Source: Chryseobacterium sp. CY350
GTDB lineage: Bacteria; Bacteroidota; Bacteroidia; Flavobacteriales; Weeksellaceae
DNA length: 64,000 nt
NCBI RefSeq assembly: GCF_027945075.1
Contig: NZ_CP116034.1
Coordinates: 1,984,001-2,048,000, forward strand
Reading direction: 5' to 3'
The notes beneath the pieces are model-generated. The model did no database searches, was not told the DNA's origin, and saw nothing but the letters and a program-made list of their open reading frames with translations. This document shows positions 1 through 64,000 of the stretch, in pieces. Numbering within the stretch: position 1 is the first letter of the stretch; each line of letters begins with the position of its first letter. Made by a program: the position numbers and the translations under genes.

Positions 1-1
1 T

Positions 2-826
2 ATGATTGAAAATGAAAATCAGAAATCGAAAGATTATGATCACATTTCACAATATTACCGTCCCAGTCATGCAGATTTCACATATGATCAGAAATTTGGG
101 ATTCGCGATTATCGTGGTGGTGGAAAATCTTCTGCACGTGAAACGATCAATTGGGTAGTTGCCGGAGCTTTAGCAAAGCAACTTTTATCAGATATTGAGA
201 TCAATGCATATGTTTCGTCTGTAGGCGATATTTTCTGTGAAAAACCTTACCAAGCCTTAGATTTTTCTAAAACCGAAAGCAATGATGTTCGTTGTCCGGA
301 TGCGGAAACTGCCGAAAAAATGATTTCAAAAATCAAAGAAATTAAAAAAGAAGGCAATACCATTGGCGGAACAATTACCTGCGTCATTAAGAATGTTCCC
401 GTGGGAATTGGTGAACCTGTTTTTTCTAAATTGCAGGCAGAATTGGCAAAAGCAATGCTTAACATCAATGCGTGCAAAGGTTTTGAATACGGAAGCGGTT
501 TCTGTGGCGCAAAAATGACAGGAAGCGAGCACAATGATGCTTTTAATACAGATTTTTCTACTAAATCTAATCTTTCAGGTGGAATTCAGGGTGGAATTTC
601 AAACGGAATGGATATTTATTTTCGTGTTGCTTTCAAGCCTGTAGCAACCATTTTGAGACCTCAGGAAAGTGTAGACAAAACCGGAAACGCTGTTACGGTA
701 GAAGGAAAAGGCAGACATGATCCTTGCGTGGTTCCGAGAGCGGTACCCGTTGTGGAAAGTTTAGCTGCTTTTGTGTTGGCCGATCTTTTTCTGATCAATA
801 AAACAAGAAATTTAAATCAATTTTAA
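2..826 (+). CDS. aroC: Chorismate synthase, 5' end cut by the window edge
   Basis: The enzyme makes chorismate from EPSP with reduced FMN as cofactor, the last step of the shikimate pathway. The visible 274 residues carry the family signatures [20 protein letters not shown] (near residue 20) and [10 protein letters not shown], and the C-terminal block [13 protein letters not shown] that precedes the final helix. Family members are about 350-360 residues, so roughly 80 N-terminal residues lie before the window; the ATG at base 2 is an internal methionine and not a start. A thioredoxin-fold gene follows after 18 bases on the same strand. The identification is firm; only the start is missing. 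Confidence 0.95.
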
Positions 827-844
827 ACCTAAATATTTTAAGTA

Positions 845-1408
845 ATGCAAAATTACTGGGAAAAAAGCATCTCCTTTGAGGACTATCTTGAAGTAGGAAA
901 ACAAAGATTAGAAAATCCTGCCACACAGCAGGAAATTGATTATAAGCAGTACTACGAACTGGGGATTCAGAGGATCGACCGAACATTAAAAAAATATACT
1001 CCAGACGCAGATCAGTTAAAGGAATTAGAAATCAAAAAATTTAAAGGAAAAATTTTGATCATTTCTGAAGTCTGGTGCGGTGACGCAAGTGCAACCGTTC
1101 CTGCTTTGGTTAAATTTTTTGAAGGCAAAAACGAGGTCAAAATTTTTCTTAGAGACAGCGATAAAAGCTTTATCAATCAATTTCTGACCAATGGAACAGA
1201 ATCTATTCCTAAAGTTATCATTCTTAACGAAGATTTTAGCGTCAAAAATTCTTGGGGACCACGCCCGAAATATGGCAAAGAATTGCTCATGAAGCACAAA
1301 GCAGATCCAGAAAATTACACAAAAGATCATTTTTATAATGATCTGCAGGTTTATTATTCAAGAAACAGAGGGAAAGATGCTGTTCAGGAAATTTTAGAAT
1401 TATTATGA
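845..1408 (+). CDS. Thioredoxin-fold protein with a one-cysteine WCGD motif
   Basis: The 187-residue protein has no signal peptide and should be cytoplasmic. After a helical N-terminal part it shows a thioredoxin core: a strand ending in SEVWCGDAS (Cys78, with Asp80 where the second redox Cys would be two positions on) and a cis-proline-like loop SIPKVI (Pro122). With only one cysteine in the motif it cannot act as a classic disulfide exchanger and may be a monothiol-type reductase or a non-redox homologue. It overlaps the following TlpA-like gene by four bases (ATGA), so the two are translationally coupled and may work together. The specific function is unknown. Confidence 0.75.
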   Translation: MQNYWEKSISFEDYLEVGKQRLENPATQQEIDYKQYYELGIQRIDRTLKKYTPDADQLKELEIKKFKGKILIISEVWCGDASATVPALVKFFEGKNEVKIFLRDSDKSFINQFLTNGTESIPKVIILNEDFSVKNSWGPRPKYGKELLMKHKADPENYTKDHFYNDLQVYYSRNRGKDAVQEILELL

Positions 1409-1944
1409 AAAAATTAGTAGTATACATCGTTATTCTGGCGGCTCTGGGTATCATTTTTCTTGTTCCGGGAATCAGAAATTCTCTGAAAGAATTATTCTTT
1501 CCGGTTGCAACGGTCGAAAGTGCTGTACATATTGAGGCAGACGATTACGACGTCGATTTGCAGGGAATCAATGTACCAAGTACCAACATGAAAAACTTTA
1601 GAAACAAGCCTGTTTTTCTGAATTTTTGGGGAACATGGTGTCCGCCTTGCAGAAAAGAATGGCCGTCAATTCAAAGATTGTATGACAGGAGAAAAGATCA
1701 TATCGATTTCGTTTTAATAGCGATGAAAGATGAAGAAGCCGCTGTAAGAAAATTCATGAAAGAAAACAATTATACCGTTCCTGTTTATATCGCTCAAAGT
1801 CCTATCTCAGAGAAGATTCTTCCAAAAGCATTTCCCACAACGTTCCTTTTGGATGAAAATGGAAGAATTCTCATCAAAGAAGATGCTGCAACCGACTGGG
1901 ATTCAGAATCTATCCACCAGTTTATTGATAATATATTAAAGTAA
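1405..1944 (+). CDS. TlpA-like membrane-anchored thiol-disulfide oxidoreductase
   Basis: A hydrophobic N-terminal segment (residues 4-22) anchors or exports the protein, leaving a thioredoxin domain in the periplasm. The redox motif is WCPPC (Cys79 and Cys82) followed by RKEW, and the cis-proline loop is FPTTFLLDENG, both typical of TlpA/ResA/CcmG proteins that reduce disulfides in apo-cytochromes or other exported proteins. Its start overlaps the stop of the upstream thioredoxin-fold gene. Family membership is clear, but the substrate cannot be read from the sequence and no cytochrome biogenesis gene is nearby. Confidence 0.88.
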   Translation: MKKLVVYIVILAALGIIFLVPGIRNSLKELFFPVATVESAVHIEADDYDVDLQGINVPSTNMKNFRNKPVFLNFWGTWCPPCRKEWPSIQRLYDRRKDHIDFVLIAMKDEEAAVRKFMKENNYTVPVYIAQSPISEKILPKAFPTTFLLDENGRILIKEDAATDWDSESIHQFIDNILK

Positions 1945-2022
1945 GTTTTAACTTAAATTATAATTTGTTGGTATAGAATTTGCGAATTTTATTAGGTTGA
2001 ACTACTTTAAAGCGAACACAAT

Positions 2023-2367
2023 ATGAAATATTCTAAATTAAATTTAGCTAAACAAGCTATCAGTCACAAAGGCTTCGTAAAAAAAATACCAGATATTTTC
2101 AGAATGGTGAAGATGTGGAAGAGAGGAGAATATCCCGTAAAATCTATCAATATTATTTTGCCATTGGTGGGTCTTCTGTACGTACTTTCTCCTATAGACG
2201 TCATACCAGATTTCATCATCGTTGCTGGAGTTTTAGATGATTTGGCAGTCTTGTCTTTAGCGATACCAAAGCTAATCAGAGAGGTAGATAAGTTTCTACT
2301 TTGGGAGGCAGAGAGGAAATATGGAACTGAAGGCGCAAAAATTATTGACGCAGAAATTATTGGCTAA
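2023..2367 (+). CDS. DUF1232 (YkvA-like) small membrane protein
   Basis: A 114-residue protein whose centre holds the DUF1232 signature: a hydrophobic segment running into YVLSPIDVIPD (residues 53-63) and a second one with LDDLAVLSLA. These proteins are small membrane proteins of unknown role found widely in bacteria. The N-terminal 40 residues are basic. The gene stands alone, 78 bases after the TlpA-like gene, and is closed by a strong hairpin terminator directly after the stop codon. Family assignment is confident; function is not known. Confidence 0.85.
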   Translation: MKYSKLNLAKQAISHKGFVKKIPDIFRMVKMWKRGEYPVKSINIILPLVGLLYVLSPIDVIPDFIIVAGVLDDLAVLSLAIPKLIREVDKFLLWEAERKYGTEGAKIIDAEIIG

Positions 2368-2372
2368 AAATT

Positions 2373-2395
2373 AAACCATCTTTACAGGATGGTTT
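2373..2395 (+). terminator. Rho-independent terminator after the DUF1232 gene
   Basis: An 8-bp stem AAACCATC / GATGGTTT with a 7-base loop is followed by a run of T on the plus strand. It lies six bases after the stop codon of the DUF1232 gene. Confidence 0.85.
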
Positions 2396-2481
2396 TTTTT
2401 TGAGTTGATATTTGATGTAATTAATTTAAATTCAAAAAATTTAAAAATTCTTACAATTTACAAGCGAATTAAAATTCGCAA

Positions 2482-2511
2482 TTGACTTTTAACATCATTT
2501 CCTTAAATTTG
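2482..2511 (+). promoter_or_regulatory. Bacteroidota-type promoter of the UMP synthase gene
   Basis: TTG at 2482-2484 and TAAATTTG at 2504-2511 are separated by exactly 19 bases, matching the -33/-7 consensus TTG...TAnnTTTG known for the primary sigma factor of this phylum. The start codon is 20 bases downstream of the -7 element, so the leader would be short. Confidence 0.75.
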
Positions 2512-2530
2512 CAACATCTAATAAAAAATA

Positions 2531-3910
2531 ATGGAAAGTAAAAAAGAATTCTTTTTGGAGTGCTACAAACTCGGCATCATCAAATTTGGGAGATTTACCT
2601 TAAAAAGCGGAATTGAAAGCCCATTTTATGTAGATTTAAGACCGTTGGCTTCAGATCCTAAAATTTTGAAAAATCTAGCTAATTATTTATTGGAAATGCT
2701 TCCACTGGATAATTTTGATTTGATCTGCGGAGTCCCTTATGCTGCACTTCCCATGGCGACCGCGATGTCTCTGGAAAGCTATATTCCATTAATCATTAAG
2801 AGAAAAGAAGCTAAAAATTACGGAACAAAAAAACTGATCGAAGGAATTTATCAGAAAGGACAAAACTGTCTTTTGGTAGAAGATGTCATCACATCAGGAA
2901 AATCTTTAATCGAAACTATTGCCGAAGTTGAGCAGGAAGATCTGAAAGTTGCTGATATTGTAGTTGTTTTAGACCGGGAACAAGGCGGAAAACAACTTTT
3001 GGAAAGCAAAGGTTACAGAGTTCATACGCTTTTCAATATTTCAGAAGTTTGTACAATTTTACAGGAAAAAGGTGAACTTTCTGATGATGAAGTAAGAAGA
3101 ATTCAGGATTTTCTTGCAGGAAATCATATTCAGTTTGAAGAAAAAACGAGACTTTCTTATCAGGAAAAATTTGAAGCTTCACAACATTCAGTTTCAAAAA
3201 AATTATTAGAAATCGCTTTAGCAAAAGAATCAAATCTTATTGCTTCAGCTGATGTTACTACAACCCAGGAACTTCTTGAACTGGCAGAAAATGTTGGCCC
3301 ACATGTGATTGCTTTAAAAACTCACATTGACATTATTTCTGATTTTGATTATCAAAATACAATTGTTCCGTTAAAAGAGATTGCAGCAAGACACCAATTT
3401 TTATTGATGGAAGACAGAAAATTTGCAGATATCGGAAATACTCAGGAGCTTCAGTTTACGAGCGGAGTTTTCAAAATAACAGATTGGGCAGATTTCGTAA
3501 CCTCACAGGTTATTGGTGGTTTTGAATCTTTAGACTGCTTCAAAAATGTAGGTGTTGTGGCAATTATCGGGATGTCTTCAAAGGGAACTTTAACGACAAA
3601 CAGCTATCGAGAAGAAGCTTTGAAAGTCGCTTTATCGCATCCAAATGTTATTGGCGGAGTTTCTCAAAATGTGCTTCCTGAAGAAATGTTGCTTTTTACT
3701 CCGGGCGTAAATTTAGCAGATTCAGGAGACGGAAAAGGTCAACAATACAATACTCCGGATCATGTTTTTAAAACTCTTCACACAGATTTTATCATCGTAG
3801 GAAGAGGAATTTACAAGTCTGAAAATCCTGCAGAAGCTGCTATCAATTACAAAAATGAGGGTTGGAAAGCTTATTTAAATTCTTTAGAAAAAAACACAAT
3901 TCAGCAGTAA
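2531..3910 (+). CDS. pyrE-pyrF: Bifunctional orotate phosphoribosyltransferase / OMP decarboxylase (UMP synthase)
   Basis: One 459-residue polypeptide catalyses the last two steps of UMP synthesis. Residues 1-200 are orotate phosphoribosyltransferase, with the PRPP-binding loop LLVEDVITSGKS at 114-124. Residues 215-459 are OMP decarboxylase, with KTHID at 263-267 and the catalytic block EDRKFADIGNT at 294-304. This is the domain order of the eukaryotic UMP synthase, and the DRKFADIGNT form resembles the eukaryotic decarboxylase group rather than the short bacterial PyrF. Most bacteria encode the two enzymes separately. No frameshift or stop separates the halves. The gene has its own promoter and no pyr neighbours. 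Confidence 0.93.
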   Translation: MESKKEFFLECYKLGIIKFGRFTLKSGIESPFYVDLRPLASDPKILKNLANYLLEMLPLDNFDLICGVPYAALPMATAMSLESYIPLIIKRKEAKNYGTKKLIEGIYQKGQNCLLVEDVITSGKSLIETIAEVEQEDLKVADIVVVLDREQGGKQLLESKGYRVHTLFNISEVCTILQEKGELSDDEVRRIQDFLAGNHIQFEEKTRLSYQEKFEASQHSVSKKLLEIALAKESNLIASADVTTTQELLELAENVGPHVIALKTHIDIISDFDYQNTIVPLKEIAARHQFLLMEDRKFADIGNTQELQFTSGVFKITDWADFVTSQVIGGFESLDCFKNVGVVAIIGMSSKGTLTTNSYREEALKVALSHPNVIGGVSQNVLPEEMLLFTPGVNLADSGDGKGQQYNTPDHVFKTLHTDFIIVGRGIYKSENPAEAAINYKNEGWKAYLNSLEKNTIQQ

Positions 3911-3962
3911 AATCGGCTTTATTGTATTTAAAATAAGTTATATTTGATGCTTTATCATCAGT

Positions 3963-6782
3963 TTGAAAAAGTTTAGTATTTGTTTTATTTTGTTTTGGGG
4001 CATTGTACAGGTTTCTGCGCAAAAAGACAGCATTTTTATTGTTGCAAAAATATCTCAGGACAAAAAAATTCTTGACGTAGATCAGGAAATTATTTATCAC
4101 AATCAATCCGGAAAAGCATTAGACAGCATTAAACTTCTTAATTGGGTCGCTGCCTACAACAAAAGAGGCACTTCTCTGGTTTACAGAAAGTTGGAAGACA
4201 GAAACAACAGTATCCACTTCGCCAAGTCCGGATTACTAGGCAAAACTTTTGATTTGAAGATCAATAGCAACGAAGATCAAATTGTTACAAAGAATAATTT
4301 ATCGGAAGAGAATTTATACTTTGTTTTAAATAAAGCTTTACCGGTTGGTGAAAGCATAAAATTACATCTACAGTATCAGATTCAGCTTCCTGATAAGCAA
4401 TTTACAGGATACGGAACTTCTGAAAATACGATCGCTTTAAAATATTTTTTTATTGTTCCGGATCATTTTGATCCGGACAATATTTCTTCAAGAAATTATC
4501 AGGACATTGAAGAATCTGTCAACTTTAATACAAACTGGACGGTCAATTTTGACGTTCCAAGTGATTATTTTATTGAAGGAAATCTTCAACAGGCTGTCAA
4601 AAACTCTTTCAGCGGTTATCTGGATACCGATCCCGAATTTATAATTTCTCAAAATCAGTTTCAGACCATAAAAGTAGATTCTGATGACATTGAAACTGAA
4701 ATTAAATTTGGCTATGCCCTAAGTCCGCAGGAAATTCAAAATCTGGAATTTTTCCTTCCGCTTCAGCTAAAATTCATCAAAGAAAAAATTGGTTATATAC
4801 CGGAAAGTCTTTTTATATCTGATAAATTCAGGGCTAAAGAAGATTTTTTTGGGAATAACGACATCAGTTTCTTGAAATTTAGATTTAAACTTTTTACTGA
4901 TGCCGAAAAAATTGATCAGGATTATTTCGGAATCATCACAAAAAAAATTCTCGATAAAAGTATCATTACCGACAAAGAAGATCATCATTGGTTTAAGAAC
5001 GGTTTAAAATCATATCTTGAAATTCAATATTTAAAGAAATTCTATGGCGAAGCCAAGCTTTTAGGAAAATTACCGGAAACGAATATTTTGGGAATTAAAC
5101 CTCTGAAATGGTTTCATGCTTCAGATGTAAAACTTTTAGATCGCTATGGTTTAGCGTATCAGTATATAATGTCTCAGAATCTTGATCAGAAAATAGACGA
5201 GCCTTTTTCTGCTTTAAGCAATTTTAACGATATGGCGATCAGCAGCTTCGAAACAGGAAGTCTTTTCAGTTTTTCTGCTGATAAAATGGGTGAAGATAAT
5301 TTCAATGATTTACTTAAAAAATACATTACTGAAAATAGAGATCAGGAAATTAACCCTGAAGATTTTCTAAAACAGCTTTCACAAAAAGAGCCTTCGACAG
5401 ATTATTTAGCAGAATTTTTAAAACAAAAAAACAGAGTTAATTTTAAACTTAAAAAATTTAAAACTAAAAATGATTCTCTGGAAATCAGAATTGCAAAAAA
5501 TACAGATGATGCAATTCCTGTAAAACTTGAAACACAAACCAGAGATGGCGAAAGGAAATCATACTGGATAGAAACCGAAGAAAAACAGAAATTGAAAACT
5601 GTAATTCTTCCTTCAGAAAATATTTATAAAATCACCTTAAATGATGATTACATTTTCCCTGAAGCCAATTACCGTGACAATTTTTTGTATACAAAAGGTC
5701 TATTTTCGAACTCAAAAAAAATTAAATTTAAACTGATCAAAGATATTCCTAATCCTGAGTTTAATGAAATTTATCTAAACCCAAGAATCAGATTCACCAA
5801 CACCTACGACAAGTTTCTGATTGGAATGAATTTTAAAAACCAATCGCTTTTTGATCAGAAATTCCTCTACTCTATCACTCCGTCTTTCAGCACTGGAACA
5901 GGAAAACTGACGGGATCCGGAGCAGTGGAATATTCTTTTCTTCCGGCAGAAAGCATGATTCAAAGTCTGACCTTCGGAATTTCAGGATCATACTTTCACT
6001 ATGATTATGACCTTGCCTATCAGAAAGCATCAATATATTCTTCTATAAGATTCCGAAAAGACCCACGAAGTACAGTGAGCCGCGGAGCCAGTTTTTCATA
6101 TAACTATTTTCAGAGAGATCTGAATGCCAAAATGATCGCCGAAAACGATTATAAAAAATATAATCTTTGGACACTTGGTTATGGTTTTTCTGACAATCAG
6201 ATGATTCATGAGAAAAGTTTCAGCATCAGCACCCAGGGAATGCAGGATTTTAATAAAATTACTGCAGAAGCTTTCTACAGATGGGAATTTGCGCCAAGAC
6301 AAAAACTGAGTCTCAGATTATTTGGTGGATATTTTGCCAGAAATGAAACGAGAAATAACACGTTCGACTACGGAATTTCACGGGTTTCGGATTACTCTTT
6401 CTCATACAATCTTTTGGGACAGAGCGCAACCGGAGGAATTTTGTCTCAACAATTTGTTTTGGCAGACGGTGGTTTTAAATCTTTCATTCCGGGAACAGTA
6501 AATCAGTGGATTACGTCATTGAATGTCGATACAAGTGTCTGGAAAATTTTCCATATTTATGCAGACGGAGGAATTTATAAGAATAAAAATAACCCTACAC
6601 AGTTCATCTGGGACAGCGGAGTGAAAGTGAGAGTAATTCCGGATTTTCTTGAAATTTATTTTCCTGTGCAATCTTCGTTAGGCTTTGAACCTGGTTTTAA
6701 AGATTATGGAAAAAGAATCCGTTATACTTTGATTCTTAATCTGAGCACAATTATTAATGCTGCGAGAAGAGGTTGGTACTAA
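3963..6782 (+). CDS. Large outer-membrane protein with a degenerate M1-aminopeptidase-like region
   Basis: The start is TTG: a stop codon lies in frame at 3945 and no ATG follows for hundreds of bases, while the TTG gives a clean signal peptide ending VSAQ at residue 19. The N-terminal half resembles the beta-sandwich and helical parts of M1 metallopeptidases. The segment HHWFKNGLKSYLE near residue 340 matches the M1 region that carries the third zinc ligand (NEGxAxYLE), but that Glu is Asn here, and no HExxH is present, so it should not be an active peptidase. The last 350 residues are rich in aromatic alternating strands and end in a terminal Tyr, as in an outer-membrane barrel. The function is unknown. 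Confidence 0.7.
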   Translation: MKKFSICFILFWGIVQVSAQKDSIFIVAKISQDKKILDVDQEIIYHNQSGKALDSIKLLNWVAAYNKRGTSLVYRKLEDRNNSIHFAKSGLLGKTFDLKINSNEDQIVTKNNLSEENLYFVLNKALPVGESIKLHLQYQIQLPDKQFTGYGTSENTIALKYFFIVPDHFDPDNISSRNYQDIEESVNFNTNWTVNFDVPSDYFIEGNLQQAVKNSFSGYLDTDPEFIISQNQFQTIKVDSDDIETEIKFGYALSPQEIQNLEFFLPLQLKFIKEKIGYIPESLFISDKFRAKEDFFGNNDISFLKFRFKLFTDAEKIDQDYFGIITKKILDKSIITDKEDHHWFKNGLKSYLEIQYLKKFYGEAKLLGKLPETNILGIKPLKWFHASDVKLLDRYGLAYQYIMSQNLDQKIDEPFSALSNFNDMAISSFETGSLFSFSADKMGEDNFNDLLKKYITENRDQEINPEDFLKQLSQKEPSTDYLAEFLKQKNRVNFKLKKFKTKNDSLEIRIAKNTDDAIPVKLETQTRDGERKSYWIETEEKQKLKTVILPSENIYKITLNDDYIFPEANYRDNFLYTKGLFSNSKKIKFKLIKDIPNPEFNEIYLNPRIRFTNTYDKFLIGMNFKNQSLFDQKFLYSITPSFSTGTGKLTGSGAVEYSFLPAESMIQSLTFGISGSYFHYDYDLAYQKASIYSSIRFRKDPRSTVSRGASFSYNYFQRDLNAKMIAENDYKKYNLWTLGYGFSDNQMIHEKSFSISTQGMQDFNKITAEAFYRWEFAPRQKLSLRLFGGYFARNETRNNTFDYGISRVSDYSFSYNLLGQSATGGILSQQFVLADGGFKSFIPGTVNQWITSLNVDTSVWKIFHIYADGGIYKNKNNPTQFIWDSGVKVRVIPDFLEIYFPVQSSLGFEPGFKDYGKRIRYTLILNLSTIINAARRGWY

Positions 6783-6786
6783 AAAA

Positions 6787-6811
6787 AACAGCTGCCGAAT
6801 CGACAACTGTT
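6787..6811 (-). terminator. Terminator of the lamin-tail T9SS protein gene
   Basis: Read on the minus strand, an 11-bp stem containing two G-U pairs is followed by eight T. The wobble pairs form only in the minus-strand transcript, which assigns it to the gene at 6839-7699. Confidence 0.7.
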
Positions 6812-6838
6812 ATATTTTGTTTCTTTTTTCTGATTAAA

Positions 6839-7699
6839 TCAATCTTTTAAGATCTTTTGAGATACAGGTTGATTATTAACAACTCCAGTTACAATGTAAT
6901 TACCTTTTTGTAATTCAGCAATATTCAAAGTTGTATTTCCTTTTACTGAGGCAGTTTTTACAAGTCGACCGCTCAGACTGTAGATTTTCACGTCTTTTAC
7001 ATCGCTTCCAAATGTAATCTCTTCATTCTTTACAAATGAATTTTTAATAAACTGTGATTTTACAGAATTGTTTGATACATCACTAACAGCTAATGTGCCC
7101 GATGATTGAGGAGTTGGCAATGTGATGGTAAAATCAACATTATTGTTGTTGGTGTCGCCATTTGTTCTCGTAATAGAATTAAGAATTGTTGGTGACGGCG
7201 CAGATCCTATGCCTTCGTACTGATTGGCAAGACCATATCCTACAAAATCTAAAACGTTGGAAGCAGTAGGGCCGGTAACTTGGGTTGCATTACTGGCCAA
7301 GGCTACTTTTCCGGAGGTAAGTGCGAGACCAACCCCTACTCCAACACTTGGCGAGCCGTCAAGATTTAAGAAAACACTTACAATAAGATTGGGATTCAAT
7401 AAATTAATCAGTCCACCCAAGCCGTCAGAACCTTGTTGAATCAAATACGTCTGACCAGGTCCCAATGTGATGCTTGGTAGATTATTGTACTGAGTAAAAG
7501 CACCCGATGCAGAAGCATATTGAATGGTAGCACCATTAAGAGTTGCGGTAGAACTACCGATATTCTTCAGTTCGATGAAATCATTGGTAATTGCCGCACC
7601 CAGAAGTCCGCCTCCAGAATAGATTTCATTAATAACAATCTGAGCATTAGAGAATGCAGCTATCGAAACAAGTCCGATAAAAGTAAATACTTTTTTCAT
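6839..7699 (-). CDS. Secreted lamin-tail-domain protein with T9SS type A sorting domain
   Basis: The 286-residue protein starts with a signal peptide cleaved after SNA (residue 19). Residues 20-160 look like a lamin-tail domain (INEIYSGGG near the start, then FIELKNIGSSTATLNG), a beta-sandwich found in secreted bacterial proteins. The last 75 residues are a type A sorting domain (VKIYSLSGRLVKTASV, GNYIVTGVVNNQPVSQKIL), so the protein should be exported by the type IX system and attached to the cell surface or released. Its sorting domain is nearly the same as that of the next gene on this strand. The target of the surface domain is unknown. Confidence 0.85.
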   Translation of the reverse strand: MKKVFTFIGLVSIAAFSNAQIVINEIYSGGGLLGAAITNDFIELKNIGSSTATLNGATIQYASASGAFTQYNNLPSITLGPGQTYLIQQGSDGLGGLINLLNPNLIVSVFLNLDGSPSVGVGVGLALTSGKVALASNATQVTGPTASNVLDFVGYGLANQYEGIGSAPSPTILNSITRTNGDTNNNNVDFTITLPTPQSSGTLAVSDVSNNSVKSQFIKNSFVKNEEITFGSDVKDVKIYSLSGRLVKTASVKGNTTLNIAELQKGNYIVTGVVNNQPVSQKILKD

Positions 7700-7815
7700 A
7701 ACTATAATATGTTGGTTTGTTCATAAATAAGCAGCAAAAACAATACCATATTCTTAATAAAAACACAAATACTGTTAAAATATATTAAAATGTAATTTTT
7801 CTAAATAAATACAAA

Positions 7816-7840
7816 AAGACCACTTCATTGAAGTGGTCTT
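7816..7840 (-). terminator. Terminator of the second T9SS cargo gene
   Basis: A perfect 12-base inverted repeat AAGACCACTTCA / TGAAGTGGTCTT lies 22 bases past the stop codon of the gene at 7863-8795 and is followed on the minus strand by TTTTT. Confidence 0.88.
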
Positions 7841-7862
7841 TAGAACTAATATGATAGAAAAT

Positions 7863-8795
7863 TTAGTCTTTTAAAATCTTCTGAGAAACAGGTTTATTGT
7901 TTACAGTTCCTGTCACAATGTAGTTTCCTTTAGAAAGCTCTGCAATATTTACATCATATCCAGCCTTCACGGAAGCAGTTTTTACTACCTGCCCGTTTAA
8001 ATTATAAATCCTAAGATCTTTCACATCTGCTCCAAAAGTGATTTCGTCATTTTTAACGAAAGTATTCTTAATGAAGTTTGATTTAGCTTTAGTCAAATCA
8101 GAAACTGCAAGGCTTCCAGCTTGCGCAGTTATAGAGAAGTTGTCAACCGCCAACATGCAGTCACTTCCCGGATCATTTGCATCAGTCCATTTAATCCATA
8201 ATGAACCACTATTTGGAATATTCAGACCTGAAATTGTAAAACTTTTAGCCATTTGATTAGCTGCCAAATTACCATCTACTGGCGCATTATCAATTGCACT
8301 GGTTAAAATTTCAGTTAAATTTCCAGAAGCCAATGGCGTCCAGGTTGCTGATGCGTCAGTAAATGATGAAGCATTGGTACTGTATGCAAAACTTACAACT
8401 TCATTCACGGTTGCATTACTGCCAGTTCTCCATTGCTCTTCAGTAAACGAAATACTAACAGAAGTTATAGCAGATCCTGTATTATTAGAAAACTGCGCAC
8501 CAAATGCAGGTACAGTAGAACCCGAAGCGATAGTTCCCAACGCTCTGTCTGCGGCAGAAGCTGCACCCACGCTATAAACAGCACCCGAGTTTGCACTTCC
8601 ATTATCAACAACCGGAGCCAGAACCTGCCCTATAGTTCCTGTACCTGAATCTCTTACAGCATTCCATCCCGCAGGTAATGTTGTTTCTAAATTATCAAAA
8701 TTTTGTGTCACCGCTGTTCCTGATGACGGAATGCTCACCTGAGCAAAAGACAATGCCGAAAGTACTATACAAGACAGAAGATAAACTTTTTTCAT
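7863..8795 (-). CDS. Secreted beta-sandwich protein with T9SS type A sorting domain
   Basis: A 310-residue protein with a signal peptide ending SFAQ (residue 19). Residues 25-230 form a Thr/Ser/Gly-rich domain with the pattern TQNFDNLETTLPAGWNAVRD near its start, as in secreted bacterial proteins with a jelly-roll anchor region. The C-terminal sorting domain (LRIYNLNGQVVKTASVKAG, GNYIVTGTVNNKPVSQKIL) marks it as type IX secretion cargo. It has its own promoter and terminator. No catalytic motif was seen; a structural or adhesive role is a guess. Confidence 0.82.
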   Translation of the reverse strand: MKKVYLLSCIVLSALSFAQVSIPSSGTAVTQNFDNLETTLPAGWNAVRDSGTGTIGQVLAPVVDNGSANSGAVYSVGAASAADRALGTIASGSTVPAFGAQFSNNTGSAITSVSISFTEEQWRTGSNATVNEVVSFAYSTNASSFTDASATWTPLASGNLTEILTSAIDNAPVDGNLAANQMAKSFTISGLNIPNSGSLWIKWTDANDPGSDCMLAVDNFSITAQAGSLAVSDLTKAKSNFIKNTFVKNDEITFGADVKDLRIYNLNGQVVKTASVKAGYDVNIAELSKGNYIVTGTVNNKPVSQKILKD

Positions 8796-8831
8796 AATAT
8801 TAAATTTTTTAATTATTTATAATTTATCCTG

Positions 8832-8863
8832 CAAAATTAGAGGTAATTTTACGTCTAATACAA
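8832..8863 (-). promoter_or_regulatory. Probable promoter of the T9SS cargo gene at 7863-8795
   Basis: On the minus strand, TAATTTTG (8839-8832) fits the -7 consensus TAnnTTTG and a TTG (8863-8861) lies 21 bases upstream of it. The start codon is 36 bases downstream. Confidence 0.5.
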
Positions 8864-8947
8864 TATTAAGGTTAATTTATTGTTAATTATACTATAGACT
8901 CTACTGTTCATATTTTTTAGCTATTTTTACCAATTATTTTATAAGAG

Positions 8948-11900
8948 TTGCGGAATTCCTTCCTGATTTTTCTGTTTTTTATCTTGGGCTTATCACTGAA
9001 TAGCGCTCAGATATTTTCATGGAAAAATCCCAATATTCCGCAAGACAGCGTGAAAAAAGACAGTATTCTTGCGGCACGGCTGGAACAGGATATTTTCGCA
9101 AAAGACACAATGGATTTTGTGAAAACCAGCAACAGAATTATAGTTGATGAAGCCGTTTTGGCAAAAAACGATAAAAAGCGTTTCTTGGGAGAACTAAATT
9201 CTAAGGGTTCGATTATCAGAGGAATTACATTCGGTAACAATCAGGGGCAATCTGTGCAAAGTTCGATGGATCTGCAGATTTCCGGACGATTATCTAAAGA
9301 TGTCACTATTTTGGCCAGTATTTCTGATCACAATTTACCAATTCAGGCAGATGGATACACACAAACGCTGGAAGAATTTGATAAAATCTATATGCAGCTT
9401 AATATTAAGGATAAATCTATTCTGAGAGCAGGACATTTAGACTTACTTGATGATAAAAATTATTTTGCAAAATATCAGCGAAGAAGCATGGGACTTCAGT
9501 TTCAGACACAGTTCGGAACTGAAAGTAAAACTTTTGTAGATGTTTCTTTGGGAGTTGCACGAAGCGAATTTCACCGAATCCGTTTTCAGGGTGTGGAAGG
9601 AAATCAGGGACCGTATCGACTTACCGGGAAAAATGGCGAACAGTTTATCACTTTGATCTCCGGCTCTGAGCAGGTTTTTATTGACGGAATTTTAATGAAA
9701 CGTGGCGAAAATCAGGATTACATCATCAATTACAATACCGGCGAAGTAACTTTCACAAGTTTTCGGCCGATCTTCCAACAGAACTTTATCACGATTTCTT
9801 TTAATTATACCAATCGAAATTATTCGAGATATTTATTTACAGGAAAACTGGAACATCAGCGTGAGAAATTCAGAATCGGCCTAAACTGGTTCATGGAAAA
9901 TGATAACAAAAATGCACCTTTAGCTTTAAACTTATCAAAAGAAGACGAGCAGATTTTAGCAGATGCCGGAAATGATCCTAATTTAATGTATGCACCTTCC
10001 GGAGTAATTACAGAATATGACGTTAATAAAATTCTTTACAGTCTTGTGCAGGATACCAACGGAAGTCATTATCAGTTCTCTACCGATGTTACACAGACAT
10101 TATACACGGTTTCTTTTACCTATTTCGGAGCCAATCTGGGTGATTACAAGCTGACACAGACAACAAATAACGGACGAGTTTTTGAGTACGTCGGTCAGAA
10201 TCTAGGAGATTACAGAGCGGTAAGAAAACTACCTTCCCCTCAAAAATCACAGGTCTATACTGTAAATTCAGAATACCTTTTAAAGGACGGAAAAATAGGT
10301 GCAGATATTTCTTTAAGCAATTATGATCTGAATCTATTTTCATCAAAAGATTCTGATCAGAATCTGGGTTATGCTGCAAGAATTTTTGGAAACAAAACAT
10401 TTACTAAAAACAGCTGGAAAGGAACTCCGAGCTTTGAGTATCAATATATCGACAAGCAGTTCCACATTCTAGACCGTATTAATGATGTAGAATTCTCCAG
10501 AGACTTTAACCTTGCACAGGAATTTAGCGGTAAAACGCAGAACAGATTTATTTTTAATTTCCTTAATAAATGGAGCAATAAATCGGTTTTAAATTATCGC
10601 ATCAACTATCTGGACGAGCAGGATTCTTATAAAGGAATTAAAAACGATTTAGACTTCAGCTGGATCAAAGGGAAATTCCTCACCAAAGGAAACTTATCTT
10701 ATCTTGATACCAATGCCATTTTGCAGGACACCAAATTCATCCGGGGAGGAGCCTCCTCAGAATATACAGGTAAAAAAGGAAGCTGGGCGTTGGGCGGAAG
10801 CATGGAACACAATGAAAAGAAATTTAATGATACTCAACTGTTGGATGTCACAAGTTTCAGCTGGAAAGAATTGTTTGTTCAGAAAAAAATAGGTGACAGC
10901 ACCAGAACGAAGCTGTTGGCAAAAATGTATGTCCGGGACAACGATTCGGTGCGTGACAACAGACTTCAGAATATGAACAGGATCTTAGGTTTCATGGCAG
11001 AAAGTCAATTGATCAAAACAGAAAAAACTACTTTAAATGCTTTGATTCACTACAGAAAATTCTTTTATAAAAATGAAGACGTAGACATGAATCAGAATAA
11101 AGATTTTGTTGTTGGAAACCTTCTGTATAATCAGCAGTTGTTTAAAAACGGAATGCGTTTGCAGGCATTTTACGAATTAGGAAACGGACAGGAAGCGCAG
11201 CGCGAATTTCAATATATTAAAGTAACCGACGGACAGGGAGTTTATAAGTGGACTGATTATAACGGCGACGGAACGCAGCAGCTCGATGAATTTGAGATTG
11301 CCGAATATTCTGATCTGGCGCAGTATATAAGAATTTACACCAATTCCGTGCGCTACATACCTTCCAATAAAAACAAATTGCAGCTGGCATTATTTGTAAA
11401 TCCTGCGATTGTTTTCAACTCGGAAAACAAGTTTTTAAAGAGATGGAATTTTAATGTTTCGCTAAATTCTCAAAACTCTTATTTCAAAGGAGACAAAGTA
11501 TTGGTGATTAATCCTTTTGAAAAAAGTGAAGATCAGATTCTTAAAAATCAGAATATTCTGGCATCCGTACAGTTCAATCCTACCGAAATATCCGGCTGGA
11601 ACGGAAACTACCGTTTCATCGCCAACGACAACCTCATCAATGCAAATTTCAGTAACGAAGAAAGAAATCAGACTTCACATTTCGTCAATCTCGGCTATTG
11701 GTTTAATAAAGAATTCAGGGTAGATTGGGAAAACTCTGTACATGATCTGCAAAACTCATCACAGCTTTTTGCGACAAGAGATTACCGTTTGAATAATTTT
11801 GAAACCAAACCAAAAGCTACCTACAAATTCACAGACGCTATACAGGCAGAATTTTCTTCTGCTTACCGCGAAAAGAAAAGAGTGGATGGCGAAGAACTTC

Positions 11901-12181
11901 TGAAAGCTTTTGACATCACCGGAACCATACAATGGGAACGTAAGAAAACTTCGATCCGTGGGAATTTCTCTTTCATTAATAATGATTTCACCGGAAACAA
12001 TTTCAGTATTGTTGGAAACCAAATGCTTGATGGTTTAAAACCCGGTAAAAACCAGGTTTGGAGCGTCTTTATTCAACAGGCTATTAACTCTTTCTTACAA
12101 TTGAATTTAAATTATGAAGGCAGAAATTCCGGTGAACGTACAATTCATATCGGCAGTATGCAGGTGAAGGCGAGTTTTTAA
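8948..12181 (+). CDS. Very large outer-membrane barrel protein of unknown function
   Basis: The 1077-residue product starts at TTG: TAA lies only two codons upstream in frame, and the TTG opens a signal peptide ending LNSAQ near residue 21. Residues 85-170 are early strands with a block GHLDLLDDKNYF. Residues 220-270 contain GPYRLTGKNGEQFI, GSEQVFIDG and INYNTGEVTF, a beta-hairpin pattern that recalls repeats of the gliding/secretion protein SprA, though this is far shorter. The rest alternates aromatic and polar residues and ends in SF, as outer-membrane barrels do. It stands alone between T9SS cargo genes and the XRE patch. The SprA resemblance is a pattern judgement only. Confidence 0.65.
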   Translation: MRNSFLIFLFFILGLSLNSAQIFSWKNPNIPQDSVKKDSILAARLEQDIFAKDTMDFVKTSNRIIVDEAVLAKNDKKRFLGELNSKGSIIRGITFGNNQGQSVQSSMDLQISGRLSKDVTILASISDHNLPIQADGYTQTLEEFDKIYMQLNIKDKSILRAGHLDLLDDKNYFAKYQRRSMGLQFQTQFGTESKTFVDVSLGVARSEFHRIRFQGVEGNQGPYRLTGKNGEQFITLISGSEQVFIDGILMKRGENQDYIINYNTGEVTFTSFRPIFQQNFITISFNYTNRNYSRYLFTGKLEHQREKFRIGLNWFMENDNKNAPLALNLSKEDEQILADAGNDPNLMYAPSGVITEYDVNKILYSLVQDTNGSHYQFSTDVTQTLYTVSFTYFGANLGDYKLTQTTNNGRVFEYVGQNLGDYRAVRKLPSPQKSQVYTVNSEYLLKDGKIGADISLSNYDLNLFSSKDSDQNLGYAARIFGNKTFTKNSWKGTPSFEYQYIDKQFHILDRINDVEFSRDFNLAQEFSGKTQNRFIFNFLNKWSNKSVLNYRINYLDEQDSYKGIKNDLDFSWIKGKFLTKGNLSYLDTNAILQDTKFIRGGASSEYTGKKGSWALGGSMEHNEKKFNDTQLLDVTSFSWKELFVQKKIGDSTRTKLLAKMYVRDNDSVRDNRLQNMNRILGFMAESQLIKTEKTTLNALIHYRKFFYKNEDVDMNQNKDFVVGNLLYNQQLFKNGMRLQAFYELGNGQEAQREFQYIKVTDGQGVYKWTDYNGDGTQQLDEFEIAEYSDLAQYIRIYTNSVRYIPSNKNKLQLALFVNPAIVFNSENKFLKRWNFNVSLNSQNSYFKGDKVLVINPFEKSEDQILKNQNILASVQFNPTEISGWNGNYRFIANDNLINANFSNEERNQTSHFVNLGYWFNKEFRVDWENSVHDLQNSSQLFATRDYRLNNFETKPKATYKFTDAIQAEFSSAYREKKRVDGEELLKAFDITGTIQWERKKTSIRGNFSFINNDFTGNNFSIVGNQMLDGLKPGKNQVWSVFIQQAINSFLQLNLNYEGRNSGERTIHIGSMQVKASF

Positions 12182-12239
12182 TGAGTTAGAAGTTAGAAGT
12201 AAATTAATAATTATTTTTCTTTCTAATTAAACCACTGCT

Positions 12240-12304
12240 TTTGTCATTCCGGAGGAATCTAAACATTTTAGTTTACAGTGTTGATATTTCTCCAGAATGA
12301 CAAA
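12240..12304. repeat. Palindromic intergenic repeat, copy A
   Basis: The ends TTTGTCATTC and GAATGACAAA are perfect inverted repeats, and the pairing continues imperfectly for about 21 bases per arm (CGGAGGAAT against TTCTCCAG). A related copy lies at 12767-12853, so the two bracket the frameshifted XRE gene. Confidence 0.65.
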
Positions 12305-12335
12305 GTGCATTCTATCATTAAATTTTAAAATTACC

Positions 12336-12343
12336 TATATTTG
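12336..12343 (+). promoter_or_regulatory. Putative -7 element of the XRE gene
   Basis: TATATTTG fits TAnnTTTG and lies 19 bases before the ATG of the XRE regulator. No TTG was found at the expected -33 distance. Confidence 0.4.
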
Positions 12344-12361
12344 TTAAAAAAAAATAAACCA

Positions 12362-12705
12362 ATGAGCATAGGAAATAATATCAGAAGAATAAGAACGAAA
12401 TCTAAAAAGACACAGCAAGAAATTGCAGACCTTTGGGTGTTGAGCGAAACACCTATGCCAATTGGGAAAGTGAAACCAACGATATAAAGTCTGAATATCT
12501 GCCGAAACTTTCTGAAATCTTCAATGTAGAAATTAAAGACTTGTTTGAGGATAAAGAGAAAGTAAGTTTCGTTAACAACTCAACAAATAGCGATCATGCT
12601 TCAGGTGGACAACATGGATTGATAATTAACATTACTGATAAAGAAGCTGCTGAGAAATTAGTAATGCTGGTCGAAAAGTTACTACAAAAATTAGATAAAG
12701 AATAG
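12362..12705 (+). pseudogene. XRE-family helix-turn-helix regulator with a one-base frameshift
   Basis: From the ATG at 12362 the frame reads MSIGNNIRRIRTKSKKTQQE and IADL, the first helices of an XRE DNA-binding domain, then goes out of frame and stops at 12485-12487. The -1 frame from 12433 carries the rest: LGVERNTYANWE (recognition helix), LPKLSEIFNVEIKDLFE, and a short C-terminal tail ending at 12705. One missing T in the run at 12432-12434 explains the break; with it restored the product would be about 114 residues, a normal length. It could be a true mutation, a sequence error, or less likely recoding. A promoter-like element precedes it and a good terminator follows, which favours recent damage or error. 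Confidence 0.8.
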
Positions 12706-12708
12706 AAT

Positions 12709-12735
12709 AAAACCGAAGAAAATATCTTCGGTTTT
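12709..12735 (+). terminator. Terminator of the XRE gene
   Basis: An 11-bp perfect stem AAAACCGAAGA / TCTTCGGTTTT with a 5-base loop lies four bases after the stop codon of the XRE gene. Confidence 0.85.
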
Positions 12736-12766
12736 ATTTAACAAAGCCCTGAATCATGCCATCAAG

Positions 12767-12853
12767 TTTGTCATTCACTTCGTTGAATCTTTAATTTCCG
12801 GAAGAATCTCAATCACTTTAGGTGCTATGTTTAGATTTCTACGAAATGACAAA
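12767..12853. repeat. Palindromic intergenic repeat, copy B
   Basis: The ends TTTGTCATT and AATGACAAA are inverted repeats, and internal pieces (TTCCGGAAGAATCT, TTTAGATTTCT) match copy A at 12240-12304 in a rearranged order. It belongs to the gene-free stretch 12706-13087, which otherwise holds only hairpins. Confidence 0.6.
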
Positions 12854-12913
12854 GTGTATATTTAGGGAATTTGGAGCTGAGAGTAGTTTGAAAAAGCTAA
12901 GTAATCAAAAATA

Positions 12914-12995
12914 AAAAGCAGGCATGCTTTTAGAAATTGCACGCCTGCTTTTTTGAAAAGCTCTCGACCTTTTGTACAAATCGTCGATAGCTTTT
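12914..12995. other. Two adjacent strong hairpins in a gene-free stretch
   Basis: The first (12914-12952) pairs AAAAGCAGGC with GCCTGCTTTT; the second (12956-12995) pairs AAAAGCTCTCGAC with GTCGATAGCTTTT with one mismatch. Both have A-tracts before and T-tracts after and so could terminate transcription in either direction. Neither is next to a plus-strand gene lacking a terminator. They may back up the terminator at 13046-13063 for the minus-strand operon. Confidence 0.55.
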
Positions 12996-13045
12996 GTTAT
13001 AATCCTCGAAGGGATTTAGAGTTAAACATGAGAACAAACAAAATA

Positions 13046-13063
13046 CCACAGAGTTTCCTGTGG
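13046..13063 (-). terminator. Terminator of the lipoprotein/paralogue operon
   Basis: On the minus strand CCACAG / CTGTGG forms a 6-bp stem with a 6-base loop, followed by TATTTTGTTTG. It lies 25 bases past the last gene of the operon (13088-13507). Confidence 0.6.
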
Positions 13064-13087
13064 CTTTCATTTTAAATTATTTGTAAA

Positions 13088-13507
13088 TTAATTACTACAA
13101 ACAATAATATCTTTAATTGTTTTATCTATGTAAAAATTCTTTTCGTTAGTTGTAAAACGAAAATTGTTCACCTTTTCAAAGTGTTTTATAGGCATAGGTA
13201 GAAAGTTTTGTTCCCAGAAGATAATTAATATTACTTGTTTATTATAAAAATCTCTTTCCGAAAATTTGAAAATAGTATTTATTTTCTTGTCAAATACTAT
13301 TCTAGTAATCTTAGGTTTTAGTAACCCTAAGTCATTTAATAAATTAGAAAAGGGTTTCCCTATATATTTCTCTTTATTGATCTCTATTTTTTTCAAATAA
13401 GATACAGTATCAGTAATCGGTCTCTTCGTACAGGTTGTAAAAACATTAAGTCCTTGTGCTTTAACAAAGAAAATATTCATAAATAAAAACAGAATAATTA
13501 TTTTCAT
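13088..13507 (-). CDS. Small exported protein, paralogue of the gene at 13710-14129
   Basis: A 139-residue protein with a signal peptide ending FVKAQ (residue 18). The mature part aligns along its whole length with the gene two places upstream: DTVSYLKKIEINKEKYIGKP against DTLNYLKQFEANKANYINQP, then a NLLND motif, an FKF motif and FTTNEKNFY against FTNEERVFY. It is the last gene of a minus-strand operon of overlapping genes; its ATG shares one base with the stop of the broken paralogue. I do not recognise the family. Exported tandem paralogues behind a lipoprotein could be partners or protectants of it, but nothing in the sequence proves that. Confidence 0.72.
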   Translation of the reverse strand: MKIIILFLFMNIFFVKAQGLNVFTTCTKRPITDTVSYLKKIEINKEKYIGKPFSNLLNDLGLLKPKITRIVFDKKINTIFKFSERDFYNKQVILIIFWEQNFLPMPIKHFEKVNNFRFTTNEKNFYIDKTIKDIIVCSN

Positions 13508-13713
13508 TATTTAAAGATTTTGTAAGCAGATCTTATAATTAGCATTATTTGTTTCAAATTGTTTAAGAAATTTATAGTATCAAACTTTGGCTTCTTCATA
13601 CGACAATTTAAAATAATACAAGTTTCACCATTTTCCCCTTTCACTACTTCCTGTGCACATGAAAAGGTAAAAAATATAATTAAAAGTAGTGAGAGTTTGT
13701 AACTGCCAATCAT
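13507..13713 (-). pseudogene. Truncated and frameshifted paralogue of the flanking small exported proteins
   Basis: The 68-codon frame starts with a signal peptide containing a lipobox-like TFSCAQ and continues KFDTINFL, which matches DTLNYL in the paralogue upstream. It then diverges. Reading one frame over from that point gives LKQFETNNANYK, matching LKQFEANKANYI, so one A has been lost in the AAA run at about 13564-13566. Even in the corrected frame a stop comes nine residues later, so more than half the gene is missing. Its ATG overlaps the stop of the upstream paralogue, and its stop overlaps the next ATG, so it may still matter for translational coupling. Confidence 0.72.
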
Positions 13714-14129
13714 CGGTAAACAACAATATTCTTTATTATTTTATTACCATAAAAAACTCTTTCTTCATTGGTAAAATAAAAACCGTTTTTCTGTTCATAA
13801 TATTTAGTTTGATCTCTCGGAATTGGACTTTGCCATTCTACTAACAATGTAATTGTATTGTGAAAGCTTAATTCCATATCGCAAAACTTAAATCTTGTAC
13901 CCGGCGTTATTGTTTTCTTGCGACCATGTGATGCAGACCAAGCGGTTTTTGGTTGTATTTGTGTCATATCATTTAATAACACTGACAAAGGCTGATTGAT
14001 GTAATTGGCTTTATTGGCTTCGAACTGTTTAAGATAGTTTAAAGTATCAAGCTGCGCTGATAGTGTACCAAACCCAATTATCAAAAGTACAAAAGCATAT
14101 AAGTATTTTAAATTTTTCATTTTTTTCAT
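13710..14129 (-). CDS. Small exported protein, first of three tandem paralogues
   Basis: A 139-residue protein with a signal peptide ending TLSAQ (residue 26). The mature part of about 113 residues is predicted to be beta-rich and has no cysteine pair or catalytic motif that I recognise. It overlaps the lipoprotein gene upstream by four bases (ATGA) and the broken paralogue downstream by four bases. Homology to the gene at 13088-13507 is clear from shared blocks (NYLKQFEANKANYINQP, SVLLND, FTNEERVFYGNKIIKNIVV). The function is unknown. Confidence 0.72.
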   Translation of the reverse strand: MKKMKNLKYLYAFVLLIIGFGTLSAQLDTLNYLKQFEANKANYINQPLSVLLNDMTQIQPKTAWSASHGRKKTITPGTRFKFCDMELSFHNTITLLVEWQSPIPRDQTKYYEQKNGFYFTNEERVFYGNKIIKNIVVYR

Positions 14130-15658
14130 TTTAAATTACAAGTCGTGGTTTGAGTATATGTTGTGATTGGCACATTTACTCCTCCGATGTTTACATTGAT
14201 GATATTTTCTTTAATAAATATTGAATTAAAATTACCAGCAGCATCTTTTTGACTTACTGTAGCTCCCATATCATATTTGTTTAAAACAAATGCTACTGCA
14301 TTGGCATAAGCATCATCATCTGATAATCCCTGCTTAGCAAATATATCTTTTATATTCTCTGACTCAGCATAAATTGGAGAAGTTGGCTTCCAATATGATG
14401 TTGTTATATCCAAATGAGTTCCTGCAGGATTATTAGCTACAAAATTAGCGTATTTTACCGGATCTGTGATCGTTAAAGCATATACAACACCACCATTGGC
14501 AAAAACAAAAAATGTTTTAAAATTAGAATTTATAGCATTAGCTCCCTGCAGAGAATAAATATCTCCAGAAGAAAAACAATTGTACAAATCAATTGTGTGT
14601 GTATGTCCCCCTCCTTCTATGGCTAAGTTCGGGTTGTTTGCTTGTACTCCTACTTGATTTCCAGCAGTTGAAGTATTTATTGGGGTTGTATCATAATCAC
14701 CAATAGCGTCTTTCCCGAATGAAAAAGATTTTTCGTTGGTATCTGTCGCAAGACTTGAGGTAAGCTGAGTTTGTGCTGCTGCTATTTTAACATCTGCTAA
14801 TAATTCTTTTGAATGTACATTATTATTAATTGCCTTCTGACACGGGCTACCTTTCGGCGGCAGATTCGGTGCAGTAGTTGTCTCATCTGGGGGATTGCTT
14901 CCTAATCCACCCGGTCCGCTTCCTCCTCCTTCTCCGTTTTCTCCCAAACCGGTATCTGCAGGAAGTGCAACTGTACATTTTTTCACCAAAGAGACCACCA
15001 ACACCGAGGGCGTTTCAGATCTACAAGGGCCAGCTGTCCCCGTTAGTTCACCATGATGATGATCATCTGTATCGCCACACCTAGTGTAGTAAGTGCTGAT
15101 TTCCATATGGCAATTCATAACATCCTGCTGCATGATTGCAGATGAGTAAGTTCCGTTTTGAAGTATTTCATGAGTTACCTTTCCGGTAAAATCTACTGTA
15201 CCTCCCGAAAGCAGATTCTGTCTTTCCAGAGGAGTAAGATAATACGTTACCAAAACTTCTTTCCAGGTACCATCAGGACGCGAACTGATCACAAGGTTCT
15301 CAATTGGTGCATTGGCAGGAGCATTCTCATGATCGATACGAAAGGTATAGCTGTGGAAGTCCGGGCCTTTTTCGAGGTAGATTACATCATCGGTATCAAT
15401 AGAAATTCCGTTTCCGAAATTCACGGTTTTGCCCTGCAGATTGTTTTTTGAATCATTGTAAAGGTTAGTCTCTACCTGTTTAATCTTAGAGACAAGATTA
15501 GCTTTGTGTTTAGCTTCATTTAAAGAGATTCTTTTGGAAGTAAGCTGAAATGCTCCGCTGTTGTTGTAGGTTTCCTGCTCAGGAATATCCTGCCTACACG
15601 CATTGAGAGATAATAATCCCATCGTCAGGCAAAGCCTGAGAAATAAATTTTTCTTCAT
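14126..15658 (-). CDS. Lipoprotein with a C-terminal JAMM-like motif
   Basis: The 510-residue protein has a lipoprotein signal with LNAC (Cys21). Residues 25-230 are beta-rich with four cysteines, then a Gly/Pro linker (about 235-262) leads to a C-terminal domain. There GGHTHT...FSSGDIYSL gives His352, His354, Ser363 and Asp366, close to the JAMM metal motif HxHx7SxxD but with eight residues in the spacer; Glu348 or an earlier Glu could be the acid. A strand VVYALTITDP follows, as in JAB-fold proteins. It would be a periplasmic or surface metallo-isopeptidase-like protein. The JAMM reading is inference. It heads the operon with the three small paralogues. Confidence 0.6.
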   Translation of the reverse strand: MKKNLFLRLCLTMGLLSLNACRQDIPEQETYNNSGAFQLTSKRISLNEAKHKANLVSKIKQVETNLYNDSKNNLQGKTVNFGNGISIDTDDVIYLEKGPDFHSYTFRIDHENAPANAPIENLVISSRPDGTWKEVLVTYYLTPLERQNLLSGGTVDFTGKVTHEILQNGTYSSAIMQQDVMNCHMEISTYYTRCGDTDDHHHGELTGTAGPCRSETPSVLVVSLVKKCTVALPADTGLGENGEGGGSGPGGLGSNPPDETTTAPNLPPKGSPCQKAINNNVHSKELLADVKIAAAQTQLTSSLATDTNEKSFSFGKDAIGDYDTTPINTSTAGNQVGVQANNPNLAIEGGGHTHTIDLYNCFSSGDIYSLQGANAINSNFKTFFVFANGGVVYALTITDPVKYANFVANNPAGTHLDITTSYWKPTSPIYAESENIKDIFAKQGLSDDDAYANAVAFVLNKYDMGATVSQKDAAGNFNSIFIKENIINVNIGGVNVPITTYTQTTTCNLK

Positions 15659-15783
15659 TATTATGTTTTGAAATTAACTTTAGCAAATATGAAAATAATA
15701 ATTCACAATTCATGCATTTATTTTTAGGCAAAATATGCATCATTTTTATGGTATTCTCGTCAACTATATATATTTAAAATTTC

Positions 15784-15791
15784 TATATTTG
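15784..15791 (+). promoter_or_regulatory. Putative -7 element of the TPP riboswitch operon
   Basis: TATATTTG fits TAnnTTTG and ends 16 bases before the first conserved base of the riboswitch, the right place for transcription to start just before the aptamer. No TTG was found at -33. Confidence 0.5.
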
Positions 15792-15807
15792 TTACAGTAA
15801 TAAATAC

Positions 15808-15876
15808 ACGGGGTGCCGAAAGGCTGAGATTATACCCGATGACCTGATTTGGATAATGCCAACGTAGGGATGTCTG
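15808..15876 (+). promoter_or_regulatory. TPP riboswitch (THI element)
   Basis: The conserved blocks of the thiamin pyrophosphate aptamer occur in order and with normal spacing: CGGGGTGCC, GGCTGAGA, ACCC, ACCTGAT, GGATAATGCC and CGTAGGGA. These form the outer stem, the pyrimidine-binding arm and the pyrophosphate-binding arm of the aptamer. It lies about 80 bases before the methyltransferase gene, with a strong hairpin in between. Binding of thiamin pyrophosphate normally switches such genes off. Confidence 0.93.
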
Positions 15877-15890
15877 CTTAAAATATTTTC

Positions 15891-15953
15891 ATTTTATGCT
15901 TTATTCGTTCGCATGCTTATCTGTGGTCTGAACCGAATATATCAACATAAAAT
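15891..15953 (+). promoter_or_regulatory. Hairpin expression platform between riboswitch and start codon
   Basis: ATTTTATG (15891-15898) pairs with CATAAAAT (15946-15953) and TATTCGTTC (15902-15910) pairs with GAACCGAATA (15930-15939) with one bulge. The lower arm ends three bases before the ATG at 15957, so the folded form would bury the ribosome landing site. No T-tract follows, which points to control of translation rather than termination. Confidence 0.55.
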
Positions 15954-15956
15954 AAA

Positions 15957-16679
15957 ATGGAAGTAACAAAGTATTCCGGAGAACTGATCCCAAAACAAGA
16001 CAAGAACTGGCAAGGAAGACCCGAATGGTTTTTCAACCGAGAACATACCGACACCTACGAATTGTGGTATGAAGGCCGGTACAAACGCGCCGAAATCTGG
16101 CAGAAAAAAGTAATGGAACAGCTCGTTTCCAAAGATCAAAGAGTAAAAACGCTTTTAGAATTCGGTTGTGGCACTACCCGATTTACCCGTTGGTGGAAAA
16201 ACATCGGGATAGAAGCCACCGGAGGAGATATTTCGCCTTTGATGTTATCGCAGGCCGTACATCTTTTCGATGGCGATCTGGTGATGGCAGATTCTCATTT
16301 TATGCCTTTTAAAGATCATACTTTCGATTCACTGGCATTCATCACAACATTTGAATATTATAAAGATCCTGTGAAAGTAATTCGAGAGGCAGCCCGTGTC
16401 GCCAAATACGGAATTGCAATGGGTATGATGAATAGAAATTCTCCTAAAGTTGCCCGAAGACGAGTGCAGCAGTTGTTCGGGAAAAATCCTTTTTATGTGA
16501 CGGCAACGTTTTATACTCCAAAAATGCTGACGGAAATTATCGAAAAAGCTTTGGTAGGAAGAAAATATACGATTGAATGGACGTGTACCGGACTTCCAAA
16601 ATGGTTTCCCGTACAGCAATGGAATGTGCCGATTGGAGATTTCTTCGGACTTTATATTAAACTAAATGATGTGGAATGA
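15957..16679 (+). CDS. Class I SAM-dependent methyltransferase in a TPP-riboswitch operon
   Basis: The 240-residue cytoplasmic protein has a Rossmann methyltransferase core: motif I LLEFGCGTTRF (residues 66-76), the acidic ribose-binding GGDIS (89-93), ADSHFMPF (111-118) and motif IV-like FITTFEYYKDP (128-138). The N-terminal 60 residues are extended and aromatic and may form the substrate lid. It is the first gene behind the TPP riboswitch and overlaps the AIR-synthase-like gene by four bases. No known thiamin biosynthetic step needs this kind of methyltransferase. The Trm112-like protein at the end of the operon may be its activator. The substrate is unknown. Confidence 0.85.
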   Translation: MEVTKYSGELIPKQDKNWQGRPEWFFNREHTDTYELWYEGRYKRAEIWQKKVMEQLVSKDQRVKTLLEFGCGTTRFTRWWKNIGIEATGGDISPLMLSQAVHLFDGDLVMADSHFMPFKDHTFDSLAFITTFEYYKDPVKVIREAARVAKYGIAMGMMNRNSPKVARRRVQQLFGKNPFYVTATFYTPKMLTEIIEKALVGRKYTIEWTCTGLPKWFPVQQWNVPIGDFFGLYIKLNDVE

Positions 16680-17725
16680 GTGACACTTTAGGGAAAATAA
16701 ATCATTCCGAATTTGAAGATTTCCTCAAACATCGATGTGGAAAAGAGCGTGACGAAGTACGGATAGGTCCTGAGTTTGGTGTAGATGTTTCCGTTGTTGA
16801 TCTGCATGGCGGAAAAGCAATGGCGTTAACGAGCGATCCTCTTTCTTTGATTCCGTCTTTAGGTTTGGAAGAATCTGCCTGGCTGTCGGTTCATCTGATG
16901 GCAAATGATATGGCAACTACAGGTTTTGCACCGATGTTCGGGCAATTTGTTTTAAACCTTCCTGCACAGCTTTCTAAAAATGATTTTGAAATTTATTGGA
17001 ATTACATTCACAAGTTCTGTAAAGAAATCGGTGTAAGCATCACGGGCGGACATACCGGATTTATTGAAGGACAGAATTCTACCATCGCAGGTGGCGGAAC
17101 TTTCATCACGATTGCTCCGAAAGAGGAAATTTTAGTTTCAAAATATGCAAGACCCGGCGATTCAATTTTAGTAACCAAAACAAGTGCACTTTCATCGGCA
17201 GCCATTTTAGCGATGAACTTTCCTGAGACGGTTAAAAATAAGGTCGGAAAAGAATTTTACTATTCAGCCTCTGCTTCATTTTTTGAAACCTCATCATTAA
17301 AAGATGCTTTAATTGCTTTTCAAATTGAAAACTCCGGAGTATCTGCAATGCATGATGTGACGGAAGGTGGTGTTTTGGGAGCGATTTATGAATTGGCCAT
17401 CGCATCAGGAAATGGTGCCGAAGTTTTTAATGAAAAGCTTCCGATTGGAGAAGTGCAATCGGCGGTTTGTAATTTTTTTTCTTTAGATCCGAGATATTGT
17501 ATTGGTGCAGGTTCCATGATTATTACCTGTAAAAAAGAGAAAGCTACGGAAATTATCTCAAGATTGGAAACGAATCATATTCTCTGTACAGAAGTGGGAA
17601 CGATTACAGAAAAATCTAATGGAATTAAACTGATTGAGAACGAAAAAGAAAGTGATTTAACGTATTTCGATGAAGATCCTTATTGGAAGGCTTTCTTTAA
17701 CGCTTATAAAAACGGCTGGAAATAA
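16676..17725 (+). CDS. AIR synthase-related (PurM/HypE/ThiL superfamily) protein
   Basis: The 349-residue protein has the ATP-binding PurM fold: GPEFGVD (31-37), TSDP (52-55), the metal-binding helix NDMATTGFAP (77-86), GGHTG (124-128), GDSILVTKTSA (161-171) and the C-terminal-domain helix MHDVTEGGVLGAIYELA (225-241). The superfamily includes thiamin phosphate kinase (ThiL) and HypE; the GGHT form and overall motifs are nearer HypE-like AIR-synthase-related proteins than classical ThiL. No hydrogenase genes are nearby. Under a TPP riboswitch, an ATP-dependent phosphorylation or dehydration of a thiamin-related compound is plausible. It overlaps both neighbours (ATGA upstream, TAATG downstream). 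Confidence 0.8.
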   Translation: MSDTLGKINHSEFEDFLKHRCGKERDEVRIGPEFGVDVSVVDLHGGKAMALTSDPLSLIPSLGLEESAWLSVHLMANDMATTGFAPMFGQFVLNLPAQLSKNDFEIYWNYIHKFCKEIGVSITGGHTGFIEGQNSTIAGGGTFITIAPKEEILVSKYARPGDSILVTKTSALSSAAILAMNFPETVKNKVGKEFYYSASASFFETSSLKDALIAFQIENSGVSAMHDVTEGGVLGAIYELAIASGNGAEVFNEKLPIGEVQSAVCNFFSLDPRYCIGAGSMIITCKKEKATEIISRLETNHILCTEVGTITEKSNGIKLIENEKESDLTYFDEDPYWKAFFNAYKNGWK

Positions 17726-18354
17726 TGAAAAAGCAAACCGTACAATCGGGAATTTATTTAATTATCGATCCTTCGATGGATGAGGAAATTCTTTTTTCAA
17801 AATTAGATTTAATTGTAAAAGAAAAGATAGCAGCTATTCAGATTTGGGATAATTTTAAAGACAATCAGAATATTGAAGAACTGCTTTTAAAAATTTATAA
17901 AAAAACTTCTTTACATAACATTCCGTTGATTATCAATAACCGCTGGGAATATTTAAATAAAATTCCTTTGGATGGAATTCATTTCGATGAAATTCCTGAA
18001 AATTTGTATGAAATTAAAAAAGAAATCAATCGCAATTTCATTGTAGGAATTACCTGCAATAACGAACTTTTAACGATTGAATATGCTGAAAGATATCATT
18101 TCGATTACATTTCTTTCTGCTCGATGTTTCCCTCAAAAACAGCCAACAGTTGTGAATTAGTCAACTTTGAAACTGTTCAGCAAGCGAAAAGTATTTTTAG
18201 TGGAAAAATCTTTTTAGCCGGAGGAATTGATTTAGATAACATTAAAAATTTAAGTGAATTAAATTATGACGGAATCGCTGTGGTCTCAGGAATTATGAGT
18301 GCAGAAAATCCTTCAGAAACTATTAAAAATTATCATCAAAAAATTAAAAAGTAA
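17725..18354 (+). CDS. Divergent ThiE/TenI-like TIM-barrel protein
   Basis: The 209-residue protein is colinear with thiamin phosphate synthase and TenI, best seen in the phosphate-binding end LAGGID (164-169) and DGIAVVSGIMSAENP (182-196). The usual ThiE active-site residues are altered: QxREK is QIWDN (39-43), the Mg-binding IND is INN (70-72), GQED is FDEI (87-90), and the TK of the PTxTK loop is TA (139-140). The TenI catalytic His region reads ITCNN (109-113), without His. It is therefore probably not a normal thiamin phosphate synthase. The alternatives are a new lyase or isomerase, or a binding protein. It is coupled to the AIR-synthase-like gene by a one-base overlap. Confidence 0.78.
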   Translation: MKKQTVQSGIYLIIDPSMDEEILFSKLDLIVKEKIAAIQIWDNFKDNQNIEELLLKIYKKTSLHNIPLIINNRWEYLNKIPLDGIHFDEIPENLYEIKKEINRNFIVGITCNNELLTIEYAERYHFDYISFCSMFPSKTANSCELVNFETVQQAKSIFSGKIFLAGGIDLDNIKNLSELNYDGIAVVSGIMSAENPSETIKNYHQKIKK

Positions 18355-18358
18355 AATA

Positions 18359-18625
18359 ATGAGAATAAAAACCATAGAAAAATTATGCTGTCCGTTTGAC
18401 AAATCAGATTTAAATTTAACCATCATTTCGCAGGATGAAACTGAAAATATTATGGAAGGTTTACTCATCTGCGACAACTGCAAAAGAGTCTACCCGATCA
18501 TCAGCGGAATTCCCATCATGTCTCCCGACGAATACCGAGAATTTAAACTGGAACAACCTGTTTTAGAACGTTGGGAAAAGAATCTGGAAGGTAAAAAAGT
18601 TGAGAATTTCAGGCTGATTTCGTAG
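18359..18625 (+). CDS. Trm112-like zinc-ribbon protein
   Basis: The ATG at 18359, four bases after the previous stop, gives an 88-residue protein; a longer upstream reading would only add translated sequence of the previous gene in another frame. It opens IEKLCCPFDKSDL (Cys10, Cys11) and has ICDNCKRVYPIISGIPIM (Cys38, Cys41), the layout of the Trm112/YcaR family. In eukaryotes and archaea Trm112 binds and activates several SAM-dependent methyltransferases. Here the operon also encodes a methyltransferase of unknown partner. The C-terminal 35 residues are charged and helical, longer than in the shortest family members. Confidence 0.8.
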   Translation: MRIKTIEKLCCPFDKSDLNLTIISQDETENIMEGLLICDNCKRVYPIISGIPIMSPDEYREFKLEQPVLERWEKNLEGKKVENFRLIS

Positions 18626-18673
18626 CGATAACAGCAATAGATATTTTCAAAACTCAGAAAGTTTAGAATTTCG

Positions 18674-18681
18674 TAAATTTG
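18674..18681 (+). promoter_or_regulatory. Putative -7 element of dusB
   Basis: TAAATTTG lies only four bases before the dusB ATG. With a start point about seven bases downstream of the element, transcription would begin at or next to the start codon. No clear TTG at -33 was found. Confidence 0.45.
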
Positions 18682-18685
18682 CGGC

Positions 18686-19681
18686 ATGATAAAAATAGGC
18701 AACATAGAACTGCCGGAATTTCCGCTTTTGCTTGCACCCATGGAAGATGTGAGTGATCCTCCGTACAGACGCCTGTGTAAGTTGCACGGTGCAGATATGA
18801 TGTATTCAGAATTTATCTCTTCTGAAGGCTTGATTCGTGATGCGATGAAGAGCAGAAAAAAGCTGGATATTTTCGATTATGAAAGACCTGTTGGGATTCA
18901 GATTTTTGGAGGTGATGAAGAAGCAATGGCGATGTCTGCAAGAATTGTGGAAACCGTAAATCCTGATTTGGTAGACATTAATTTTGGTTGTCCGGTAAAA
19001 AAAGTGGTTTGTAAAGGCGCCGGAGCCGGAGTTCTGAAAGATGTTGATATGATGGTTCGCTTAACGAAAGCTGTTGTAAGTTCTACGAGTCTTCCAGTGA
19101 CCGTAAAAACACGTTTGGGATGGGACAGCAACTCAATCAATATTGATGAAGTGGCCGAACGTCTTCAGGAAACAGGAATCAAAGCGTTGACGATTCACGC
19201 AAGAACCCGCGGACAAATGTACAAAGGTGAGGCCGATTGGGAACACATTTCAAGAATCAAGCAAAACCCGAATATTGAAATTCCTATTTTTGGAAACGGT
19301 GATATCGATTCACCTGAAAAAGCTTTGGAATATAAAAAAAAATACGCTTGTGACGGAATTATGATCGGTCGTGCTGCGATTGGTTATCCGTGGATTTTTA
19401 ATGAAATAAAACATTTCTTTGCAACCGGAGAACATCTTGATGCACCTACAATTTCAGACCGACTTTTAGCAGTACGTCAACACGCAGAATGGAGTGCAGA
19501 ATGGAAAGGTGAGAAATTAGGCTTGATTGAAATGAGACAGCATTACAGCAATTATTTCCGTGGAATTCCTCATTTTAAAGATTTCAGAAGGAAGTTTCTT
19601 GAAGTTTATTCTTTAGTAGAAATGGATGAAGTGATTAAAGAAACTGAAGGATTTTACGCTGAATATCAGGCGCAGGTTTAG
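18686..19681 (+). CDS. dusB: tRNA dihydrouridine synthase B
   Basis: The 331-residue FMN enzyme reduces specific uridines of tRNA to dihydrouridine. The N-terminal TIM barrel shows LAPMEDVSDPPYRRL, the catalytic region NFGCPVKKVVCKGAGAG (with the active-site Cys), TVKTRLGWD, IHARTR and the phosphate-binding GNGDI and GIMIGRAAIG; the C-terminal helical domain with RQHAEW and FRGIPHFKDFR follows. The length matches the DusB family. The gene has its own -7 element right at the start codon and appears separate from the riboswitch operon upstream. Confidence 0.93.
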   Translation: MIKIGNIELPEFPLLLAPMEDVSDPPYRRLCKLHGADMMYSEFISSEGLIRDAMKSRKKLDIFDYERPVGIQIFGGDEEAMAMSARIVETVNPDLVDINFGCPVKKVVCKGAGAGVLKDVDMMVRLTKAVVSSTSLPVTVKTRLGWDSNSINIDEVAERLQETGIKALTIHARTRGQMYKGEADWEHISRIKQNPNIEIPIFGNGDIDSPEKALEYKKKYACDGIMIGRAAIGYPWIFNEIKHFFATGEHLDAPTISDRLLAVRQHAEWSAEWKGEKLGLIEMRQHYSNYFRGIPHFKDFRRKFLEVYSLVEMDEVIKETEGFYAEYQAQV

Positions 19682-19702
19682 TTTAGGCTGAGAGTAATTT
19701 TT

Positions 19703-19831
19703 AACCATTAAAGTTTTATTAAGAGGTTTAGAATAATTAAGTTAGCTTCGCTATAAGCATAAACGCTAAATTAAAATCTTTTTGATTTTATTTAATAAAG
19801 ATTAACTCCTAAATTATTCTTCATGGTTCAA
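19703..19831. repeat. Long palindromic intergenic repeat, copy 1 of 3
   Basis: The element starts AACCATTAAAG and ends with CTTCATGGTT, so its ends are inverted. Inside it has AATTAAGTTAGCTTCGCT. The same order of blocks occurs at 47081-47197 and 48554-48684. It fills the space between dusB and the terminator of the next minus-strand gene. Confidence 0.7.
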
Positions 19832-19847
19832 AATTTACATAAAAAGC

Positions 19848-19873
19848 AAACCCATCAAAATTTTGATGGGTTT
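19848..19873 (-). terminator. Terminator of the Lys/Ala-rich exported protein gene
   Basis: A perfect 13-bp palindrome AAACCCATCAAAA / TTTTGATGGGTTT lies 30 bases past the stop codon at 19903. It may also stop any transcription running on from dusB. Confidence 0.75.
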
Positions 19874-19902
19874 ATTTATTTAATTATGGCTGGTAGAACT
19901 GT

Positions 19903-20217
19903 TTATTTTTTAATATCAGCTTTCACATCCTGATATGCTTTTCCTACAGCTTTTGCACCTTTTTTACTTTTATCACCTACCCAATTGGCACCTTTTTTTA
20001 CGCCTTTTTCTGTAGCTACAGCTCCTTTCTTTACTGTCTTGCCTGTCCATTTCGCGCCTTTCTGCACGCCTTTTTTGGTTGCGTCTGCTCCTTTTTCAGC
20101 AGCATTTCCTACCGCTTTAGCATCTTTCTTTACTGTTTCTTTTACAGTTTGTTTTTCTTGTGCATTGACAGATAATGTAATCAATAAAACTGTCAGAATT
20201 GAAATTGTTTTTTTCAT
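19903..20217 (-). CDS. Small exported Lys/Ala/Gly-rich repeat protein
   Basis: A 104-residue protein with a signal peptide ending SVNAQ (residue 20). The mature part is very basic and built from loose repeats of 11-12 residues with the core KKGA, as in KKGVQKGAKWTGKTVKKGAV and EKGVKKGANWVGDKSKKGA. Such repeats are predicted to form amphipathic helix and resemble stress-protective LEA-like or phasin-like proteins; this is a composition argument only. It stands alone between two terminators. I do not recognise a named family. Confidence 0.7.
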   Translation of the reverse strand: MKKTISILTVLLITLSVNAQEKQTVKETVKKDAKAVGNAAEKGADATKKGVQKGAKWTGKTVKKGAVATEKGVKKGANWVGDKSKKGAKAVGKAYQDVKADIKK

Positions 20218-20334
20218 CGTATTTAAAAATTTAGAATAAAATTACTAAATTATTTTTATTTACCATTAAATTTTTCATTTTTGTTTTACGGCACCATCTT
20301 ATCTAAGCTTTCGTCATTAGCACAATATTTAAAA

Positions 20335-20368
20335 AAACCTTCCAGCTTTTTTAAAAACTGGAAGGTTT
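20335..20368. terminator. Second hairpin downstream of deoC
   Basis: AAACCTTCCAG pairs with CTGGAAGGTTT over 11 bases with a 12-base A/T loop. It lies 64 bases beyond the first deoC terminator and before the promoter side of the Lys/Ala-rich protein gene, so it may be a back-up terminator for deoC. Confidence 0.6.
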
Positions 20369-20399
20369 AATTATTACAGCGGGAAAATATACAAATAAC

Positions 20400-20424
20400 A
20401 AACCCATCAGCACTTGATGGGTTT
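20400..20424 (-). terminator. Terminator of deoC
   Basis: A 10-bp perfect stem AAACCCATCA / TGATGGGTTT with a 5-base loop begins eight bases after the deoC stop codon. Confidence 0.82.
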
Positions 20425-20431
20425 TGTAAAT

Positions 20432-21175
20432 TTAATATCCTTCCGTAGAAGATTCATCTTTAATTAAAGCTAACGCTGAGGAAGTTCCTATCCGTTTAAC
20501 ACCGAGATTAATCATTTTTTCGGCATCTTCGGGAGTTCTTACTCCGCCAGCAGCTTTTACGGGAAGTTTTCCGGCATTGTCGAGCATCAATTTAATACCT
20601 TCAAATGTTGCTCCGTTTGGTTTTCCATCTTTAGTTTCGTAAAAACCTGTGGAAGATTTCACAAAAATTTTAGACCAATCATTTTGAGAAAAATTTTCCT
20701 CTGCCCAACAGGAAATTTTTTTAGTTAAGTCTGCAATTTGCTCATCCGTAAGAGCTGCGATCTCAATAATCCATTTCGCAACTTTGTGATGATTGATACA
20801 CAGTTTTGTGCATTGCAAAAATTCATCTTTTACAATATCTAGATCTCCTTTCAGATATGCAGAATAATTGATCACGAAGTCTAACTCGTCTGCACCGTCT
20901 TCGATAGCTTTCAGTGCTTCTGTAAATTTTTCAGTAACAGAATATGTGCCTTCGTGGAAGCCAATCACTGTTCCCAACACCACATCTGAATTATTTTGCT
21001 TAATAAAATTTCTGACAGCGGAAACATAATCCGGACGTATCATCACAGCAAAAATACCGTTATCAATGGCAACTTTTACAAGATCTATAACCTTAGCGAA
21101 TGTTTCTTCCTCTGATAAATTGGCCTGCAATGGCGTTTTTAAATATGTGGAATCTAGATATTGGGCAATATTCAT
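20432..21175 (-). CDS. deoC: Deoxyribose-phosphate aldolase
   Basis: The enzyme splits 2-deoxyribose 5-phosphate into glyceraldehyde 3-phosphate and acetaldehyde, allowing growth on deoxynucleosides. The 247-residue barrel shows ELDFVINYSAY, the strand IFVKSSTGFYETKDG (Schiff-base Lys region), VKAAGGVRTPEDAEKMI (second active-site Lys) and GVKRIGTSSA. The gene follows the Lrp-type regulator after eight bases on the same strand, suggesting one transcript. No other nucleoside-salvage genes are adjacent. Confidence 0.93.
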   Translation of the reverse strand: MNIAQYLDSTYLKTPLQANLSEEETFAKVIDLVKVAIDNGIFAVMIRPDYVSAVRNFIKQNNSDVVLGTVIGFHEGTYSVTEKFTEALKAIEDGADELDFVINYSAYLKGDLDIVKDEFLQCTKLCINHHKVAKWIIEIAALTDEQIADLTKKISCWAEENFSQNDWSKIFVKSSTGFYETKDGKPNGATFEGIKLMLDNAGKLPVKAAGGVRTPEDAEKMINLGVKRIGTSSALALIKDESSTEGY

Positions 21176-21183
21176 AGTAGAGA

Positions 21184-21654
21184 TTAAACTTTCAACTGTC
21201 TGTTAATACCTTGCTCCAATGAGATGAAAGTTTCCGTTCTTGTAACACCTTTCATTTTCTGAAGTTTATTAAGAATTTCCATTAAATGATCATTGTCTTT
21301 ACAAAGGACTTTAAGGAAAATTGTATAATTACCTGTTGTGTAATGTGCTTCTACCACCTCATTAATCTCCTTCAAAGCTTTTATTACTTCATTGTAATGG
21401 CTTGGCTGATCCAGAAACATTCCGATGTACGAAACTACTTTGTACCCTATTTTTTTTGGATTCAGAAATGAAATAGAATTTTCTATTACACCTGCATGCT
21501 CCAGTTTTTTAATTCTCTGGTGCACCGCCGTGGTAGAGATCCCCACCTGTTTTGAAATGTAGGCTAACGAACTTTTGGTATTATCCATCAGCATGTAGAT
21601 AATCTCTTTATCTAACGGGTCTAAATGATAGCTTGTACTTGTTGAGTTTTTCAT
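21184..21654 (-). CDS. Lrp/AsnC-family transcriptional regulator
   Basis: A 156-residue protein with an N-terminal winged helix-turn-helix (LDPLDKEIIYMLMDNTKSSL, then ISKQVGISTTAVHQRIKKLE) and a C-terminal RAM ligand-binding domain (VSYIGMFL, EAHYTTGNYTIFLKVLCKD). Such regulators usually respond to amino acids and act as dimers to octamers. It lies just upstream of deoC on the same strand; whether it controls deoC is not shown by any visible operator. Confidence in the family is high. Confidence 0.9.
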   Translation of the reverse strand: MKNSTSTSYHLDPLDKEIIYMLMDNTKSSLAYISKQVGISTTAVHQRIKKLEHAGVIENSISFLNPKKIGYKVVSYIGMFLDQPSHYNEVIKALKEINEVVEAHYTTGNYTIFLKVLCKDNDHLMEILNKLQKMKGVTRTETFISLEQGINRQLKV

Positions 21655-21681
21655 CTTAGATTATTACTTTTATATTGTCAT

Positions 21682-22614
21682 TTATTTCTTTAATACTACA
21701 TAAACAGGAAAATGATCGCTGTAACCACCCAAATATCGGGTTCCTGCATAGGTTCTGAAGGGTCTGTCATTAAACATTTTATTACGGCTCCTAAGCTTTT
21801 CCGGCTTAAATATTCTTGCGTCGTAAAAAGATAAAGCACGATCGTTTTCAAAAAAAGACTGTGATAAAAGAATCTGATCAAACAGCAGACCAGATTTGTA
21901 ATGAAAAGCAGAGTAATTCTTTTGTGAGTACAACTCCTGGAAAGGATTCTGCAACACTTTCTCGTGCGTATTATCAAAAAGAATATTCACTAAATTTTCA
22001 TCATCCGGATTTTCATTAAAATCCCCACACAGAATTACATTTTCTTTTTCTACATTCACGATCTGAAGAATTCTGTTTCTGATCTCGCTCAGAATATAAT
22101 TTCTTTTGGGCTGATTAATATCTTTTTCACGTTTTGATGGCAAATGAGCTACGAAAACATTAATGATATCATCTTTATATTTTACTTTTGAAAACAAAAC
22201 ATCTCTTGTAGTGTCATAGTTTTCAGGATTTTTATCTACAATTTCAAAAAAGAAAGTGATGGCTTCAGAATCGATGATCTCAATTTTAGATTTGTCATAG
22301 AGCAAAGCAACATCTACCTTTCTCTCGTCCATAGAGTTGTAATGTACAATACCATATTGCGAATTAAACGGGCTCATTTCTACGAGATCTTCCAAGACTT
22401 TTCTTCCTGAGATCTCCGAAAGGCCGATCATACACGGCAAAATACCTGTTTCTTCTTTCATCAGCTGGAAAACGTGAGATATTTTATGAAGCTTATCTCG
22501 GTATTTTCTTTCGTCCCAATTTCTAAGTCCCGATTTGGTGGGATCTAGCCTATGATTGGGAGGAGGATCCGGCAAAAATAGATTTTCTACATTATAAAAA
22601 GCAAACAATTCCAT
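21682..22614 (-). CDS. Endonuclease/exonuclease/phosphatase-family protein
   Basis: The 310-residue protein has the EEP-fold motifs: FYNVENLF near the start, IGLSEI (metal-binding Glu), VFVAHLPSKRE, CGDFNENPDD and YSDHFPVYV at the C terminus. The family includes DNA repair nucleases, sphingomyelinases and phosphatases. There is no signal peptide, so this one is probably cytoplasmic. The sequence does not show whether DNA, RNA or another phosphodiester is cut. It lies 27 bases upstream of the Lrp-type regulator gene on the same strand. Confidence 0.85.
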   Translation of the reverse strand: MELFAFYNVENLFLPDPPPNHRLDPTKSGLRNWDERKYRDKLHKISHVFQLMKEETGILPCMIGLSEISGRKVLEDLVEMSPFNSQYGIVHYNSMDERKVDVALLYDKSKIEIIDSEAITFFFEIVDKNPENYDTTRDVLFSKVKYKDDIINVFVAHLPSKREKDINQPKRNYILSEIRNRILQIVNVEKENVILCGDFNENPDDENLVNILFDNTHEKVLQNPFQELYSQKNYSAFHYKSGLLFDQILLSQSFFENDRALSFYDARIFKPEKLRSRNKMFNDRPFRTYAGTRYLGGYSDHFPVYVVLKK

Positions 22615-22881
22615 CTACAAATTTTCTATTGACAAGTCTGAAATTTTATTTTCAGCATGTAAATTTATTCTTTTTTTCAGTACCACACTACTTTTCATAA
22701 TTAAATTTTCACATAAATGGCATAAAATTTACCATAATCGTAAGCTTGTGAAATTATTCTAATCAAAATTTTAATTAATTTCAAAATATATTCAACAAAA
22801 TCACGATAAATATTTCTGAAATAATCAACAATACTGTAATTGGAAACGATTACATATTTAATTTCTTGAGGATTTGGTTGA

Positions 22882-23556
22882 TTATTTTAAAAGATCAGGA
22901 CGTTTTTCCTGAGTAATTCTTAATGCCTCATCATGTCTCCATTCTTCGATTTTACCAGAATTTCCGCTTAAAAGAATTTTAGGAACTTCTAAACCTTTGT
23001 AAGATTCCGGCCTTGTATAAATTGGTGGTGACAACAGGTCATCCTGAAAACTGTCTGTTAAAGCACTTTGCTCATCATTTAGAACTCCGGGAAGCAATCG
23101 AATAACAGAATCTGCCAAAACGCAGGCTGCCAATTCTCCTCCAGTAAGTACATAATCGCCTATAGAAATTTCTTTTGTAATATGCAGATCTCTCAATCTC
23201 TGATCAATACCTTTATAATGACCACAAAGGAAGATCAGATTATTTTTTATTGAAAGTGTGTTTGCTATTTTTTGATTAAGTGTAATTCCGTCGGGCGTTA
23301 AATAAATTACTTCATCATATTCTCTTTGCGATTTTAATTCAGATATACATTTATCTATCGGCTCAATCATCATTACCATTCCTGCGCCGCCGCCGTAAGG
23401 TTCATCATCAATCTGTCTGTGTTTGTTAACCGACCAGTTTCTCAGCTGATGAAAGTGTACTTCTACCAAACCTTTATCTACTGCTCTTTTCAGAATAGAA
23501 GTTCTGAACGGACTTTCCATCAATTCCGGCAGCACACTTATTATATCAATTCTCAT
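22882..23556 (-). CDS. trmD: tRNA (guanine-N1)-methyltransferase
   Basis: TrmD makes m1G37 next to the anticodon, which prevents frameshifting. The 224-residue protein shows the SPOUT trefoil-knot pattern: [13 protein letters not shown] at the start, [50 protein letters not shown] and [18 protein letters not shown]. Length and motifs match the family. Its ATG overlaps the stop of the NDH-2 gene by four bases. This is an unusual neighbour, since in many bacteria trmD lies with rpsP, rimM and rplS. Confidence 0.94.
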
Positions 23557-24815
23557 TGTTCCGTACTATTTTTCTTATTGGGCGAAATAATCAGTCGCAG
23601 AGATGAATCTTTATTGAAATAGCTCCACATCCAGTTAAAAAATATCGCCAGTTTATTTCGAACGCTCAAAATAAGCATTAAATGTAAAAACATCCAAAAA
23701 TACCATGCTAAAAATCCCTGAAATTTTATAAAAGGTAAATCTACAACGGCTCTGTGCTTCCCGATTGTTGCGAGCGAACCCTGATCTTTATATTCGTATT
23801 CACTCCACTCTGAAGCGTTCTTTGTTAAAAAATTTCTTCCTAAATTCTTTGCCTGGTTGATCGCTACATTCGCAACCTGAGGATGACCTTGAGGATATTT
23901 TGGTGTTTCCATATAAGCGATGTCACCTACCGCATAAATATTGTCGTACCCTTTTATTTTATTAAACCGGTCTACAATGTATCTGTTTCTCATCAGCTTT
24001 TCAGAAGGGAAACCGTCAACTACATTTCCTACAACACCGGCTGCCCAGATGACATTATTAGACGGTATCATTTTACCGCTTTTAAGATGAACTTTATCAC
24101 CATCATAATCTGTAACCACTTCCCCGCTCATAAAATTAACGCCAAGCTCTTTCAGATACTGCTCAGATTTTTCCTGAGCTTCAGCGCTCATCACCGCCAA
24201 AGGTTTTTCTGTGGAACTTACCAGGATGATTTTGAGATTATTAAAATTCATGTACGGATAATCTCTCGGCAGAATTTCTTTTTTCATTTCCGAAAAGGCT
24301 CCGGCTAATTCTACTCCGGTCGGTCCGCTTCCAACGATCACAATATTCCAGTTACCATCATCGCTGCGGCTTTTTTCAAGTATCAGTTTTTCAAAAGTCA
24401 TCAGAACATGATTTCTGATCCCGATGGCTTCCTGAGTATTTTTCATCCCGAAAGCTTTACTTTCAAGATCTTTATTTCCAAAAAAATTGGTTTTACAGCC
24501 TGTAGCGATGATCAATTTATCGTAAGTAAATTCCGCTTCATCCGTGATGACTTTATTTTGGGAAGGAACAATTTCTTTAACTTCCGTTAGACGAAACTGT
24601 GTGTTTCTGGAGTTCTGAAAAATTTTCCTGAAAGGAAAAGAAATATTGGAGGGTTCTATCCTACCGCATGCAACCTGATAAAACAATGGCTGAAACATGT
24701 GATGGTTTACTTTGTCTAAAACAATTACTTTTTTGTTTTTATTATTTAGTGTCTTCGCAAGCTGCAGCCCCGCAAAACCGCCTCCGATAATGATGATCTT
24801 TTCGCGTGTTTCCAT
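23553..24815 (-). CDS. Type II NADH dehydrogenase-like oxidoreductase
   Basis: The ATG at 24815 gives [20 protein letters not shown], placing the FAD-binding GxGxxG at the N terminus; a start further upstream would add 33 residues that run through the promoter. The 420-residue protein has a second dinucleotide fold ([18 protein letters not shown]), the FAD motif YAVGDIAYM and a hydrophobic C-terminal segment ([11 protein letters not shown]) that can bind the membrane. NDH-2 passes electrons from NADH to quinone without pumping protons. It overlaps trmD by four bases, so the two are cotranscribed. Confidence 0.88.
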
Positions 24816-24820
24816 ATAAA

Positions 24821-24828
24821 CAAATTTA
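24821..24828 (-). promoter_or_regulatory. Putative -7 element of the NDH-2/trmD operon
   Basis: On the minus strand TAAATTTG (24828-24821) lies five bases before the ATG at 24815, leaving room for only a very short leader. A TTG at the expected -33 distance was not found. Confidence 0.4.
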
Positions 24829-24862
24829 CTGAAATTATTTAGCATTTTCAGGCGCAAAAAGT

Positions 24863-24870
24863 TAGTTTTG
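24863..24870 (+). promoter_or_regulatory. Putative -7 element of the GH25 gene
   Basis: TAGTTTTG fits TAnnTTTG and lies nine bases before the ATG at 24880. It helps to place the start there rather than at the upstream TTG at 24868, which is inside the element. Confidence 0.4.
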
Positions 24871-24879
24871 CAAAACTTT

Positions 24880-25743
24880 ATGACTGCTAAAAAGTACACG
24901 AAAAAAACTGCCAAAAAAATCCATAAAACACGACGAAAAAATTATTTTTTCCGCCGCAAAATGCTTTTTGTAATATTGATTATTGCACTTATCGGAACAG
25001 GTTTATATTTAAAGCAATCAATAAGTTACTATTATGCTTTATACTTTAATAAATTTTCTCATAAAAAGCTTCATAACAACGAAAAAGAAACTTTAAGGAT
25101 CCAGAAAATCCTCAGTAATAATCTTGATAAAACCTATGGTTTTGATATTTCCCATTATCAAAATAGAGAAGATATCAGCTGGGATAGTCTGAGCATTGGA
25201 AACAAAACTATTTCCTTGGAATTTGTCGTAATGCGTGCAACGATGGGAAATAGAAGTGCAGATAAGCATTTTAGCGAATTTTGGCAACAGGCGCAAAAAC
25301 ACAAATTGATTCGTGGTGCATATCATTTTTACAGAGCTGATGAAGATCCTATCATTCAGGCAAATAATTTTCTGGAGAATGTAAAACTGCAAAGTGGAGA
25401 CCTTCCGCCAATTTTGGATATTGAAAAAATTCCGAGAAGAAAATCAAACAAAAAACTGATAGAAGATCTTAAAATCTGGTGCAAAATTATAGAAGAAACC
25501 TACGGCGAAAAACCTATTATTTACACTTATTACCATTATTACAAGGACTTTCTAAAAGGCGAATTTGATGATTACCCACTTTGGCTGGCCAATTACAATG
25601 ACGTTCCTACTCCATCACCAGATGATCAATGGGATTTCTGGCAATTCAGTGAAAACGGAATCGTTCATGGGATCAACACAAAAGTTGACTTGGATGTTTA
25701 TAATGGTGGAGTCTGGTCGTTGAAAGGTTTGACTTTAGATTAA
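24880..25743 (+). CDS. GH25-family lysozyme, membrane-anchored
   Basis: The 287-residue protein has a very basic N terminus, one membrane segment (about residues 27-46) and a glycoside hydrolase family 25 domain. Motifs are GFDISHYQ (first catalytic Asp), EFVVMRATMG, RGAYHFYRADEDP, PPILDIEK (the DxE acid pair), GEKPIIYTYYHYY and WDFWQFSENG. GH25 enzymes cut the glycan chains of peptidoglycan; anchored at the inner membrane it would act in the periplasm on the cell's own wall. It runs head to head with NDH-2 and converges on the alpha/beta hydrolase with one base between the stops. Confidence 0.88.
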   Translation: MTAKKYTKKTAKKIHKTRRKNYFFRRKMLFVILIIALIGTGLYLKQSISYYYALYFNKFSHKKLHNNEKETLRIQKILSNNLDKTYGFDISHYQNREDISWDSLSIGNKTISLEFVVMRATMGNRSADKHFSEFWQQAQKHKLIRGAYHFYRADEDPIIQANNFLENVKLQSGDLPPILDIEKIPRRKSNKKLIEDLKIWCKIIEETYGEKPIIYTYYHYYKDFLKGEFDDYPLWLANYNDVPTPSPDDQWDFWQFSENGIVHGINTKVDLDVYNGGVWSLKGLTLD

Positions 25744-25744
25744 A

Positions 25745-27391
25745 TTATTTATTTAAAAATTCAACGATATCTTTATTCAGCTGATCCGCATTTTCAAACG
25801 GAATCATGTGTGTAGCGTCTTTGTAAATTTTTAGCTTTGCATTGGGAATTTGCTTAGACAATAATTCAGAATGTTCAGGCTTGATAACATCTTTTTCTCC
25901 GGCAATCACCAAAACTTCAGATTGAATTTTATTTAAATTTTTATTGGAAATATTCGGTTCTTTCAACATCAGTTTAAGCAGTCTTCTTTCGTTGAACTTT
26001 TCCGGTTTATTTTCATACTGCATGGCTTTGAGGCTCAATTTAAACTTACTTATCAACTCTTCATCTACTCCGTCAGCAGAAGCATTGGCTCCAATGGTAA
26101 TTAATTTATTTAAATTTTTAGGATATTTCAGCGCAAACTCAAGTCCGGTATTTCCACCATCGCTCCAGCCTACGATATTTACTTTTTTTAAGCCCAAACC
26201 ATCAATTAAAGCTTTCATATCATCTGCGAAAATTTTATAATTGAAATCATTTTCTGTTTTATCAGTACTTTTTCCTTGCGCTCTCGTGTCAACAACAATC
26301 ACTTTAAAATACTTTGAAAGTTCGGGAATTTGCTGATAAAAATCTCTGATGCTGCCTGAGTTTCCGTGGATCAAAAGCATAGGCTCTCCTTCACCGTAAC
26401 TTTCGTAATATATATCTGCATCTTTTAGTTTTAATGTTTTTCCGGCAGATGCATTTTTACCGTAAATTGATTGTTCAGCTTCCATTTGATATTTGCTTAC
26501 ATCATAGAAGAGATTTGACAGACCGCTGTCATTATCATATTCTTCCTGAATTTCATTTTTCCCATTTTTATCTACTTTCACATCAATGTTGATTGCAGGC
26601 GCAGCGATGGTCATTTTTTTCCAATCGCCATAAAATTTTCTCAGATAACCTGTTCTGAAAAGCGCAGCACTGATATTCAATCTTCCCTCAAACTCTTTTA
26701 AAAACTGAATTCCGACAAAAAACTTGCCCTGCACCCAAATATTTTTTTCATTGACATCTAAAGTAAAGGTATCATCTATAATTTTATCCTTGGTTAGTTC
26801 CACCGTTATTTCCTCATCCAAAATACTCTCTCCCGGCAAACCATTTTTCTCACTATAAATGGTGTAACGCATAATGATCGGTCGGTCTGCAGTGATGCTT
26901 GCAATATTCAGATGAATATTTATGATCTTTGATTTCTTAGTAGCCTTAAATTCCAAAGCGGTTTCACCTAAAAAATCATCTTTGCTTAACTCTGGTTTTA
27001 CAGAATACATCACACTTTTCGTTTTCGTATTCACACCCCAATTTTTATCAACCAGTTTTTTAGGGGCAATTTTTACTTCCTGAATATTTTTGAATTTCTC
27101 TTTTAAAAAAACTTTCCTGTCATTTTGTTTTACGAAATGCTGAACAGTTTCTGTATAGCTTTCGTACCCCGCAACATCGATTCTGACTTTAGCAGCAGGA
27201 TTGATTTTAGAAAGATCAATAGCAAACTCTCCTTTTTCATCACTGATGATTCCCACATTTTCTTTTTCAACACCGATCTTTACGTAAGCAATCGGTATAT
27301 TTTCTTCCCTGGACAAAACAGTTCCGGAAATTACCTGAGCATGAAGCAAAAAAGCAGCGAATAAAAGAATTAAAGCGTTGAGTTTCTTCAT
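25745..27391 (-). CDS. Exported alpha/beta hydrolase with N-terminal carboxypeptidase-regulatory-like domain
   Basis: The ATG at 27391 gives a signal peptide MKKLNALILLFAAFLLHAQ; the six codons upstream are not needed. Residues 20-105 are a CarboxypepD_reg-like domain (VISGTVLSREENIPIAYVKI), residues 110-310 a beta-rich region, and 330-548 an alpha/beta hydrolase with LIHGNSGS, GWSDGGN (nucleophile Ser410) and a C-terminal TDxxH-type His in DATHMIPF. It should be a periplasmic esterase or lipase-like enzyme. The hydrolase half closely resembles the gene at 31387-32673, which has a different N-terminal domain. The substrate is unknown. Confidence 0.82.
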   Translation of the reverse strand: MKKLNALILLFAAFLLHAQVISGTVLSREENIPIAYVKIGVEKENVGIISDEKGEFAIDLSKINPAAKVRIDVAGYESYTETVQHFVKQNDRKVFLKEKFKNIQEVKIAPKKLVDKNWGVNTKTKSVMYSVKPELSKDDFLGETALEFKATKKSKIINIHLNIASITADRPIIMRYTIYSEKNGLPGESILDEEITVELTKDKIIDDTFTLDVNEKNIWVQGKFFVGIQFLKEFEGRLNISAALFRTGYLRKFYGDWKKMTIAAPAINIDVKVDKNGKNEIQEEYDNDSGLSNLFYDVSKYQMEAEQSIYGKNASAGKTLKLKDADIYYESYGEGEPMLLIHGNSGSIRDFYQQIPELSKYFKVIVVDTRAQGKSTDKTENDFNYKIFADDMKALIDGLGLKKVNIVGWSDGGNTGLEFALKYPKNLNKLITIGANASADGVDEELISKFKLSLKAMQYENKPEKFNERRLLKLMLKEPNISNKNLNKIQSEVLVIAGEKDVIKPEHSELLSKQIPNAKLKIYKDATHMIPFENADQLNKDIVEFLNK

Positions 27392-27517
27392 AATAAAAGT
27401 TTGATGCAAAAATCAATATTTGAAGATGAAAACAATCTTAATTTCTTATTAAATTTAAAGAAGATTTAGTTAAATAACATTTAAAAAATCACAACCATGT
27501 GAGCATCTTCATTAAAA

Positions 27518-28648
27518 TTACTTAAAGGGCTTTCTCTGAATCCAATCAACTGTTGGATTGAGTGATTTAAAAATCCTTCCTATGAATTTATTGATAAGTA
27601 AATTATTATGTTTAATTAATCCAAAAATCTCTACTGGTTGCGCACCGATCGTAGATTTTATTTCGAGTGCTGTTCTTCCGAAAATAATTCGGTTAAATTT
27701 TTCCTTGATTCCGAATTCAACCATATCTAAGAGCATATTTAGGTAGATTTGTTTTTCTTTTTGCAACTCCTTGTCATACCCAAGAAAATAGGTATCAATA
27801 TCTTGATTGTTGAGGATTAAAGTATAAAAACCGATCAGTTTTTCATTTAAATAATATCCAAAAACTTTGAAATTTTTTTTTAAAGATTCTTTCATGCTTT
27901 CAAAGTGATTTTCGGTGAGAAAAAAAGTATTGAAAGGCGCATTTTCAGCTACATTTTGATACAAGAGATTCATTTCTTTCTGATGAAATTTAATGTCGTG
28001 AAGATTCATTTCAGATTTTTCAATTCCAGCAATTTTTTTCTTTGCAGATTTGGCTCTGGTTCTGTATTTTGTAGAAAATGCATTCAGATAATCTTGAAAG
28101 GTCGTCCAGTTTTCCGTTAAATCTAAGAGCATATTCGGCTGTACAGAAAATCTGTAGAATGATAGGTACTTTTTACCTTGAAAATGTTTGATAAAACCGG
28201 CCTGATAATCTTTATAAATGATCAAAGAAGTTTTACCTTCCTTTTTTTGCATTTCATGAACAGCTTCATCTAAAAGCATAATCATATCCGGAACAGTAAT
28301 TTTCTCAGCATCAAAATAAAATCCGTTTTGTCCGGTCAACATATTATTCCCGAGAATCATCACGTTTTTACTAAACTTTTTCGCCACAAAATTTTTTAAA
28401 TTACAAAAAGCTTCATCCTGCTGAAAAGTTTTGTGCCGGAAAAAATCTAAATATTGAAATAAAGAACCGCCGATCAATTCATCACCTGAGAAAAATCCGA
28501 CATAAAAACACTTCATATTTTCGGGACATGAGGTTTCTAAAGTTTCAAAATATTCTTTAGACAACATAATATTATGCTGCCCGATGACATCGTTCCAGTT
28601 ATGTGGAATTTCTGACGAAGATTTGTATATTTTGAAAGTGTAAGACAT
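27518..28648 (-). CDS. GNAT-fold peptidoglycan-biosynthesis-like protein
   Basis: The ATG at 28648 gives MSYTFKIYKSSSEIPHNWND and a 376-residue protein; a longer frame would run back through a terminator hairpin. The C-terminal half has the acyltransferase pattern of Acetyltransf_6/FemAB-like proteins (GYYLNEKLIGFYTLIL, TYFLGYDKELQKEKQIYLNM, FNRIIFGRTALEIKSTIGA). The acceptor substrate is unknown. The start codon immediately follows the T-tract of the terminator of the upstream DUF1761 gene, an odd arrangement that suggests either attenuation or a promoter inside that gene. Confidence 0.7.
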   Translation of the reverse strand: MSYTFKIYKSSSEIPHNWNDVIGQHNIMLSKEYFETLETSCPENMKCFYVGFFSGDELIGGSLFQYLDFFRHKTFQQDEAFCNLKNFVAKKFSKNVMILGNNMLTGQNGFYFDAEKITVPDMIMLLDEAVHEMQKKEGKTSLIIYKDYQAGFIKHFQGKKYLSFYRFSVQPNMLLDLTENWTTFQDYLNAFSTKYRTRAKSAKKKIAGIEKSEMNLHDIKFHQKEMNLLYQNVAENAPFNTFFLTENHFESMKESLKKNFKVFGYYLNEKLIGFYTLILNNQDIDTYFLGYDKELQKEKQIYLNMLLDMVEFGIKEKFNRIIFGRTALEIKSTIGAQPVEIFGLIKHNNLLINKFIGRIFKSLNPTVDWIQRKPFK

Positions 28649-28650
28649 AA

Positions 28651-28672
28651 AAAAGGCCACAAATGTAGCCTT
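28651..28672 (-). terminator. Terminator of the DUF1761 gene abutting the next start codon
   Basis: On the minus strand AAGGC / GCCTT with pairing inner bases TACA / TGTG forms a hairpin followed by TTTTTT, and the ATG of the GNAT-like gene begins in the last T-run position region at 28648. It would act as an attenuator for that gene. Confidence 0.65.
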
Positions 28673-28692
28673 ATAATTTAGATTTAAATGTT

Positions 28693-29211
28693 TTATTTTT
28701 GAGTAACCCAATTGAAGCCATCCATGGCATACCAACCGCAGATAATTCCTCCCATAATGGTGATGGTGATCGTCCAATAAGCAGCATTAATCAGAGCATA
28801 TTTCCAGGATTTTCTCTCAAACATCGCATTGATTGATATTAGGGGAAGTACAAAGAAAATTCCTGCCATAAAAGAATGTAAAGCACCATGACCAAAAGAT
28901 CTGAAAGCAGTTCCGTAATCTTGCATAAATGCTGTAAATGAAGGTTTTGCCAGATCCGGATTTCCACCAACCATTCCTACAGCGCCAAACTGATGAATCG
29001 TAACAAACTGTAAAAACATTCCGATGAGTACCGACAAAACAACAGATGAAATGAAGATCACTCCCATATTTGCTCCTTTCATTTTATCTTCAGCCAACCC
29101 AGCTTCTCTCATCCATATTTTTCCGAAAACTTGTGGGCTGTACCAAATAAATCCCGTCAGTAATGGCACTAATGCAGCAAATAGTATTGCTAAAAAGTTG
29201 ATTTGTATCAT
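28693..29211 (-). CDS. DUF1761 membrane protein
   Basis: A 172-residue protein with four predicted membrane segments (residues 5-22, 48-68, 106-128 and 140-160). The N-terminal FWYSP-like piece (LLTGFIWYSPQVFGKIWM) is the hallmark of the DUF1761 family, whose function is not known. It stands between the GNAT-like gene and the divergent ABC-F gene and carries a terminator after its stop codon. A -7-like CAAATTTA (minus-strand TAAATTTG) lies at 29238-29245. Confidence 0.85.
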   Translation of the reverse strand: MIQINFLAILFAALVPLLTGFIWYSPQVFGKIWMREAGLAEDKMKGANMGVIFISSVVLSVLIGMFLQFVTIHQFGAVGMVGGNPDLAKPSFTAFMQDYGTAFRSFGHGALHSFMAGIFFVLPLISINAMFERKSWKYALINAAYWTITITIMGGIICGWYAMDGFNWVTQK

Positions 29212-29297
29212 AATTTAAAGTTTTTAGGTTATTGTTTCAAATTTACATTAAAAAAATTACGTACAGATATTTATCATTTAAAAGCTTTAATATTTTG

Positions 29298-29305
29298 TAC
29301 TTTTG
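29298..29305 (+). promoter_or_regulatory. Putative -7 element of the ABC-F gene
   Basis: TACTTTTG lies 22 bases before the ATG at 29327. Because it overlaps a TTG at 29303, that TTG cannot be the translation start. Confidence 0.5.
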
Positions 29306-29326
29306 CACCACAAAATTTGGATATTA

Positions 29327-31225
29327 ATGAATTACGTTGCGGCAGAGAATCTTACAAAATCTTACGGGATAAAAACTTTATTTAAAAAAATTTCTTTCAA
29401 CATCAATGAAGGTGACAAAATTGCCATTGTTGCCAAAAACGGAAGCGGAAAATCTACCCTTCTGAAAATTCTGATGGGTAAAGAAATAGCCGACAGCGGA
29501 AACGTGGTGATTAATAAAGATATTCAGGTGGTTTTGTTTGATCAGGAGATAGATTTTGAATCTGATTTGACGATTGAAGAATTCATGATGACTTTGGATT
29601 CAGCACCAATTTTGGCTTTAAAAAAATATCATCATGCATTGCTGTCGGGAAATCCGGATGAAATGGAAACTGCATTGGCCGAAATGGAAATTCACAAAGC
29701 GTGGGATCTTGAAAATGAAATGAGCCAGATTCTGTCTCAGCTTAAAATCACTGATCTGACTGCCAAAATGGGAATGCTTTCCGGTGGACAAATAAAACGT
29801 GTTGCCTTAGCTAAACTTTTAACGGAAACCAGAGCCGAGCATCGCCACACGCTTTTAATAATGGATGAACCTACCAACCACCTGGATGTGGAAATGGTAG
29901 AATGGCTTGAAAGCTATTTAAATAAAGCAAAAATCACTCTTCTTCTTGTAACTCACGACCGATATTTTCTTGATGCAGTGTGCGGAATTATCTGGGAAAT
30001 GGAAGATCAGAATCTATATTTCCACAATGGTTCCTACGCTACTTATCTTGAAAATAAGATGATTCGTGAAGACAACATGAACTCGACCATCGACAAAGCA
30101 CAAAATCTTTACAGAAAAGAATTGGAATGGATGCGAAGACAGCCGAAAGCGCGAACGACAAAATCAAAATCGCGACAGGATGATTTCTACGAAACTGAAA
30201 AAGTAGCCAAAACCGATACCCGAAAGGAATCTCTGGAGCTTGATTTTGAAATGAAAAGATTGGGTAACAAAATTCTGGAGCTTAAAGACATTTCAAAAAG
30301 TTATGGTGATAAATTATTACTGAAAGATTTCAGTTATTCTTTTCAACGTGGCGAAAAAGTAGGAATTGTAGGTAAAAATGGCGCTGGAAAATCTACTTTA
30401 TTGAATATTATTCAAGGTTTTGAACCGAAAGATTCCGGGGAAATTGAAACCGGAGAAACAATTAAATTCGGATATTTTTCTCAGAAAGGCCTTAAATATA
30501 AAGAAGAGGAACGAGTTATTGATTTTATTAAAGATATTTCAGAAAACTTCCCGTTAGCAAACGGACGAACGATTACGGCCTCGCAGTTTTTGAGATTATT
30601 TTTATTTGATGATCAAACACAATATTCTCCGATTTCTAAACTTTCGGGTGGAGAAAAAAGAAGACTGCATTTGATGTATATTTTATATCAAAATCCAAAC
30701 TTTTTGATTTTTGATGAGCCAACGAATGATCTTGACCTTCCGACTTTGACGGTTTTGGAAAATTTCCTTTTAAATTTCCAGGGAAGTTTAATTATTGTTT
30801 CTCACGACAGATATTTTATGGACAGAATTGTTGACCATATTTTAGCATTTGAAGGAGAAGGAAAAATAAAAGATTTTATAGGAAACTTCTCAGAGTACAG
30901 AGAAAATAAAAAGCTGGAAGACGGAAACCAGAAGAACGAAGATAAAAAAGCGAAAACTGTCGTTGAGAAAGTCGTTGAAAAACCTGTAGAACTAGTTGTT
31001 TCAACACCGCAAGCTCCAAAAAAGAAATTGTCTTTCAAAGAACAACGCGAGCTTGAAACAATCGAAAAAGAAATTCCTGAATTTGAAGCAAAAAGAGCAA
31101 CTATTCTTGATCAGCTAAATAATGAAACAGAATATGAAAAAATTGTAAAACTGTCTGCTGAGCTTGAAAGTCTTTCAGAAAAACTCGAAAATCACGAAAT
31201 GAGATGGCTTGAACTTCAGGATTAA
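29327..31225 (+). CDS. ABC-F family ATPase (Uup-like)
   Basis: The start at the ATG 29327 gives 632 residues. Two ATP-binding cassettes in one chain: Walker A AKNGSGKSTLL, signature LSGGQIKRVALAKLL and Walker B LLIMDEPTNHLD in the first; GKNGAGKSTLL, LSGGEKRRLHLMYIL and FLIFDEPTNDLD in the second. The linker between them is basic (RRQPKARTTKSKSRQDD) and the last 90 residues are a Lys/Glu-rich coiled coil, as in Uup. ABC-F proteins have no membrane domain; they act on ribosomes or, for Uup, on DNA-related processes. A strong terminator follows. Confidence 0.92.
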   Translation: MNYVAAENLTKSYGIKTLFKKISFNINEGDKIAIVAKNGSGKSTLLKILMGKEIADSGNVVINKDIQVVLFDQEIDFESDLTIEEFMMTLDSAPILALKKYHHALLSGNPDEMETALAEMEIHKAWDLENEMSQILSQLKITDLTAKMGMLSGGQIKRVALAKLLTETRAEHRHTLLIMDEPTNHLDVEMVEWLESYLNKAKITLLLVTHDRYFLDAVCGIIWEMEDQNLYFHNGSYATYLENKMIREDNMNSTIDKAQNLYRKELEWMRRQPKARTTKSKSRQDDFYETEKVAKTDTRKESLELDFEMKRLGNKILELKDISKSYGDKLLLKDFSYSFQRGEKVGIVGKNGAGKSTLLNIIQGFEPKDSGEIETGETIKFGYFSQKGLKYKEEERVIDFIKDISENFPLANGRTITASQFLRLFLFDDQTQYSPISKLSGGEKRRLHLMYILYQNPNFLIFDEPTNDLDLPTLTVLENFLLNFQGSLIIVSHDRYFMDRIVDHILAFEGEGKIKDFIGNFSEYRENKKLEDGNQKNEDKKAKTVVEKVVEKPVELVVSTPQAPKKKLSFKEQRELETIEKEIPEFEAKRATILDQLNNETEYEKIVKLSAELESLSEKLENHEMRWLELQD

Positions 31226-31242
31226 GCAAAATTTTAAGTATA

Positions 31243-31278
31243 AAAAAGAGCTGTTCGGTATATTGAACAGCTCTTTTT
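31243..31278 (+). terminator. Terminator of the ABC-F gene
   Basis: A perfect 14-bp stem AAAAAGAGCTGTTC / GAACAGCTCTTTTT with an 8-base loop lies 17 bases after the stop codon. Confidence 0.9.
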
Positions 31279-31386
31279 GTTTTAAAATTATTATATAAAA
31301 ATATCAGATATTGAATTAGTATTCCTATGTTTGGGAAATAAACTTAAGCTTGTCATGCGAAGTTTTATTACCTCAAAAAAATCATT

Positions 31387-32673
31387 ATGCGAAACTTTCA
31401 TTTAAAACTCATTATTTTTATTATCCTTCTTTCGTTTTCAAAAACATTCGGGCAATATTTCATGGTTTGCCAACCCGTAGAAATTGAAAAATATCGGGGG
31501 AAAGATTTTATTCTTGAAGGAAAAATATTTTATAATAGAGAAATCAAGAATGATTCCTGGGTTGTTTTGTCGGCGCTTTTCGTTGATGAGAAGGGCAAAG
31601 GAATGAAAAACACTATTAATAATGATGATGCCCAGGCGTATTATAAGAATGGGAATTGGAGCTCTTATCAGCTACAGGGAAAGATTGAGAAAAAAGCAAA
31701 ATACATAGCCGTAGGAATTACTGTTGCCGGGTCGGGAAGTTATCACGTTGACGATTTTAAATTATTTATACAGGATGGCAATAATAAAATAGAAATTCCT
31801 GTAAGAAATGCCGGTTTTGAGGACGCTTCTTTAACTCCTTGGCAAGCACAAAACATTGATAAGGATACAAGATTATCTCTTGCTAATGATCAATATTTTT
31901 CGGGAAAACAATCTCTTTTCGTTGACAATTCTAACATCAAAATGACACCAACTTTTGGTAATAATAAAGAAAACGGAAAATTTACGGATGTGAACGGCGT
32001 AAAACTTTATTATGAAGTTTACGGTAAAGGTGAACCGCTTTTGTTGATTCACGGAAACAACTCTTCAATGGCGAGTTTTAATCAGCAAATTGACGTTTTA
32101 AGCAAAAAATACATGGTCATTGGTTTAGACAGTCGTGGCCAGGGAAAGTCTTCTTCTGATGACCAAAAGTTGACCTATGAACTAATGGCAGATGATATCA
32201 ATGTTTTTTTAGAAAAGATAAACCTGAAAAAGGTTAATATTTTAGGCTGGAGTGACGGTGGAAATATTGCAGTTATTTTAGGAATGGAACATCCTGATAA
32301 AGTAAAAAAAATGGCGATTATGGGAGCCGTACTTTACAATAACGAAACTTCAGTTTTTCCTGAGATTAATAAAATACTGAATGAGCAGGTAAAAGAAATG
32401 AAGGAACGCGGAGTATCTGAAAATGACATGAATTATCGTCTTAAAATTCTTCTCCTTACTGAACCTAATATCAATCCCGATTCTTTAAAGAAAATACAGG
32501 CACCGACATTGGTAATGGCAGGTGAACGTGATGTAATGCCTGAAAAACATACAAAACTGATTGCAGAAAAAATTCCAAACGGTAAAATGTTGATCTTTAA
32601 AGGTGCTGATCATGAAGCTCCTTCCAAAATACCCGAAAAATTTAACCAAGCAATTCTAGATTTTTTCGAGTAA
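31387..32673 (+). CDS. Exported alpha/beta hydrolase with N-terminal carbohydrate-binding-like domain
   Basis: A 428-residue protein with a signal peptide ending TFGQ (residue 22). Residues 25-190 form a beta-sandwich with the pattern VRNAGFEDASLTPWQAQN, like galactose-binding folds of secreted proteins. Residues 198-428 are an alpha/beta hydrolase: YYEVYGKGEPLLLIHGNNSS, VIGLDSRGQGKS, GWSDGGN (nucleophile Ser289), GERDVMP and GADHEAP (His). The hydrolase half is clearly paralogous to the gene at 25745-27391. It should be a periplasmic or surface esterase; the substrate is not evident. It ends at a bidirectional terminator shared with a tiny membrane protein. Confidence 0.82.
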   Translation: MRNFHLKLIIFIILLSFSKTFGQYFMVCQPVEIEKYRGKDFILEGKIFYNREIKNDSWVVLSALFVDEKGKGMKNTINNDDAQAYYKNGNWSSYQLQGKIEKKAKYIAVGITVAGSGSYHVDDFKLFIQDGNNKIEIPVRNAGFEDASLTPWQAQNIDKDTRLSLANDQYFSGKQSLFVDNSNIKMTPTFGNNKENGKFTDVNGVKLYYEVYGKGEPLLLIHGNNSSMASFNQQIDVLSKKYMVIGLDSRGQGKSSSDDQKLTYELMADDINVFLEKINLKKVNILGWSDGGNIAVILGMEHPDKVKKMAIMGAVLYNNETSVFPEINKILNEQVKEMKERGVSENDMNYRLKILLLTEPNINPDSLKKIQAPTLVMAGERDVMPEKHTKLIAEKIPNGKMLIFKGADHEAPSKIPEKFNQAILDFFE

Positions 32674-32706
32674 TTCATTTTGGATATTCGGTTGAAATAA
32701 AATACA

Positions 32707-32733
32707 AAAGTTAGATATTCGATATCTAACTTT
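32707..32733. terminator. Bidirectional terminator between the alpha/beta hydrolase and a small membrane protein gene
   Basis: AAAGTTAGATAT (32707-32718) pairs perfectly with ATATCTAACTTT (32722-32733) and is followed by T-runs on the plus strand. The stop codon of the minus-strand 52-residue gene lies inside the hairpin. Confidence 0.85.
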
Positions 32734-32884
32734 TTTTTATCATCGTAGAAATACTGTACAGTAAAAAAGCAGTTCCCAAAATCAAAAAACCATATTTGAG
32801 ATACATATTGTCATTAACCAAAGTCAGACCGATTCCTAAAAAAAGAAGACCGATCACTGTAAAACTTGAGCTCCTTTTTTTCAT
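32726..32884 (-). CDS. Small two-helix membrane protein (52 residues)
   Basis: From the ATG at 32884 the frame reads MKKRSSSFTVIGLLFLGIGL, then TLVNDNMYLKYGFLILGTAF and a second hydrophobic stretch, ending KKS at a TAG inside the terminator hairpin. The two membrane segments are about residues 8-22 and 32-47. The ATG is preceded within five bases by the stop of the upstream oxidoreductase gene on the same strand, so it is probably cotranscribed. It resembles small hypothetical membrane proteins of flavobacteria; no function can be given. Confidence 0.6.
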   Translation of the reverse strand: MKKRSSSFTVIGLLFLGIGLTLVNDNMYLKYGFLILGTAFLLYSISTMIKKS

Positions 32885-32888
32885 ATTT

Positions 32889-33947
32889 TTAATGTAAATC
32901 TAAAACTTTTCCTTTATCAGAACTCTCCAATGCCGCTTCGATGATTTTCATATTCTGAACAACTTCATTTCCTAACGAAGGCAGAGCATATCCGAATACG
33001 ATGTGTTCATAGATTTGTTGATAGTAATTCATATAATTTCCGGGTTCGCTGGATGTGAGAATTTTTTCAGTTTCTTTATTTTCATTCAGCACATTCAATA
33101 TTCCGTCAGATTCTTTCAATGGCTGCATCCAGTTTTTTCCATATTCGGGAATTGCTCCTGCTACCAGTTCATTTTCCTGATCGTCAGTTCGTTCCTGAAG
33201 AAAACTTCCTTTACTTCCAAAAATTTTATAAGCGAAATGATCTTCTTTAGTAAAAACAGAAGACTTCAATCTTACTCTTAAATCATCTTTATAATAAAGT
33301 AAAATTTCAAAATAATCATTGGCAAAATCGGTTCCTTTCATTGAGAAAATGTCAGCAAACAATTTTTCGGGAAAGCCAAACAGTTGCGTCGCCTGATCTA
33401 CAAGATGAGAACCTAAATCGTGAACTGATCCGGAACCGTTTAATGCAGGATTTTCTTTATGCTCTTTTGCACTTGGCTCAGTTCTGAATCTGTCAAAACG
33501 GATTTCAACTTCTTTGATTGTCCCTAATTTACCTTCTGAAATAACTTTCTGTACCTGAAGATAATCACGATCAAACCTTCTGTTCTGATAAACGCTGAGA
33601 AAGAGATTTTTAGATTCAGCCAGTCTTACCAATTCTTCGGCTTCTGCAACATTTACGGTAAATGGTTTTTCTACAATTACATTTTTCCCCGCTTCTAAAG
33701 CCATTTTTGCATAATCAAAATGAGTCTGAACCGGTGTATTTACCACCACCACGTCAATATCTTCATTTTTGAGCATTTCTTCTACTGAAAGATAAATTGT
33801 AGCATCAGGATATTTTTCTTTTGATTCTTCCTTACTTCTTTCTACAATCGCCGAAAGAAAAAATCCGGGATGTTCTTTTAAAAATGGTGCGTGAAAAACT
33901 TTTCCACTCATTCCAAAGGCACAAAGACCAACTTTTACCAATTGCAT
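32889..33947 (-). CDS. Gfo/Idh/MocA-family oxidoreductase
   Basis: The ATG at 33947 gives MQLVKVGLCAFGMSGKVFHA, putting the nucleotide-binding glycines at the right distance from the start; the six codons upstream are dispensable. The 352-residue protein has an N-terminal NAD(P)-binding domain with VVVNTPVQTHFDYAKMAL and VEKPFTVNVAEAE (catalytic Lys region), then the C-terminal substrate domain with GSGSVHDLGSHLVDQATQLF. Family members oxidise or reduce sugars, inositols and similar compounds. No sugar pathway genes lie nearby, so the substrate is open. Confidence 0.9.
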   Translation of the reverse strand: MQLVKVGLCAFGMSGKVFHAPFLKEHPGFFLSAIVERSKEESKEKYPDATIYLSVEEMLKNEDIDVVVVNTPVQTHFDYAKMALEAGKNVIVEKPFTVNVAEAEELVRLAESKNLFLSVYQNRRFDRDYLQVQKVISEGKLGTIKEVEIRFDRFRTEPSAKEHKENPALNGSGSVHDLGSHLVDQATQLFGFPEKLFADIFSMKGTDFANDYFEILLYYKDDLRVRLKSSVFTKEDHFAYKIFGSKGSFLQERTDDQENELVAGAIPEYGKNWMQPLKESDGILNVLNENKETEKILTSSEPGNYMNYYQQIYEHIVFGYALPSLGNEVVQNMKIIEAALESSDKGKVLDLH

Positions 33948-34086
33948 GCTGTAATTTTTTAACAAATATATTTATAAATGTCATTGAAAAGAAAAAAATA
34001 TAAGCGTCAAAAGAGTTACAGTACAGCATATGATAAAAATCACCATATTTATTTTTATTAATTCTAAATAACAAGTTGCAAATTCT

Positions 34087-34094
34087 TACTTTTG
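34087..34094 (+). promoter_or_regulatory. Putative -7 element of the siderophore receptor gene
   Basis: TACTTTTG fits TAnnTTTG and lies 34 bases before the ATG at 34129. No TTG at -33 and no clear Fur-box were recognised. Confidence 0.45.
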
Positions 34095-34128
34095 CTGCGC
34101 TATTTAAATCCATTCCAAATAAATAAAA

Positions 34129-36411
34129 ATGAATAGAAACATTATTTCTTTAGGTTTTCTTGTTATTGCAGCATCTGTAAATGCTCAAATGAAATATAAT
34201 CCTGAATCTGATACTATTAGAATTCAAACCATTGAAGACGTGAATCTTCATAAAACAGGAAACCCGAACACAGCGAAGCCAGCAACTACAAAATCTAATC
34301 TAACGGTAATGGAAAATCCGCAGGCGATTTCTATTGTTACCCATGAGATTATTGAGCAGCAGCAAGCTAAGCAACTAAGCGATGTTCTGCAAAATGTAAA
34401 CGGAGTGTATGTGACTTCTTCGCGAGGTGGCTCTCAAGACAGTTTCGGAGGTCGCGGTTTTATTTTTGGAAACGATAATATCTATAAAAACGGAGCCAGA
34501 GTAAATAGTGGGGTTTTCCCTGAAGTGAGCGGTCTTGAAAGAGTGGAAGTTTTGAAAGGTGCAACTGCAATGCTTTACGGAAATGCCGCAGCGGGAGGCA
34601 TCATCAATTTGGTTACCAAAAAACCTAAATTCAATTTTGGAGGAAGTGTAGGAATGAACGCCGGAAGCTGGAATTCTTACAAACCGACGGTCGACATCTA
34701 CGGACCAATTTCTAAGAACGTTGCATTCAGAATCAATGGTGCTTATGAATATGCGGAAAGTTTCAGAGATGTTGTACAATCTACAAAATACTATTTCAAC
34801 CCCTCATTTTTATTTAATTTAGGTGAAAAATCTCAATTAATAATTGAGGCTGATTATCTTAAAAATGATCTTACTCCGGATTTCGGAATCGGTTCGATTA
34901 CCAACAAAGATCAGAGCTACCAACTAATTGATTGGTTACCGAGAAATACTTTTTTCGGAACCGACTGGCAATATCAAAATGTACAGCAAGCATCAACAAA
35001 CGTAACTTTTAATCATCAAATCAATGACAAATGGACGCTGAATGCTTCTGCATCGTATCAAAATTATACGAAAGATTATTTTTCAACAGAAAGAGTTCAG
35101 TGGACTTACGATAAAATTTTTCCCAACAGACTTTCCTGGAATACACCGCTAAATAAAACTTATAACGAACAAAACTATGGTTCTGCGCAAGTGAACGTGA
35201 ATGGAGATTTCAATACAGGAAAAATAAATCATAAGGTATTAATAGGTGCAGATGCAGACTACGGACAATCTGATGCGAATGCTTACAATTTAATTCAAGC
35301 TCCTACCAACATATTATATTTGGATGACCCAAGTTCTTGGGACAATGGAAGTTTAGCAATGCCAGATTCTAATTTAAATACAAAGACAAGAACAACAGCA
35401 AGACGAGTTGGGGTTTATGTTCAGGATTTTGTTAGTTTAACAAAAGAATTTAAAGTACTTGCAGGTCTTCGCTGGTCGTATATCGAAAATATGCCAAGCA
35501 TACTTACTCGTTTTACCACAAATGTAAAAACTGAAGTATTAAATTCGGCGACATCCGACAATGCTTTTTCTCCAAAAATTGGCTTCGTCTATATGCCAAA
35601 TGATAATTTTTCAGCATTTGCGACGTATACCAATTCATTTGCGACCAATGCAGGGTATACTTCTGATGCGGTGAACAATTTAGATACCTCAGGATCTTTG
35701 CAAACAGTACAAGGAAGAGTAGCAATATTGCCTAAACAAGGGATAAAACCTACCACCGTAGATCAATACGAAGTGGGAGTTAAGAAAAATATCTGGCACA
35801 ATGCAGTAGCGGTTAACGTTACGCTTTATCAGATTTTATATCATAACTTCTATCAAACATATTTCTATGTTGAGTCTCCTAGCGGAGCTCCTCAAACACC
35901 AGACACAAATTTAAAAGAGTTTGCAGGAAAAATGAGAAGCCGCGGCGTGGAAGTAGATATTACCGGAAATCCTACTGAAAACATTTCTATTATCGGAGGT
36001 TTTTCTTACAACAACTCTGTATATTTAGACACACCAGAAAAAGGGTATGTAGAAAAGCAGAGATTAGTAAGAACACCCGCAACTACTGCAAATGCGTCTG
36101 TATTTTATAAATTCACCAATTATGTTCCTGGTCTGAAAGCGGGAATCGGAGTTTATTATATTGGCGACAGAATTGCAGGATGGAACGATTCTAAATCTAC
36201 GAATATCACCAGAAAAGATGTCAGCAGAATGATGGATCTTAAAGATTACACTACCTTTTCCTTATCTTTAGGATACGACTGGAGAAAATTCACATTACAG
36301 GCAAAAGTAGGAAACTTGTTTGATGTCGTTAATTATAATGTGCACGAAAATTATTCCGTAAACCCTATCACACCAAGAAATTACTATTTCACATTAACAT
36401 ACAGACTTTAG
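34129..36411 (+). CDS. TonB-dependent siderophore receptor
   Basis: A 760-residue outer-membrane receptor with a signal peptide ending SVNAQ (residue 20). The plug domain shows MENPQAISIVTHEIIEQQQ, the QLSDVLQNVNGVYV block, GGRGFIFGNDNIYKNGARV and VEVLKGATAMLYGNAAAGG, and the barrel runs to the C terminus (RNYYFTLTYRL). These are the marks of the siderophore-type family that imports ferric chelates using TonB energy. There is no CarboxypepD_reg extension as in SusC proteins. A hairpin and a PepSY-like membrane protein follow, a common partner for iron uptake. Confidence 0.92.
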   Translation: MNRNIISLGFLVIAASVNAQMKYNPESDTIRIQTIEDVNLHKTGNPNTAKPATTKSNLTVMENPQAISIVTHEIIEQQQAKQLSDVLQNVNGVYVTSSRGGSQDSFGGRGFIFGNDNIYKNGARVNSGVFPEVSGLERVEVLKGATAMLYGNAAAGGIINLVTKKPKFNFGGSVGMNAGSWNSYKPTVDIYGPISKNVAFRINGAYEYAESFRDVVQSTKYYFNPSFLFNLGEKSQLIIEADYLKNDLTPDFGIGSITNKDQSYQLIDWLPRNTFFGTDWQYQNVQQASTNVTFNHQINDKWTLNASASYQNYTKDYFSTERVQWTYDKIFPNRLSWNTPLNKTYNEQNYGSAQVNVNGDFNTGKINHKVLIGADADYGQSDANAYNLIQAPTNILYLDDPSSWDNGSLAMPDSNLNTKTRTTARRVGVYVQDFVSLTKEFKVLAGLRWSYIENMPSILTRFTTNVKTEVLNSATSDNAFSPKIGFVYMPNDNFSAFATYTNSFATNAGYTSDAVNNLDTSGSLQTVQGRVAILPKQGIKPTTVDQYEVGVKKNIWHNAVAVNVTLYQILYHNFYQTYFYVESPSGAPQTPDTNLKEFAGKMRSRGVEVDITGNPTENISIIGGFSYNNSVYLDTPEKGYVEKQRLVRTPATTANASVFYKFTNYVPGLKAGIGVYYIGDRIAGWNDSKSTNITRKDVSRMMDLKDYTTFSLSLGYDWRKFTLQAKVGNLFDVVNYNVHENYSVNPITPRNYYFTLTYRL

Positions 36412-36444
36412 AATTTTATAACATTAAAAAATTTTCAAATAAAG

Positions 36445-36472
36445 GTGGAAGTTGCATTTTTGCAACCTCCAC
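36445..36472 (+). terminator. Hairpin terminator after the siderophore receptor
   Basis: GTGGAAGTTGCA pairs with TGCAACCTCCAC with one mismatch and is followed by TTTT. It lies between the receptor and the PepSY-like gene and may reduce, rather than abolish, read-through. Confidence 0.65.
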
Positions 36473-36502
36473 TTTTGAGATTTAAAAACAAACTAAAAAT
36501 TT

Positions 36503-37018
36503 ATGGATAAGATTAAGGATACAAGAAGTTTTATGAGAATCACTCACCGATATTTGGGCTTTTTTATGGCAGGAATCATGGCGATTTATGCGATAAGCGG
36601 TGTCTTGCTTATTTACAGAGATACAGATTTCTTGAAGAAAGAAAACAAAATCGACAAAAAAATTGCAGTAAATCTTGGTGAAAAAGAGCTTGGAAAAGAG
36701 CTAAAAATCAAAAATTTTGAAATCGAAAAAAAGGAAGGTGATCTCATTAAATTTAAACAAGGGACTTATAATGCGGCGACCGGCCAGGCAAAATATACGA
36801 AGAAAGAATTGCCTTTTGTTTTAGATAAAATGACAAAGCTTCACAAATCGCAATCCAAAGACACGTTATCACCGCTTAATGCCTTTTTCGGTTTCTGCTT
36901 ATTCTTCTTTGTAATTTCAAGCTTCTGGATGTTTAATACCAAAAGTAAAGCCTTCAAGAGAGGAATTAAATTCGCAATCGCCGGGCTAATTATTTCTGTA
37001 ATTCTAGTTTTTATTTAA
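36503..37018 (+). CDS. PepSY-associated membrane protein
   Basis: A 171-residue protein with three predicted membrane segments: residues 17-40 (RYLGFFMAGIMAIYAISGVL), 130-146 and 155-171. The first segment with ITHRYLGF...YAISGVLLIYRD is typical of PepSY-TM proteins, and the periplasmic loop between has the Lys/Glu-rich PepSY-like pattern. Such proteins often accompany siderophore receptors and are thought to reduce iron from the chelate. It is shorter than the usual PepSY reductases, with only one full loop. It follows the receptor gene after a hairpin. Confidence 0.75.
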   Translation: MDKIKDTRSFMRITHRYLGFFMAGIMAIYAISGVLLIYRDTDFLKKENKIDKKIAVNLGEKELGKELKIKNFEIEKKEGDLIKFKQGTYNAATGQAKYTKKELPFVLDKMTKLHKSQSKDTLSPLNAFFGFCLFFFVISSFWMFNTKSKAFKRGIKFAIAGLIISVILVFI

Positions 37019-37177
37019 ATAATACTTCATTATAATTTCAGGTAAATTTTAACATTTAGACTTTAGCCGTTTTACATGATATATTCCCACATAATGGTGG
37101 TAGAAACCTTGTGGCACATTTATTGAATTGAACTGCATATCAAAATAATTAACATTAACTTATTAAAATTATAAATT

Positions 37178-37768
37178 ATGAAAAAGCTAATTTTTACAGG
37201 AATATTAGCTGTTGCAGGATTGACGGCTACAGCAAATGCACAAATCCAGGAAGGTAACTGGATGGTTGGTAGTAGCTTACTTTCTAGCAACTTTGGATTA
37301 AACACAGGTGCAGGATATGATATTAAACTTCAGCCAAGAGCAGCATATTTTATCAAAGATAACGTTGCATTAGGAGGTTATGTTACCTTAGGATTTTCTA
37401 AACCAGGTGCAGGTGCATCAACTCAGTTTGATTATGGTGTGGGAGCTTTAGGACGTTACTTTGTATCACCAGGTGAAAAAGGTATTGATAATGTACTTAA
37501 TCACGGTAGATTCTTCTTAGAAGGTAACTTAGGTGTAGGAGGATTCAATGTTGAAAACGGTATTTCAACTACAGGTTTAGACTTCGGTGTTGGTCCTGGT
37601 TATTCTTACTTTATCACTCCAAACATTGGTGTTGAAGGTTTAGTAAAATACAATGGTGTAACAGGTTTCGGTAATGAAGGGTTAACTTCAAGAATCAGTT
37701 TCAATGTTGGATTCAGTATTTATTTACCTTCTTCTAAAGCAAAAGCAATTGCTAACGATGTGAAATAA
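37178..37768 (+). CDS. Outer-membrane beta-barrel protein (porin family)
   Basis: A 196-residue protein with a signal peptide ending ATANAQ (residue 22). The mature part is built of about eight amphipathic strands with glycine and aromatic residues (GNWMVGSSLLSSNFGLN, ALGGYVTLGFSKPG, GVGPGYSYFITPNIGVEGLV), matching the small OMP_b-brl family. Members are abundant surface proteins without known enzymatic role. It has a strong bidirectional terminator right after it, shared with the peroxiredoxin gene. Confidence 0.83.
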   Translation: MKKLIFTGILAVAGLTATANAQIQEGNWMVGSSLLSSNFGLNTGAGYDIKLQPRAAYFIKDNVALGGYVTLGFSKPGAGASTQFDYGVGALGRYFVSPGEKGIDNVLNHGRFFLEGNLGVGGFNVENGISTTGLDFGVGPGYSYFITPNIGVEGLVKYNGVTGFGNEGLTSRISFNVGFSIYLPSSKAKAIANDVK

Positions 37769-37790
37769 TTAAAGATTCATACAATATACA

Positions 37791-37822
37791 AAAGCGGCTC
37801 GGAAAATTTTCCGAGCCGCTTT
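37791..37822. terminator. Bidirectional terminator between porin-like gene and peroxiredoxin
   Basis: A perfect 16-bp palindrome AAAGCGGCTCGGAAAA / TTTTCCGAGCCGCTTT, followed by T on the plus strand and preceded by A-tracts. Both converging genes end next to it. Confidence 0.92.
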
Positions 37823-37866
37823 TTCAATTAAAACTAAACTATATATAATAAATAAAAAATCTAAGC

Positions 37867-38502
37867 CTACTTAATGGGTTGTGGAGTATATCGCAGATAG
37901 GGTTTTATCTCGTTGACGCCTTTGGGAAAAATATTTTTAGCATCTTCAGTCGTTATAGAAGGCGGAACGATCACATCATCACCGTCATTCCAGTTTGCCG
38001 GAGTAGCAATTTTATGCGAATCAACCAACTGTAAAGAATCTAAAACTCTTAGAACTTCGTTGAAGTTTCTGCCGGTAGACGCAGGATAAGTAATGATTAA
38101 TCTTACTTTCTTATCAGGATCTATAATTAACAAAGAGCGTACAGTTGCTGTAAGAGAAGCATTTGGATGAATAAAATCATACAATTCAGAAACCTTTCTA
38201 TCCTTATCTGCAATGATCGGAAACTGCACATCTGTATTTTGAGTTTCGTTGATATCTTTGATCCAGTTTTTGTGATCTTCTACTCCATCTACACTTAATG
38301 CGATAACTTTAGTATTTCTCTGTTCAAAATCTGCTTTCAGTTTTGAAGTGTAGCCCAACTCTGTCGTGCACACCGGAGTATAATCTGCAGGATGTGAGAA
38401 TAAAATACCCCACGAATCTCCCAAATATTCGTAGAAATCTATATTTCCCACAGTAGAATCTGCTTTAAAATTGGGCGCGGTATCTCCTAATCTTATCGAC
38501 AT
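37867..38502 (-). CDS. 1-Cys type (Prx6-like) peroxiredoxin
   Basis: A 211-residue cytoplasmic peroxiredoxin that reduces hydrogen peroxide and organic peroxides. The active site is HPADYTPVCTTELG, with the peroxidatic Cys; the Arg of the catalytic triad is in SLTATVRSLLIIDPD. The length and the C-terminal extension (PANWNDGDDVIVPPS) are those of the Prx6 group, which lacks the resolving Cys. The gene has a clear -33/-7 promoter with 19-base spacing. Confidence 0.92.
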   Translation of the reverse strand: MSIRLGDTAPNFKADSTVGNIDFYEYLGDSWGILFSHPADYTPVCTTELGYTSKLKADFEQRNTKVIALSVDGVEDHKNWIKDINETQNTDVQFPIIADKDRKVSELYDFIHPNASLTATVRSLLIIDPDKKVRLIITYPASTGRNFNEVLRVLDSLQLVDSHKIATPANWNDGDDVIVPPSITTEDAKNIFPKGVNEIKPYLRYTPQPIK

Positions 38503-38524
38503 ATTATTTGTTTTTATTAGTCTA

Positions 38525-38554
38525 CAAATTTAATAGACTTTTTGATACTGGCAA
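38525..38554 (-). promoter_or_regulatory. Bacteroidota-type promoter of the peroxiredoxin gene
   Basis: On the minus strand TTG (38554-38552) and TAAATTTG (38532-38525) are separated by exactly 19 bases. The start codon is 22 bases downstream of the -7 element. Confidence 0.72.
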
Positions 38555-38598
38555 AATTTTTGCTTAACAATTATTTTAAAATTTAAAAAAAACTTCTA

Positions 38599-39483
38599 AT
38601 GGAATATGGTTTGAGTTACGTAGACACAGTTTACAAAGTTTTACAAAACTGGTATATTGCTTTCGCACGACTCACTCCGAAGCTTATTGTAGGAATTCTT
38701 GTATTTTTCTTTTTTCTTCTTAGTAGCAAATATCTGAGTAAAGTTGCTGTAAAAGTAATGCACAAGCTTTTTCCTAAAAGCAAGAGAGAAGGATCAATAT
38801 TGACAGTTATTGGTATTTTCCGTTTTATTATTGTCTTGATGGGCTCATTTATCGCTTTGGAAATAATGGGTTTTAGCGGTTTCCTATGGAAATTTATTGG
38901 AAGTCTGGGAGTTGCGGGTGTGATTGCCGGAGTTGCTTTAAAAGATTTGGTTTCAAGTATTTTTTCCGGTATGCTGATTGGGATCGATAAAGCCTTCAAA
39001 GTTGGAGACTACATTATTATCGGAGGCAATTCTGGAACTGTAATAGAAATAGGATTTCTTACGACAAAAATAATAAGCGACGACGGTAAAAAAGTTTATA
39101 TCCCGAATCAGGTAATTTTCAATGCTCCCTTCTCAAACATTACAGCTTCACCTCAGCGAAAAATAATCTTAGATTTTGAAATTCCCGCAGATGAAGACAT
39201 TACAAAAGCACAATCCGGGATTCTAGAAGTCATCAAAAATTTAGACAATATTGACAAAATTGAAAGTTCTGAAGTTATTTTCACTAACTTAAAACAGGGA
39301 ATCTTTACTTTACAGGCAAAATTCTGGATTGCCGTTGGTGCCAATATGCTTCAGATAAAAAGTGAGGCACTTATGAAAATTAAGAGTCGTCTCGACGAAG
39401 ACCAAATTCCGCTGCTGACGCCTACAAGTATAAATATTACCAATACTTCAACATCTGATTCGACAAAAGAGGAGTTACAATAA
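38599..39483 (+). CDS. MscS-family mechanosensitive channel
   Basis: A 294-residue protein with three membrane segments (about residues 21-42, 72-91 and 95-120). The third contains the pore-lining Gly/Ala-rich helix GSLGVAGVIAGVALKDLVSS, followed by FSGMLIGIDKAFKVGDYIII, the hallmark of small MscS channels, and the cytoplasmic beta domain with VYIPNQVIFNAPFSNIT. These channels open on membrane tension and release solutes after osmotic down-shock. The gene converges on gap with a shared hairpin. Confidence 0.92.
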   Translation: MEYGLSYVDTVYKVLQNWYIAFARLTPKLIVGILVFFFFLLSSKYLSKVAVKVMHKLFPKSKREGSILTVIGIFRFIIVLMGSFIALEIMGFSGFLWKFIGSLGVAGVIAGVALKDLVSSIFSGMLIGIDKAFKVGDYIIIGGNSGTVIEIGFLTTKIISDDGKKVYIPNQVIFNAPFSNITASPQRKIILDFEIPADEDITKAQSGILEVIKNLDNIDKIESSEVIFTNLKQGIFTLQAKFWIAVGANMLQIKSEALMKIKSRLDEDQIPLLTPTSINITNTSTSDSTKEELQ

Positions 39484-39511
39484 TCGACAAAATTTTAATT
39501 AAAACATAAAA

Positions 39512-39533
39512 AAACCTTCCAATCGGAAGGTTT
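39512..39533. terminator. Bidirectional terminator between mscS and gap
   Basis: A 9-bp stem AAACCTTCC / GGAAGGTTT with a 4-base loop, flanked by an A-run and T-rich sequence, lies between the two converging stops. Confidence 0.82.
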
Positions 39534-39556
39534 CTATTTTTATAAGCTTATTCAGA

Positions 39557-40579
<1,023 letters not shown>

Positions 40580-40597
40580 TTATTAATTATATAATAT

Positions 40598-41584
40598 TTA
40601 GATTGCTAAAATTTCTGAAATCAACAGAAGATCTTTATTGATTTCGTTATGTTTCTTGATGGCGTCTTCAATTGGTGTGTAAACAATTTCGTTGGATCTC
40701 ATTCCTGCCATCACATTGTTCTCTCCTACCATTAAGCCTGTTACAGCGCCAAAGCCCAGTCTGCTTGCTAAAACTCTGTCTGCACAACTCGGCGAGCCGC
40801 CTCTCTGAATATGCCCTAAAATCGCTACTCTGATATCATAATCAGGAAACTCAACTTTAGTTTGCTCAGCCAGTTCGTAAATATTGGCAAGCTTCTCTCC
40901 TTCTGCAACAACTACAATACTTGAAGCTTTACCAGTTTTTTCAGCATTTCTGAAATTAGCAAAAAGCTCATCCATACTGTCTTTTTTCTCAGGAATCAAA
41001 ATATCCAAAGCACCAGTTGCCAAACCGCTGTTCAAAGCAATAAAACCTGCATCACGGCCCATCACTTCAACAAAGAAAACTCTGTTGTGAGAAGTCGCCG
41101 TATCACGAATTTTATCAATGGCATCCATCGCGGTATTCAAAGCAGTATCGAAGCCGATGGTATTATCTGTACCGAAAATATCGTTATCAATCGTTCCCGG
41201 AACACCAATTACTCGGATTCCAAATTCTTCGTTGAAAATTTTTGCTCCTGTGAACGTTCCGTCTCCTCCGATACATACCAAACCGTCAATTCCGTATTTT
41301 ACGCAATTGTCATAAGCTTTCTGACGACCTTCTTTGGTTCTGAATTCTTTGGATCTGGCAGATTTTAGAATAGTTCCACCCTGGTTGATTATATTTTTTA
41401 CAGAACGAGGTCCCATTTTCAGGAAATCATCATTGATAAGACCATTATAGCCTTCTCTCACTCCGTAACACTCGATATTGTAATAATTGGCAGTTCTTAC
41501 AACCGCTCTTAATGCTGCGTTCATCCCCGGAGAGTCACCTCCCGACGTAAGAACTGCAATTTTTTTTACAGCACTTTCTTTCAT
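40598..41584 (-). CDS. pfkA: ATP-dependent 6-phosphofructokinase
   Basis: The 328-residue enzyme phosphorylates fructose 6-phosphate, committing carbon to glycolysis. The motifs are KIAVLTSGGDSPGMNAALRA (ATP site), VCIGGDGTFTGAKIF, IGVPGTIDNDIFGTDNTIGF and the sugar-binding region VEVMGRDAGFIALNSGLATGA; the GGDGT glycine favours ATP over pyrophosphate as donor. It is the first gene of the pfkA-gap operon. A minus-strand -7-like TAAATTTG lies at 41612-41605, just before the start. Confidence 0.95.
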   Translation of the reverse strand: MKESAVKKIAVLTSGGDSPGMNAALRAVVRTANYYNIECYGVREGYNGLINDDFLKMGPRSVKNIINQGGTILKSARSKEFRTKEGRQKAYDNCVKYGIDGLVCIGGDGTFTGAKIFNEEFGIRVIGVPGTIDNDIFGTDNTIGFDTALNTAMDAIDKIRDTATSHNRVFFVEVMGRDAGFIALNSGLATGALDILIPEKKDSMDELFANFRNAEKTGKASSIVVVAEGEKLANIYELAEQTKVEFPDYDIRVAILGHIQRGGSPSCADRVLASRLGFGAVTGLMVGENNVMAGMRSNEIVYTPIEDAIKKHNEINKDLLLISEILAI

Positions 41585-41739
41585 CTAATAAAAAATTTCA
41601 AACACAAATTTACGAAAACAAGTTCAGATAACGGCAGTATCTTGCCAATACTTTTCATCCTTTACTATCCTGCAATTTTAAATAATGTCTCTAAAATCCC
41701 TAAAAATTACATTATGAAATTTTATTGTGCTCTTGTGAA

Positions 41740-42498
41740 TTAGTTTTTTTCAATTAAATATTTCCAGTATCTTTTCGGAACATGCTGAATGTGCAGTTTT
41801 AGATTCTTTCGCTCAACAATATTTGTTTTGAAGAAATACCGTTGCCACAGTGTCTGATAATTTTTTTCCTCATCATGAAATTTCTGCTGATATTTGTTCA
41901 AATCGATCTTTTCTTCCGGATAAAAGAAATCACAGGTTTCCAGGTCATAAAGAAGTCCATAATTTCTTCTCAGATCGTAAATCATCCATTTCTGATCCTG
42001 ATATCGGTTTTTAAAATGAGTTCTTATCAAAGGTAAAACATTAAAATCCGGATCAATTTTAGCAAAAAAAACTTCATCCTGCATTTTCTCAAACCGTACA
42101 AAAGCCGTCATTCTGTGCCTTTCCCGACTAACCGATTTTGAAATTTTAGCAATCCTCAGAATATCCTGATCTGCATAATTCTGGAGAATATTTTCTTTCG
42201 GATATTGCACCGATTGCCTCACTGCAGACAGAATAATTTGTTCTAAATCTGGCTCCTCTGACAAAAAGACTTTCACCAGCTCATGAATGCCCGTCTTCCC
42301 TACATTTTCTTCTAATTTATTTAAAACTCTTTCAGATTTTGCTTCCTGCGTGATCACTTCATGAATTTCTGCAAAGATATTTTCCTGATGAAATCTTTCT
42401 CTTGAAAAAATTTCTACCTCTTTATACTTATACTCGAAAACTTCGAATATTGCGGTGAAAAGTCCATCGAAACTTCCGTCGTAGAGTATGGTCGTCAT
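41740..42498 (-). CDS. TIGR03915-type putative DNA metabolism protein
   Basis: The ATG at 42498 gives MTTILYDGSFDGLFTAIFEV, the expected N terminus of this family; 13 codons upstream are not conserved in pattern. The 252-residue protein also shows SRERHRMTAFVRFEKM and WMIYDLRRNYGLLYD and ends PKRYWKYLIEK. Family knowledge: it is found with, or fused to, a uracil-DNA-glycosylase-like protein and next to a radical-SAM partner, and is thought to act in DNA repair. The radical-SAM partner is here, but a 143-residue gene lies between them, and no glycosylase gene is in the window. Confidence 0.82.
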   Translation of the reverse strand: MTTILYDGSFDGLFTAIFEVFEYKYKEVEIFSRERFHQENIFAEIHEVITQEAKSERVLNKLEENVGKTGIHELVKVFLSEEPDLEQIILSAVRQSVQYPKENILQNYADQDILRIAKISKSVSRERHRMTAFVRFEKMQDEVFFAKIDPDFNVLPLIRTHFKNRYQDQKWMIYDLRRNYGLLYDLETCDFFYPEEKIDLNKYQQKFHDEEKNYQTLWQRYFFKTNIVERKNLKLHIQHVPKRYWKYLIEKN

Positions 42499-42589
42499 TT
42501 TGAGTTGGCGGATTTTTGGAGTGAATTGATTTTTCAAGTAAGAATTCTTAGTGAAATTCGTGAAAATATTGTGCTATTTCTCTGTAAAA

Positions 42590-43021
42590 TTATTCTTTAT
42601 AACAAAACAGTTTTAATTCGTTTTCATCAATTTGAAGATAAAACTGACCAACGTTTTCTATTATCAATTTAATTCTTTCTAAATTTTGGATGTTATTAGA
42701 ATCAACAATTTTTGGGAAAATCAAATATTCAATTTCTTTATACTCAAGCCAATCATTGAAAGAATTATTCCCTTCAAATCCAGTTTGCCAGTAATCAAAT
42801 TCAAAAATACTGTCTTTATCTAAATATAACTCTCCAATTCTAACATTTTGGATTTTCTTGAATTGAATTTTCTTAAAATCATCAGCGTTTTCCACAATTG
42901 CTTCTATCAGTCGAACCCACTTGGAATTTGACATCAAGTGTTGAGAGAATTGAGCAACAGCTTTTTCAATATCTCTAATTTTCTGTTCATCGTACCTTAA
43001 GGCTTTTTTAATTCTCATCAT
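42590..43021 (-). CDS. Hypothetical protein inserted in the radical-SAM/TIGR03915 pair
   Basis: The 143-residue protein has no signal peptide or membrane segment. It is acidic and alternates helix and strand: a helical start (DEQKIRDIEKAVAQFSQHLM) followed by beta-rich FEFDYWQTGFEGNNSFNDWL. Two ATG codons overlap the stop of the radical-SAM gene (TAATGATG), so it is translated by coupling. I do not recognise the family. Its position between two genes that normally adjoin suggests insertion into an existing operon, or a third partner. Confidence 0.6.
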   Translation of the reverse strand: MMRIKKALRYDEQKIRDIEKAVAQFSQHLMSNSKWVRLIEAIVENADDFKKIQFKKIQNVRIGELYLDKDSIFEFDYWQTGFEGNNSFNDWLEYKEIEYLIFPKIVDSNNIQNLERIKLIIENVGQFYLQIDENELKLFCYKE

Positions 43022-44280
43022 TAGAAAAGTGTCAGCTGCTGCGAAAACTGATCCTGAAATTTAGAAGTACTTCCGCCAATTAAAAGCTTTTTCAAATTTA
43101 AATCTGTTAAATGTCTTAGAAAAATATTTCCAGCATTAAAATCTATAAAATATTTTGCTCGGTTTACTGCTGCGCCCAATTTCTTTAAATGGTCGATCGT
43201 TAAAACCTGAAAACGTCTCGCGGAAACAATTTTCTTTGCAGTTTTCACTCCAATTCCTGGGATTCTGAGAATCATTTGATAATCTGCACTTTGCAAATTA
43301 ATCGGAAATTGATCAAGATGTCGCAATGCCCAACTTAATTTCGGATCAACCTCCAAATCCAAAAACGGCATGAGCGGATCTAAAATTTCATCAGCTTTAA
43401 AACCATAAAAACGCATCAGCCAATCCGACTGATACAATCTGTTTTCTCTCAACATTGGAACAGCTGTCGTCAAAGCAGGCAATCTGTTATCTTCCAAAAC
43501 CGGAACATAACCCGAATAATAAACTCTCTTTAGATTATAATTTTTATAAAAATGATCTGCAACTTTGATGATTTGTAAATCATTTTCATTGGTTGCACCC
43601 ACAATCATCTGCGTAGATTGACCAGCCGGAGCAAACTTCGGAACTTTTCTGAAAATCTTCTTTTCTTCCTTATATTGAGTAATTCCGCTCTGAATATACT
43701 TCATAGGATTGAGCATATCTTCACGGTTTTTCTCTGGAGCTAACAACTTCAAACCGCTTTCTGTCGGAATTTCGATATTAATCGACAATCGATCCGCATA
43801 CAGCGCAGCTTCCTGCATCAGTAGATCACTCGCTCCGGGAATCGATTTTAAATGAATATACCCATTAAAGTTTTCTTCAAGCCTAAGTTTTTTCGCCACC
43901 CGCACCAAACGTTCCATCGTGGTGTCGGCATTTTTAAAAATTCCCGAACTCAAAAACAAACCTTCAATATAATTTCTACGATAAAAATTAATCGTTAAAT
44001 CAACCACTTCTTCTACCGTAAATGCAGCTCTTTTAATATCATTTGAACTACGGGAAACACAGTAAGCACAATCGTAAATACAATGATTTGTCAAAAGAAC
44101 TTTTAATAAAGAAACACATCGGCCATCTTCGGTGTAGGTATGGCAAATTCCGCTTGCAGAACTGTCACCCAAAGCACCTTTTTTATTCTTCCTCGAACCT
44201 CCGCTGGATGAACATGACACGTCATATTTCGCAGCATCAGCAAGAATTTCTAACTTTTCTTTCAGACGGTCAAAATTCAT
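43021..44280 (-). CDS. TIGR03916-type radical-SAM putative DNA modification/repair protein
   Basis: The 419-residue protein has the iron-sulfur motif CIYDCAYC (Cys67, Cys71, Cys74) in a radical-SAM barrel, with further conserved pieces GLFLSSGIFKNADTTME, HLKSIPGASD and FAPAGQSTQMIVGA. Near the C terminus a helix-hairpin-helix, ILRIPGIGVKTAKKIV (residues 338-352), offers non-specific DNA binding. Family members are linked to uracil-DNA-glycosylase-like genes, but the reaction is unknown. It is the first gene of a minus-strand operon with the coupled 143-residue gene. Confidence 0.88.
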   Translation of the reverse strand: MNFDRLKEKLEILADAAKYDVSCSSSGGSRKNKKGALGDSSASGICHTYTEDGRCVSLLKVLLTNHCIYDCAYCVSRSSNDIKRAAFTVEEVVDLTINFYRRNYIEGLFLSSGIFKNADTTMERLVRVAKKLRLEENFNGYIHLKSIPGASDLLMQEAALYADRLSINIEIPTESGLKLLAPEKNREDMLNPMKYIQSGITQYKEEKKIFRKVPKFAPAGQSTQMIVGATNENDLQIIKVADHFYKNYNLKRVYYSGYVPVLEDNRLPALTTAVPMLRENRLYQSDWLMRFYGFKADEILDPLMPFLDLEVDPKLSWALRHLDQFPINLQSADYQMILRIPGIGVKTAKKIVSARRFQVLTIDHLKKLGAAVNRAKYFIDFNAGNIFLRHLTDLNLKKLLIGGSTSKFQDQFSQQLTLF

Positions 44281-44476
44281 TTATTATAGCTGGAATTTAT
44301 TATAAACATTTAATTTACTATACAAAACTATGTCCAAAATTGAGAAATATCACTCTTTTTTCAACGAACTTATCCACAATAGGCACAAACAAATTTACTA
44401 TATTTACCATCATTAATTTATGCGTGAAATCGTAAACGGTCGATTTTACAATTCTTTATCAAAAAATAACTTACCT

Positions 44477-45805
44477 ATGAATCATCAACCGGTAGAAGGT
44501 TTTTCTAAATTGACAAAACAGAGAAAAATTGATTGGCTCGTTAATGAATATCTTGAAGGAAATGCAGATTTTCAAAATATACTCAAGCAATATTGGAATG
44601 ACGATGCAGATCTTCAGAAACTTCATGACGAATTTTCAGAAAATACAATTTCTAATTTCTATATGCCTTACGGAATCGCTCCGAATTTCTTAATCGATGG
44701 AAAGCTGTTTGCTCTTCCGATGGCAGTTGAGGAAAGCTCAGTTGTGGCAGCTGCTTCAAAGGCGGCAAAATTCTGGATCGACAAAGGAGGTTTTAAAACA
44801 ACCATTATTAATACCGAAAAACTTGGGCATACCCATTTTATTTTCGATATTGAATCTCACAAACTTCAGCATTTTTTTAATTTTAAATTAAAGAAAAAAC
44901 TATTTGAAGCCACAGAAAGCATCACGGCAAACATGCAAAATCGTGGTGGTGGAATTCTAGAAATTAAATTAATTGATAAGACAGCAGAAATGCCGAATTA
45001 TTATCAACTGAAAGCAAGTTTTGATACTGTAGATTCTATGGGAGCAAACTTTATCAACTCTTGTCTTGAGCAATTTGGGAAAACTTTAAAAGAAGAAATA
45101 GCTCTAGAAAAAGACTTTACGCAGGAGGAAAAAGATTCTTTGCAGGTTGTGATGAATATTCTTTCTAATTTTACTCCGGATTGTATCGTGAGAGCGGAAG
45201 TTTCCTGTAAAATTGAAGATTTAAAAGACGACAGCGGAATTTCAAACGAAGAATTTGCAAGAAAATTCAAACAGGCAGTAACGATTGCAGAAATTGAACC
45301 TTTCCGTGCAACGACTCACAATAAAGGAATTATGAACGGAGTGGATGCTGTTGTAATTGCAACCGGAAACGATTTCCGTGCGACTGAAGCTTGTGCGCAC
45401 GCGTACGCAGCAAAAGATGGAAAATATTCTTCATTGACGCATTGCACAATTGATAACGGAATTTTTAGATTCTGGATCGATCTTCCGATTTCTGTGGGCG
45501 TTGTAGGAGGCTTAACAAATCTTCATCCTTTAGTTAAATTTTCTTTAGCATTACTTGGAAAACCTTCTGCTCAAGAATTAATGAGTATTTTGGCAGTTTC
45601 CGGCTTGGCTCAGAATTTCGGAGCGCTGAGATCTTTGGTCACTACAGGAATTCAGAAAGGTCACATGAAAATGCATTTGTTTAATATTTTGAACCAAATG
45701 GGTGCGACGGAAGAAGAAAAACAGCATTTTGTGACTTATTTCAAAGATAAGACAGTAAGTCATCATGAGGTAATTAATGAATTGAACAGGTTGAGAAGAC
45801 AATAA
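44477..45805 (+). CDS. mvaA: Hydroxymethylglutaryl-CoA reductase, class II
   Basis: Two starts are possible; the ATG at 44477 (442 residues, MNHQPVEGFSKLTKQ) fits the usual family length better than the ATG at 44420. The catalytic Glu lies in PMAVEESSVVAAASKAAKFW, the substrate region in DSMGANFINSCLEQF, and GNDFRATEACAHAYA and GGLTNLHPLVKF follow. The enzyme reduces HMG-CoA to mevalonate or works in reverse. Flavobacteria make isoprenoids through mevalonate, so a biosynthetic role is likely. A 44-residue membrane protein is translationally coupled to its stop. Confidence 0.9.
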   Translation: MNHQPVEGFSKLTKQRKIDWLVNEYLEGNADFQNILKQYWNDDADLQKLHDEFSENTISNFYMPYGIAPNFLIDGKLFALPMAVEESSVVAAASKAAKFWIDKGGFKTTIINTEKLGHTHFIFDIESHKLQHFFNFKLKKKLFEATESITANMQNRGGGILEIKLIDKTAEMPNYYQLKASFDTVDSMGANFINSCLEQFGKTLKEEIALEKDFTQEEKDSLQVVMNILSNFTPDCIVRAEVSCKIEDLKDDSGISNEEFARKFKQAVTIAEIEPFRATTHNKGIMNGVDAVVIATGNDFRATEACAHAYAAKDGKYSSLTHCTIDNGIFRFWIDLPISVGVVGGLTNLHPLVKFSLALLGKPSAQELMSILAVSGLAQNFGALRSLVTTGIQKGHMKMHLFNILNQMGATEEEKQHFVTYFKDKTVSHHEVINELNRLRRQ

Positions 45806-45939
45806 TGTTCGGAATTGTTTTAGCCATTTTTATGCTAATTTTTGGGATTTTTCTTAAACTTACCAAAAAACCGCATTTGCTCAAAACAAAAAAAATTACA
45901 TGGATTTTTATTGCAATCGCAATATATTATTCTCTTTAA
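45805..45939 (+). CDS. Small membrane protein coupled to HMG-CoA reductase (44 residues)
   Basis: The ATG shares one base with the TAA of the reductase gene (TAATG). The reading MFGIVLAIFMLIFGIFLKLT then KKPHLLKTKK and ITWIFIAIAIYYSL gives two hydrophobic helices around a basic loop. Position and codon-level structure suggest a real gene translated by coupling, but it is short and AT-rich, so chance remains possible. No function is known. Confidence 0.5.
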   Translation: MFGIVLAIFMLIFGIFLKLTKKPHLLKTKKITWIFIAIAIYYSL

Positions 45940-45999
45940 AATATTAATCTATAAGATGAAAAACTTTAATTTAATTATAATTTGCAAAAATGTTATGAA

Positions 46000-46668
46000 A
46001 TGCAACATCGTTTAATCCTTATCATTTCATCAATCATCTTTTCTTTAAGTTTTCAGAAAATTGACGCACAAAAGAAGAAAAAATTCTTTAATGAAAATAT
46101 TTTGACGGAAGTGAAAATTATTCAGAAACGCTTTTCAGACAGCGTTGCCCGTTATGATTATAAAAAAGATTCGATTTTATTTAGTTCAAAATATAGACAA
46201 TTTTATAGTGACAAAATTGATGGACTGAAAAATTTATATGAAAATTTATATGATCAACATAAATTAATAGGAAAATATGATTTTGGCATTTTCATTAAGG
46301 ATACCGAACCGCCAAAAGAAGACCAGAAGCCGGAAATTTTCACTGAAATAGAAATAAGGGAAATCGTGGATGCTGACCAAATTGAAAATTATCAACAAGT
46401 TGACGATTTAAGAAAATCTTTACCCATTAATTTTCCCTTCTATCTTTTTGAGGATGGTGCAGAAGACCTGTACAAATGTATTTTGACTTATATTGTAGAT
46501 GTGGATGGAAAGTTTAAAAGAATAAGATATAGTGGTAAAAACATAGAGTTTAATTTGATAAGCGCCCTATATCTTTATGCGATTGAAGGTTTTGAAAAGC
46601 CACTTTTTTACAACAAAAAACCTCTTGTTCGAAAATTTGCGCAACCAATAACTTTAAATTTACAATAA
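46000..46668 (+). CDS. Hypothetical exported protein, TonB-C-like
   Basis: The ATG at 46000 gives MQHRLILIISSIIFSLSFQK and a signal peptide ending DAQ; the upstream TTG at 45982 adds only six residues. The 222-residue mature part starts with a Lys-rich helix (QKKKKFFNENILTEVKI). The C-terminal 80 residues with YIVDVDGKFKRIRYSGKN and a following hydrophobic strand resemble the energy-transducer TonB C-terminal domain, though no TonB-like transmembrane anchor and Pro-rich linker is present. The family is not firmly recognised. It is eight bases upstream of the DUF423 gene, likely one transcript. Confidence 0.6.
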   Translation: MQHRLILIISSIIFSLSFQKIDAQKKKKFFNENILTEVKIIQKRFSDSVARYDYKKDSILFSSKYRQFYSDKIDGLKNLYENLYDQHKLIGKYDFGIFIKDTEPPKEDQKPEIFTEIEIREIVDADQIENYQQVDDLRKSLPINFPFYLFEDGAEDLYKCILTYIVDVDGKFKRIRYSGKNIEFNLISALYLYAIEGFEKPLFYNKKPLVRKFAQPITLNLQ

Positions 46669-46675
46669 TATAAAA

Positions 46676-47062
46676 ATGAAAACAATTACTTTAATCTTCG
46701 GTGCCACTTACGGAATGTTATCCGTTATATTGGGAGCTTTCGGAGCACACGCTTTGAAGAAAATATTATCTGTAGAAAGACTTGAAAGCTTTGAAACCGG
46801 AGTAAGATATCAAATGTATGCTGCATTCTTTTTACTGATTGCAGGCTACATTTTAAAATTTGACACTTCATCTCAAAAATGGATTTCCATTTTGATGATT
46901 GTAGGAACGATGTTGTTCTCTTTTAGTATGTATGGTTTGAGTTTACAGGACTATTTGGGTGCAAACCTGAAGTTTTTGGGCCCGATTACTCCGCTTGGTG
47001 GATTGTTTATGATCTTGAGTTGGCTGTTGCTGATTTTTTATTTTGTGAAGAATAAAATCTAA
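46676..47062 (+). CDS. DUF423 membrane protein
   Basis: A 128-residue protein with four predicted membrane segments. The first carries the family signature GATYGMLSVILGAFGAHAL, followed by ETGVRYQMYAAFFLL; the last two hold GPITPLGGLFMILSWLLLIF. DUF423 (YgdD) proteins are conserved in bacteria but without known function. It is the last gene before a long intergenic palindrome. Confidence 0.9.
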   Translation: MKTITLIFGATYGMLSVILGAFGAHALKKILSVERLESFETGVRYQMYAAFFLLIAGYILKFDTSSQKWISILMIVGTMLFSFSMYGLSLQDYLGANLKFLGPITPLGGLFMILSWLLLIFYFVKNKI

Positions 47063-47080
47063 GAAATCATTTTTAATTTA

Positions 47081-47197
47081 AACCATTAAGATTTATTAAG
47101 AAGTTAAGTATAATTAAGTTGAGCTTCGCTTTGAGTAGAATGCTTAATAAAATCTATTTGACTTTACCTTAATTGCTTAAATCTTCTTAATGGTTCA
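47081..47197. repeat. Long palindromic intergenic repeat, copy 2 of 3
   Basis: The element runs from AACCATTAAGATTTATTAAG to CTTCTTAATGGTTCA; the ends pair over at least 11 bases. The centre has AATTAAGTTGAGCTTCGCT. It matches the copies at 19703-19831 and 48554-48684. Confidence 0.75.
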
Positions 47198-47267
47198 ACA
47201 AACGATTTCTATCTTAAAAACAAACACACTTTCAACAAATGATGATCGTAATTTTAAATAAATTAAA

Positions 47268-48545
47268 ATGAAAATCAACAGAAGACGTCGCTTACTACAA
47301 ACTTTTAATCTCTTAGATCAACCGATTAAATTCAATCCGTTTGTATTCAGCCGTACTTTTTTTATGTGGGCAATCACAGGTTTGGTCGGTGGAATTATCG
47401 CCGGATTATATTGGATTGTCTTGGAATATTTCACGGAATTTTTACATCAGTTTCATGGTTGGATGGTCATTCCGACAATGGCGATTTGTGGTTTATTGGC
47501 TGGTTTGGTGATTCATTTTATCGGAGATCCGGGAGAAATTCATTTGATCGTTAACAACATCCGATTTAACAAAGGAAAACTGGATCCGAAGAATAATCCG
47601 TCGATGATTTTGTCGTCACTTTTTTGTGTGGCATCAGGTGGAAGTTTAGGTCCGGAAGCTCCCTTGGTTCAGGTTACTGGTTCTACAGGAACTTATTTAG
47701 GGAAGCTGTTCAGATTGAAAGGTGAAGAATTGCGTTCTCTGAGTATTGCAGGAATGGCTTCAGGTTTTACATCTCTTTTCGGGGCGCCGCTTGGTGGAAG
47801 TCTTTTTTCATTAGAAATTCTTCATCACAAACATGCTGTAGAATATTACAAAGCTATTATTCCCGCATTGGTGGCGAGCTGTTTCAGTTATCTGATGTTT
47901 GCTTTGATCATTCATTTGGGAATTGGGGCGACATGGGATTTGAAAGCCTATCATTACACGGGAGTTTACGATTTTGCATACGCAACAGCTTTTGGAATGG
48001 TAGGAACTTTATTTGGCTGGATTTTTATTTTTGTAGTAAAATTTTCCAAGAGAGTTTTCGAATACAGAAAATTACCGATTTATATCAAAACTTTAACGGG
48101 TGGAATTTTATTGGGAATTATTGCGTTTTACTTTCCGTTAACAAGATATTTCGGACACCATGAAGTGAATGAACTGATCAATGGAAACTACACTTTGAAT
48201 TTTCTAATCATCATTTTAATTTTCAAAATTTTAGCGATTGCCATTACCGTAACATCAGGCTGGAGAGGTGGTTTTATCATTCCTCTTTTCTTTGTAGGAA
48301 CAACGTTAGGATTAATTATTCATCATTTATTTCCGACAGTTGATACTACTTTAGCGATTGTAAGCTGTATGGCTGCAATCAACGCTTGTGTGACGAGAAC
48401 GCCGATGAGTACAACGATCATTTTGGGAACATTAACGGGTTTTACGTATTTCGTTCCTATACTTTTTGCAAGTTTAACCGGATATTTTCTGGCTCCTAAA
48501 ATTCCTTTTATAGTGTCGCAATCGGAGAAATTGTCTGAGGAATAA
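47268..48545 (+). CDS. ClC-family chloride channel or transporter
   Basis: The 425-residue protein has about ten hydrophobic segments. The ion-binding sequences are visible in the order expected: SGGSLGPEAPLVQ (the GxExP loop with the gating Glu), FTSLFGAPLGGSLFSLEI, and TSGWRGGFIIPLFFVG (the GxFxP loop). The loop reads GPEAP rather than the classic GREGP, so the usual Arg/Lys is absent. There is no CBS domain. It is flanked on both sides by copies of the long palindromic repeat. Chloride/proton exchange is the likely role, but it could be a fluoride- or nitrate-type member. Confidence 0.88.
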   Translation: MKINRRRRLLQTFNLLDQPIKFNPFVFSRTFFMWAITGLVGGIIAGLYWIVLEYFTEFLHQFHGWMVIPTMAICGLLAGLVIHFIGDPGEIHLIVNNIRFNKGKLDPKNNPSMILSSLFCVASGGSLGPEAPLVQVTGSTGTYLGKLFRLKGEELRSLSIAGMASGFTSLFGAPLGGSLFSLEILHHKHAVEYYKAIIPALVASCFSYLMFALIIHLGIGATWDLKAYHYTGVYDFAYATAFGMVGTLFGWIFIFVVKFSKRVFEYRKLPIYIKTLTGGILLGIIAFYFPLTRYFGHHEVNELINGNYTLNFLIIILIFKILAIAITVTSGWRGGFIIPLFFVGTTLGLIIHHLFPTVDTTLAIVSCMAAINACVTRTPMSTTIILGTLTGFTYFVPILFASLTGYFLAPKIPFIVSQSEKLSEE

Positions 48546-48553
48546 TTTTGAAA

Positions 48554-48684
48554 TTGAACCATTAAGGTTTATTACGAAGTTGAGAATAATTAAGTGAGCT
48601 TCGCTTTAAGCAGAACGTCTATAAAAAAATTGATTTGATTTTTCTTAATAAAACTTAACTCCTTAAATCATCTTAATGTTTACA
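48554..48684. repeat. Long palindromic intergenic repeat, copy 3 of 3
   Basis: The element runs from TTGAACCATTAAGGTTTATTA to CATCTTAATGTTTACA, with AATTAAGTGAGCTTCGCT inside. It belongs to the 327-base gap between the ClC gene and sucC, whose remainder holds the sucC promoter and AT-rich sequence without a gene. Confidence 0.72.
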
Positions 48685-48804
48685 AATAATTAAGTCTAAT
48701 TTTAATTATACTCAATTTTTATAAAAAACTTCGTTAAAGTTTAAGCTTTAATCATAAGAATATTTAAAAAGACGAATAGACTTTTAATTTTTGTGCTAAT
48801 AATC

Positions 48805-48834
48805 TTGGACTTCCGTGTCTTTTTATTAAATTTG
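48805..48834 (+). promoter_or_regulatory. Bacteroidota-type promoter of sucC
   Basis: TTG at 48805-48807 and TAAATTTG at 48827-48834 are separated by exactly 19 bases. The start codon lies 39 bases downstream of the -7 element. Confidence 0.78.
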
Positions 48835-48872
48835 TCAACCTTTAAAAATTAAAATATAATAATAAAAATAAT

Positions 48873-50063
48873 ATGAATCTTCACGAGTATCAATCAAAAG
48901 AGATTTTATCAAAGTACGGAGTAGCAATACAACGTGGTTTCGTTGCTAATAACGTAGACGAAGCTGTAGCTGCTGCTGAAAAACTGGCTGCTGAAACCGG
49001 AGCTCAGGCTTGGGTTGTAAAAGCACAAATTCACGCAGGTGGTCGTGGTAAAGGTGGTGGTGTAAAGTTTTCTCCGAACATGGATAAGCTTAAAGAAAAC
49101 GCTCAGAACATCATCGGAATGCAACTAATCACACCTCAGACTTCTGCTGAAGGTAAATTGGTGAATTCTGTATTGGTAGCAGAGGATGTATATTATCCTG
49201 GAGAATCTGAAACTAAAGAATTTTATGTTTCTATTCTTTTAGACAGAGCTGAAGGTAAAAATACAATCGTATATTCTACTGAAGGTGGTATGGACATTGA
49301 GCACGTTGCTGAAGTAACTCCTCACTTGATCCACAACGAATTGATCGATCCTACTTTGGGTCTTCAAGGTTTCCAGGCTAGAAAAATTGCTTTCAACCTA
49401 GGTCTTGAAGGGAATGCGTTCAAAGAATTTACAAAATTCATCACTTCTTTATATAATGCTTATGTAGGAATTGATGCTTCTTTATTCGAAATCAACCCTG
49501 TTTTGAAAACTTCTGACAACAAAATTATCGCTGTAGATGCTAAAGTAACTTTGGATGGTAACTCATTATTCCGTCACAAAGATTTAGCTGAATTAAGAGA
49601 TACAAGAGAAGAAGATCCGTTAGATGTTGAAGCTGGTGAAGCTGGTCTTAACTTTGTAAAGCTTGACGGTAACGTTGCTTGTATGGTAAACGGAGCTGGT
49701 CTTGCAATGGCTACTATGGATATCATCAAATTATCTGGTGGTAACCCTGCAAACTTCCTGGACGTTGGTGGTACTGCTGATGCTGCAAGAGTACAGACTG
49801 CTTTTGAAATCATCTTGAGAGATCAAAACGTAAAAGCGATCTTGATCAACATCTTCGGAGGTATCGTAAGATGCGACAGAGTTGCTCAAGGTGTTGTAGA
49901 CGCTTACCATGCTATGGGAAGCCTTCCGGTTCCATTGATCGTGAGATTGCAAGGAACTAATGCTGTAGAAGCTAAAAGATTAATTGACGAGTCTGGTCTT
50001 CCGGTACACTCTGCAATTACTTTAGAAGAAGCTGCAAACAAAGTAAAAGAAGTTTTAGCTTAG
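48873..50063 (+). CDS. sucC: Succinyl-CoA ligase (ADP-forming), beta subunit
   Basis: The 396-residue TCA-cycle subunit has an ATP-grasp N-terminal part (MNLHEYQSKEILSKYGV, VVKAQIHAGGRGKGGGVKF) and a C-terminal CoA-ligase part (FLDVGGTADAARVQTAFEII, ILINIFGGIVRCDRVAQGVV, RLQGTNAVEAKRLI). It forms a heterotetramer with SucD and makes ATP or GTP from succinyl-CoA. sucD is not adjacent in this window, and the gene has its own promoter and terminator. Codon use looks like a strongly expressed gene. Confidence 0.96.
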   Translation: MNLHEYQSKEILSKYGVAIQRGFVANNVDEAVAAAEKLAAETGAQAWVVKAQIHAGGRGKGGGVKFSPNMDKLKENAQNIIGMQLITPQTSAEGKLVNSVLVAEDVYYPGESETKEFYVSILLDRAEGKNTIVYSTEGGMDIEHVAEVTPHLIHNELIDPTLGLQGFQARKIAFNLGLEGNAFKEFTKFITSLYNAYVGIDASLFEINPVLKTSDNKIIAVDAKVTLDGNSLFRHKDLAELRDTREEDPLDVEAGEAGLNFVKLDGNVACMVNGAGLAMATMDIIKLSGGNPANFLDVGGTADAARVQTAFEIILRDQNVKAILINIFGGIVRCDRVAQGVVDAYHAMGSLPVPLIVRLQGTNAVEAKRLIDESGLPVHSAITLEEAANKVKEVLA

Positions 50064-50085
50064 TCTGAAATTTTTATATAAATCT

Positions 50086-50111
50086 AAACCGCTTCATTAT
50101 TGGAGCGGTTT
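50086..50111 (+). terminator. Terminator of sucC
   Basis: AAACCGCT / AGCGGTTT with a 10-base loop is followed by a run of T, 22 bases after the sucC stop codon. Confidence 0.85.
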
Positions 50112-50225
50112 TTTTATTAAATTTTAATTAAATACTATCCAAGGAATTTTTAGATGAAAAATATTTCATAAAAACGCAGCAGAATCATATTAAAAAGATT
50201 TAACTTTACGATAATTAAGTTTTAA

Positions 50226-50672
50226 ATGAAAATTTTTCTTTATTCATATTTCTTTCTGTTTCTGAACTGTCAATCACAGATGGTGAAAAATACTTCTATG
50301 CAAAAAGAAGAAATTCCATTTGAAGATTTGCATCACTACTCCTATTCCCTTACAGATAAAGATTTTTTTATCGTAGAAACACAAGATGAAATGGATGAAA
50401 TCTATTCTATCATCCATAAAAAAAGTGGCGGACGCAGACTCGCACCCATTCCTGCTATATCTAATGATGAAACTTTTATCATCATTAAACCTAAACTAAA
50501 AAACACGAATGACGTTTCGGTAGAAAATATGGGTTACGAAAAAGGGGAAATTATTGTTAAAATAAAAGAGTTTAATAATCCTAACATCAATACATCTAGT
50601 CGTCAATCACCAAATATTCTTTTGAAATTATTAAAAAAAATTCCTGTACAAAAAATAGTCACCCAATATTAA
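50226..50672 (+). CDS. Hypothetical lipoprotein
   Basis: A 148-residue protein whose N terminus MKIFLYSYFFLFLNCQSQ has a short hydrophobic core and a lipobox-like FLNC. The rest is mixed helix and strand with SLTDKDFFIVETQDEMDEIY and a basic C terminus; there are no catalytic motifs that I recognise. It lies 18 bases upstream of the T9SS zincin and is probably cotranscribed with it. The function is unknown. Confidence 0.6.
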   Translation: MKIFLYSYFFLFLNCQSQMVKNTSMQKEEIPFEDLHHYSYSLTDKDFFIVETQDEMDEIYSIIHKKSGGRRLAPIPAISNDETFIIIKPKLKNTNDVSVENMGYEKGEIIVKIKEFNNPNINTSSRQSPNILLKLLKKIPVQKIVTQY

Positions 50673-50690
50673 TGTTTAATATATAATAGA

Positions 50691-52871
50691 ATGAAAACAA
50701 AATTATTCACTTTTTCCTGTTTGCTTCTCGCAATCGTAAGCTTCGGACAGCAAAATTACTGGTCTAAACTCAGCAGAAATACATCGGATGAACTTAGACC
50801 CCGATGGACGACACCAAAAACTTTTTCTCTATATCAGTTAGAGTTAGCGAATATTAAAAATGATCTTAAAAATGCTCCCAAACGCTTTTCAGGTGATGAA
50901 AGTCTTATTATGAAATTTCCGGATGCTGATGGAAATACAAGAAATTACATTGTACAGGAAGCGTCAATCATGGAGCCGGCCTTACAGGCACAATTCCCGG
51001 ATATGAGAACCTACGTTGGCTGGCAGCAGGGTAACAAATTAAATACGATTCGTTTTAGCGTAACACCACAAACCGGGATCAGCATTATGTATTTCGATGG
51101 CTGGGAGGTCAGTTATCTGGATAGCTACACAAAGAACAATTCATCATTTATTCTTTATAAAAGAAAAGATTTGCCTGCGAATGACCGTCTGTTTGAATGT
51201 CATGTAGAAGATGCTTTAGATAAAAATATTAATTTAGATAATGCCTCAAAAGCACCTTTGGTTTCAGATGGCTTTTTGCGCACATATCGTATTGCTTTGT
51301 CAGCGACAGGAGAATACACTACTTTTCATGGAGGAACCGTTCCTTCGGCAATGGCAGCAATGGTAACTACGATGACCAGAGTGAACGGTATTTATGAGAA
51401 GACGATCTCTACCACAATGGTGATGGTTGCTAATAACAGCTCGCTTATCTATGTAAACGCCGCAACCGACCCATTCACCAATGGTGCACCCGGCACGATG
51501 ATCATTCAAAACCAATCCAATACTACAACTATAATTGGATCTGCGAATTATGACATCGGTCATGTTTTCGGAACCAATAGTGGTGGTTTAGCTGGTTTAG
51601 GAGTTGTTTGTATCAGCGCGCAAAAAGCGAGAGGAGTTACGGGATCCGGCGCACCAATCGGCGACCCTTTTGATATTGATTACGTAGCTCACGAAGTTGG
51701 TCATCAGTTTGGGGCAAATCACACGTTCAGAAATTGTGGTGGTAATGAGAATAGCTCAACAGCCTATGAGCCTGGCAGTGGATCTACTATTATGGCGTAC
51801 GCTGGTATTTGTGGATCTGCGCTTAATGTTCAAAACCTCAGCAGCCCGTACTTTCATGCTGCAAGTGTTGTAGAAATGAATAATGTAATCAAGAGAGCAA
51901 GTGACTGCTCGGTAAGAATATCTAACAATAATGGAGTTCCTACAGCAGATGCAGGTGCCGATTATATCATCCCGAAAGGTACAGCATTTGTGCTAACAGG
52001 TACAGCAACAGACCCTACAAACGATCCCCTGACCTATCTGTGGGAACAGTATGACAATGCTTTAAACACTCAACCTCCGTCTTCAACAGATCCTATAGGA
52101 CCTGTATACCGATCGCTTTTGCCATCTACTTCTCCAATGAGATATTTCCCGCATATGACTTCTATTTTAGCGAATAATCTTATTCCAAAGTGGGAAGTAA
52201 CTCCTGATGTTGCAAGAACGCTGAACTTTTCGCTGCTTGTAAATGATAATAAAATTACAGGAAATCAATCTGCAAACGATGCAATGATGGTTACCGTAAC
52301 CAGTGATGGTCCTTTTGCAGTAACTTCCCAGCCTACAAATATTTCTTACAGTGCGGCAAATCCCGTTACTGTAACCTGGAATGTTGCAGGAACCAACGCA
52401 GGAACGATCAATACCCAAAATGTAACCATCTTACTTTCTAAGGATAACGGATTAACCTTCAATACTGTTCTTGCTGCAAGCGTTGCGAATAACGGTTCTG
52501 CTGTGGTTAATTTACCAAATGAAAATATTGCATCAGCAAGAATCATGGTAAAAGCTGTTGGAAATATTTATTTCGCATTAAATCCTTCATTTTTCTCAGT
52601 TACAAGCTTCCTTGGAACTTCAGAAACAAAAGAAACCGGATTTTCTATCTTCCCTAATCCTGCAAAAGATGAAGTTAATGTAAGGATGAAAAATCAATCT
52701 GATTCAGGCAAATATTCAATATATGATATGTCTGGAAAATTGATAAATTCCGGAGATATAAAAGGTGATACTAAAATACGAACAGATGCATTTTTGACGG
52801 GAACTTATATCATCACAATCAATCTGAAAAATGGTGAAATCTATAATGAAAAACTGATCATTAAAAAATAA
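50691..52871 (+). CDS. T9SS-exported reprolysin-like (M12B) metallopeptidase
   Basis: A 726-residue protein with a signal peptide ending SFGQ. After a pro-region the catalytic domain holds HEVGHQFGANH (His334, Glu335, His338, His344), the zinc site of metzincins, with the Met-turn-like SGSTIMAYAGIC downstream. Then come an Ig-like or fibronectin-like region (PTADAGADYIIPKGTAFVLT; VTWNVAGTNAGTI) and a T9SS type A sorting domain (FSIFPNPAKDEVNV... to LIIKK) over the last 75 residues. It should be a secreted protease anchored or released by the type IX system, active on host or environmental protein. Confidence 0.88.
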   Translation: MKTKLFTFSCLLLAIVSFGQQNYWSKLSRNTSDELRPRWTTPKTFSLYQLELANIKNDLKNAPKRFSGDESLIMKFPDADGNTRNYIVQEASIMEPALQAQFPDMRTYVGWQQGNKLNTIRFSVTPQTGISIMYFDGWEVSYLDSYTKNNSSFILYKRKDLPANDRLFECHVEDALDKNINLDNASKAPLVSDGFLRTYRIALSATGEYTTFHGGTVPSAMAAMVTTMTRVNGIYEKTISTTMVMVANNSSLIYVNAATDPFTNGAPGTMIIQNQSNTTTIIGSANYDIGHVFGTNSGGLAGLGVVCISAQKARGVTGSGAPIGDPFDIDYVAHEVGHQFGANHTFRNCGGNENSSTAYEPGSGSTIMAYAGICGSALNVQNLSSPYFHAASVVEMNNVIKRASDCSVRISNNNGVPTADAGADYIIPKGTAFVLTGTATDPTNDPLTYLWEQYDNALNTQPPSSTDPIGPVYRSLLPSTSPMRYFPHMTSILANNLIPKWEVTPDVARTLNFSLLVNDNKITGNQSANDAMMVTVTSDGPFAVTSQPTNISYSAANPVTVTWNVAGTNAGTINTQNVTILLSKDNGLTFNTVLAASVANNGSAVVNLPNENIASARIMVKAVGNIYFALNPSFFSVTSFLGTSETKETGFSIFPNPAKDEVNVRMKNQSDSGKYSIYDMSGKLINSGDIKGDTKIRTDAFLTGTYIITINLKNGEIYNEKLIIKK

Positions 52872-52899
52872 TCTTCAATTTTCACATTAAATTACAAAC

Positions 52900-52919
52900 C
52901 TGCTGTACCACTACAGCAG
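52900..52919 (+). terminator. Terminator of the metallopeptidase gene
   Basis: An 8-bp stem CTGCTGTA / TACAGCAG with a 4-base loop is followed by seven T, 29 bases after the stop codon. Confidence 0.85.
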
Positions 52920-52998
52920 TTTTTTTATTTTTAAAAATCATAATATATAATTTGAAGCAGTAATTTTTTCGGCTTAAATCTTGTACTTTTATCACTTT

Positions 52999-54195
52999 AT
53001 GGAAAGGATAATTTTACAGCCGCGATTTAAAGACTTAAAACATTTCAAAGATTTCTGGACAACAGGAAACGGAAAACAGCTGACCGATTTTTCTGGCGCA
53101 GAAGTGAGTTTTAAAGATTTTGAAAAATTTTCAAAGTACTTTTATCACGTAGATGAGATTGGTGACGAAGTTGTAAAAGAGGTCTACTTTGCTAAAAAAT
53201 ACAGTGAGGCATCTAGAGAAATTGAAAAGTATATCCGCAACGGAGTTTCAGATCAAGACGAAGTTCCAGAAAGTGTGAGAAATCTATTTAAGCAGACACA
53301 GGCAATTCCAGATTGGCTAGATGAAAATTTATTAAAAACGGGAGCTGAACTTTGCATGCGCTGCAATTTAGATTCTCTTATTTCGCTTCGAGACTACTGT
53401 CTTATGGGTGGTTACGATTTTGCCTATCTTAATAAACCGCTCATCGTCACAGAAGCACTAAAAAAAGGTGCCGTAAAAAGACTTTCAGAAACTCTAGATT
53501 TTTGGGTCAATGTAACAAGATACGATGCTCTTGAAATTCATAAAAAAGGATATGAGTTTGCTATCAAAACCAGACTCATCCACTCGTATGCGAGACTTTC
53601 TATTAAAAAACATTACAAAAACTGGGATACTGAAAATTGGGGCGATCCTATCAATTCCTGGGATATGATGGCTACTTATATAGGTTTTAGTCTTGTTTTT
53701 CTGCACAGCCTTCACAAATTGGGAAACACAATTTCGGAAGAAGAAGAAAAAGGTCATTTTCACCTTTGGAAATACGTTGGTTATCTTTTGGGAATTCCAG
53801 AAAAACTCTTACCTGAAAATAAAAAACAGGCAACCGAATATTTTTACTTATGGACTTCTATTCAGCCATCTTCGGATGAAGATTCTGTTTTATTAGCACA
53901 TTCTTTACTTAATGAATCTCTGGAAAACCCGATACTTAAATTTAATTTCCAGAGAAAAAATCTGAGATATTTACACATTTGCTGTACCTGGTATCTTCTT
54001 GATGATGAAGTCTGCAAAAGACTTAAAATTCCGGAAGTACCTTTGAGCAAAAGCTTTCCTTTAATAAAGAAATCTTTAAACAAAATTTACGACAATACCG
54101 TTAGCAGAGAAAACCGTATAAAAAAAGGAAATAAAGATCAAATGAAAGTATTAGAAGATTATTTGAAGATTACTCAAAACTCTAATTTTCATTAA
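52999..54195 (+). CDS. MpaB/latex-clearing-protein-like oxygenase (DUF2236)
   Basis: The ATG at 52999 gives MERIILQPRFKDLKHF and a 398-residue protein; the TTG at 52981 adds six residues and sits among promoter-like bases. Helical motifs LRDYCLMGGYDFAYLNKP, TRLIHSYARLSIKKHY and the central INSWDMMATYIGFSLVF match the family of heme-dependent oxygenases that includes rubber oxygenase Lcp and fungal MpaB. No signal peptide is seen, so the protein is probably cytoplasmic. The true substrate is unknown. It stands alone between the metallopeptidase and recA. Confidence 0.72.
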   Translation: MERIILQPRFKDLKHFKDFWTTGNGKQLTDFSGAEVSFKDFEKFSKYFYHVDEIGDEVVKEVYFAKKYSEASREIEKYIRNGVSDQDEVPESVRNLFKQTQAIPDWLDENLLKTGAELCMRCNLDSLISLRDYCLMGGYDFAYLNKPLIVTEALKKGAVKRLSETLDFWVNVTRYDALEIHKKGYEFAIKTRLIHSYARLSIKKHYKNWDTENWGDPINSWDMMATYIGFSLVFLHSLHKLGNTISEEEEKGHFHLWKYVGYLLGIPEKLLPENKKQATEYFYLWTSIQPSSDEDSVLLAHSLLNESLENPILKFNFQRKNLRYLHICCTWYLLDDEVCKRLKIPEVPLSKSFPLIKKSLNKIYDNTVSRENRIKKGNKDQMKVLEDYLKITQNSNFH

Positions 54196-54384
54196 TGAAT
54201 GTCATATTCCACATATGTAGTTTTTATGATTAGAATGCAACATTACAAATAATTTATCATCAAAAATAATCTACTTATCTTTAGTTCTGAAATGTAGTTT
54301 CAATGCCATAAATTTTATCATTTTTTTAACGTAAAATGACATTCCAAATAACAAAAAATATTAGATTATAATCTTAAAATTCCG

Positions 54385-54392
54385 TATTTTTG
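54385..54392 (+). promoter_or_regulatory. Putative -7 element of recA
   Basis: TATTTTTG fits TAnnTTTG and lies 19 bases before the recA ATG. No -33 TTG and no recognisable LexA-type operator were found. Confidence 0.4.
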
Positions 54393-54411
54393 ATAAATTA
54401 TTTAATACGAT

Positions 54412-55419
54412 ATGAGTAACATTGAAGATAAGAAAAAAGCACTGGCTTTGGTGCTTGATAAACTAGATAAAACATACGGAAAAGGAACGGTAATGACTTT
54501 GGGTGATAGTGCGATTGACACTAATATCGAAGTGATTCCTTCAGGATCTTTAGGATTAGATATTGCGTTGGGCGTTGGTGGTTATCCGAGAGGAAGAATC
54601 ATTGAAATCTACGGACCTGAATCATCCGGTAAGACAACTTTAACTTTACATGCAATTGCAGAAGCTCAAAAAGCGGGAGGAATTGCAGCTTTCATCGATG
54701 CCGAGCATGCATTCGATCGAGGTTATGCAGGAAAGTTAGGAATTGATCTTGAGAATTTGATTATTTCTCAGCCCGATAATGGTGAACAGGCATTGGAAAT
54801 TGCTGACAACCTTATTCGTTCGGGTGCTATTGATATTGTAGTAATTGACTCTGTTGCAGCATTAACTCCAAAAGCTGAAATTGAAGGCGAAATGGGAGAT
54901 TCTAAAATGGGTCTTCACGCAAGATTGATGTCTCAGGCTTTAAGAAAATTAACTGCGACTATTTCGAGAACGAAATGTACGGTGATCTTCATTAACCAGT
55001 TAAGAGAAAAGATTGGCGTAATGTTCGGAAATCCTGAAACCACAACGGGTGGTAATGCCCTGAAATTTTACGCTTCTGTGAGAGTTGACATCAGAAAAGC
55101 AAGTGCACCGATCAAAAACGGTGACGAAGCTGTGGGAAGCCGCGTGAAGGTTAAAATTGTAAAAAACAAAGTTGCTCCACCTTTCAAAATGGCAGAATTT
55201 GATATTATGTACGGTGAAGGAGTTTCTAAAACCGGAGAAATCTTAGATACTGCTGTTGATATGGGAATTGTGAAGAAAAGCGGTTCTTGGTTCAGTTATG
55301 GTGAAACAAAACTTGGTCAGGGACGAGACGGCGTAAGAGATTTGTTGAAAGACAATCCTGAATTAGCTGAAGAGCTTGAAAACAAAGTAAAAGAAGAAAT
55401 TATTAACAACAAAAAATAA
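54412..55419 (+). CDS. recA: Recombinase A
   Basis: RecA coats single-stranded DNA for strand exchange and triggers damage responses. The 335-residue protein has Walker [11 protein letters not shown], Walker [13 protein letters not shown], the DNA-binding loops [16 protein letters not shown] and [19 protein letters not shown], and [14 protein letters not shown]. The length is normal. No SOS operator was recognised upstream, consistent with many Bacteroidota that have no LexA. A good terminator follows. Confidence 0.97.
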
Positions 55420-55442
55420 TTTCAATTTCTGAAATAAAATAG

Positions 55443-55467
55443 AAAGACAGCTTTTTGAGCTGTCTTT
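55443..55467 (+). terminator. Terminator of recA
   Basis: AAAGACAGCT / AGCTGTCTTT with a 5-base loop is followed by a T-run, 23 bases after the stop codon. Confidence 0.88.
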
Positions 55468-55682
55468 TTTTTATCTTAATCACGCATTTAAGAATAATTT
55501 TATTATTACTGATTTTCATTAAACCGTTACTAATTTTTATCATTCTGCCATTACAACCGTCCTACAATATTCTTCAACAAACCAATTTTTCATTTTAAAT
55601 TTTAAAAAAATGCCAATCTGTCACTTTCCGGTCGATGGTATTTTTTTTGAGATTTGATAATCAAATTTAAAATTCAAATAAA

Positions 55683-57575
55683 ATGACAAAAGGAAATATC
55701 AATGTTTCGGTGGAAAATATCTTTCCGTTGATTAAAAAGTTTCTTTATAGCGATCACGAAATATTTTTAAGAGAATTAATTTCTAACGCTACAGATGCAA
55801 CTTTAAAATTAAAACATCTTACCAATATCGGTGAGGCAAAAGTTGATTACGGAAATCCGAAAATCGAAGTAAAAATCGATAAAGAAAATAAAAAACTTCA
55901 TATTATCGATCAAGGATTGGGAATGACTGCCGAGGAGGTAGAAAAATATATCAATCAGGTGGCATTTTCCGGAGCCGAAGAATTCTTAGATAAGTACAAA
56001 GATTCTGCTAAAGATTCCGGCATTATAGGACATTTCGGTTTAGGATTCTACTCTGCATTTATGGTAGCAGAAAAAGTAGAAATCATTACCAAATCCTTTA
56101 AAGAAGAACCTGCTGTTCATTGGATCTGTGATGGAAGTCCAGAATTTACTTTAGAAGAAACTACTGCAAAAACAGACAGAGGTACAGAAATCATTCTTCA
56201 CATTGCAGAAGATTCTACGGAGTTTCTGGAGGATTCTAAAATCACCGAGTTATTGTCAAAATACAATAAATTCATGCCTGTTCCTATTAAATTTGGAACA
56301 AAAACTCATACGCTTCCAATTCCTGAAGATGCTCCGGAAGGAACAACTGCGGAAACTGAAGAGATCGACAACATCATCAACAATCCAAATCCTGCGTGGA
56401 CGATTGCTCCGGCAGATTTAAATAAAGAAGATTATACAAAATTCTATCATGAGCTGTATCCAATGCAGTTTGAGGAGCCTTTGTTCAATATTCATTTAAA
56501 TGTAGATTATCCTTTCAACCTTACGGGAGTTTTATTTTTCCCAAAACTGAACAATGGTCTGAATATAGAAAAAGATAAGATTCAGTTATATCAAAATCAG
56601 GTTTTTGTTACTGATGAAGTGAAAGGTATTGTGCCAGACTTTTTGATGTTGCTACGCGGAGTTATTGATTCACCGGATATCCCATTGAACGTTTCTCGTT
56701 CTTACCTTCAAGCAGACGGTGCCGTGAAGAAAATCTCTTCATATATCACGAAAAAAGTAGGCGATAAAATGGCTTCATTAATTAATGAAAACCGTGAAGA
56801 TTACGAAGCTAAATGGAACGACATCAAGATCGTAATCGAATATGGAATGATTTCAGAAGACAAATTCTTCGAAAAATCAGATAAGTTTACATTGTATCCT
56901 ACAACTGACGGCAAATATTTCTTGTGGAACGAGCTTGAAGAAAAAATAAAGCCTAATCAAACAGATAAAGACGGAAATCTTGTAATACTTTATGCAACTA
57001 ATGCCGATGAGCAGCACTCATATATTCAATCTGCTAAAGATAAAGGGTACGAAGTGATACTTTTAGATTCGCCAATTGTTCCGCATCTTATTCAAAAACT
57101 TGAAACTTCAAAAGATAAAATTTCATTTGCAAGAGTAGATGCAGACCATATCAATAATCTGATTAAAAAAGACGAGCCAGCGATTTCAAAGTTGACCGAA
57201 ACCGAAAAAGAAACTTTAAAGAAAATAGTAGAAGAATCTATCAAAGACTCGAAATTCACGGTGCAGCTTGAAGATTTAGAAAGTACAGATGCTCCTTTCA
57301 CAATCACACAGCCGGAATTCATGAGAAGAATGAAAGAAATGCAGGCGACAGGCGGCGGCGGAATGTTTGGAATGGGCGGCTTCCCGGAAATGTATAATTT
57401 GGTGGTGAATTCTAACAGTGAATTTGCAACTAAAATACTTGCCAATGAAAATGAAGAGGAAAAAAGTTCTCAGATTAAATATGCTCTGGATCTTGCTAAA
57501 CTTTCGCAGAATCTGTTAAAAGGAAAAGATCTTACAGATTTTGTACAAAGAAGTTATCAGCAGTTAGGAAAATAA
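55683..57575 (+). CDS. htpG: Molecular chaperone HtpG (Hsp90)
   Basis: A 630-residue dimeric ATP-dependent chaperone. The N-terminal ATP domain shows FLRELISNATDATLKL, IIDQGLGMTAEEV and GHFGLGFYSAFMVA; the middle domain has PLNVSRSYLQADGAVKKIS (catalytic Arg region); the C-terminal dimerisation part ends QRSYQQLGK. The 260-base leader contains TGCCAATCTGTCAC at 55611-55624, which could be a stress-control site, but this is a guess. A Gly/Met-rich insert GGGGMFGMGGFPE lies near residue 560. Confidence 0.95.
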   Translation: MTKGNINVSVENIFPLIKKFLYSDHEIFLRELISNATDATLKLKHLTNIGEAKVDYGNPKIEVKIDKENKKLHIIDQGLGMTAEEVEKYINQVAFSGAEEFLDKYKDSAKDSGIIGHFGLGFYSAFMVAEKVEIITKSFKEEPAVHWICDGSPEFTLEETTAKTDRGTEIILHIAEDSTEFLEDSKITELLSKYNKFMPVPIKFGTKTHTLPIPEDAPEGTTAETEEIDNIINNPNPAWTIAPADLNKEDYTKFYHELYPMQFEEPLFNIHLNVDYPFNLTGVLFFPKLNNGLNIEKDKIQLYQNQVFVTDEVKGIVPDFLMLLRGVIDSPDIPLNVSRSYLQADGAVKKISSYITKKVGDKMASLINENREDYEAKWNDIKIVIEYGMISEDKFFEKSDKFTLYPTTDGKYFLWNELEEKIKPNQTDKDGNLVILYATNADEQHSYIQSAKDKGYEVILLDSPIVPHLIQKLETSKDKISFARVDADHINNLIKKDEPAISKLTETEKETLKKIVEESIKDSKFTVQLEDLESTDAPFTITQPEFMRRMKEMQATGGGGMFGMGGFPEMYNLVVNSNSEFATKILANENEEEKSSQIKYALDLAKLSQNLLKGKDLTDFVQRSYQQLGK

Positions 57576-57595
57576 ACTTTTAAATTTCCATATAT

Positions 57596-57638
57596 ACTTT
57601 GTCAAAGCTCTCAACAGATTGTTGTGCTTTGACAAAGT
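57596..57638 (+). terminator. Terminator of htpG
   Basis: A 13-bp stem ACTTTGTCAAAGC / GCTTTGACAAAGT with a loop that itself pairs CAACA with TGTTG is followed by a long T-run, 21 bases after the stop codon. Confidence 0.9.
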
Positions 57639-57649
57639 TTTTTTTAGGA

Positions 57650-57752
57650 GCTAATACCGCTATCCGCTATATCTTTTTTGCTTACAAAAATTGGTTAACA
57701 GTAAAAAATGATCGTGAAAAGCAAAAAAGGATGTCGCTACTATCGGGGCTAG
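57650..57752. repeat. Imperfect palindromic intergenic element after htpG
   Basis: CTTTTTTGCTT (57673-57683) pairs with AAGCAAAAAAG (57719-57729), and flanking CGCTATCCGCTATATC partly pairs with GATGTCGCTACTATCG. It is one copy only in this window. The sequence GCTAATACCGCTATCCGCTAT resembles dispersed repeats I remember from flavobacterial genomes, which is inference. An open frame across it is not considered real. Confidence 0.5.
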
Positions 57753-57859
57753 AAAGCGCGTGTTCCAAACGAAAGTTTCCGATACTCAGAAAGTCTGACA
57801 ATATTTTTCAGTTTTTCGCTTTTTAAGATCTATCTGCAAAAAAATTCACCAACTTCTTT

Positions 57860-58156
57860 TTACAATTCTTCCATGGGATTCCAAAACAGAGTTTTGAAAT
57901 TCTTAATTCTGAAATTCTCAACTTCAATTCCTTCTGCTTCCAATCTTTCCTTAAATTCCGGAACCGATAAAGTTCCTGATGCAGAAATTACCCGATGCGC
58001 CGGAACATCTTTTGGGCAGCCACCCATCGCTTTACCAACATGCCGTGAATGATTGGGAAAACCAACGGCTTTTGCAATCGCTCCGTAGCTCGTCACTCTT
58101 CCAAAGGGAACAAGTTTTGTGATTTCCCAGACCTGTTGTTTGAATACATCATTCAT
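57860..58156 (-). CDS. Alkyltransferase-like (ATL) protein, MGMT family without the active Cys
   Basis: The 98-residue protein is the DNA-binding domain of O6-alkylguanine-DNA alkyltransferases: VPFGRVTSYGAIAKAVGFPN, HVGKAMGG and PAHRVISASG. The active-site Cys of PCHRV is Ala here (Ala53), so it cannot accept alkyl groups. ATL proteins bind O6-alkylguanine lesions and hand them to nucleotide-excision repair. The gene stands alone. The identification is firm; the repair role is by family knowledge. Confidence 0.9.
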   Translation of the reverse strand: MNDVFKQQVWEITKLVPFGRVTSYGAIAKAVGFPNHSRHVGKAMGGCPKDVPAHRVISASGTLSVPEFKERLEAEGIEVENFRIKNFKTLFWNPMEEL

Positions 58157-58321
58157 TATTTCTCATTTAAACTCAAAGGTAAAAAAATATCAGGATTATT
58201 GTAAAGCATTTATAATCCTGACGATTTCTTAAAATATTTAACAAGCTAAAACCTTCACAAAAAAATCTTTCAAAAAGGCATCATTGTTGTATTAAGAAGC
58301 AATGAATTAAATATTTAAATT

Positions 58322-59113
58322 ATGGCAAATTTAAAAGGAAAAGTAATTATAGTAACAGGAGCTGCAATGGGTTTAGGATTAGCAGCTGCAGATATTTTAG
58401 CCTCAAAAGGAGCAGATATAACCTTGGTAGATTATAACGCTGATGCGCTGAATAAAGCACAATCAGAACTTCAGTCAAAATATCCCAGCAATAAATTTCT
58501 AACAGTTACTGCAGACGTTTCTGTAGAAGAAAACGTAAAAAACTATGTCGACCAAACAGTGAAAGAATTTGGAAAGGTAGACGGCTTATACAATAATGCA
58601 GGAATTGAGGGAAAACAGGCACCGTTGGTTGAATACGATATTGAAGTGTTCAAAAAAGTAATCGACATCAATTTACTTGGAGTTTATTACGGTATGAAAT
58701 ATGTAATTCCTGAACTGCAGAAAAACGGTGGCGGAAAGATCGTTAATGTAGCATCAGTTGGCGGTATAAGAGGCGTCATCAACCAAACAGCTTATGTTGC
58801 AACGAAACATGCTGTAGCGGGAATGACCAAAAATGCAGCTCTAGAATATGGTAAAGATAATATTCTGACCAATGCCATTGCTCCGGGTGCGATTTTAACT
58901 CCGATGGTTGCCCAAGCTTTTAATCAGGTAAATCCTGCTGATCCCAAAGCAGCTGAAACCGAATATGCATCGAGAAACCCTACAAGAAGGTTAGGCGATC
59001 CCAAAGATGTCGGAAATCTTGTAGCTTATCTTCTGAGTGATGATAACGGATATGTTTCGGGACAGGTGATTGCAATCGACGGAGGAGAATCAAATATGTA
59101 TGGAAACTCATAA
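58322..59113 (+). CDS. SDR-family NAD(P)-dependent oxidoreductase
   Basis: A 263-residue short-chain dehydrogenase: TGAAMGLGLAAADIL (coenzyme-binding TGxxxGxG), NNAGIEG, the catalytic Ser in VASVGG, YVATKHA (catalytic Tyr and Lys) and the C-terminal SGQVIAIDGGES. Many such enzymes are annotated as glucose 1-dehydrogenase or 3-oxoacyl-reductase, but the substrate cannot be told from sequence. A small conserved protein gene follows after about 80 bases. Confidence 0.9.
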   Translation: MANLKGKVIIVTGAAMGLGLAAADILASKGADITLVDYNADALNKAQSELQSKYPSNKFLTVTADVSVEENVKNYVDQTVKEFGKVDGLYNNAGIEGKQAPLVEYDIEVFKKVIDINLLGVYYGMKYVIPELQKNGGGKIVNVASVGGIRGVINQTAYVATKHAVAGMTKNAALEYGKDNILTNAIAPGAILTPMVAQAFNQVNPADPKAAETEYASRNPTRRLGDPKDVGNLVAYLLSDDNGYVSGQVIAIDGGESNMYGNS

Positions 59114-59194
59114 GCAACATTGCTGGTACCTAGGATCATACTCGAATATTTTCAGCACAATTTTTGGATGATAGACTTTACTAAATGTGCAATT

Positions 59195-59341
59195 ATGAAA
59201 AAGTCAATTTTTAGAGTACTCAATAAAATAAATAAAGCTGTTTTACCAAAATTGAGTGATAAAGACCCTTCAAAACTGACCAAAATTCAAAAAGGTATTT
59301 TAGCATACCGATATTTTGTGTTGACTAATTCTTTAGATTAA
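59195..59341 (+). CDS. Small basic conserved hypothetical protein (48 residues)
   Basis: The ATG at 59195 gives MKKSIFRVLNKINKAVLPKL followed by SDKDPSKLTKIQKGILAYRY and FVLTNSLD. A start at 59120 would add 25 residues of unlike composition. The protein is basic and mostly helical, with no signal peptide or cysteine. Short proteins of this look are, as far as I recall, conserved in flavobacteria, but this was not checked. The function is unknown; a bidirectional terminator follows. Confidence 0.6.
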   Translation: MKKSIFRVLNKINKAVLPKLSDKDPSKLTKIQKGILAYRYFVLTNSLD

Positions 59342-59406
59342 TCTTAAAATATATGCGAATCATAGCAGTGTTATTAGAATCAGTTTAAACAGATTTGCTC
59401 AAAAAA

Positions 59407-59427
59407 AACGTCCCAACATGGGACGTT
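59407..59427. terminator. Bidirectional terminator between the 48-residue gene and the DHS-like gene
   Basis: AACGTCCCA / TGGGACGTT with a 3-base loop sits between converging genes, with A-run before and T-run after. Confidence 0.87.
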
Positions 59428-59464
59428 TTTTATATGTAAAGCGTTAAAGAAATTATTGCTTTTA

Positions 59465-60436
59465 TTAATTTTCTAAAATATAAGAGAACATCAATGGCGC
59501 ACAAATAGTAGCATCACTTTCAACGATAAATTTCGGTGTAGTAATATCTAATTTACCCCAGGTAATTTTCTCGTTAGGAACTGCTCCCGAATAAGAACCG
59601 TAAGAAGTCGTAGAATCTGAGATCTGACAGAAATATGACCAAAACGGAATATCATGCATTTCCATATCCTGATACAACATCGGTACCACACAAATAGGAA
59701 AATCTCCGGCAATACCGCCGCCAATCTGGAAGAATCCAACTCCTTTTCCTGCTGAATTTTTTGTATACCAATCTGCTAAATAAGTCATGTATTCGATACC
59801 AGATTTCATCGTAGTAGCCGTCAACTCACCTTTGATACAGTAAGAAGCGAAAATATTCCCCATTGTAGAATCTTCCCAACCCGGAACTACAATCGGAAGA
59901 TTTTTCTCTGCCGCCGCAATCATCCATGAGTTCTCTCTTGGAATTTCATAATACTGCTCAAGAACTCCCGAAAGGATCATTTTATACATAAATTCATGCG
60001 GAAAATATCTTTCACCTTTCGCTTCAGCATCTTTCCAGATCTCAACGATATGTTTTTGCAATCTTCTGAACGCTTCTTCTTCAGGAATACATGTGTCTGT
60101 AACTCTGTTTAAACCTCTTTCCAACAAATCCCACTCATCCTGAGCCGTCAAATCTCGGTAGTGAGGAACTCTTTCGTAATGAGAATGTGCAACCAGATTC
60201 ATCAGATCTTCTTCAAGATTTGCGCCTGTACAAGAAATAAAATCAACTTTATCCTGACGGATCATTTCAGCCAAAATTTTCCCCAACTCAGCCGTAGACA
60301 TTGCCCCAGCCAAAGTGATCATCATTTTTCCGCCCTCTTTAAGATGCGCAACGTATCCCTTTGATGCGTCTACCAAAGCTGCTGCATTGAAGTGCAGATA
60401 ATATTTTTCTATGAACTCAGTAATAGGTTTGCTCAT
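59465..60436 (-). CDS. Deoxyhypusine synthase-family protein
   Basis: A 323-residue protein with the deoxyhypusine synthase fold: MMITLAGAMSTAELGKILAE, ISCTGANLEEDLMNL, VPGWEDSTMGNIFASY and YSGAVPNEKITWGKL, where the Lys (about residue 295) corresponds to the catalytic Lys that forms the imine with spermidine. Bacteria have no eIF5A, so the natural product is not deoxyhypusine; bacterial members are thought to be homospermidine synthases or polyamine enzymes. A -7-like element lies upstream. The identity of the family is firm. Confidence 0.88.
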   Translation of the reverse strand: MSKPITEFIEKYYLHFNAAALVDASKGYVAHLKEGGKMMITLAGAMSTAELGKILAEMIRQDKVDFISCTGANLEEDLMNLVAHSHYERVPHYRDLTAQDEWDLLERGLNRVTDTCIPEEEAFRRLQKHIVEIWKDAEAKGERYFPHEFMYKMILSGVLEQYYEIPRENSWMIAAAEKNLPIVVPGWEDSTMGNIFASYCIKGELTATTMKSGIEYMTYLADWYTKNSAGKGVGFFQIGGGIAGDFPICVVPMLYQDMEMHDIPFWSYFCQISDSTTSYGSYSGAVPNEKITWGKLDITTPKFIVESDATICAPLMFSYILEN

Positions 60437-60450
60437 TTTTAAATTTTTTA

Positions 60451-60458
60451 CAAAGATA
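60451..60458 (-). promoter_or_regulatory. Putative -7 element of the deoxyhypusine synthase-like gene
   Basis: On the minus strand TATCTTTG (60458-60451) fits TAnnTTTG and lies 14 bases before the ATG at 60436. It overlaps the end of the upstream gene region; no -33 was assigned. Confidence 0.4.
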
Positions 60459-60462
60459 AAAT

Positions 60463-61137
60463 TTAAAAACGGAAAGTCGCAGCCGCGCTTAAAGAAAGTC
60501 TGCTTAATCCTTCTCTTTCATCTTCACCAAAATCAACGGTGGTTCCGTTATACTTCATCTTACTTAGTGCTCCGCCTGTAAGACCGATTTTCGGACCGAT
60601 AAAAATATGGTTGCTAATTGCGTACTGATATGCAAAATTGGCCTCCAGACCAACATTAGAACCTGTACCTTTTACAGAACCGGTTTTTGTAGTATAAGTA
60701 ATCACTCCCACAGCAATATCATAAAACAGTTTGTGTCTTGTTTCATCTTTGAAATTGGAGAACATATAAGCCGGTCCGATAAAACTGATATTATCTTTAG
60801 TACTTACAAATCCTGAAACGATTTGTCCGTTTGAGTTTTGAACGCTGATGCGGCCATCACTGGATGCAAAATAAGTAGAATATTTTAAACCTACAGCTCC
60901 ATTTCCCTTTAAGTGATAATATGCAGAAACACTTACATCTACTCCACTTTTTAAGCCTCTGATATAATCTTTTGATTCTTTTGAAATCCCTTCAGGCATT
61001 TTTGCTAGACGCCATGCATATCCCACGGATGGAATTATCGAAACTCTGGATTCTGAAACAGTTGTCTCCTGTGCTGAAAAAAAGAAAGGGATCGCGAAGG
61101 CTCCCGAAAGGAAAAGTTTTTTTAACATTGTTATCAA
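60463..61137 (-). CDS. Outer-membrane beta-barrel protein
   Basis: A 224-residue protein with a signal peptide ending FFSAQ (residue 22). The mature chain consists of about ten strands ending in aromatic residues (SVSAYYHLKGNGAVGLKYST, PAYMFSNFKDETRHKLFYDI, NFAYQYAISNHIFIGPKIGL) and closes with AATFRF, the C-terminal Phe typical of outer-membrane barrels. Small barrels of this family have no known catalytic activity. It ends just before the DHS-like gene promoter on the same strand. Confidence 0.82.
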   Translation of the reverse strand: MITMLKKLFLSGAFAIPFFFSAQETTVSESRVSIIPSVGYAWRLAKMPEGISKESKDYIRGLKSGVDVSVSAYYHLKGNGAVGLKYSTYFASSDGRISVQNSNGQIVSGFVSTKDNISFIGPAYMFSNFKDETRHKLFYDIAVGVITYTTKTGSVKGTGSNVGLEANFAYQYAISNHIFIGPKIGLTGGALSKMKYNGTTVDFGEDEREGLSRLSLSAAATFRF

Positions 61138-61175
61138 TTTTCGTCAAAAATACTATTTTTTCCAATTGCGGAGAA

Positions 61176-61568
61176 TTAAAATTTAAAACGTCTGTTTTCT
61201 TTTTTGTCTGAATTTTGCTTCTTCTGCTGAATGCGTTTTTCTACCGAAGATCTTGTCGGTCTTGTCTTTGCTCTGAATTTTGGAATCACTAATGATTTTT
61301 CCACGATATCAAGAATCTTTTCAATCGCTATTTTCTTGTTCTGAAGTTGAGTTCTGCTTTCAGAAACATTTAAAAATAATAATCCATCAAGATTAATCCT
61401 GTTTTTAAGTTTTTCTTTGATTAAACTTTTCTCTCTTTCATTAAAAAATTCTGAGTCATCAACTTTCCACATGACGGTAACAGCGGTTTCCACTTTGTTT
61501 ACGTTTTGTCCGCCTCCGCCACTGCTGCGGGAAGTTTTGAAGTTGAGTTCTCTTGAAAAGTCTTTCAT
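61176..61568 (-). CDS. arfB: Alternative ribosome-rescue factor / aminoacyl-tRNA hydrolase ArfB
   Basis: The 130-residue protein carries the GGQ motif in RSSGGGGQNVNKVETAV (residues 19-21), which releases stalled nascent chains from tRNA. The C-terminal tail is basic (RPTRSSVEKRIQQKKQNSDK, KKENRRFKF) and inserts into the mRNA channel. Length and motif agree with ArfB. The gene is next to an o-succinylbenzoate-CoA ligase gene with an 80-base gap, so they may be separate units. Confidence 0.92.
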   Translation of the reverse strand: MKDFSRELNFKTSRSSGGGGQNVNKVETAVTVMWKVDDSEFFNEREKSLIKEKLKNRINLDGLLFLNVSESRTQLQNKKIAIEKILDIVEKSLVIPKFRAKTRPTRSSVEKRIQQKKQNSDKKENRRFKF

Positions 61569-61645
61569 AATATTTTTAATTCTCTTTGAATGAGTGGATT
61601 CATTGCGTCTTATTGAAATAAGGTGGTACTAAGTTTAAAATTAAA

Positions 61646-62677
61646 TTAATTACCTTCAAATATTTCCAAAAGTTTAAGTCGATTCACTTTTCCATTTGGG
61701 GTTCTGGGAATTTCTTCAACAAACATAATTTCTTTTGGTTTGTGAAAACTTTTTTCAAATTGAATTTTGGTCATTTTATTAATTAAATCATCAGATTTTT
61801 TTCCTTCAATTACCGCAATCAATTTCTGTCCCAGACTCTCATTTTTTATTCCTAAAAAAATCACTTCGTTTGGTATTTCTTTTTTAACTAGACTTTCCAA
61901 TGTTTCCGGAAATATTTTTGCACCACCAGAATTGATAACATTATCTATTCTCCCTAAAAATTTAAACTGATTGTCATTACTAATTTCAACTAAATCATTA
62001 GTCTGCAAAATTTCAGAATTCAAATCTGGTGCTGAAATTTTCAGACATCCAAGCTCATCTTTTGATATAGAGACATTTTCAAAAACCGTAAAATAGTCAT
62101 TAGAATGAGGATAGATTTCTTTCAAAGCAATGTGAGAAAGAGTTTCAGACATTCCATAAGTCTCGTAAATGTTAGTCTGAGCGTCAGAAATTTTGAGTGT
62201 TTGACCGATTTTTGATTTTAGAGATTCCGAAACTGCCGCACCTCCGATGATCAGATTTTTAATAAGATAAATCTTCCCCAGCGAATTTTCAACCTGCAAA
62301 GGTGTCATCGCGCAAAAGTCAATTTTCTCAGTTAAATTTTTTAATGGTTCTATTGACGGATTTTCAATTTTTAATTTTAATTTTCTTTCAAAAGACCGCA
62401 CCACCATCATTTTTCCTGAGATATATTCTACAGGAAGACAGATTAATGCTGTATCATTTTCCTGTAATCCTAAAAAATCACAAGTCATTTTTGCAGAATT
62501 CAGCATTTTCTTTTTCTCGATTTCAAAAATTTTCGGAACTCCGGTTGACCCAGAAGTCTGAACATCCACAGTTTTTGAGGGTGAAAGCCATTCTTTTATA
62601 AAAAAAATCACCTTGCTGTCAAATTCCTTCTGAGAATGTAAATTATTAATTTCGAGATTATTGAAGTTGATTACCAT
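61646..62677 (-). CDS. menE: AMP-binding ligase, probably o-succinylbenzoate-CoA ligase
   Basis: A 343-residue acyl-adenylating enzyme: the P-loop TSGSTGVPK (about residue 41), YETYGMSETLSHIAL, the hinge region FLGRIDNVINSGGAKIFPE and the catalytic Lys in RTPNGKVNRLKLL. The short length (about 340 rather than 450-550) is typical of MenE in this phylum, which activates o-succinylbenzoate in menaquinone synthesis. No other men genes lie in the window, so the exact substrate is inferred. The signal-free protein is cytoplasmic. Confidence 0.78.
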   Translation of the reverse strand: MVINFNNLEINNLHSQKEFDSKVIFFIKEWLSPSKTVDVQTSGSTGVPKIFEIEKKKMLNSAKMTCDFLGLQENDTALICLPVEYISGKMMVVRSFERKLKLKIENPSIEPLKNLTEKIDFCAMTPLQVENSLGKIYLIKNLIIGGAAVSESLKSKIGQTLKISDAQTNIYETYGMSETLSHIALKEIYPHSNDYFTVFENVSISKDELGCLKISAPDLNSEILQTNDLVEISNDNQFKFLGRIDNVINSGGAKIFPETLESLVKKEIPNEVIFLGIKNESLGQKLIAVIEGKKSDDLINKMTKIQFEKSFHKPKEIMFVEEIPRTPNGKVNRLKLLEIFEGN

Positions 62678-62728
62678 TTTTTAACTGATACAAATATTCT
62701 GTAAATTTAAAAAAATTTAAAAAACGAT

Positions 62729-62758
62729 TTGCAAGTAAATAAAAAAACTGTAAATTTG
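62729..62758 (+). promoter_or_regulatory. Promoter of the first tRNA-Gln gene
   Basis: TTG at 62729-62731 and TAAATTTG at 62751-62758 are separated by 19 bases. The tRNA begins 18 bases after the -7 element. Confidence 0.78.
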
Positions 62759-62775
62759 CAGCACCAAAATAAAAC

Positions 62776-62846
62776 AGACCCATAGTGTAGTGGTAACACA
62801 CCGGTTTTTGGTACCGTTATCCGGGGTTCGAATCCCTGTGGGTCTA
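62776..62846 (+). tRNA. tRNA-Gln (anticodon TTG), copy 1
   Basis: The cloverleaf forms fully: acceptor AGACCCA / TGGGTCT, D stem GTGT / ACAC, anticodon arm with loop TTTTGGT (anticodon TTG), and T-stem GGGG/CCCT around TTCGAAT. The discriminator base is A and no CCA is encoded. It is identical to copy 2 at 62995-63065. Confidence 0.95.
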
Positions 62847-62847
62847 C

Positions 62848-62874
62848 AAACCATCCTTTTTTAAAGGATGGTTT
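62848..62874 (+). terminator. Terminator of tRNA-Gln copy 1
   Basis: A 12-bp perfect stem AAACCATCCTTT / AAAGGATGGTTT with a short loop and a following T-run starts two bases after the tRNA. Confidence 0.88.
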
Positions 62875-62947
62875 TTGTATGTAAAAGAGTCATCAAGCAT
62901 CACAAACCAATTTACTTGTATAAAATTTGAACTTTATTAAGAATTTC

Positions 62948-62977
62948 TTGCGTATAAAGAAAAAATCTGTAAATTTG
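62948..62977 (+). promoter_or_regulatory. Promoter of the second tRNA-Gln gene
   Basis: TTG at 62948-62950 and TAAATTTG at 62970-62977 are again separated by 19 bases, 17 bases before the tRNA. It repeats the arrangement at the first copy. Confidence 0.78.
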
Positions 62978-62994
62978 CACCACCAAAAATAATC

Positions 62995-63065
62995 AGACCC
63001 ATAGTGTAGTGGTAACACACCGGTTTTTGGTACCGTTATCCGGGGTTCGAATCCCTGTGGGTCTA
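62995..63065 (+). tRNA. tRNA-Gln (anticodon TTG), copy 2
   Basis: Identical in all 71 bases to copy 1 at 62776-62846, with the same discriminator A and no encoded CCA. It has its own promoter and terminator, so the two are separate transcription units rather than one tandem transcript. Confidence 0.95.
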
Positions 63066-63066
63066 C

Positions 63067-63093
63067 AAACATCCTTTTTTTTAAAGGATGTTT
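63067..63093 (+). terminator. Terminator of tRNA-Gln copy 2
   Basis: AAACATCCTTT pairs with AAAGGATGTTT and is followed by a run of T. The stem differs from the first copy's by loss of a pair. The stretch from here to 63446 holds no gene that I can support: only AT-rich sequence and a 21-codon frame. Confidence 0.87.
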
Positions 63094-63446
63094 TTTTTTG
63101 CGTATATCTAAAAAATTCTATTTTTTTTCACATATTGTTAGAATTGCAAATATTTTATTACTTTTCACAAACATCAATTTCCCTCGAATAACCACGAGAA
63201 TGTAAAATTCAAGGCACGGAGATTTTAATTTAACATGAATTAATGCGGGTTGGCAAACATATTGCAGAGGTTTTTTATTATAAATTTTCTTTCAAACTAA
63301 ATCATAAAAAATTAATCATGAAAATATCACTACATACTCAATTTAGTATTGATAAAACTAAGCATAAAAAAAACCTGTACTAGGGGAAATTTAAATGCAT
63401 CACGACTCAAAATCAAATAGTTAATCAGTCTAAATTCGAAGAGAAA

Positions 63447-64000
63447 TTGAAAAGAAAAGTAAACTTTAAAAAAATAATTAAAGGTATCGTTATAACAATT
63501 ATTTCGATACTTATTCTCGTTATTCTCGCAATTTTCAGTTTGAGAATTCCTGCAGTTCAAAATTACGTAAAAGACAAACTTGTTGTTTATTTAGAGAAAA
63601 AGATCAAAACAAAAGTTAGTCTGGAAAAAGTTTATATTGGTTTTCCCAATAGTCTGGTGATGGAAAACCTTTATTTGAAGGGTCAGAATATCGACACTCT
63701 CTTAGCAGTAAGAAAATTTGATGTAGGTCTTGATATGTGGAAACTGATCAATTCTAAAGCAGATATTACCTCTATTGATCTGGAAGGTGTTCGGGCAAAT
63801 GTGATAAGAAACCCACAGGGGAAATTTAATTTCGATTATATCATTGATGCATTCGCTACTTCTGATAAAGAGCAGGAACAGAAGCCTTCAAAGCCATTCA
63901 TCATTTCTCTAGATAAAATCAAACTAAAAGACATTGGGTTAACTTTCGATGATCAGCAATCGAAAAATGACATTAAAGTATATTTTAATTCATTCGATAC
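63447..64000 (+). CDS. TamB-like translocation/assembly protein, 3' end cut by the window edge
   Basis: No ATG opens this frame; TTG at 63447 gives MKRKVNFKKIIKGIVITIIS, then a membrane anchor (LILVILAIFSL), LRIPAVQNYVKDKLVVYLEK and VSLEKVYIGFPNSLVMENLY, the start of the long periplasmic beta-groove proteins (AsmA/TamB, DUF748-like) that span the envelope and carry lipids or assist outer-membrane insertion. Coding-like sequence extends upstream of the TTG in the same frame back to a TAG at 63381. An ATG at 63395 is one frame off; loss of one A from the AAAA at 63409-63412 would join it. So the start is uncertain. At least 184 residues are visible and the gene continues beyond 64000. Confidence 0.75.
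   Translation, partial: MKRKVNFKKIIKGIVITIISILILVILAIFSLRIPAVQNYVKDKLVVYLEKKIKTKVSLEKVYIGFPNSLVMENLYLKGQNIDTLLAVRKFDVGLDMWKLINSKADITSIDLEGVRANVIRNPQGKFNFDYIIDAFATSDKEQEQKPSKPFIISLDKIKLKDIGLTFDDQQSKNDIKVYFNSFD

Follow-up and report, generated by a model that had tools for sequence, protein, structure and literature searches.

A conserved TPP-riboswitch-controlled four-gene operon of Bacteroidota, probably part of an undescribed way of obtaining thiamin

A tight operon behind one TPP riboswitch, encoding a methyltransferase, an AIRS-like protein, a ThiE/TenI-like barrel and a Trm112-like zinc ribbon, recurs as a cassette in numerous Bacteroidota. Its carriers often lack the usual genes for making thiamin, and the operon is probably part of a hitherto undescribed route to this vitamin. 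It was found in a 64,000-nucleotide stretch of the Chryseobacterium sp. CY350 genome (contig NZ_CP116034.1), referred to here as the window. Searches of an open-access library listed no paper on the cassette.

Organization of the operon and its leader

The initial annotation had placed a THI element ahead of four genes that overlap or are spaced by at most four bases, and this observation of a TPP-riboswitch four-gene operon is confirmed (Table 1). The aptamer matches RF00059 over its full length (model positions 1-105), well above the gathering score of 54.3 bits, and constitutes the sole TPP element detected within the window. According to the frame coordinates, the methyltransferase and AIRS-like genes overlap by 4 bases and the AIRS-like and barrel genes by 1 base, while a 4-base gap separates the barrel gene from that of the Trm112-like protein. 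The further statement that standard thiamin genes are missing holds for ThiC and ThiG, neither of which is encoded in the operon according to Pfam, so that it is not a de novo thiC/thiG operon; yet it does hold a ThiE-family protein. All four proteins score above the Pfam cut-offs (Methyltransf_11, AIRS/AIRS_C, TMP-TENI, and Trm112p), and the cut-offs of the nearest NCBIfam equivalogs (thiL, hypE, thiE, and Trm112_arch) are not reached.

Table 1. Features of the operon (positions refer to the window)
Feature	Position	Strand	Support
TATATTTG, matching the Bacteroidota -7 promoter box TAnnTTTG	15784..15791	+	
TPP riboswitch aptamer (THI element)	15799..15887	+	RF00059, 70.9 bits
Candidate expression platform: AU-rich helix pairing with the methyltransferase start-codon region	15884..15965	+	predicted fold
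Class I SAM-dependent methyltransferase, 240 aa	15957..16679	+	Methyltransf_11 E 1.1e-15
AIR-synthase-superfamily protein, HypE/ThiL-like, 349 aa	16676..17725	+	AIRS E 4.9e-10, AIRS_C E 2.3e-20
ThiE/TenI-like TIM barrel, altered active site, 209 aa	17725..18354	+	TMP-TENI (PF02581) E 7.7e-29
Trm112-like zinc-ribbon protein, 88 aa, ATG at 18359	18359..18625	+	Trm112p E 7e-10

The presumed promoter box stands 7 bases before the aptamer match; a sigma-70 scan, whose coverage does not extend to the Bacteroidota -7 promoter type, found no excess. Downstream of the aptamer, an AU-rich helix over the start-codon region is predicted in the leader of the window and in all seven same-genus leaders folded (two sequence types; L010 and L121 are identical), and might possibly serve as the expression platform. 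The whole leader is no more stable than its shuffles (z -0.03). TPP would repress the operon.

Conservation and mobility of the cassette

With the AIRS protein as a query, 585 loci were recovered, and the best 80 of them were analysed. All four genes are found in the same order in 77 of these 80 loci, the other three ending at a contig edge, and the methyltransferase is present in 80/80. A regular expression for the riboswitch missed 26 of the 80 loci and was replaced by a covariance model, which located a TPP riboswitch directly upstream of the cassette in every one. The 21 TPP elements used to train this model include that of the window, which it scores at 87.9 bits; because 13 of the 21 belong to cassettes (that of the window plus 12 whose genomes have loci among the 80), the model leans towards cassettes, although the remaining 68 loci supplied no sequence to it. 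With Rfam's own model, TPP elements above the cut-off were present in all 25 cassette genomes searched. The initial annotation had staked its pathway idea on conservation of the gene order outside this genome; the order is conserved, and its sharing is more than chance.

The genes flanking the cassette are not common to the 80 loci, and the cassette tree mixes taxonomic orders, with the three cassettes of the window's genus that were placed on it forming one clade. Unshared flanks and an order-mixing tree suggest that the cassette is mobile and has likely been transferred between orders. It is small and self-contained, and no fusion proteins were seen, judging by length, among the top 120 matches of the AIRS, methyltransferase and barrel searches. 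Among plasmids, the methyltransferase gave no match, and the AIRS query gave 33 records, all below 60% identity. Six of these were looked at: genes annotated for thiamin-binding or thiamin ABC uptake lie beside the AIRS relatives in all three Haloarcula plasmids, and the relatives in the Haloferax, Halobacterium and Acaryochloris plasmids adjoin unrelated or hydrogenase genes.

In a Balneolales locus (L068), a ThiL above the NCBIfam cut-off directly follows the cassette, which is the case in 1 of the 72 loci having a following gene. Among further riboswitches, one each from 13 other cassette genomes, 12 lie ahead of a receptor frame encoding a TonB plug domain and one (L164) lies ahead of a glycosyltransferase instead. 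A 215-aa protein after a riboswitch-led receptor (L169) was considered as a diverged TPK and rejected, having no Pfam, NCBIfam or useful PDB match.

Known riboswitch-controlled thiamin operons of the phylum provide a close comparison. Those of Bacteroides thetaiotaomicron listed in PMC5613172 (thiSEGCHF-tenI, OMthi, and pnuT-tnr3) have the regulator class, the phylum and a ThiE/TenI-family gene in common with the cassette, and the window's genome, like the B. thetaiotaomicron set, also has riboswitch-led PnuT-family and TonB-receptor genes. As listed there, however, they are without a methyltransferase, an AIRS-like or a Trm112-like gene, whereas the cassette has all three.

Properties of the four proteins

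The barrel is a member of the ThiE/TenI superfamily by its TMP-TENI domain and TIM-barrel fold. Databases label it thiamine phosphate synthase; it scores below the NCBIfam thiE equivalog cut-off (96.6 vs 145.1 bits). The best PDB match of its AlphaFold model (pLDDT 94) is thiamin phosphate synthase (PDB ID: 2tps), and the predicted structure gives TM scores of 0.81 to 2tps_A, 0.84 to 1g69_B, and 0.70-0.74 to TenI (1yad/3qh2). The fold and the phosphate-loop glycines of ThiE/TenI are retained, whereas the active site environment differs. The Arg and Lys of the QLREK motif and the Asp of IIND, which together with the catalytic Lys are the diphosphate-binding and catalytic residues of ThiE, are replaced in 78/78 cassettes: position 41 is Trp in all of them, position 43 is Asn in 58, His in 18, Cys in 1 and Ser in 1, and position 72 is Asn in 59, Glu in 13, Gln in 4 and His in 2. 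Position 140, aligned to the ThiE lysine (presumably K159, the residue changed in PDB ID: 3o16), is also substituted, with Ala, Ser, Val, Thr, Ile or Asp in the 77 of 78 cassettes listed. Judging from these alignments, the barrel has lost the diphosphate-binding residues of ThiE. Gln39, Trp41, His86, Cys132 and Cys143 are invariant in 78/78 cassettes, and Trp41, Cys132 and Cys143 are new compared with ThiE/TenI.

The AIRS-like protein shares the two-domain architecture of ThiL, HypE and SelD (AIR synthase superfamily) and, by family, would be ATP-dependent. It falls below both the thiL (77.2 vs 184.2 bits) and hypE (74 vs 251.6 bits) cut-offs of NCBIfam. The PDB matches of its profile are HypE proteins, and it is 19% identical to the same genome's own ThiL. 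Asp37, Asp54 and Asp78 align with acidic residues of ThiL (presumably involved in metal/ATP binding), whereas GGDT is replaced by GGHT and the cassette protein carries an MHDVTEGG motif. The C-terminal cysteine, a feature of HypE, is missing.

The methyltransferase is the most conserved cassette protein, with a mean pairwise identity of 78% over 78 cassettes (58, 45 and 55% for the other three). By sequence, it matches the eukaryotic 18S rRNA guanine-N7 methyltransferase (presumably Bud23/WBSCR22) at 31 bits. As its AlphaFold model is poor (pLDDT 65), the fold matches constitute weak evidence; Foldseek with this low-confidence model placed the Trm112-bound Haloferax methyltransferase (PDB ID: 6f5z) at ranks 9 and 11. 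The Trm112-like protein carries the Trm112p domain (PF03966, 39.1 bits vs a cut-off of 22) and scores below the NCBIfam archaeal Trm112 equivalog, Trm112_arch (62 vs 77 bits). Its nearest solved chains are 6zxw (43 bits, named uncharacterized) and 6f5z (33 bits), the latter a Haloferax Trm112 complex by its title, so that 6f5z is among the structure matches of both proteins. The Trm112-like protein is probably the partner of the methyltransferase. Known Trm112-dependent methyltransferases (Haloferax Hvo_0019-Trm112 and the eukaryotic 18S rRNA enzyme) resemble the pair in the zinc ribbon (6f5z) and in the methyltransferase, by fold for 6f5z and by sequence for the 18S rRNA enzyme; unlike them, the cassette pair lies in a riboswitch-controlled operon beside a thiamin-family barrel, the pairing being suggested by the operon.

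Thiamin genes of cassette genomes

Of the sampled genomes of the window's genus, 67 of the 73 that lack the cassette encode canonical ThiC, compared with none of the 5 that carry it (Fisher p 2.2e-5, not corrected for kinship); 6 of the 73 have neither. One of the five (G194) encodes a 193-bit, 360-aa ThiC-family protein beside a SIR2-domain gene, and was counted as being without canonical ThiC (NCBIfam thiC, 167 vs a cut-off of 460 bits). In the one cassette-less genome of the genus whose ThiC region was examined, a TPP-like motif is followed by an operon for ThiC, TMP-TENI, ThiD-family, TMP-TENI, ThiG, radical-SAM/BATS and ThiF proteins. More broadly, ThiC occurs in 5/41 cassette genomes vs 30/80 controls (Fisher p 0.005). 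The inverse pattern derives mainly from a single genus, because ThiC is rare in cassette-less Bacteroidota genera too (8/50, with none in 42/50), and these by-genus controls weaken the replacement of ThiC as a phylum-wide rule; only the within-genus contrast is strong.

Elsewhere in the window's genome are a riboswitch-led thiM-thiE-thiD-tenA operon and a ThiL gene, the five products scoring above NCBIfam cut-offs (188 bits against thiE for this other ThiE, 312 bits for ThiL), as well as TPK and a PnuT-family transporter and a TonB receptor, both riboswitch-led. Its HMP and thiazole salvage genes are complete; ThiC was not found in it, and its ThiG match reaches 27 bits over part of the model. 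No ThiE/TenI homologue other than the cassette barrel exceeds the Pfam cut-off in 29 of 41 cassette genomes, and 18 of these 29 are also without Pfam TPK. TPK occurs in 13/41, including all the cassette genomes tested from the window's genus, so that for these 13 thiamin uptake would be sufficient. Matches to PF05690 (ThiG) occur in 30/41, of which only 4 are real (348-364 bits), the remaining ones reaching 19-32 bits over parts of the model.

Proposed role and alternatives

The pathway idea of the initial annotation is supported in part: the inverse ThiC pattern, the ThiL neighbor and the Haloarcula plasmids point to a thiamin-linked role. With middling confidence, we regard the operon as a self-contained, horizontally moving, TPP-repressed cassette for thiamin acquisition, by salvage or alternative synthesis. 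This view also draws on the four-gene order and riboswitch kept across loci, the unshared flanks, the 29/41 genomes with no other TMP-TENI protein above the cut-off, the TonB receptors behind 12/13 further riboswitches and the 6f5z matches of both the methyltransferase and the zinc ribbon. The gene layout, the riboswitch, the fixed gene order, the marks of transfer, the lost ThiE active-site residues and the inverse ThiC pattern in the genus are observed, whereas complex formation, substrate, order of reactions, product and direction of regulation are inferred. When TPP is scarce, the riboswitch would permit expression. A thiamin-related compound taken up through the riboswitch-controlled TonB receptor might be the substrate, or else a precursor made by the cell. 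The methyltransferase would act as a complex with the Trm112-like protein, the AIRS protein would activate or phosphorylate an intermediate at the expense of ATP, and the barrel would bind a thiazole-phosphate-type compound and complete or rearrange it without HMP-PP in the normal ThiE manner. The product would join at thiazole phosphate, TMP or thiamin and reach TPP via ThiL or TPK. Several observations count against thiamin acquisition: TPK in 13/41 cassette genomes, the full salvage genes in the window's genome, ThiC retained in 5/41, the ThiL neighbor in 1/72 loci, an inverse pattern mainly from one genus, 3/6 plasmid AIRS relatives beside unrelated or hydrogenase genes, and the glycosyltransferase of L164. 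A bolder possibility, which we consider unlikely, is an alternative to the ThiC/ThiG/ThiE route, in which thiazole phosphate or TMP is made from a non-canonical precursor by housekeeping enzymes together with a Trm112-dependent methyltransferase and an ATP-dependent activation or ring closure of the AIRS type. Bacteroidota lacking ThiC, ThiE and TPK would then be thiamin prototrophs or users of an unrecognised vitamer.

In ordinary salvage, the barrel would make TMP as a diverged ThiE and the AIRS protein would phosphorylate it as a diverged ThiL, with the methyltransferase and Trm112 as passengers or accessory factors. The best NCBIfam matches (thiE, 97 bits; thiL, 77 bits), the database name of the barrel and the 29 genomes with no other TMP-TENI, 18 of them without TPK, agree with it; nevertheless, it seems rather improbable given the residues replaced in 78/78 cassettes, the ThiE and ThiL that the window's genome already has, the HypE matches and 19% ThiL identity of the AIRS protein, and a methyltransferase that is the most conserved protein and present in 80/80 loci. 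It is similarly doubtful that the operon is a response to thiamin starvation, making or modifying RNA, protein or an antivitamin against competitors at low TPP, although known Trm112 partners act on the translation apparatus (PMC5372719). The unusual conservation of the methyltransferase would suit such a response, whereas the cassette has no regular export or resistance neighbor, since no gene family keeps a set position next to it in more than 5/80 loci. TPP-regulated antivitamin clusters do exist (e.g., that of bacimethrin); to our knowledge, however, ThiE/TenI barrels and AIRS enzymes have no role in RNA or protein modification. Least probable of all, the riboswitch and operon would be real but their thiamin link a product of regulatory drift, a mobile cassette for the biosynthesis of an unrelated cofactor having captured the riboswitch once. 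A single cassette family and the three plasmid relatives beside unrelated or hydrogenase genes would allow for this, but the riboswitch is retained in 80/80 loci despite likely inter-order transfer, the operon contains a ThiE-family member, and ThiC shows the inverse pattern in the genus.

Bacteroidota genomes without ThiC are usually scored as thiamin auxotrophs. If the cassette provides thiamin or gives access to a new vitamer, these predictions would be incorrect for the genomes that carry it, and the picture of vitamin exchange in soil, marine and host communities would need to be redrawn. A methyltransferase, a Trm112-type activator and a non-ThiL AIRS enzyme would then be added to vitamin B1 metabolism.

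Organization of the cassette

In the single-contig genome of Chryseobacterium sp. CY350 (4.09 Mb), a TPP riboswitch is followed, after 69 bases, by four genes encoding a methyltransferase, an AIR-synthase-superfamily (AIRS) protein, a ThiE/TenI-like (TMP-TENI) barrel, and a Trm112-like zinc ribbon. Their junctions are a 4-base overlap, a 1-base overlap, and a 4-base gap, bearing out the initial annotation of a THI element ahead of four tightly packed genes. The NCBIfam equivalogs thiL, hypE, thiE, and Trm112_arch were each matched, all with scores under the cut-off. The following dusB gene is taken as outside the cassette because, when four genes on each side were clustered, no flanking family occupied the same fixed place in more than five of 80 related loci.

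Features of the window (family assignments of the four cassette genes are from Pfam)
Feature	Position	Strand	Remarks
510-aa protein	14126-15658	-	Lipoprotein-like start by reading; divergent from the riboswitch operon; nothing in Pfam and NCBIfam at E 0.001
TPP riboswitch	15799-15887	+	70.9 bits (gathering score 54.3); sole TPP element of the window
Class I methyltransferase	15957-16679	+	First gene
AIR-synthase-superfamily protein	16676-17725	+	Second gene
TMP-TENI barrel	17725-18354	+	Third gene
Trm112-like zinc ribbon	18359 (ATG)-18625	+	Fourth gene
dusB	18686		Next gene after the cassette
Flavo-1 RNA	57649-57754	-	67.2 bits
tRNA genes	62776-62846, 62995-63065	+	Equal Rfam scores; perhaps a tandem duplicate

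Conservation and probable mobility

A one-genome-per-species scan queried with 14 aligned AIRS relatives found at least 585 relatives among at least 592 stretches, the best 80 of which (identity 54-89%) were kept for comparison. All four genes occur in the same order and strand in 77 of these loci, while the other three (L040, L059, and L084) stop soon past the AIRS gene; the TPP-element model places a riboswitch directly upstream of the methyltransferase in all 80. The gene order is thus kept elsewhere together with its upstream THI element. Distribution of the AIRS protein is sparse: 4 of 148 genomes drawn evenly from the phylum Bacteroidota carry it, as do 5 of 78 drawn from the genus, where all five loci contain the four genes. 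A tree of the joined proteins from 78 cassettes requires 16 changes of taxonomic order (minimum possible, 6), with, for example, Arenibacter at two places and Ferruginibacter inside Pedobacter; although such counts are no proof, the mixing of orders would fit horizontal movement. Just past a Christiangramia cassette, on the opposite strand (L069:10098-10189, -), lies a second and weaker TPP element (44.9 bits) with no obvious downstream gene. At a distance of 32 kb from its cassette, Arenibacter sp. F26102 has an extra TMP-TENI gene (G153:C44:163510-164052, 93.5 bits), perhaps a second copy.

Thiamin genes in cassette-bearing genomes

The window's genome encodes four TPP elements, two of them above the gathering score. 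Those outside the cassette lead thiM-thiE-thiD-tenA with a HAD protein, a PnuT-like NMN_transporter-family protein, and a TonB receptor. ThiM, ThiE, ThiD, and TenA, as well as ThiL at another site, all score above NCBIfam cut-offs, and thiamin pyrophosphokinase (TPK, Pfam domain) is present. A search of the genome for ThiC found none, and there is no real ThiG (best match 27 bits, partial model coverage).

One cassette-distant riboswitch was read in each of 13 other cassette genomes; 12 lead a 700-833 aa frame with a TonB plug domain. Such targets are as expected for thiamin uptake in this phylum: for Bacteroides thetaiotaomicron, PMC5613172 lists an operon for biosynthesis, a transporter of the outer membrane, and pnuT-tnr3 as TPP-riboswitch-regulated. 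In Roseivirga pacifica (L169:4165-5974), two further genes follow the riboswitch-led TonB receptor, one for a ROK kinase and the other for a 215-aa protein; for the latter, Pfam and NCBIfam gave nothing and the PDB nothing useful. For the remaining riboswitch (72 bits, Salegentibacter agarivorans, L164:7169-8272), the frame read downstream, across a gap of more than 1 kb, is a glycosyltransferase family 2 frame rather than a thiamin gene.

Across the phylum, 41 cassette genomes (the window's, three from the phylum draw, and 37 picked from the 80 loci) were compared with 80 of 144 cassette-less genomes. ThiC is present in 5 of the 41 versus 30 of the 80 controls (but in only 8 of 50 control genera); true ThiG was found in 4 and TPK in 13 of the cassette genomes. 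The cassette's own gene, with coordinates checked, is the sole TMP-TENI match over the cut-off in 29 of the 41. None of these 29 has ThiC or true ThiG, and the TPK domain was unmatched in 18, the absences being less certain in genomes reached through loci because no completeness value exists there.

Within the genus, 67 of the 73 genomes that lack the cassette encode canonical ThiC (>600 bits), versus none of the five that have it (Fisher p 2.2e-5, uncorrected for kinship). The five cassettes represent two sequence types (AIRS identity ~75% between them) and the three placed on the tree form one clade, so few independent events may underlie the pattern. A member of the genus that lacks the cassette, G012, has a TPP-like motif ahead of ThiC, TMP-TENI, ThiD-family, TMP-TENI, ThiG, radical-SAM/BATS, and ThiF genes. 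TPK occurs in all 18 genus genomes tested (4 with the cassette, 14 without). One of the five carriers, G194, encodes a diverged ThiC-family protein (360 aa, 193 bits, under the NCBIfam ThiC cut-off) that starts 10 bases past a SIR2_2-domain gene (L176:189-2615, G194:C46). The latter is weakly similar to the anti-phage sirtuin Dsr2; perhaps the two constitute a defence pair using a ThiC-like protein.

Properties of the encoded proteins

The barrel model is confident (pLDDT 94) and, among PDB structures, most resembles thiamin phosphate synthases (2tps_A, TM 0.81); the TM score against product-bound TenI (3qh2) is 0.70-0.74. The phosphate-loop glycines of canonical ThiE are retained, whereas the region corresponding to QLREK of six canonical sequences reads Q-x-W, D or N, then N or H in almost every one of the 78 cassette barrels. 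None of the 78 keeps the aspartate of IIND, and the aligned lysine is another residue in the 77 covered at that site. Residues W41, H86, C132, and C143 are invariant (78/78). We infer that the barrel binds a phosphorylated thiazole-like compound and does not handle HMP-PP in the ThiE manner.

The AIRS protein has acidic residues that align with those of ThiL, but its identity to the ThiL encoded elsewhere in this genome is 19%; its identity to five GGHT-containing AIR synthase family proteins from archaea and cyanobacteria is 28-32%. Six plasmid homologues were examined among 33 records. All three from Haloarcula (L170, L173, and L175) adjoin two genes, one for a thiamin-binding protein (checked against PF01910 in one plasmid) and one with a thiamin ABC substrate-binding annotation. 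No such thiamin-gene neighbours accompany the Halobacterium, Haloferax, and Acaryochloris homologues, the last of which has hydrogenase genes nearby. In all three Haloarcula records, the AIR synthase family gene is divergent from the thiamin genes, with katG on the opposite side.

Conservation is highest by far for the methyltransferase, whose mean pairwise identity is 78% versus 58, 45, and 55% for the other three proteins. It weakly matches the eukaryotic 18S rRNA guanine-N7 methyltransferase in sequence and, from a model of pLDDT 65, the Haloferax Trm112-methyltransferase complex (PDB ID: 6f5z) in fold; the cassette's zinc ribbon also matches 6f5z. These sequence and model matches suggest that the methyltransferase and the Trm112-like protein may act as a pair.

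Regulation and putative function

All seven same-genus leaders folded, two of them identical and the set comprising two sequence types, are predicted to form a helix that would cover the start codon of the methyltransferase. Shuffled sequences fold as well as the window's leader does, and the direction of control is therefore deduced from the class of riboswitch. In L068, a Balneolales locus, a ThiL gene (291 bits, cut-off 184) begins 23 bases past the end of the Trm112 gene, the only such case among 72 loci having a following gene; it would fit a cassette product that is the ThiL substrate, i.e., TMP.

Among the papers listed by full-text searches of an open-access library, which excludes subscription papers and preprints, none describes such an operon in its title or the opening of its abstract. 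The four-gene arrangement is real and widely conserved. Its riboswitch, the genes it contains, some of its neighbourhoods, and its exchange with ThiC at the genus level tie it to thiamin, and the best description is that of a previously undescribed, mobile cassette under riboswitch control, with a putative function in thiamin acquisition.
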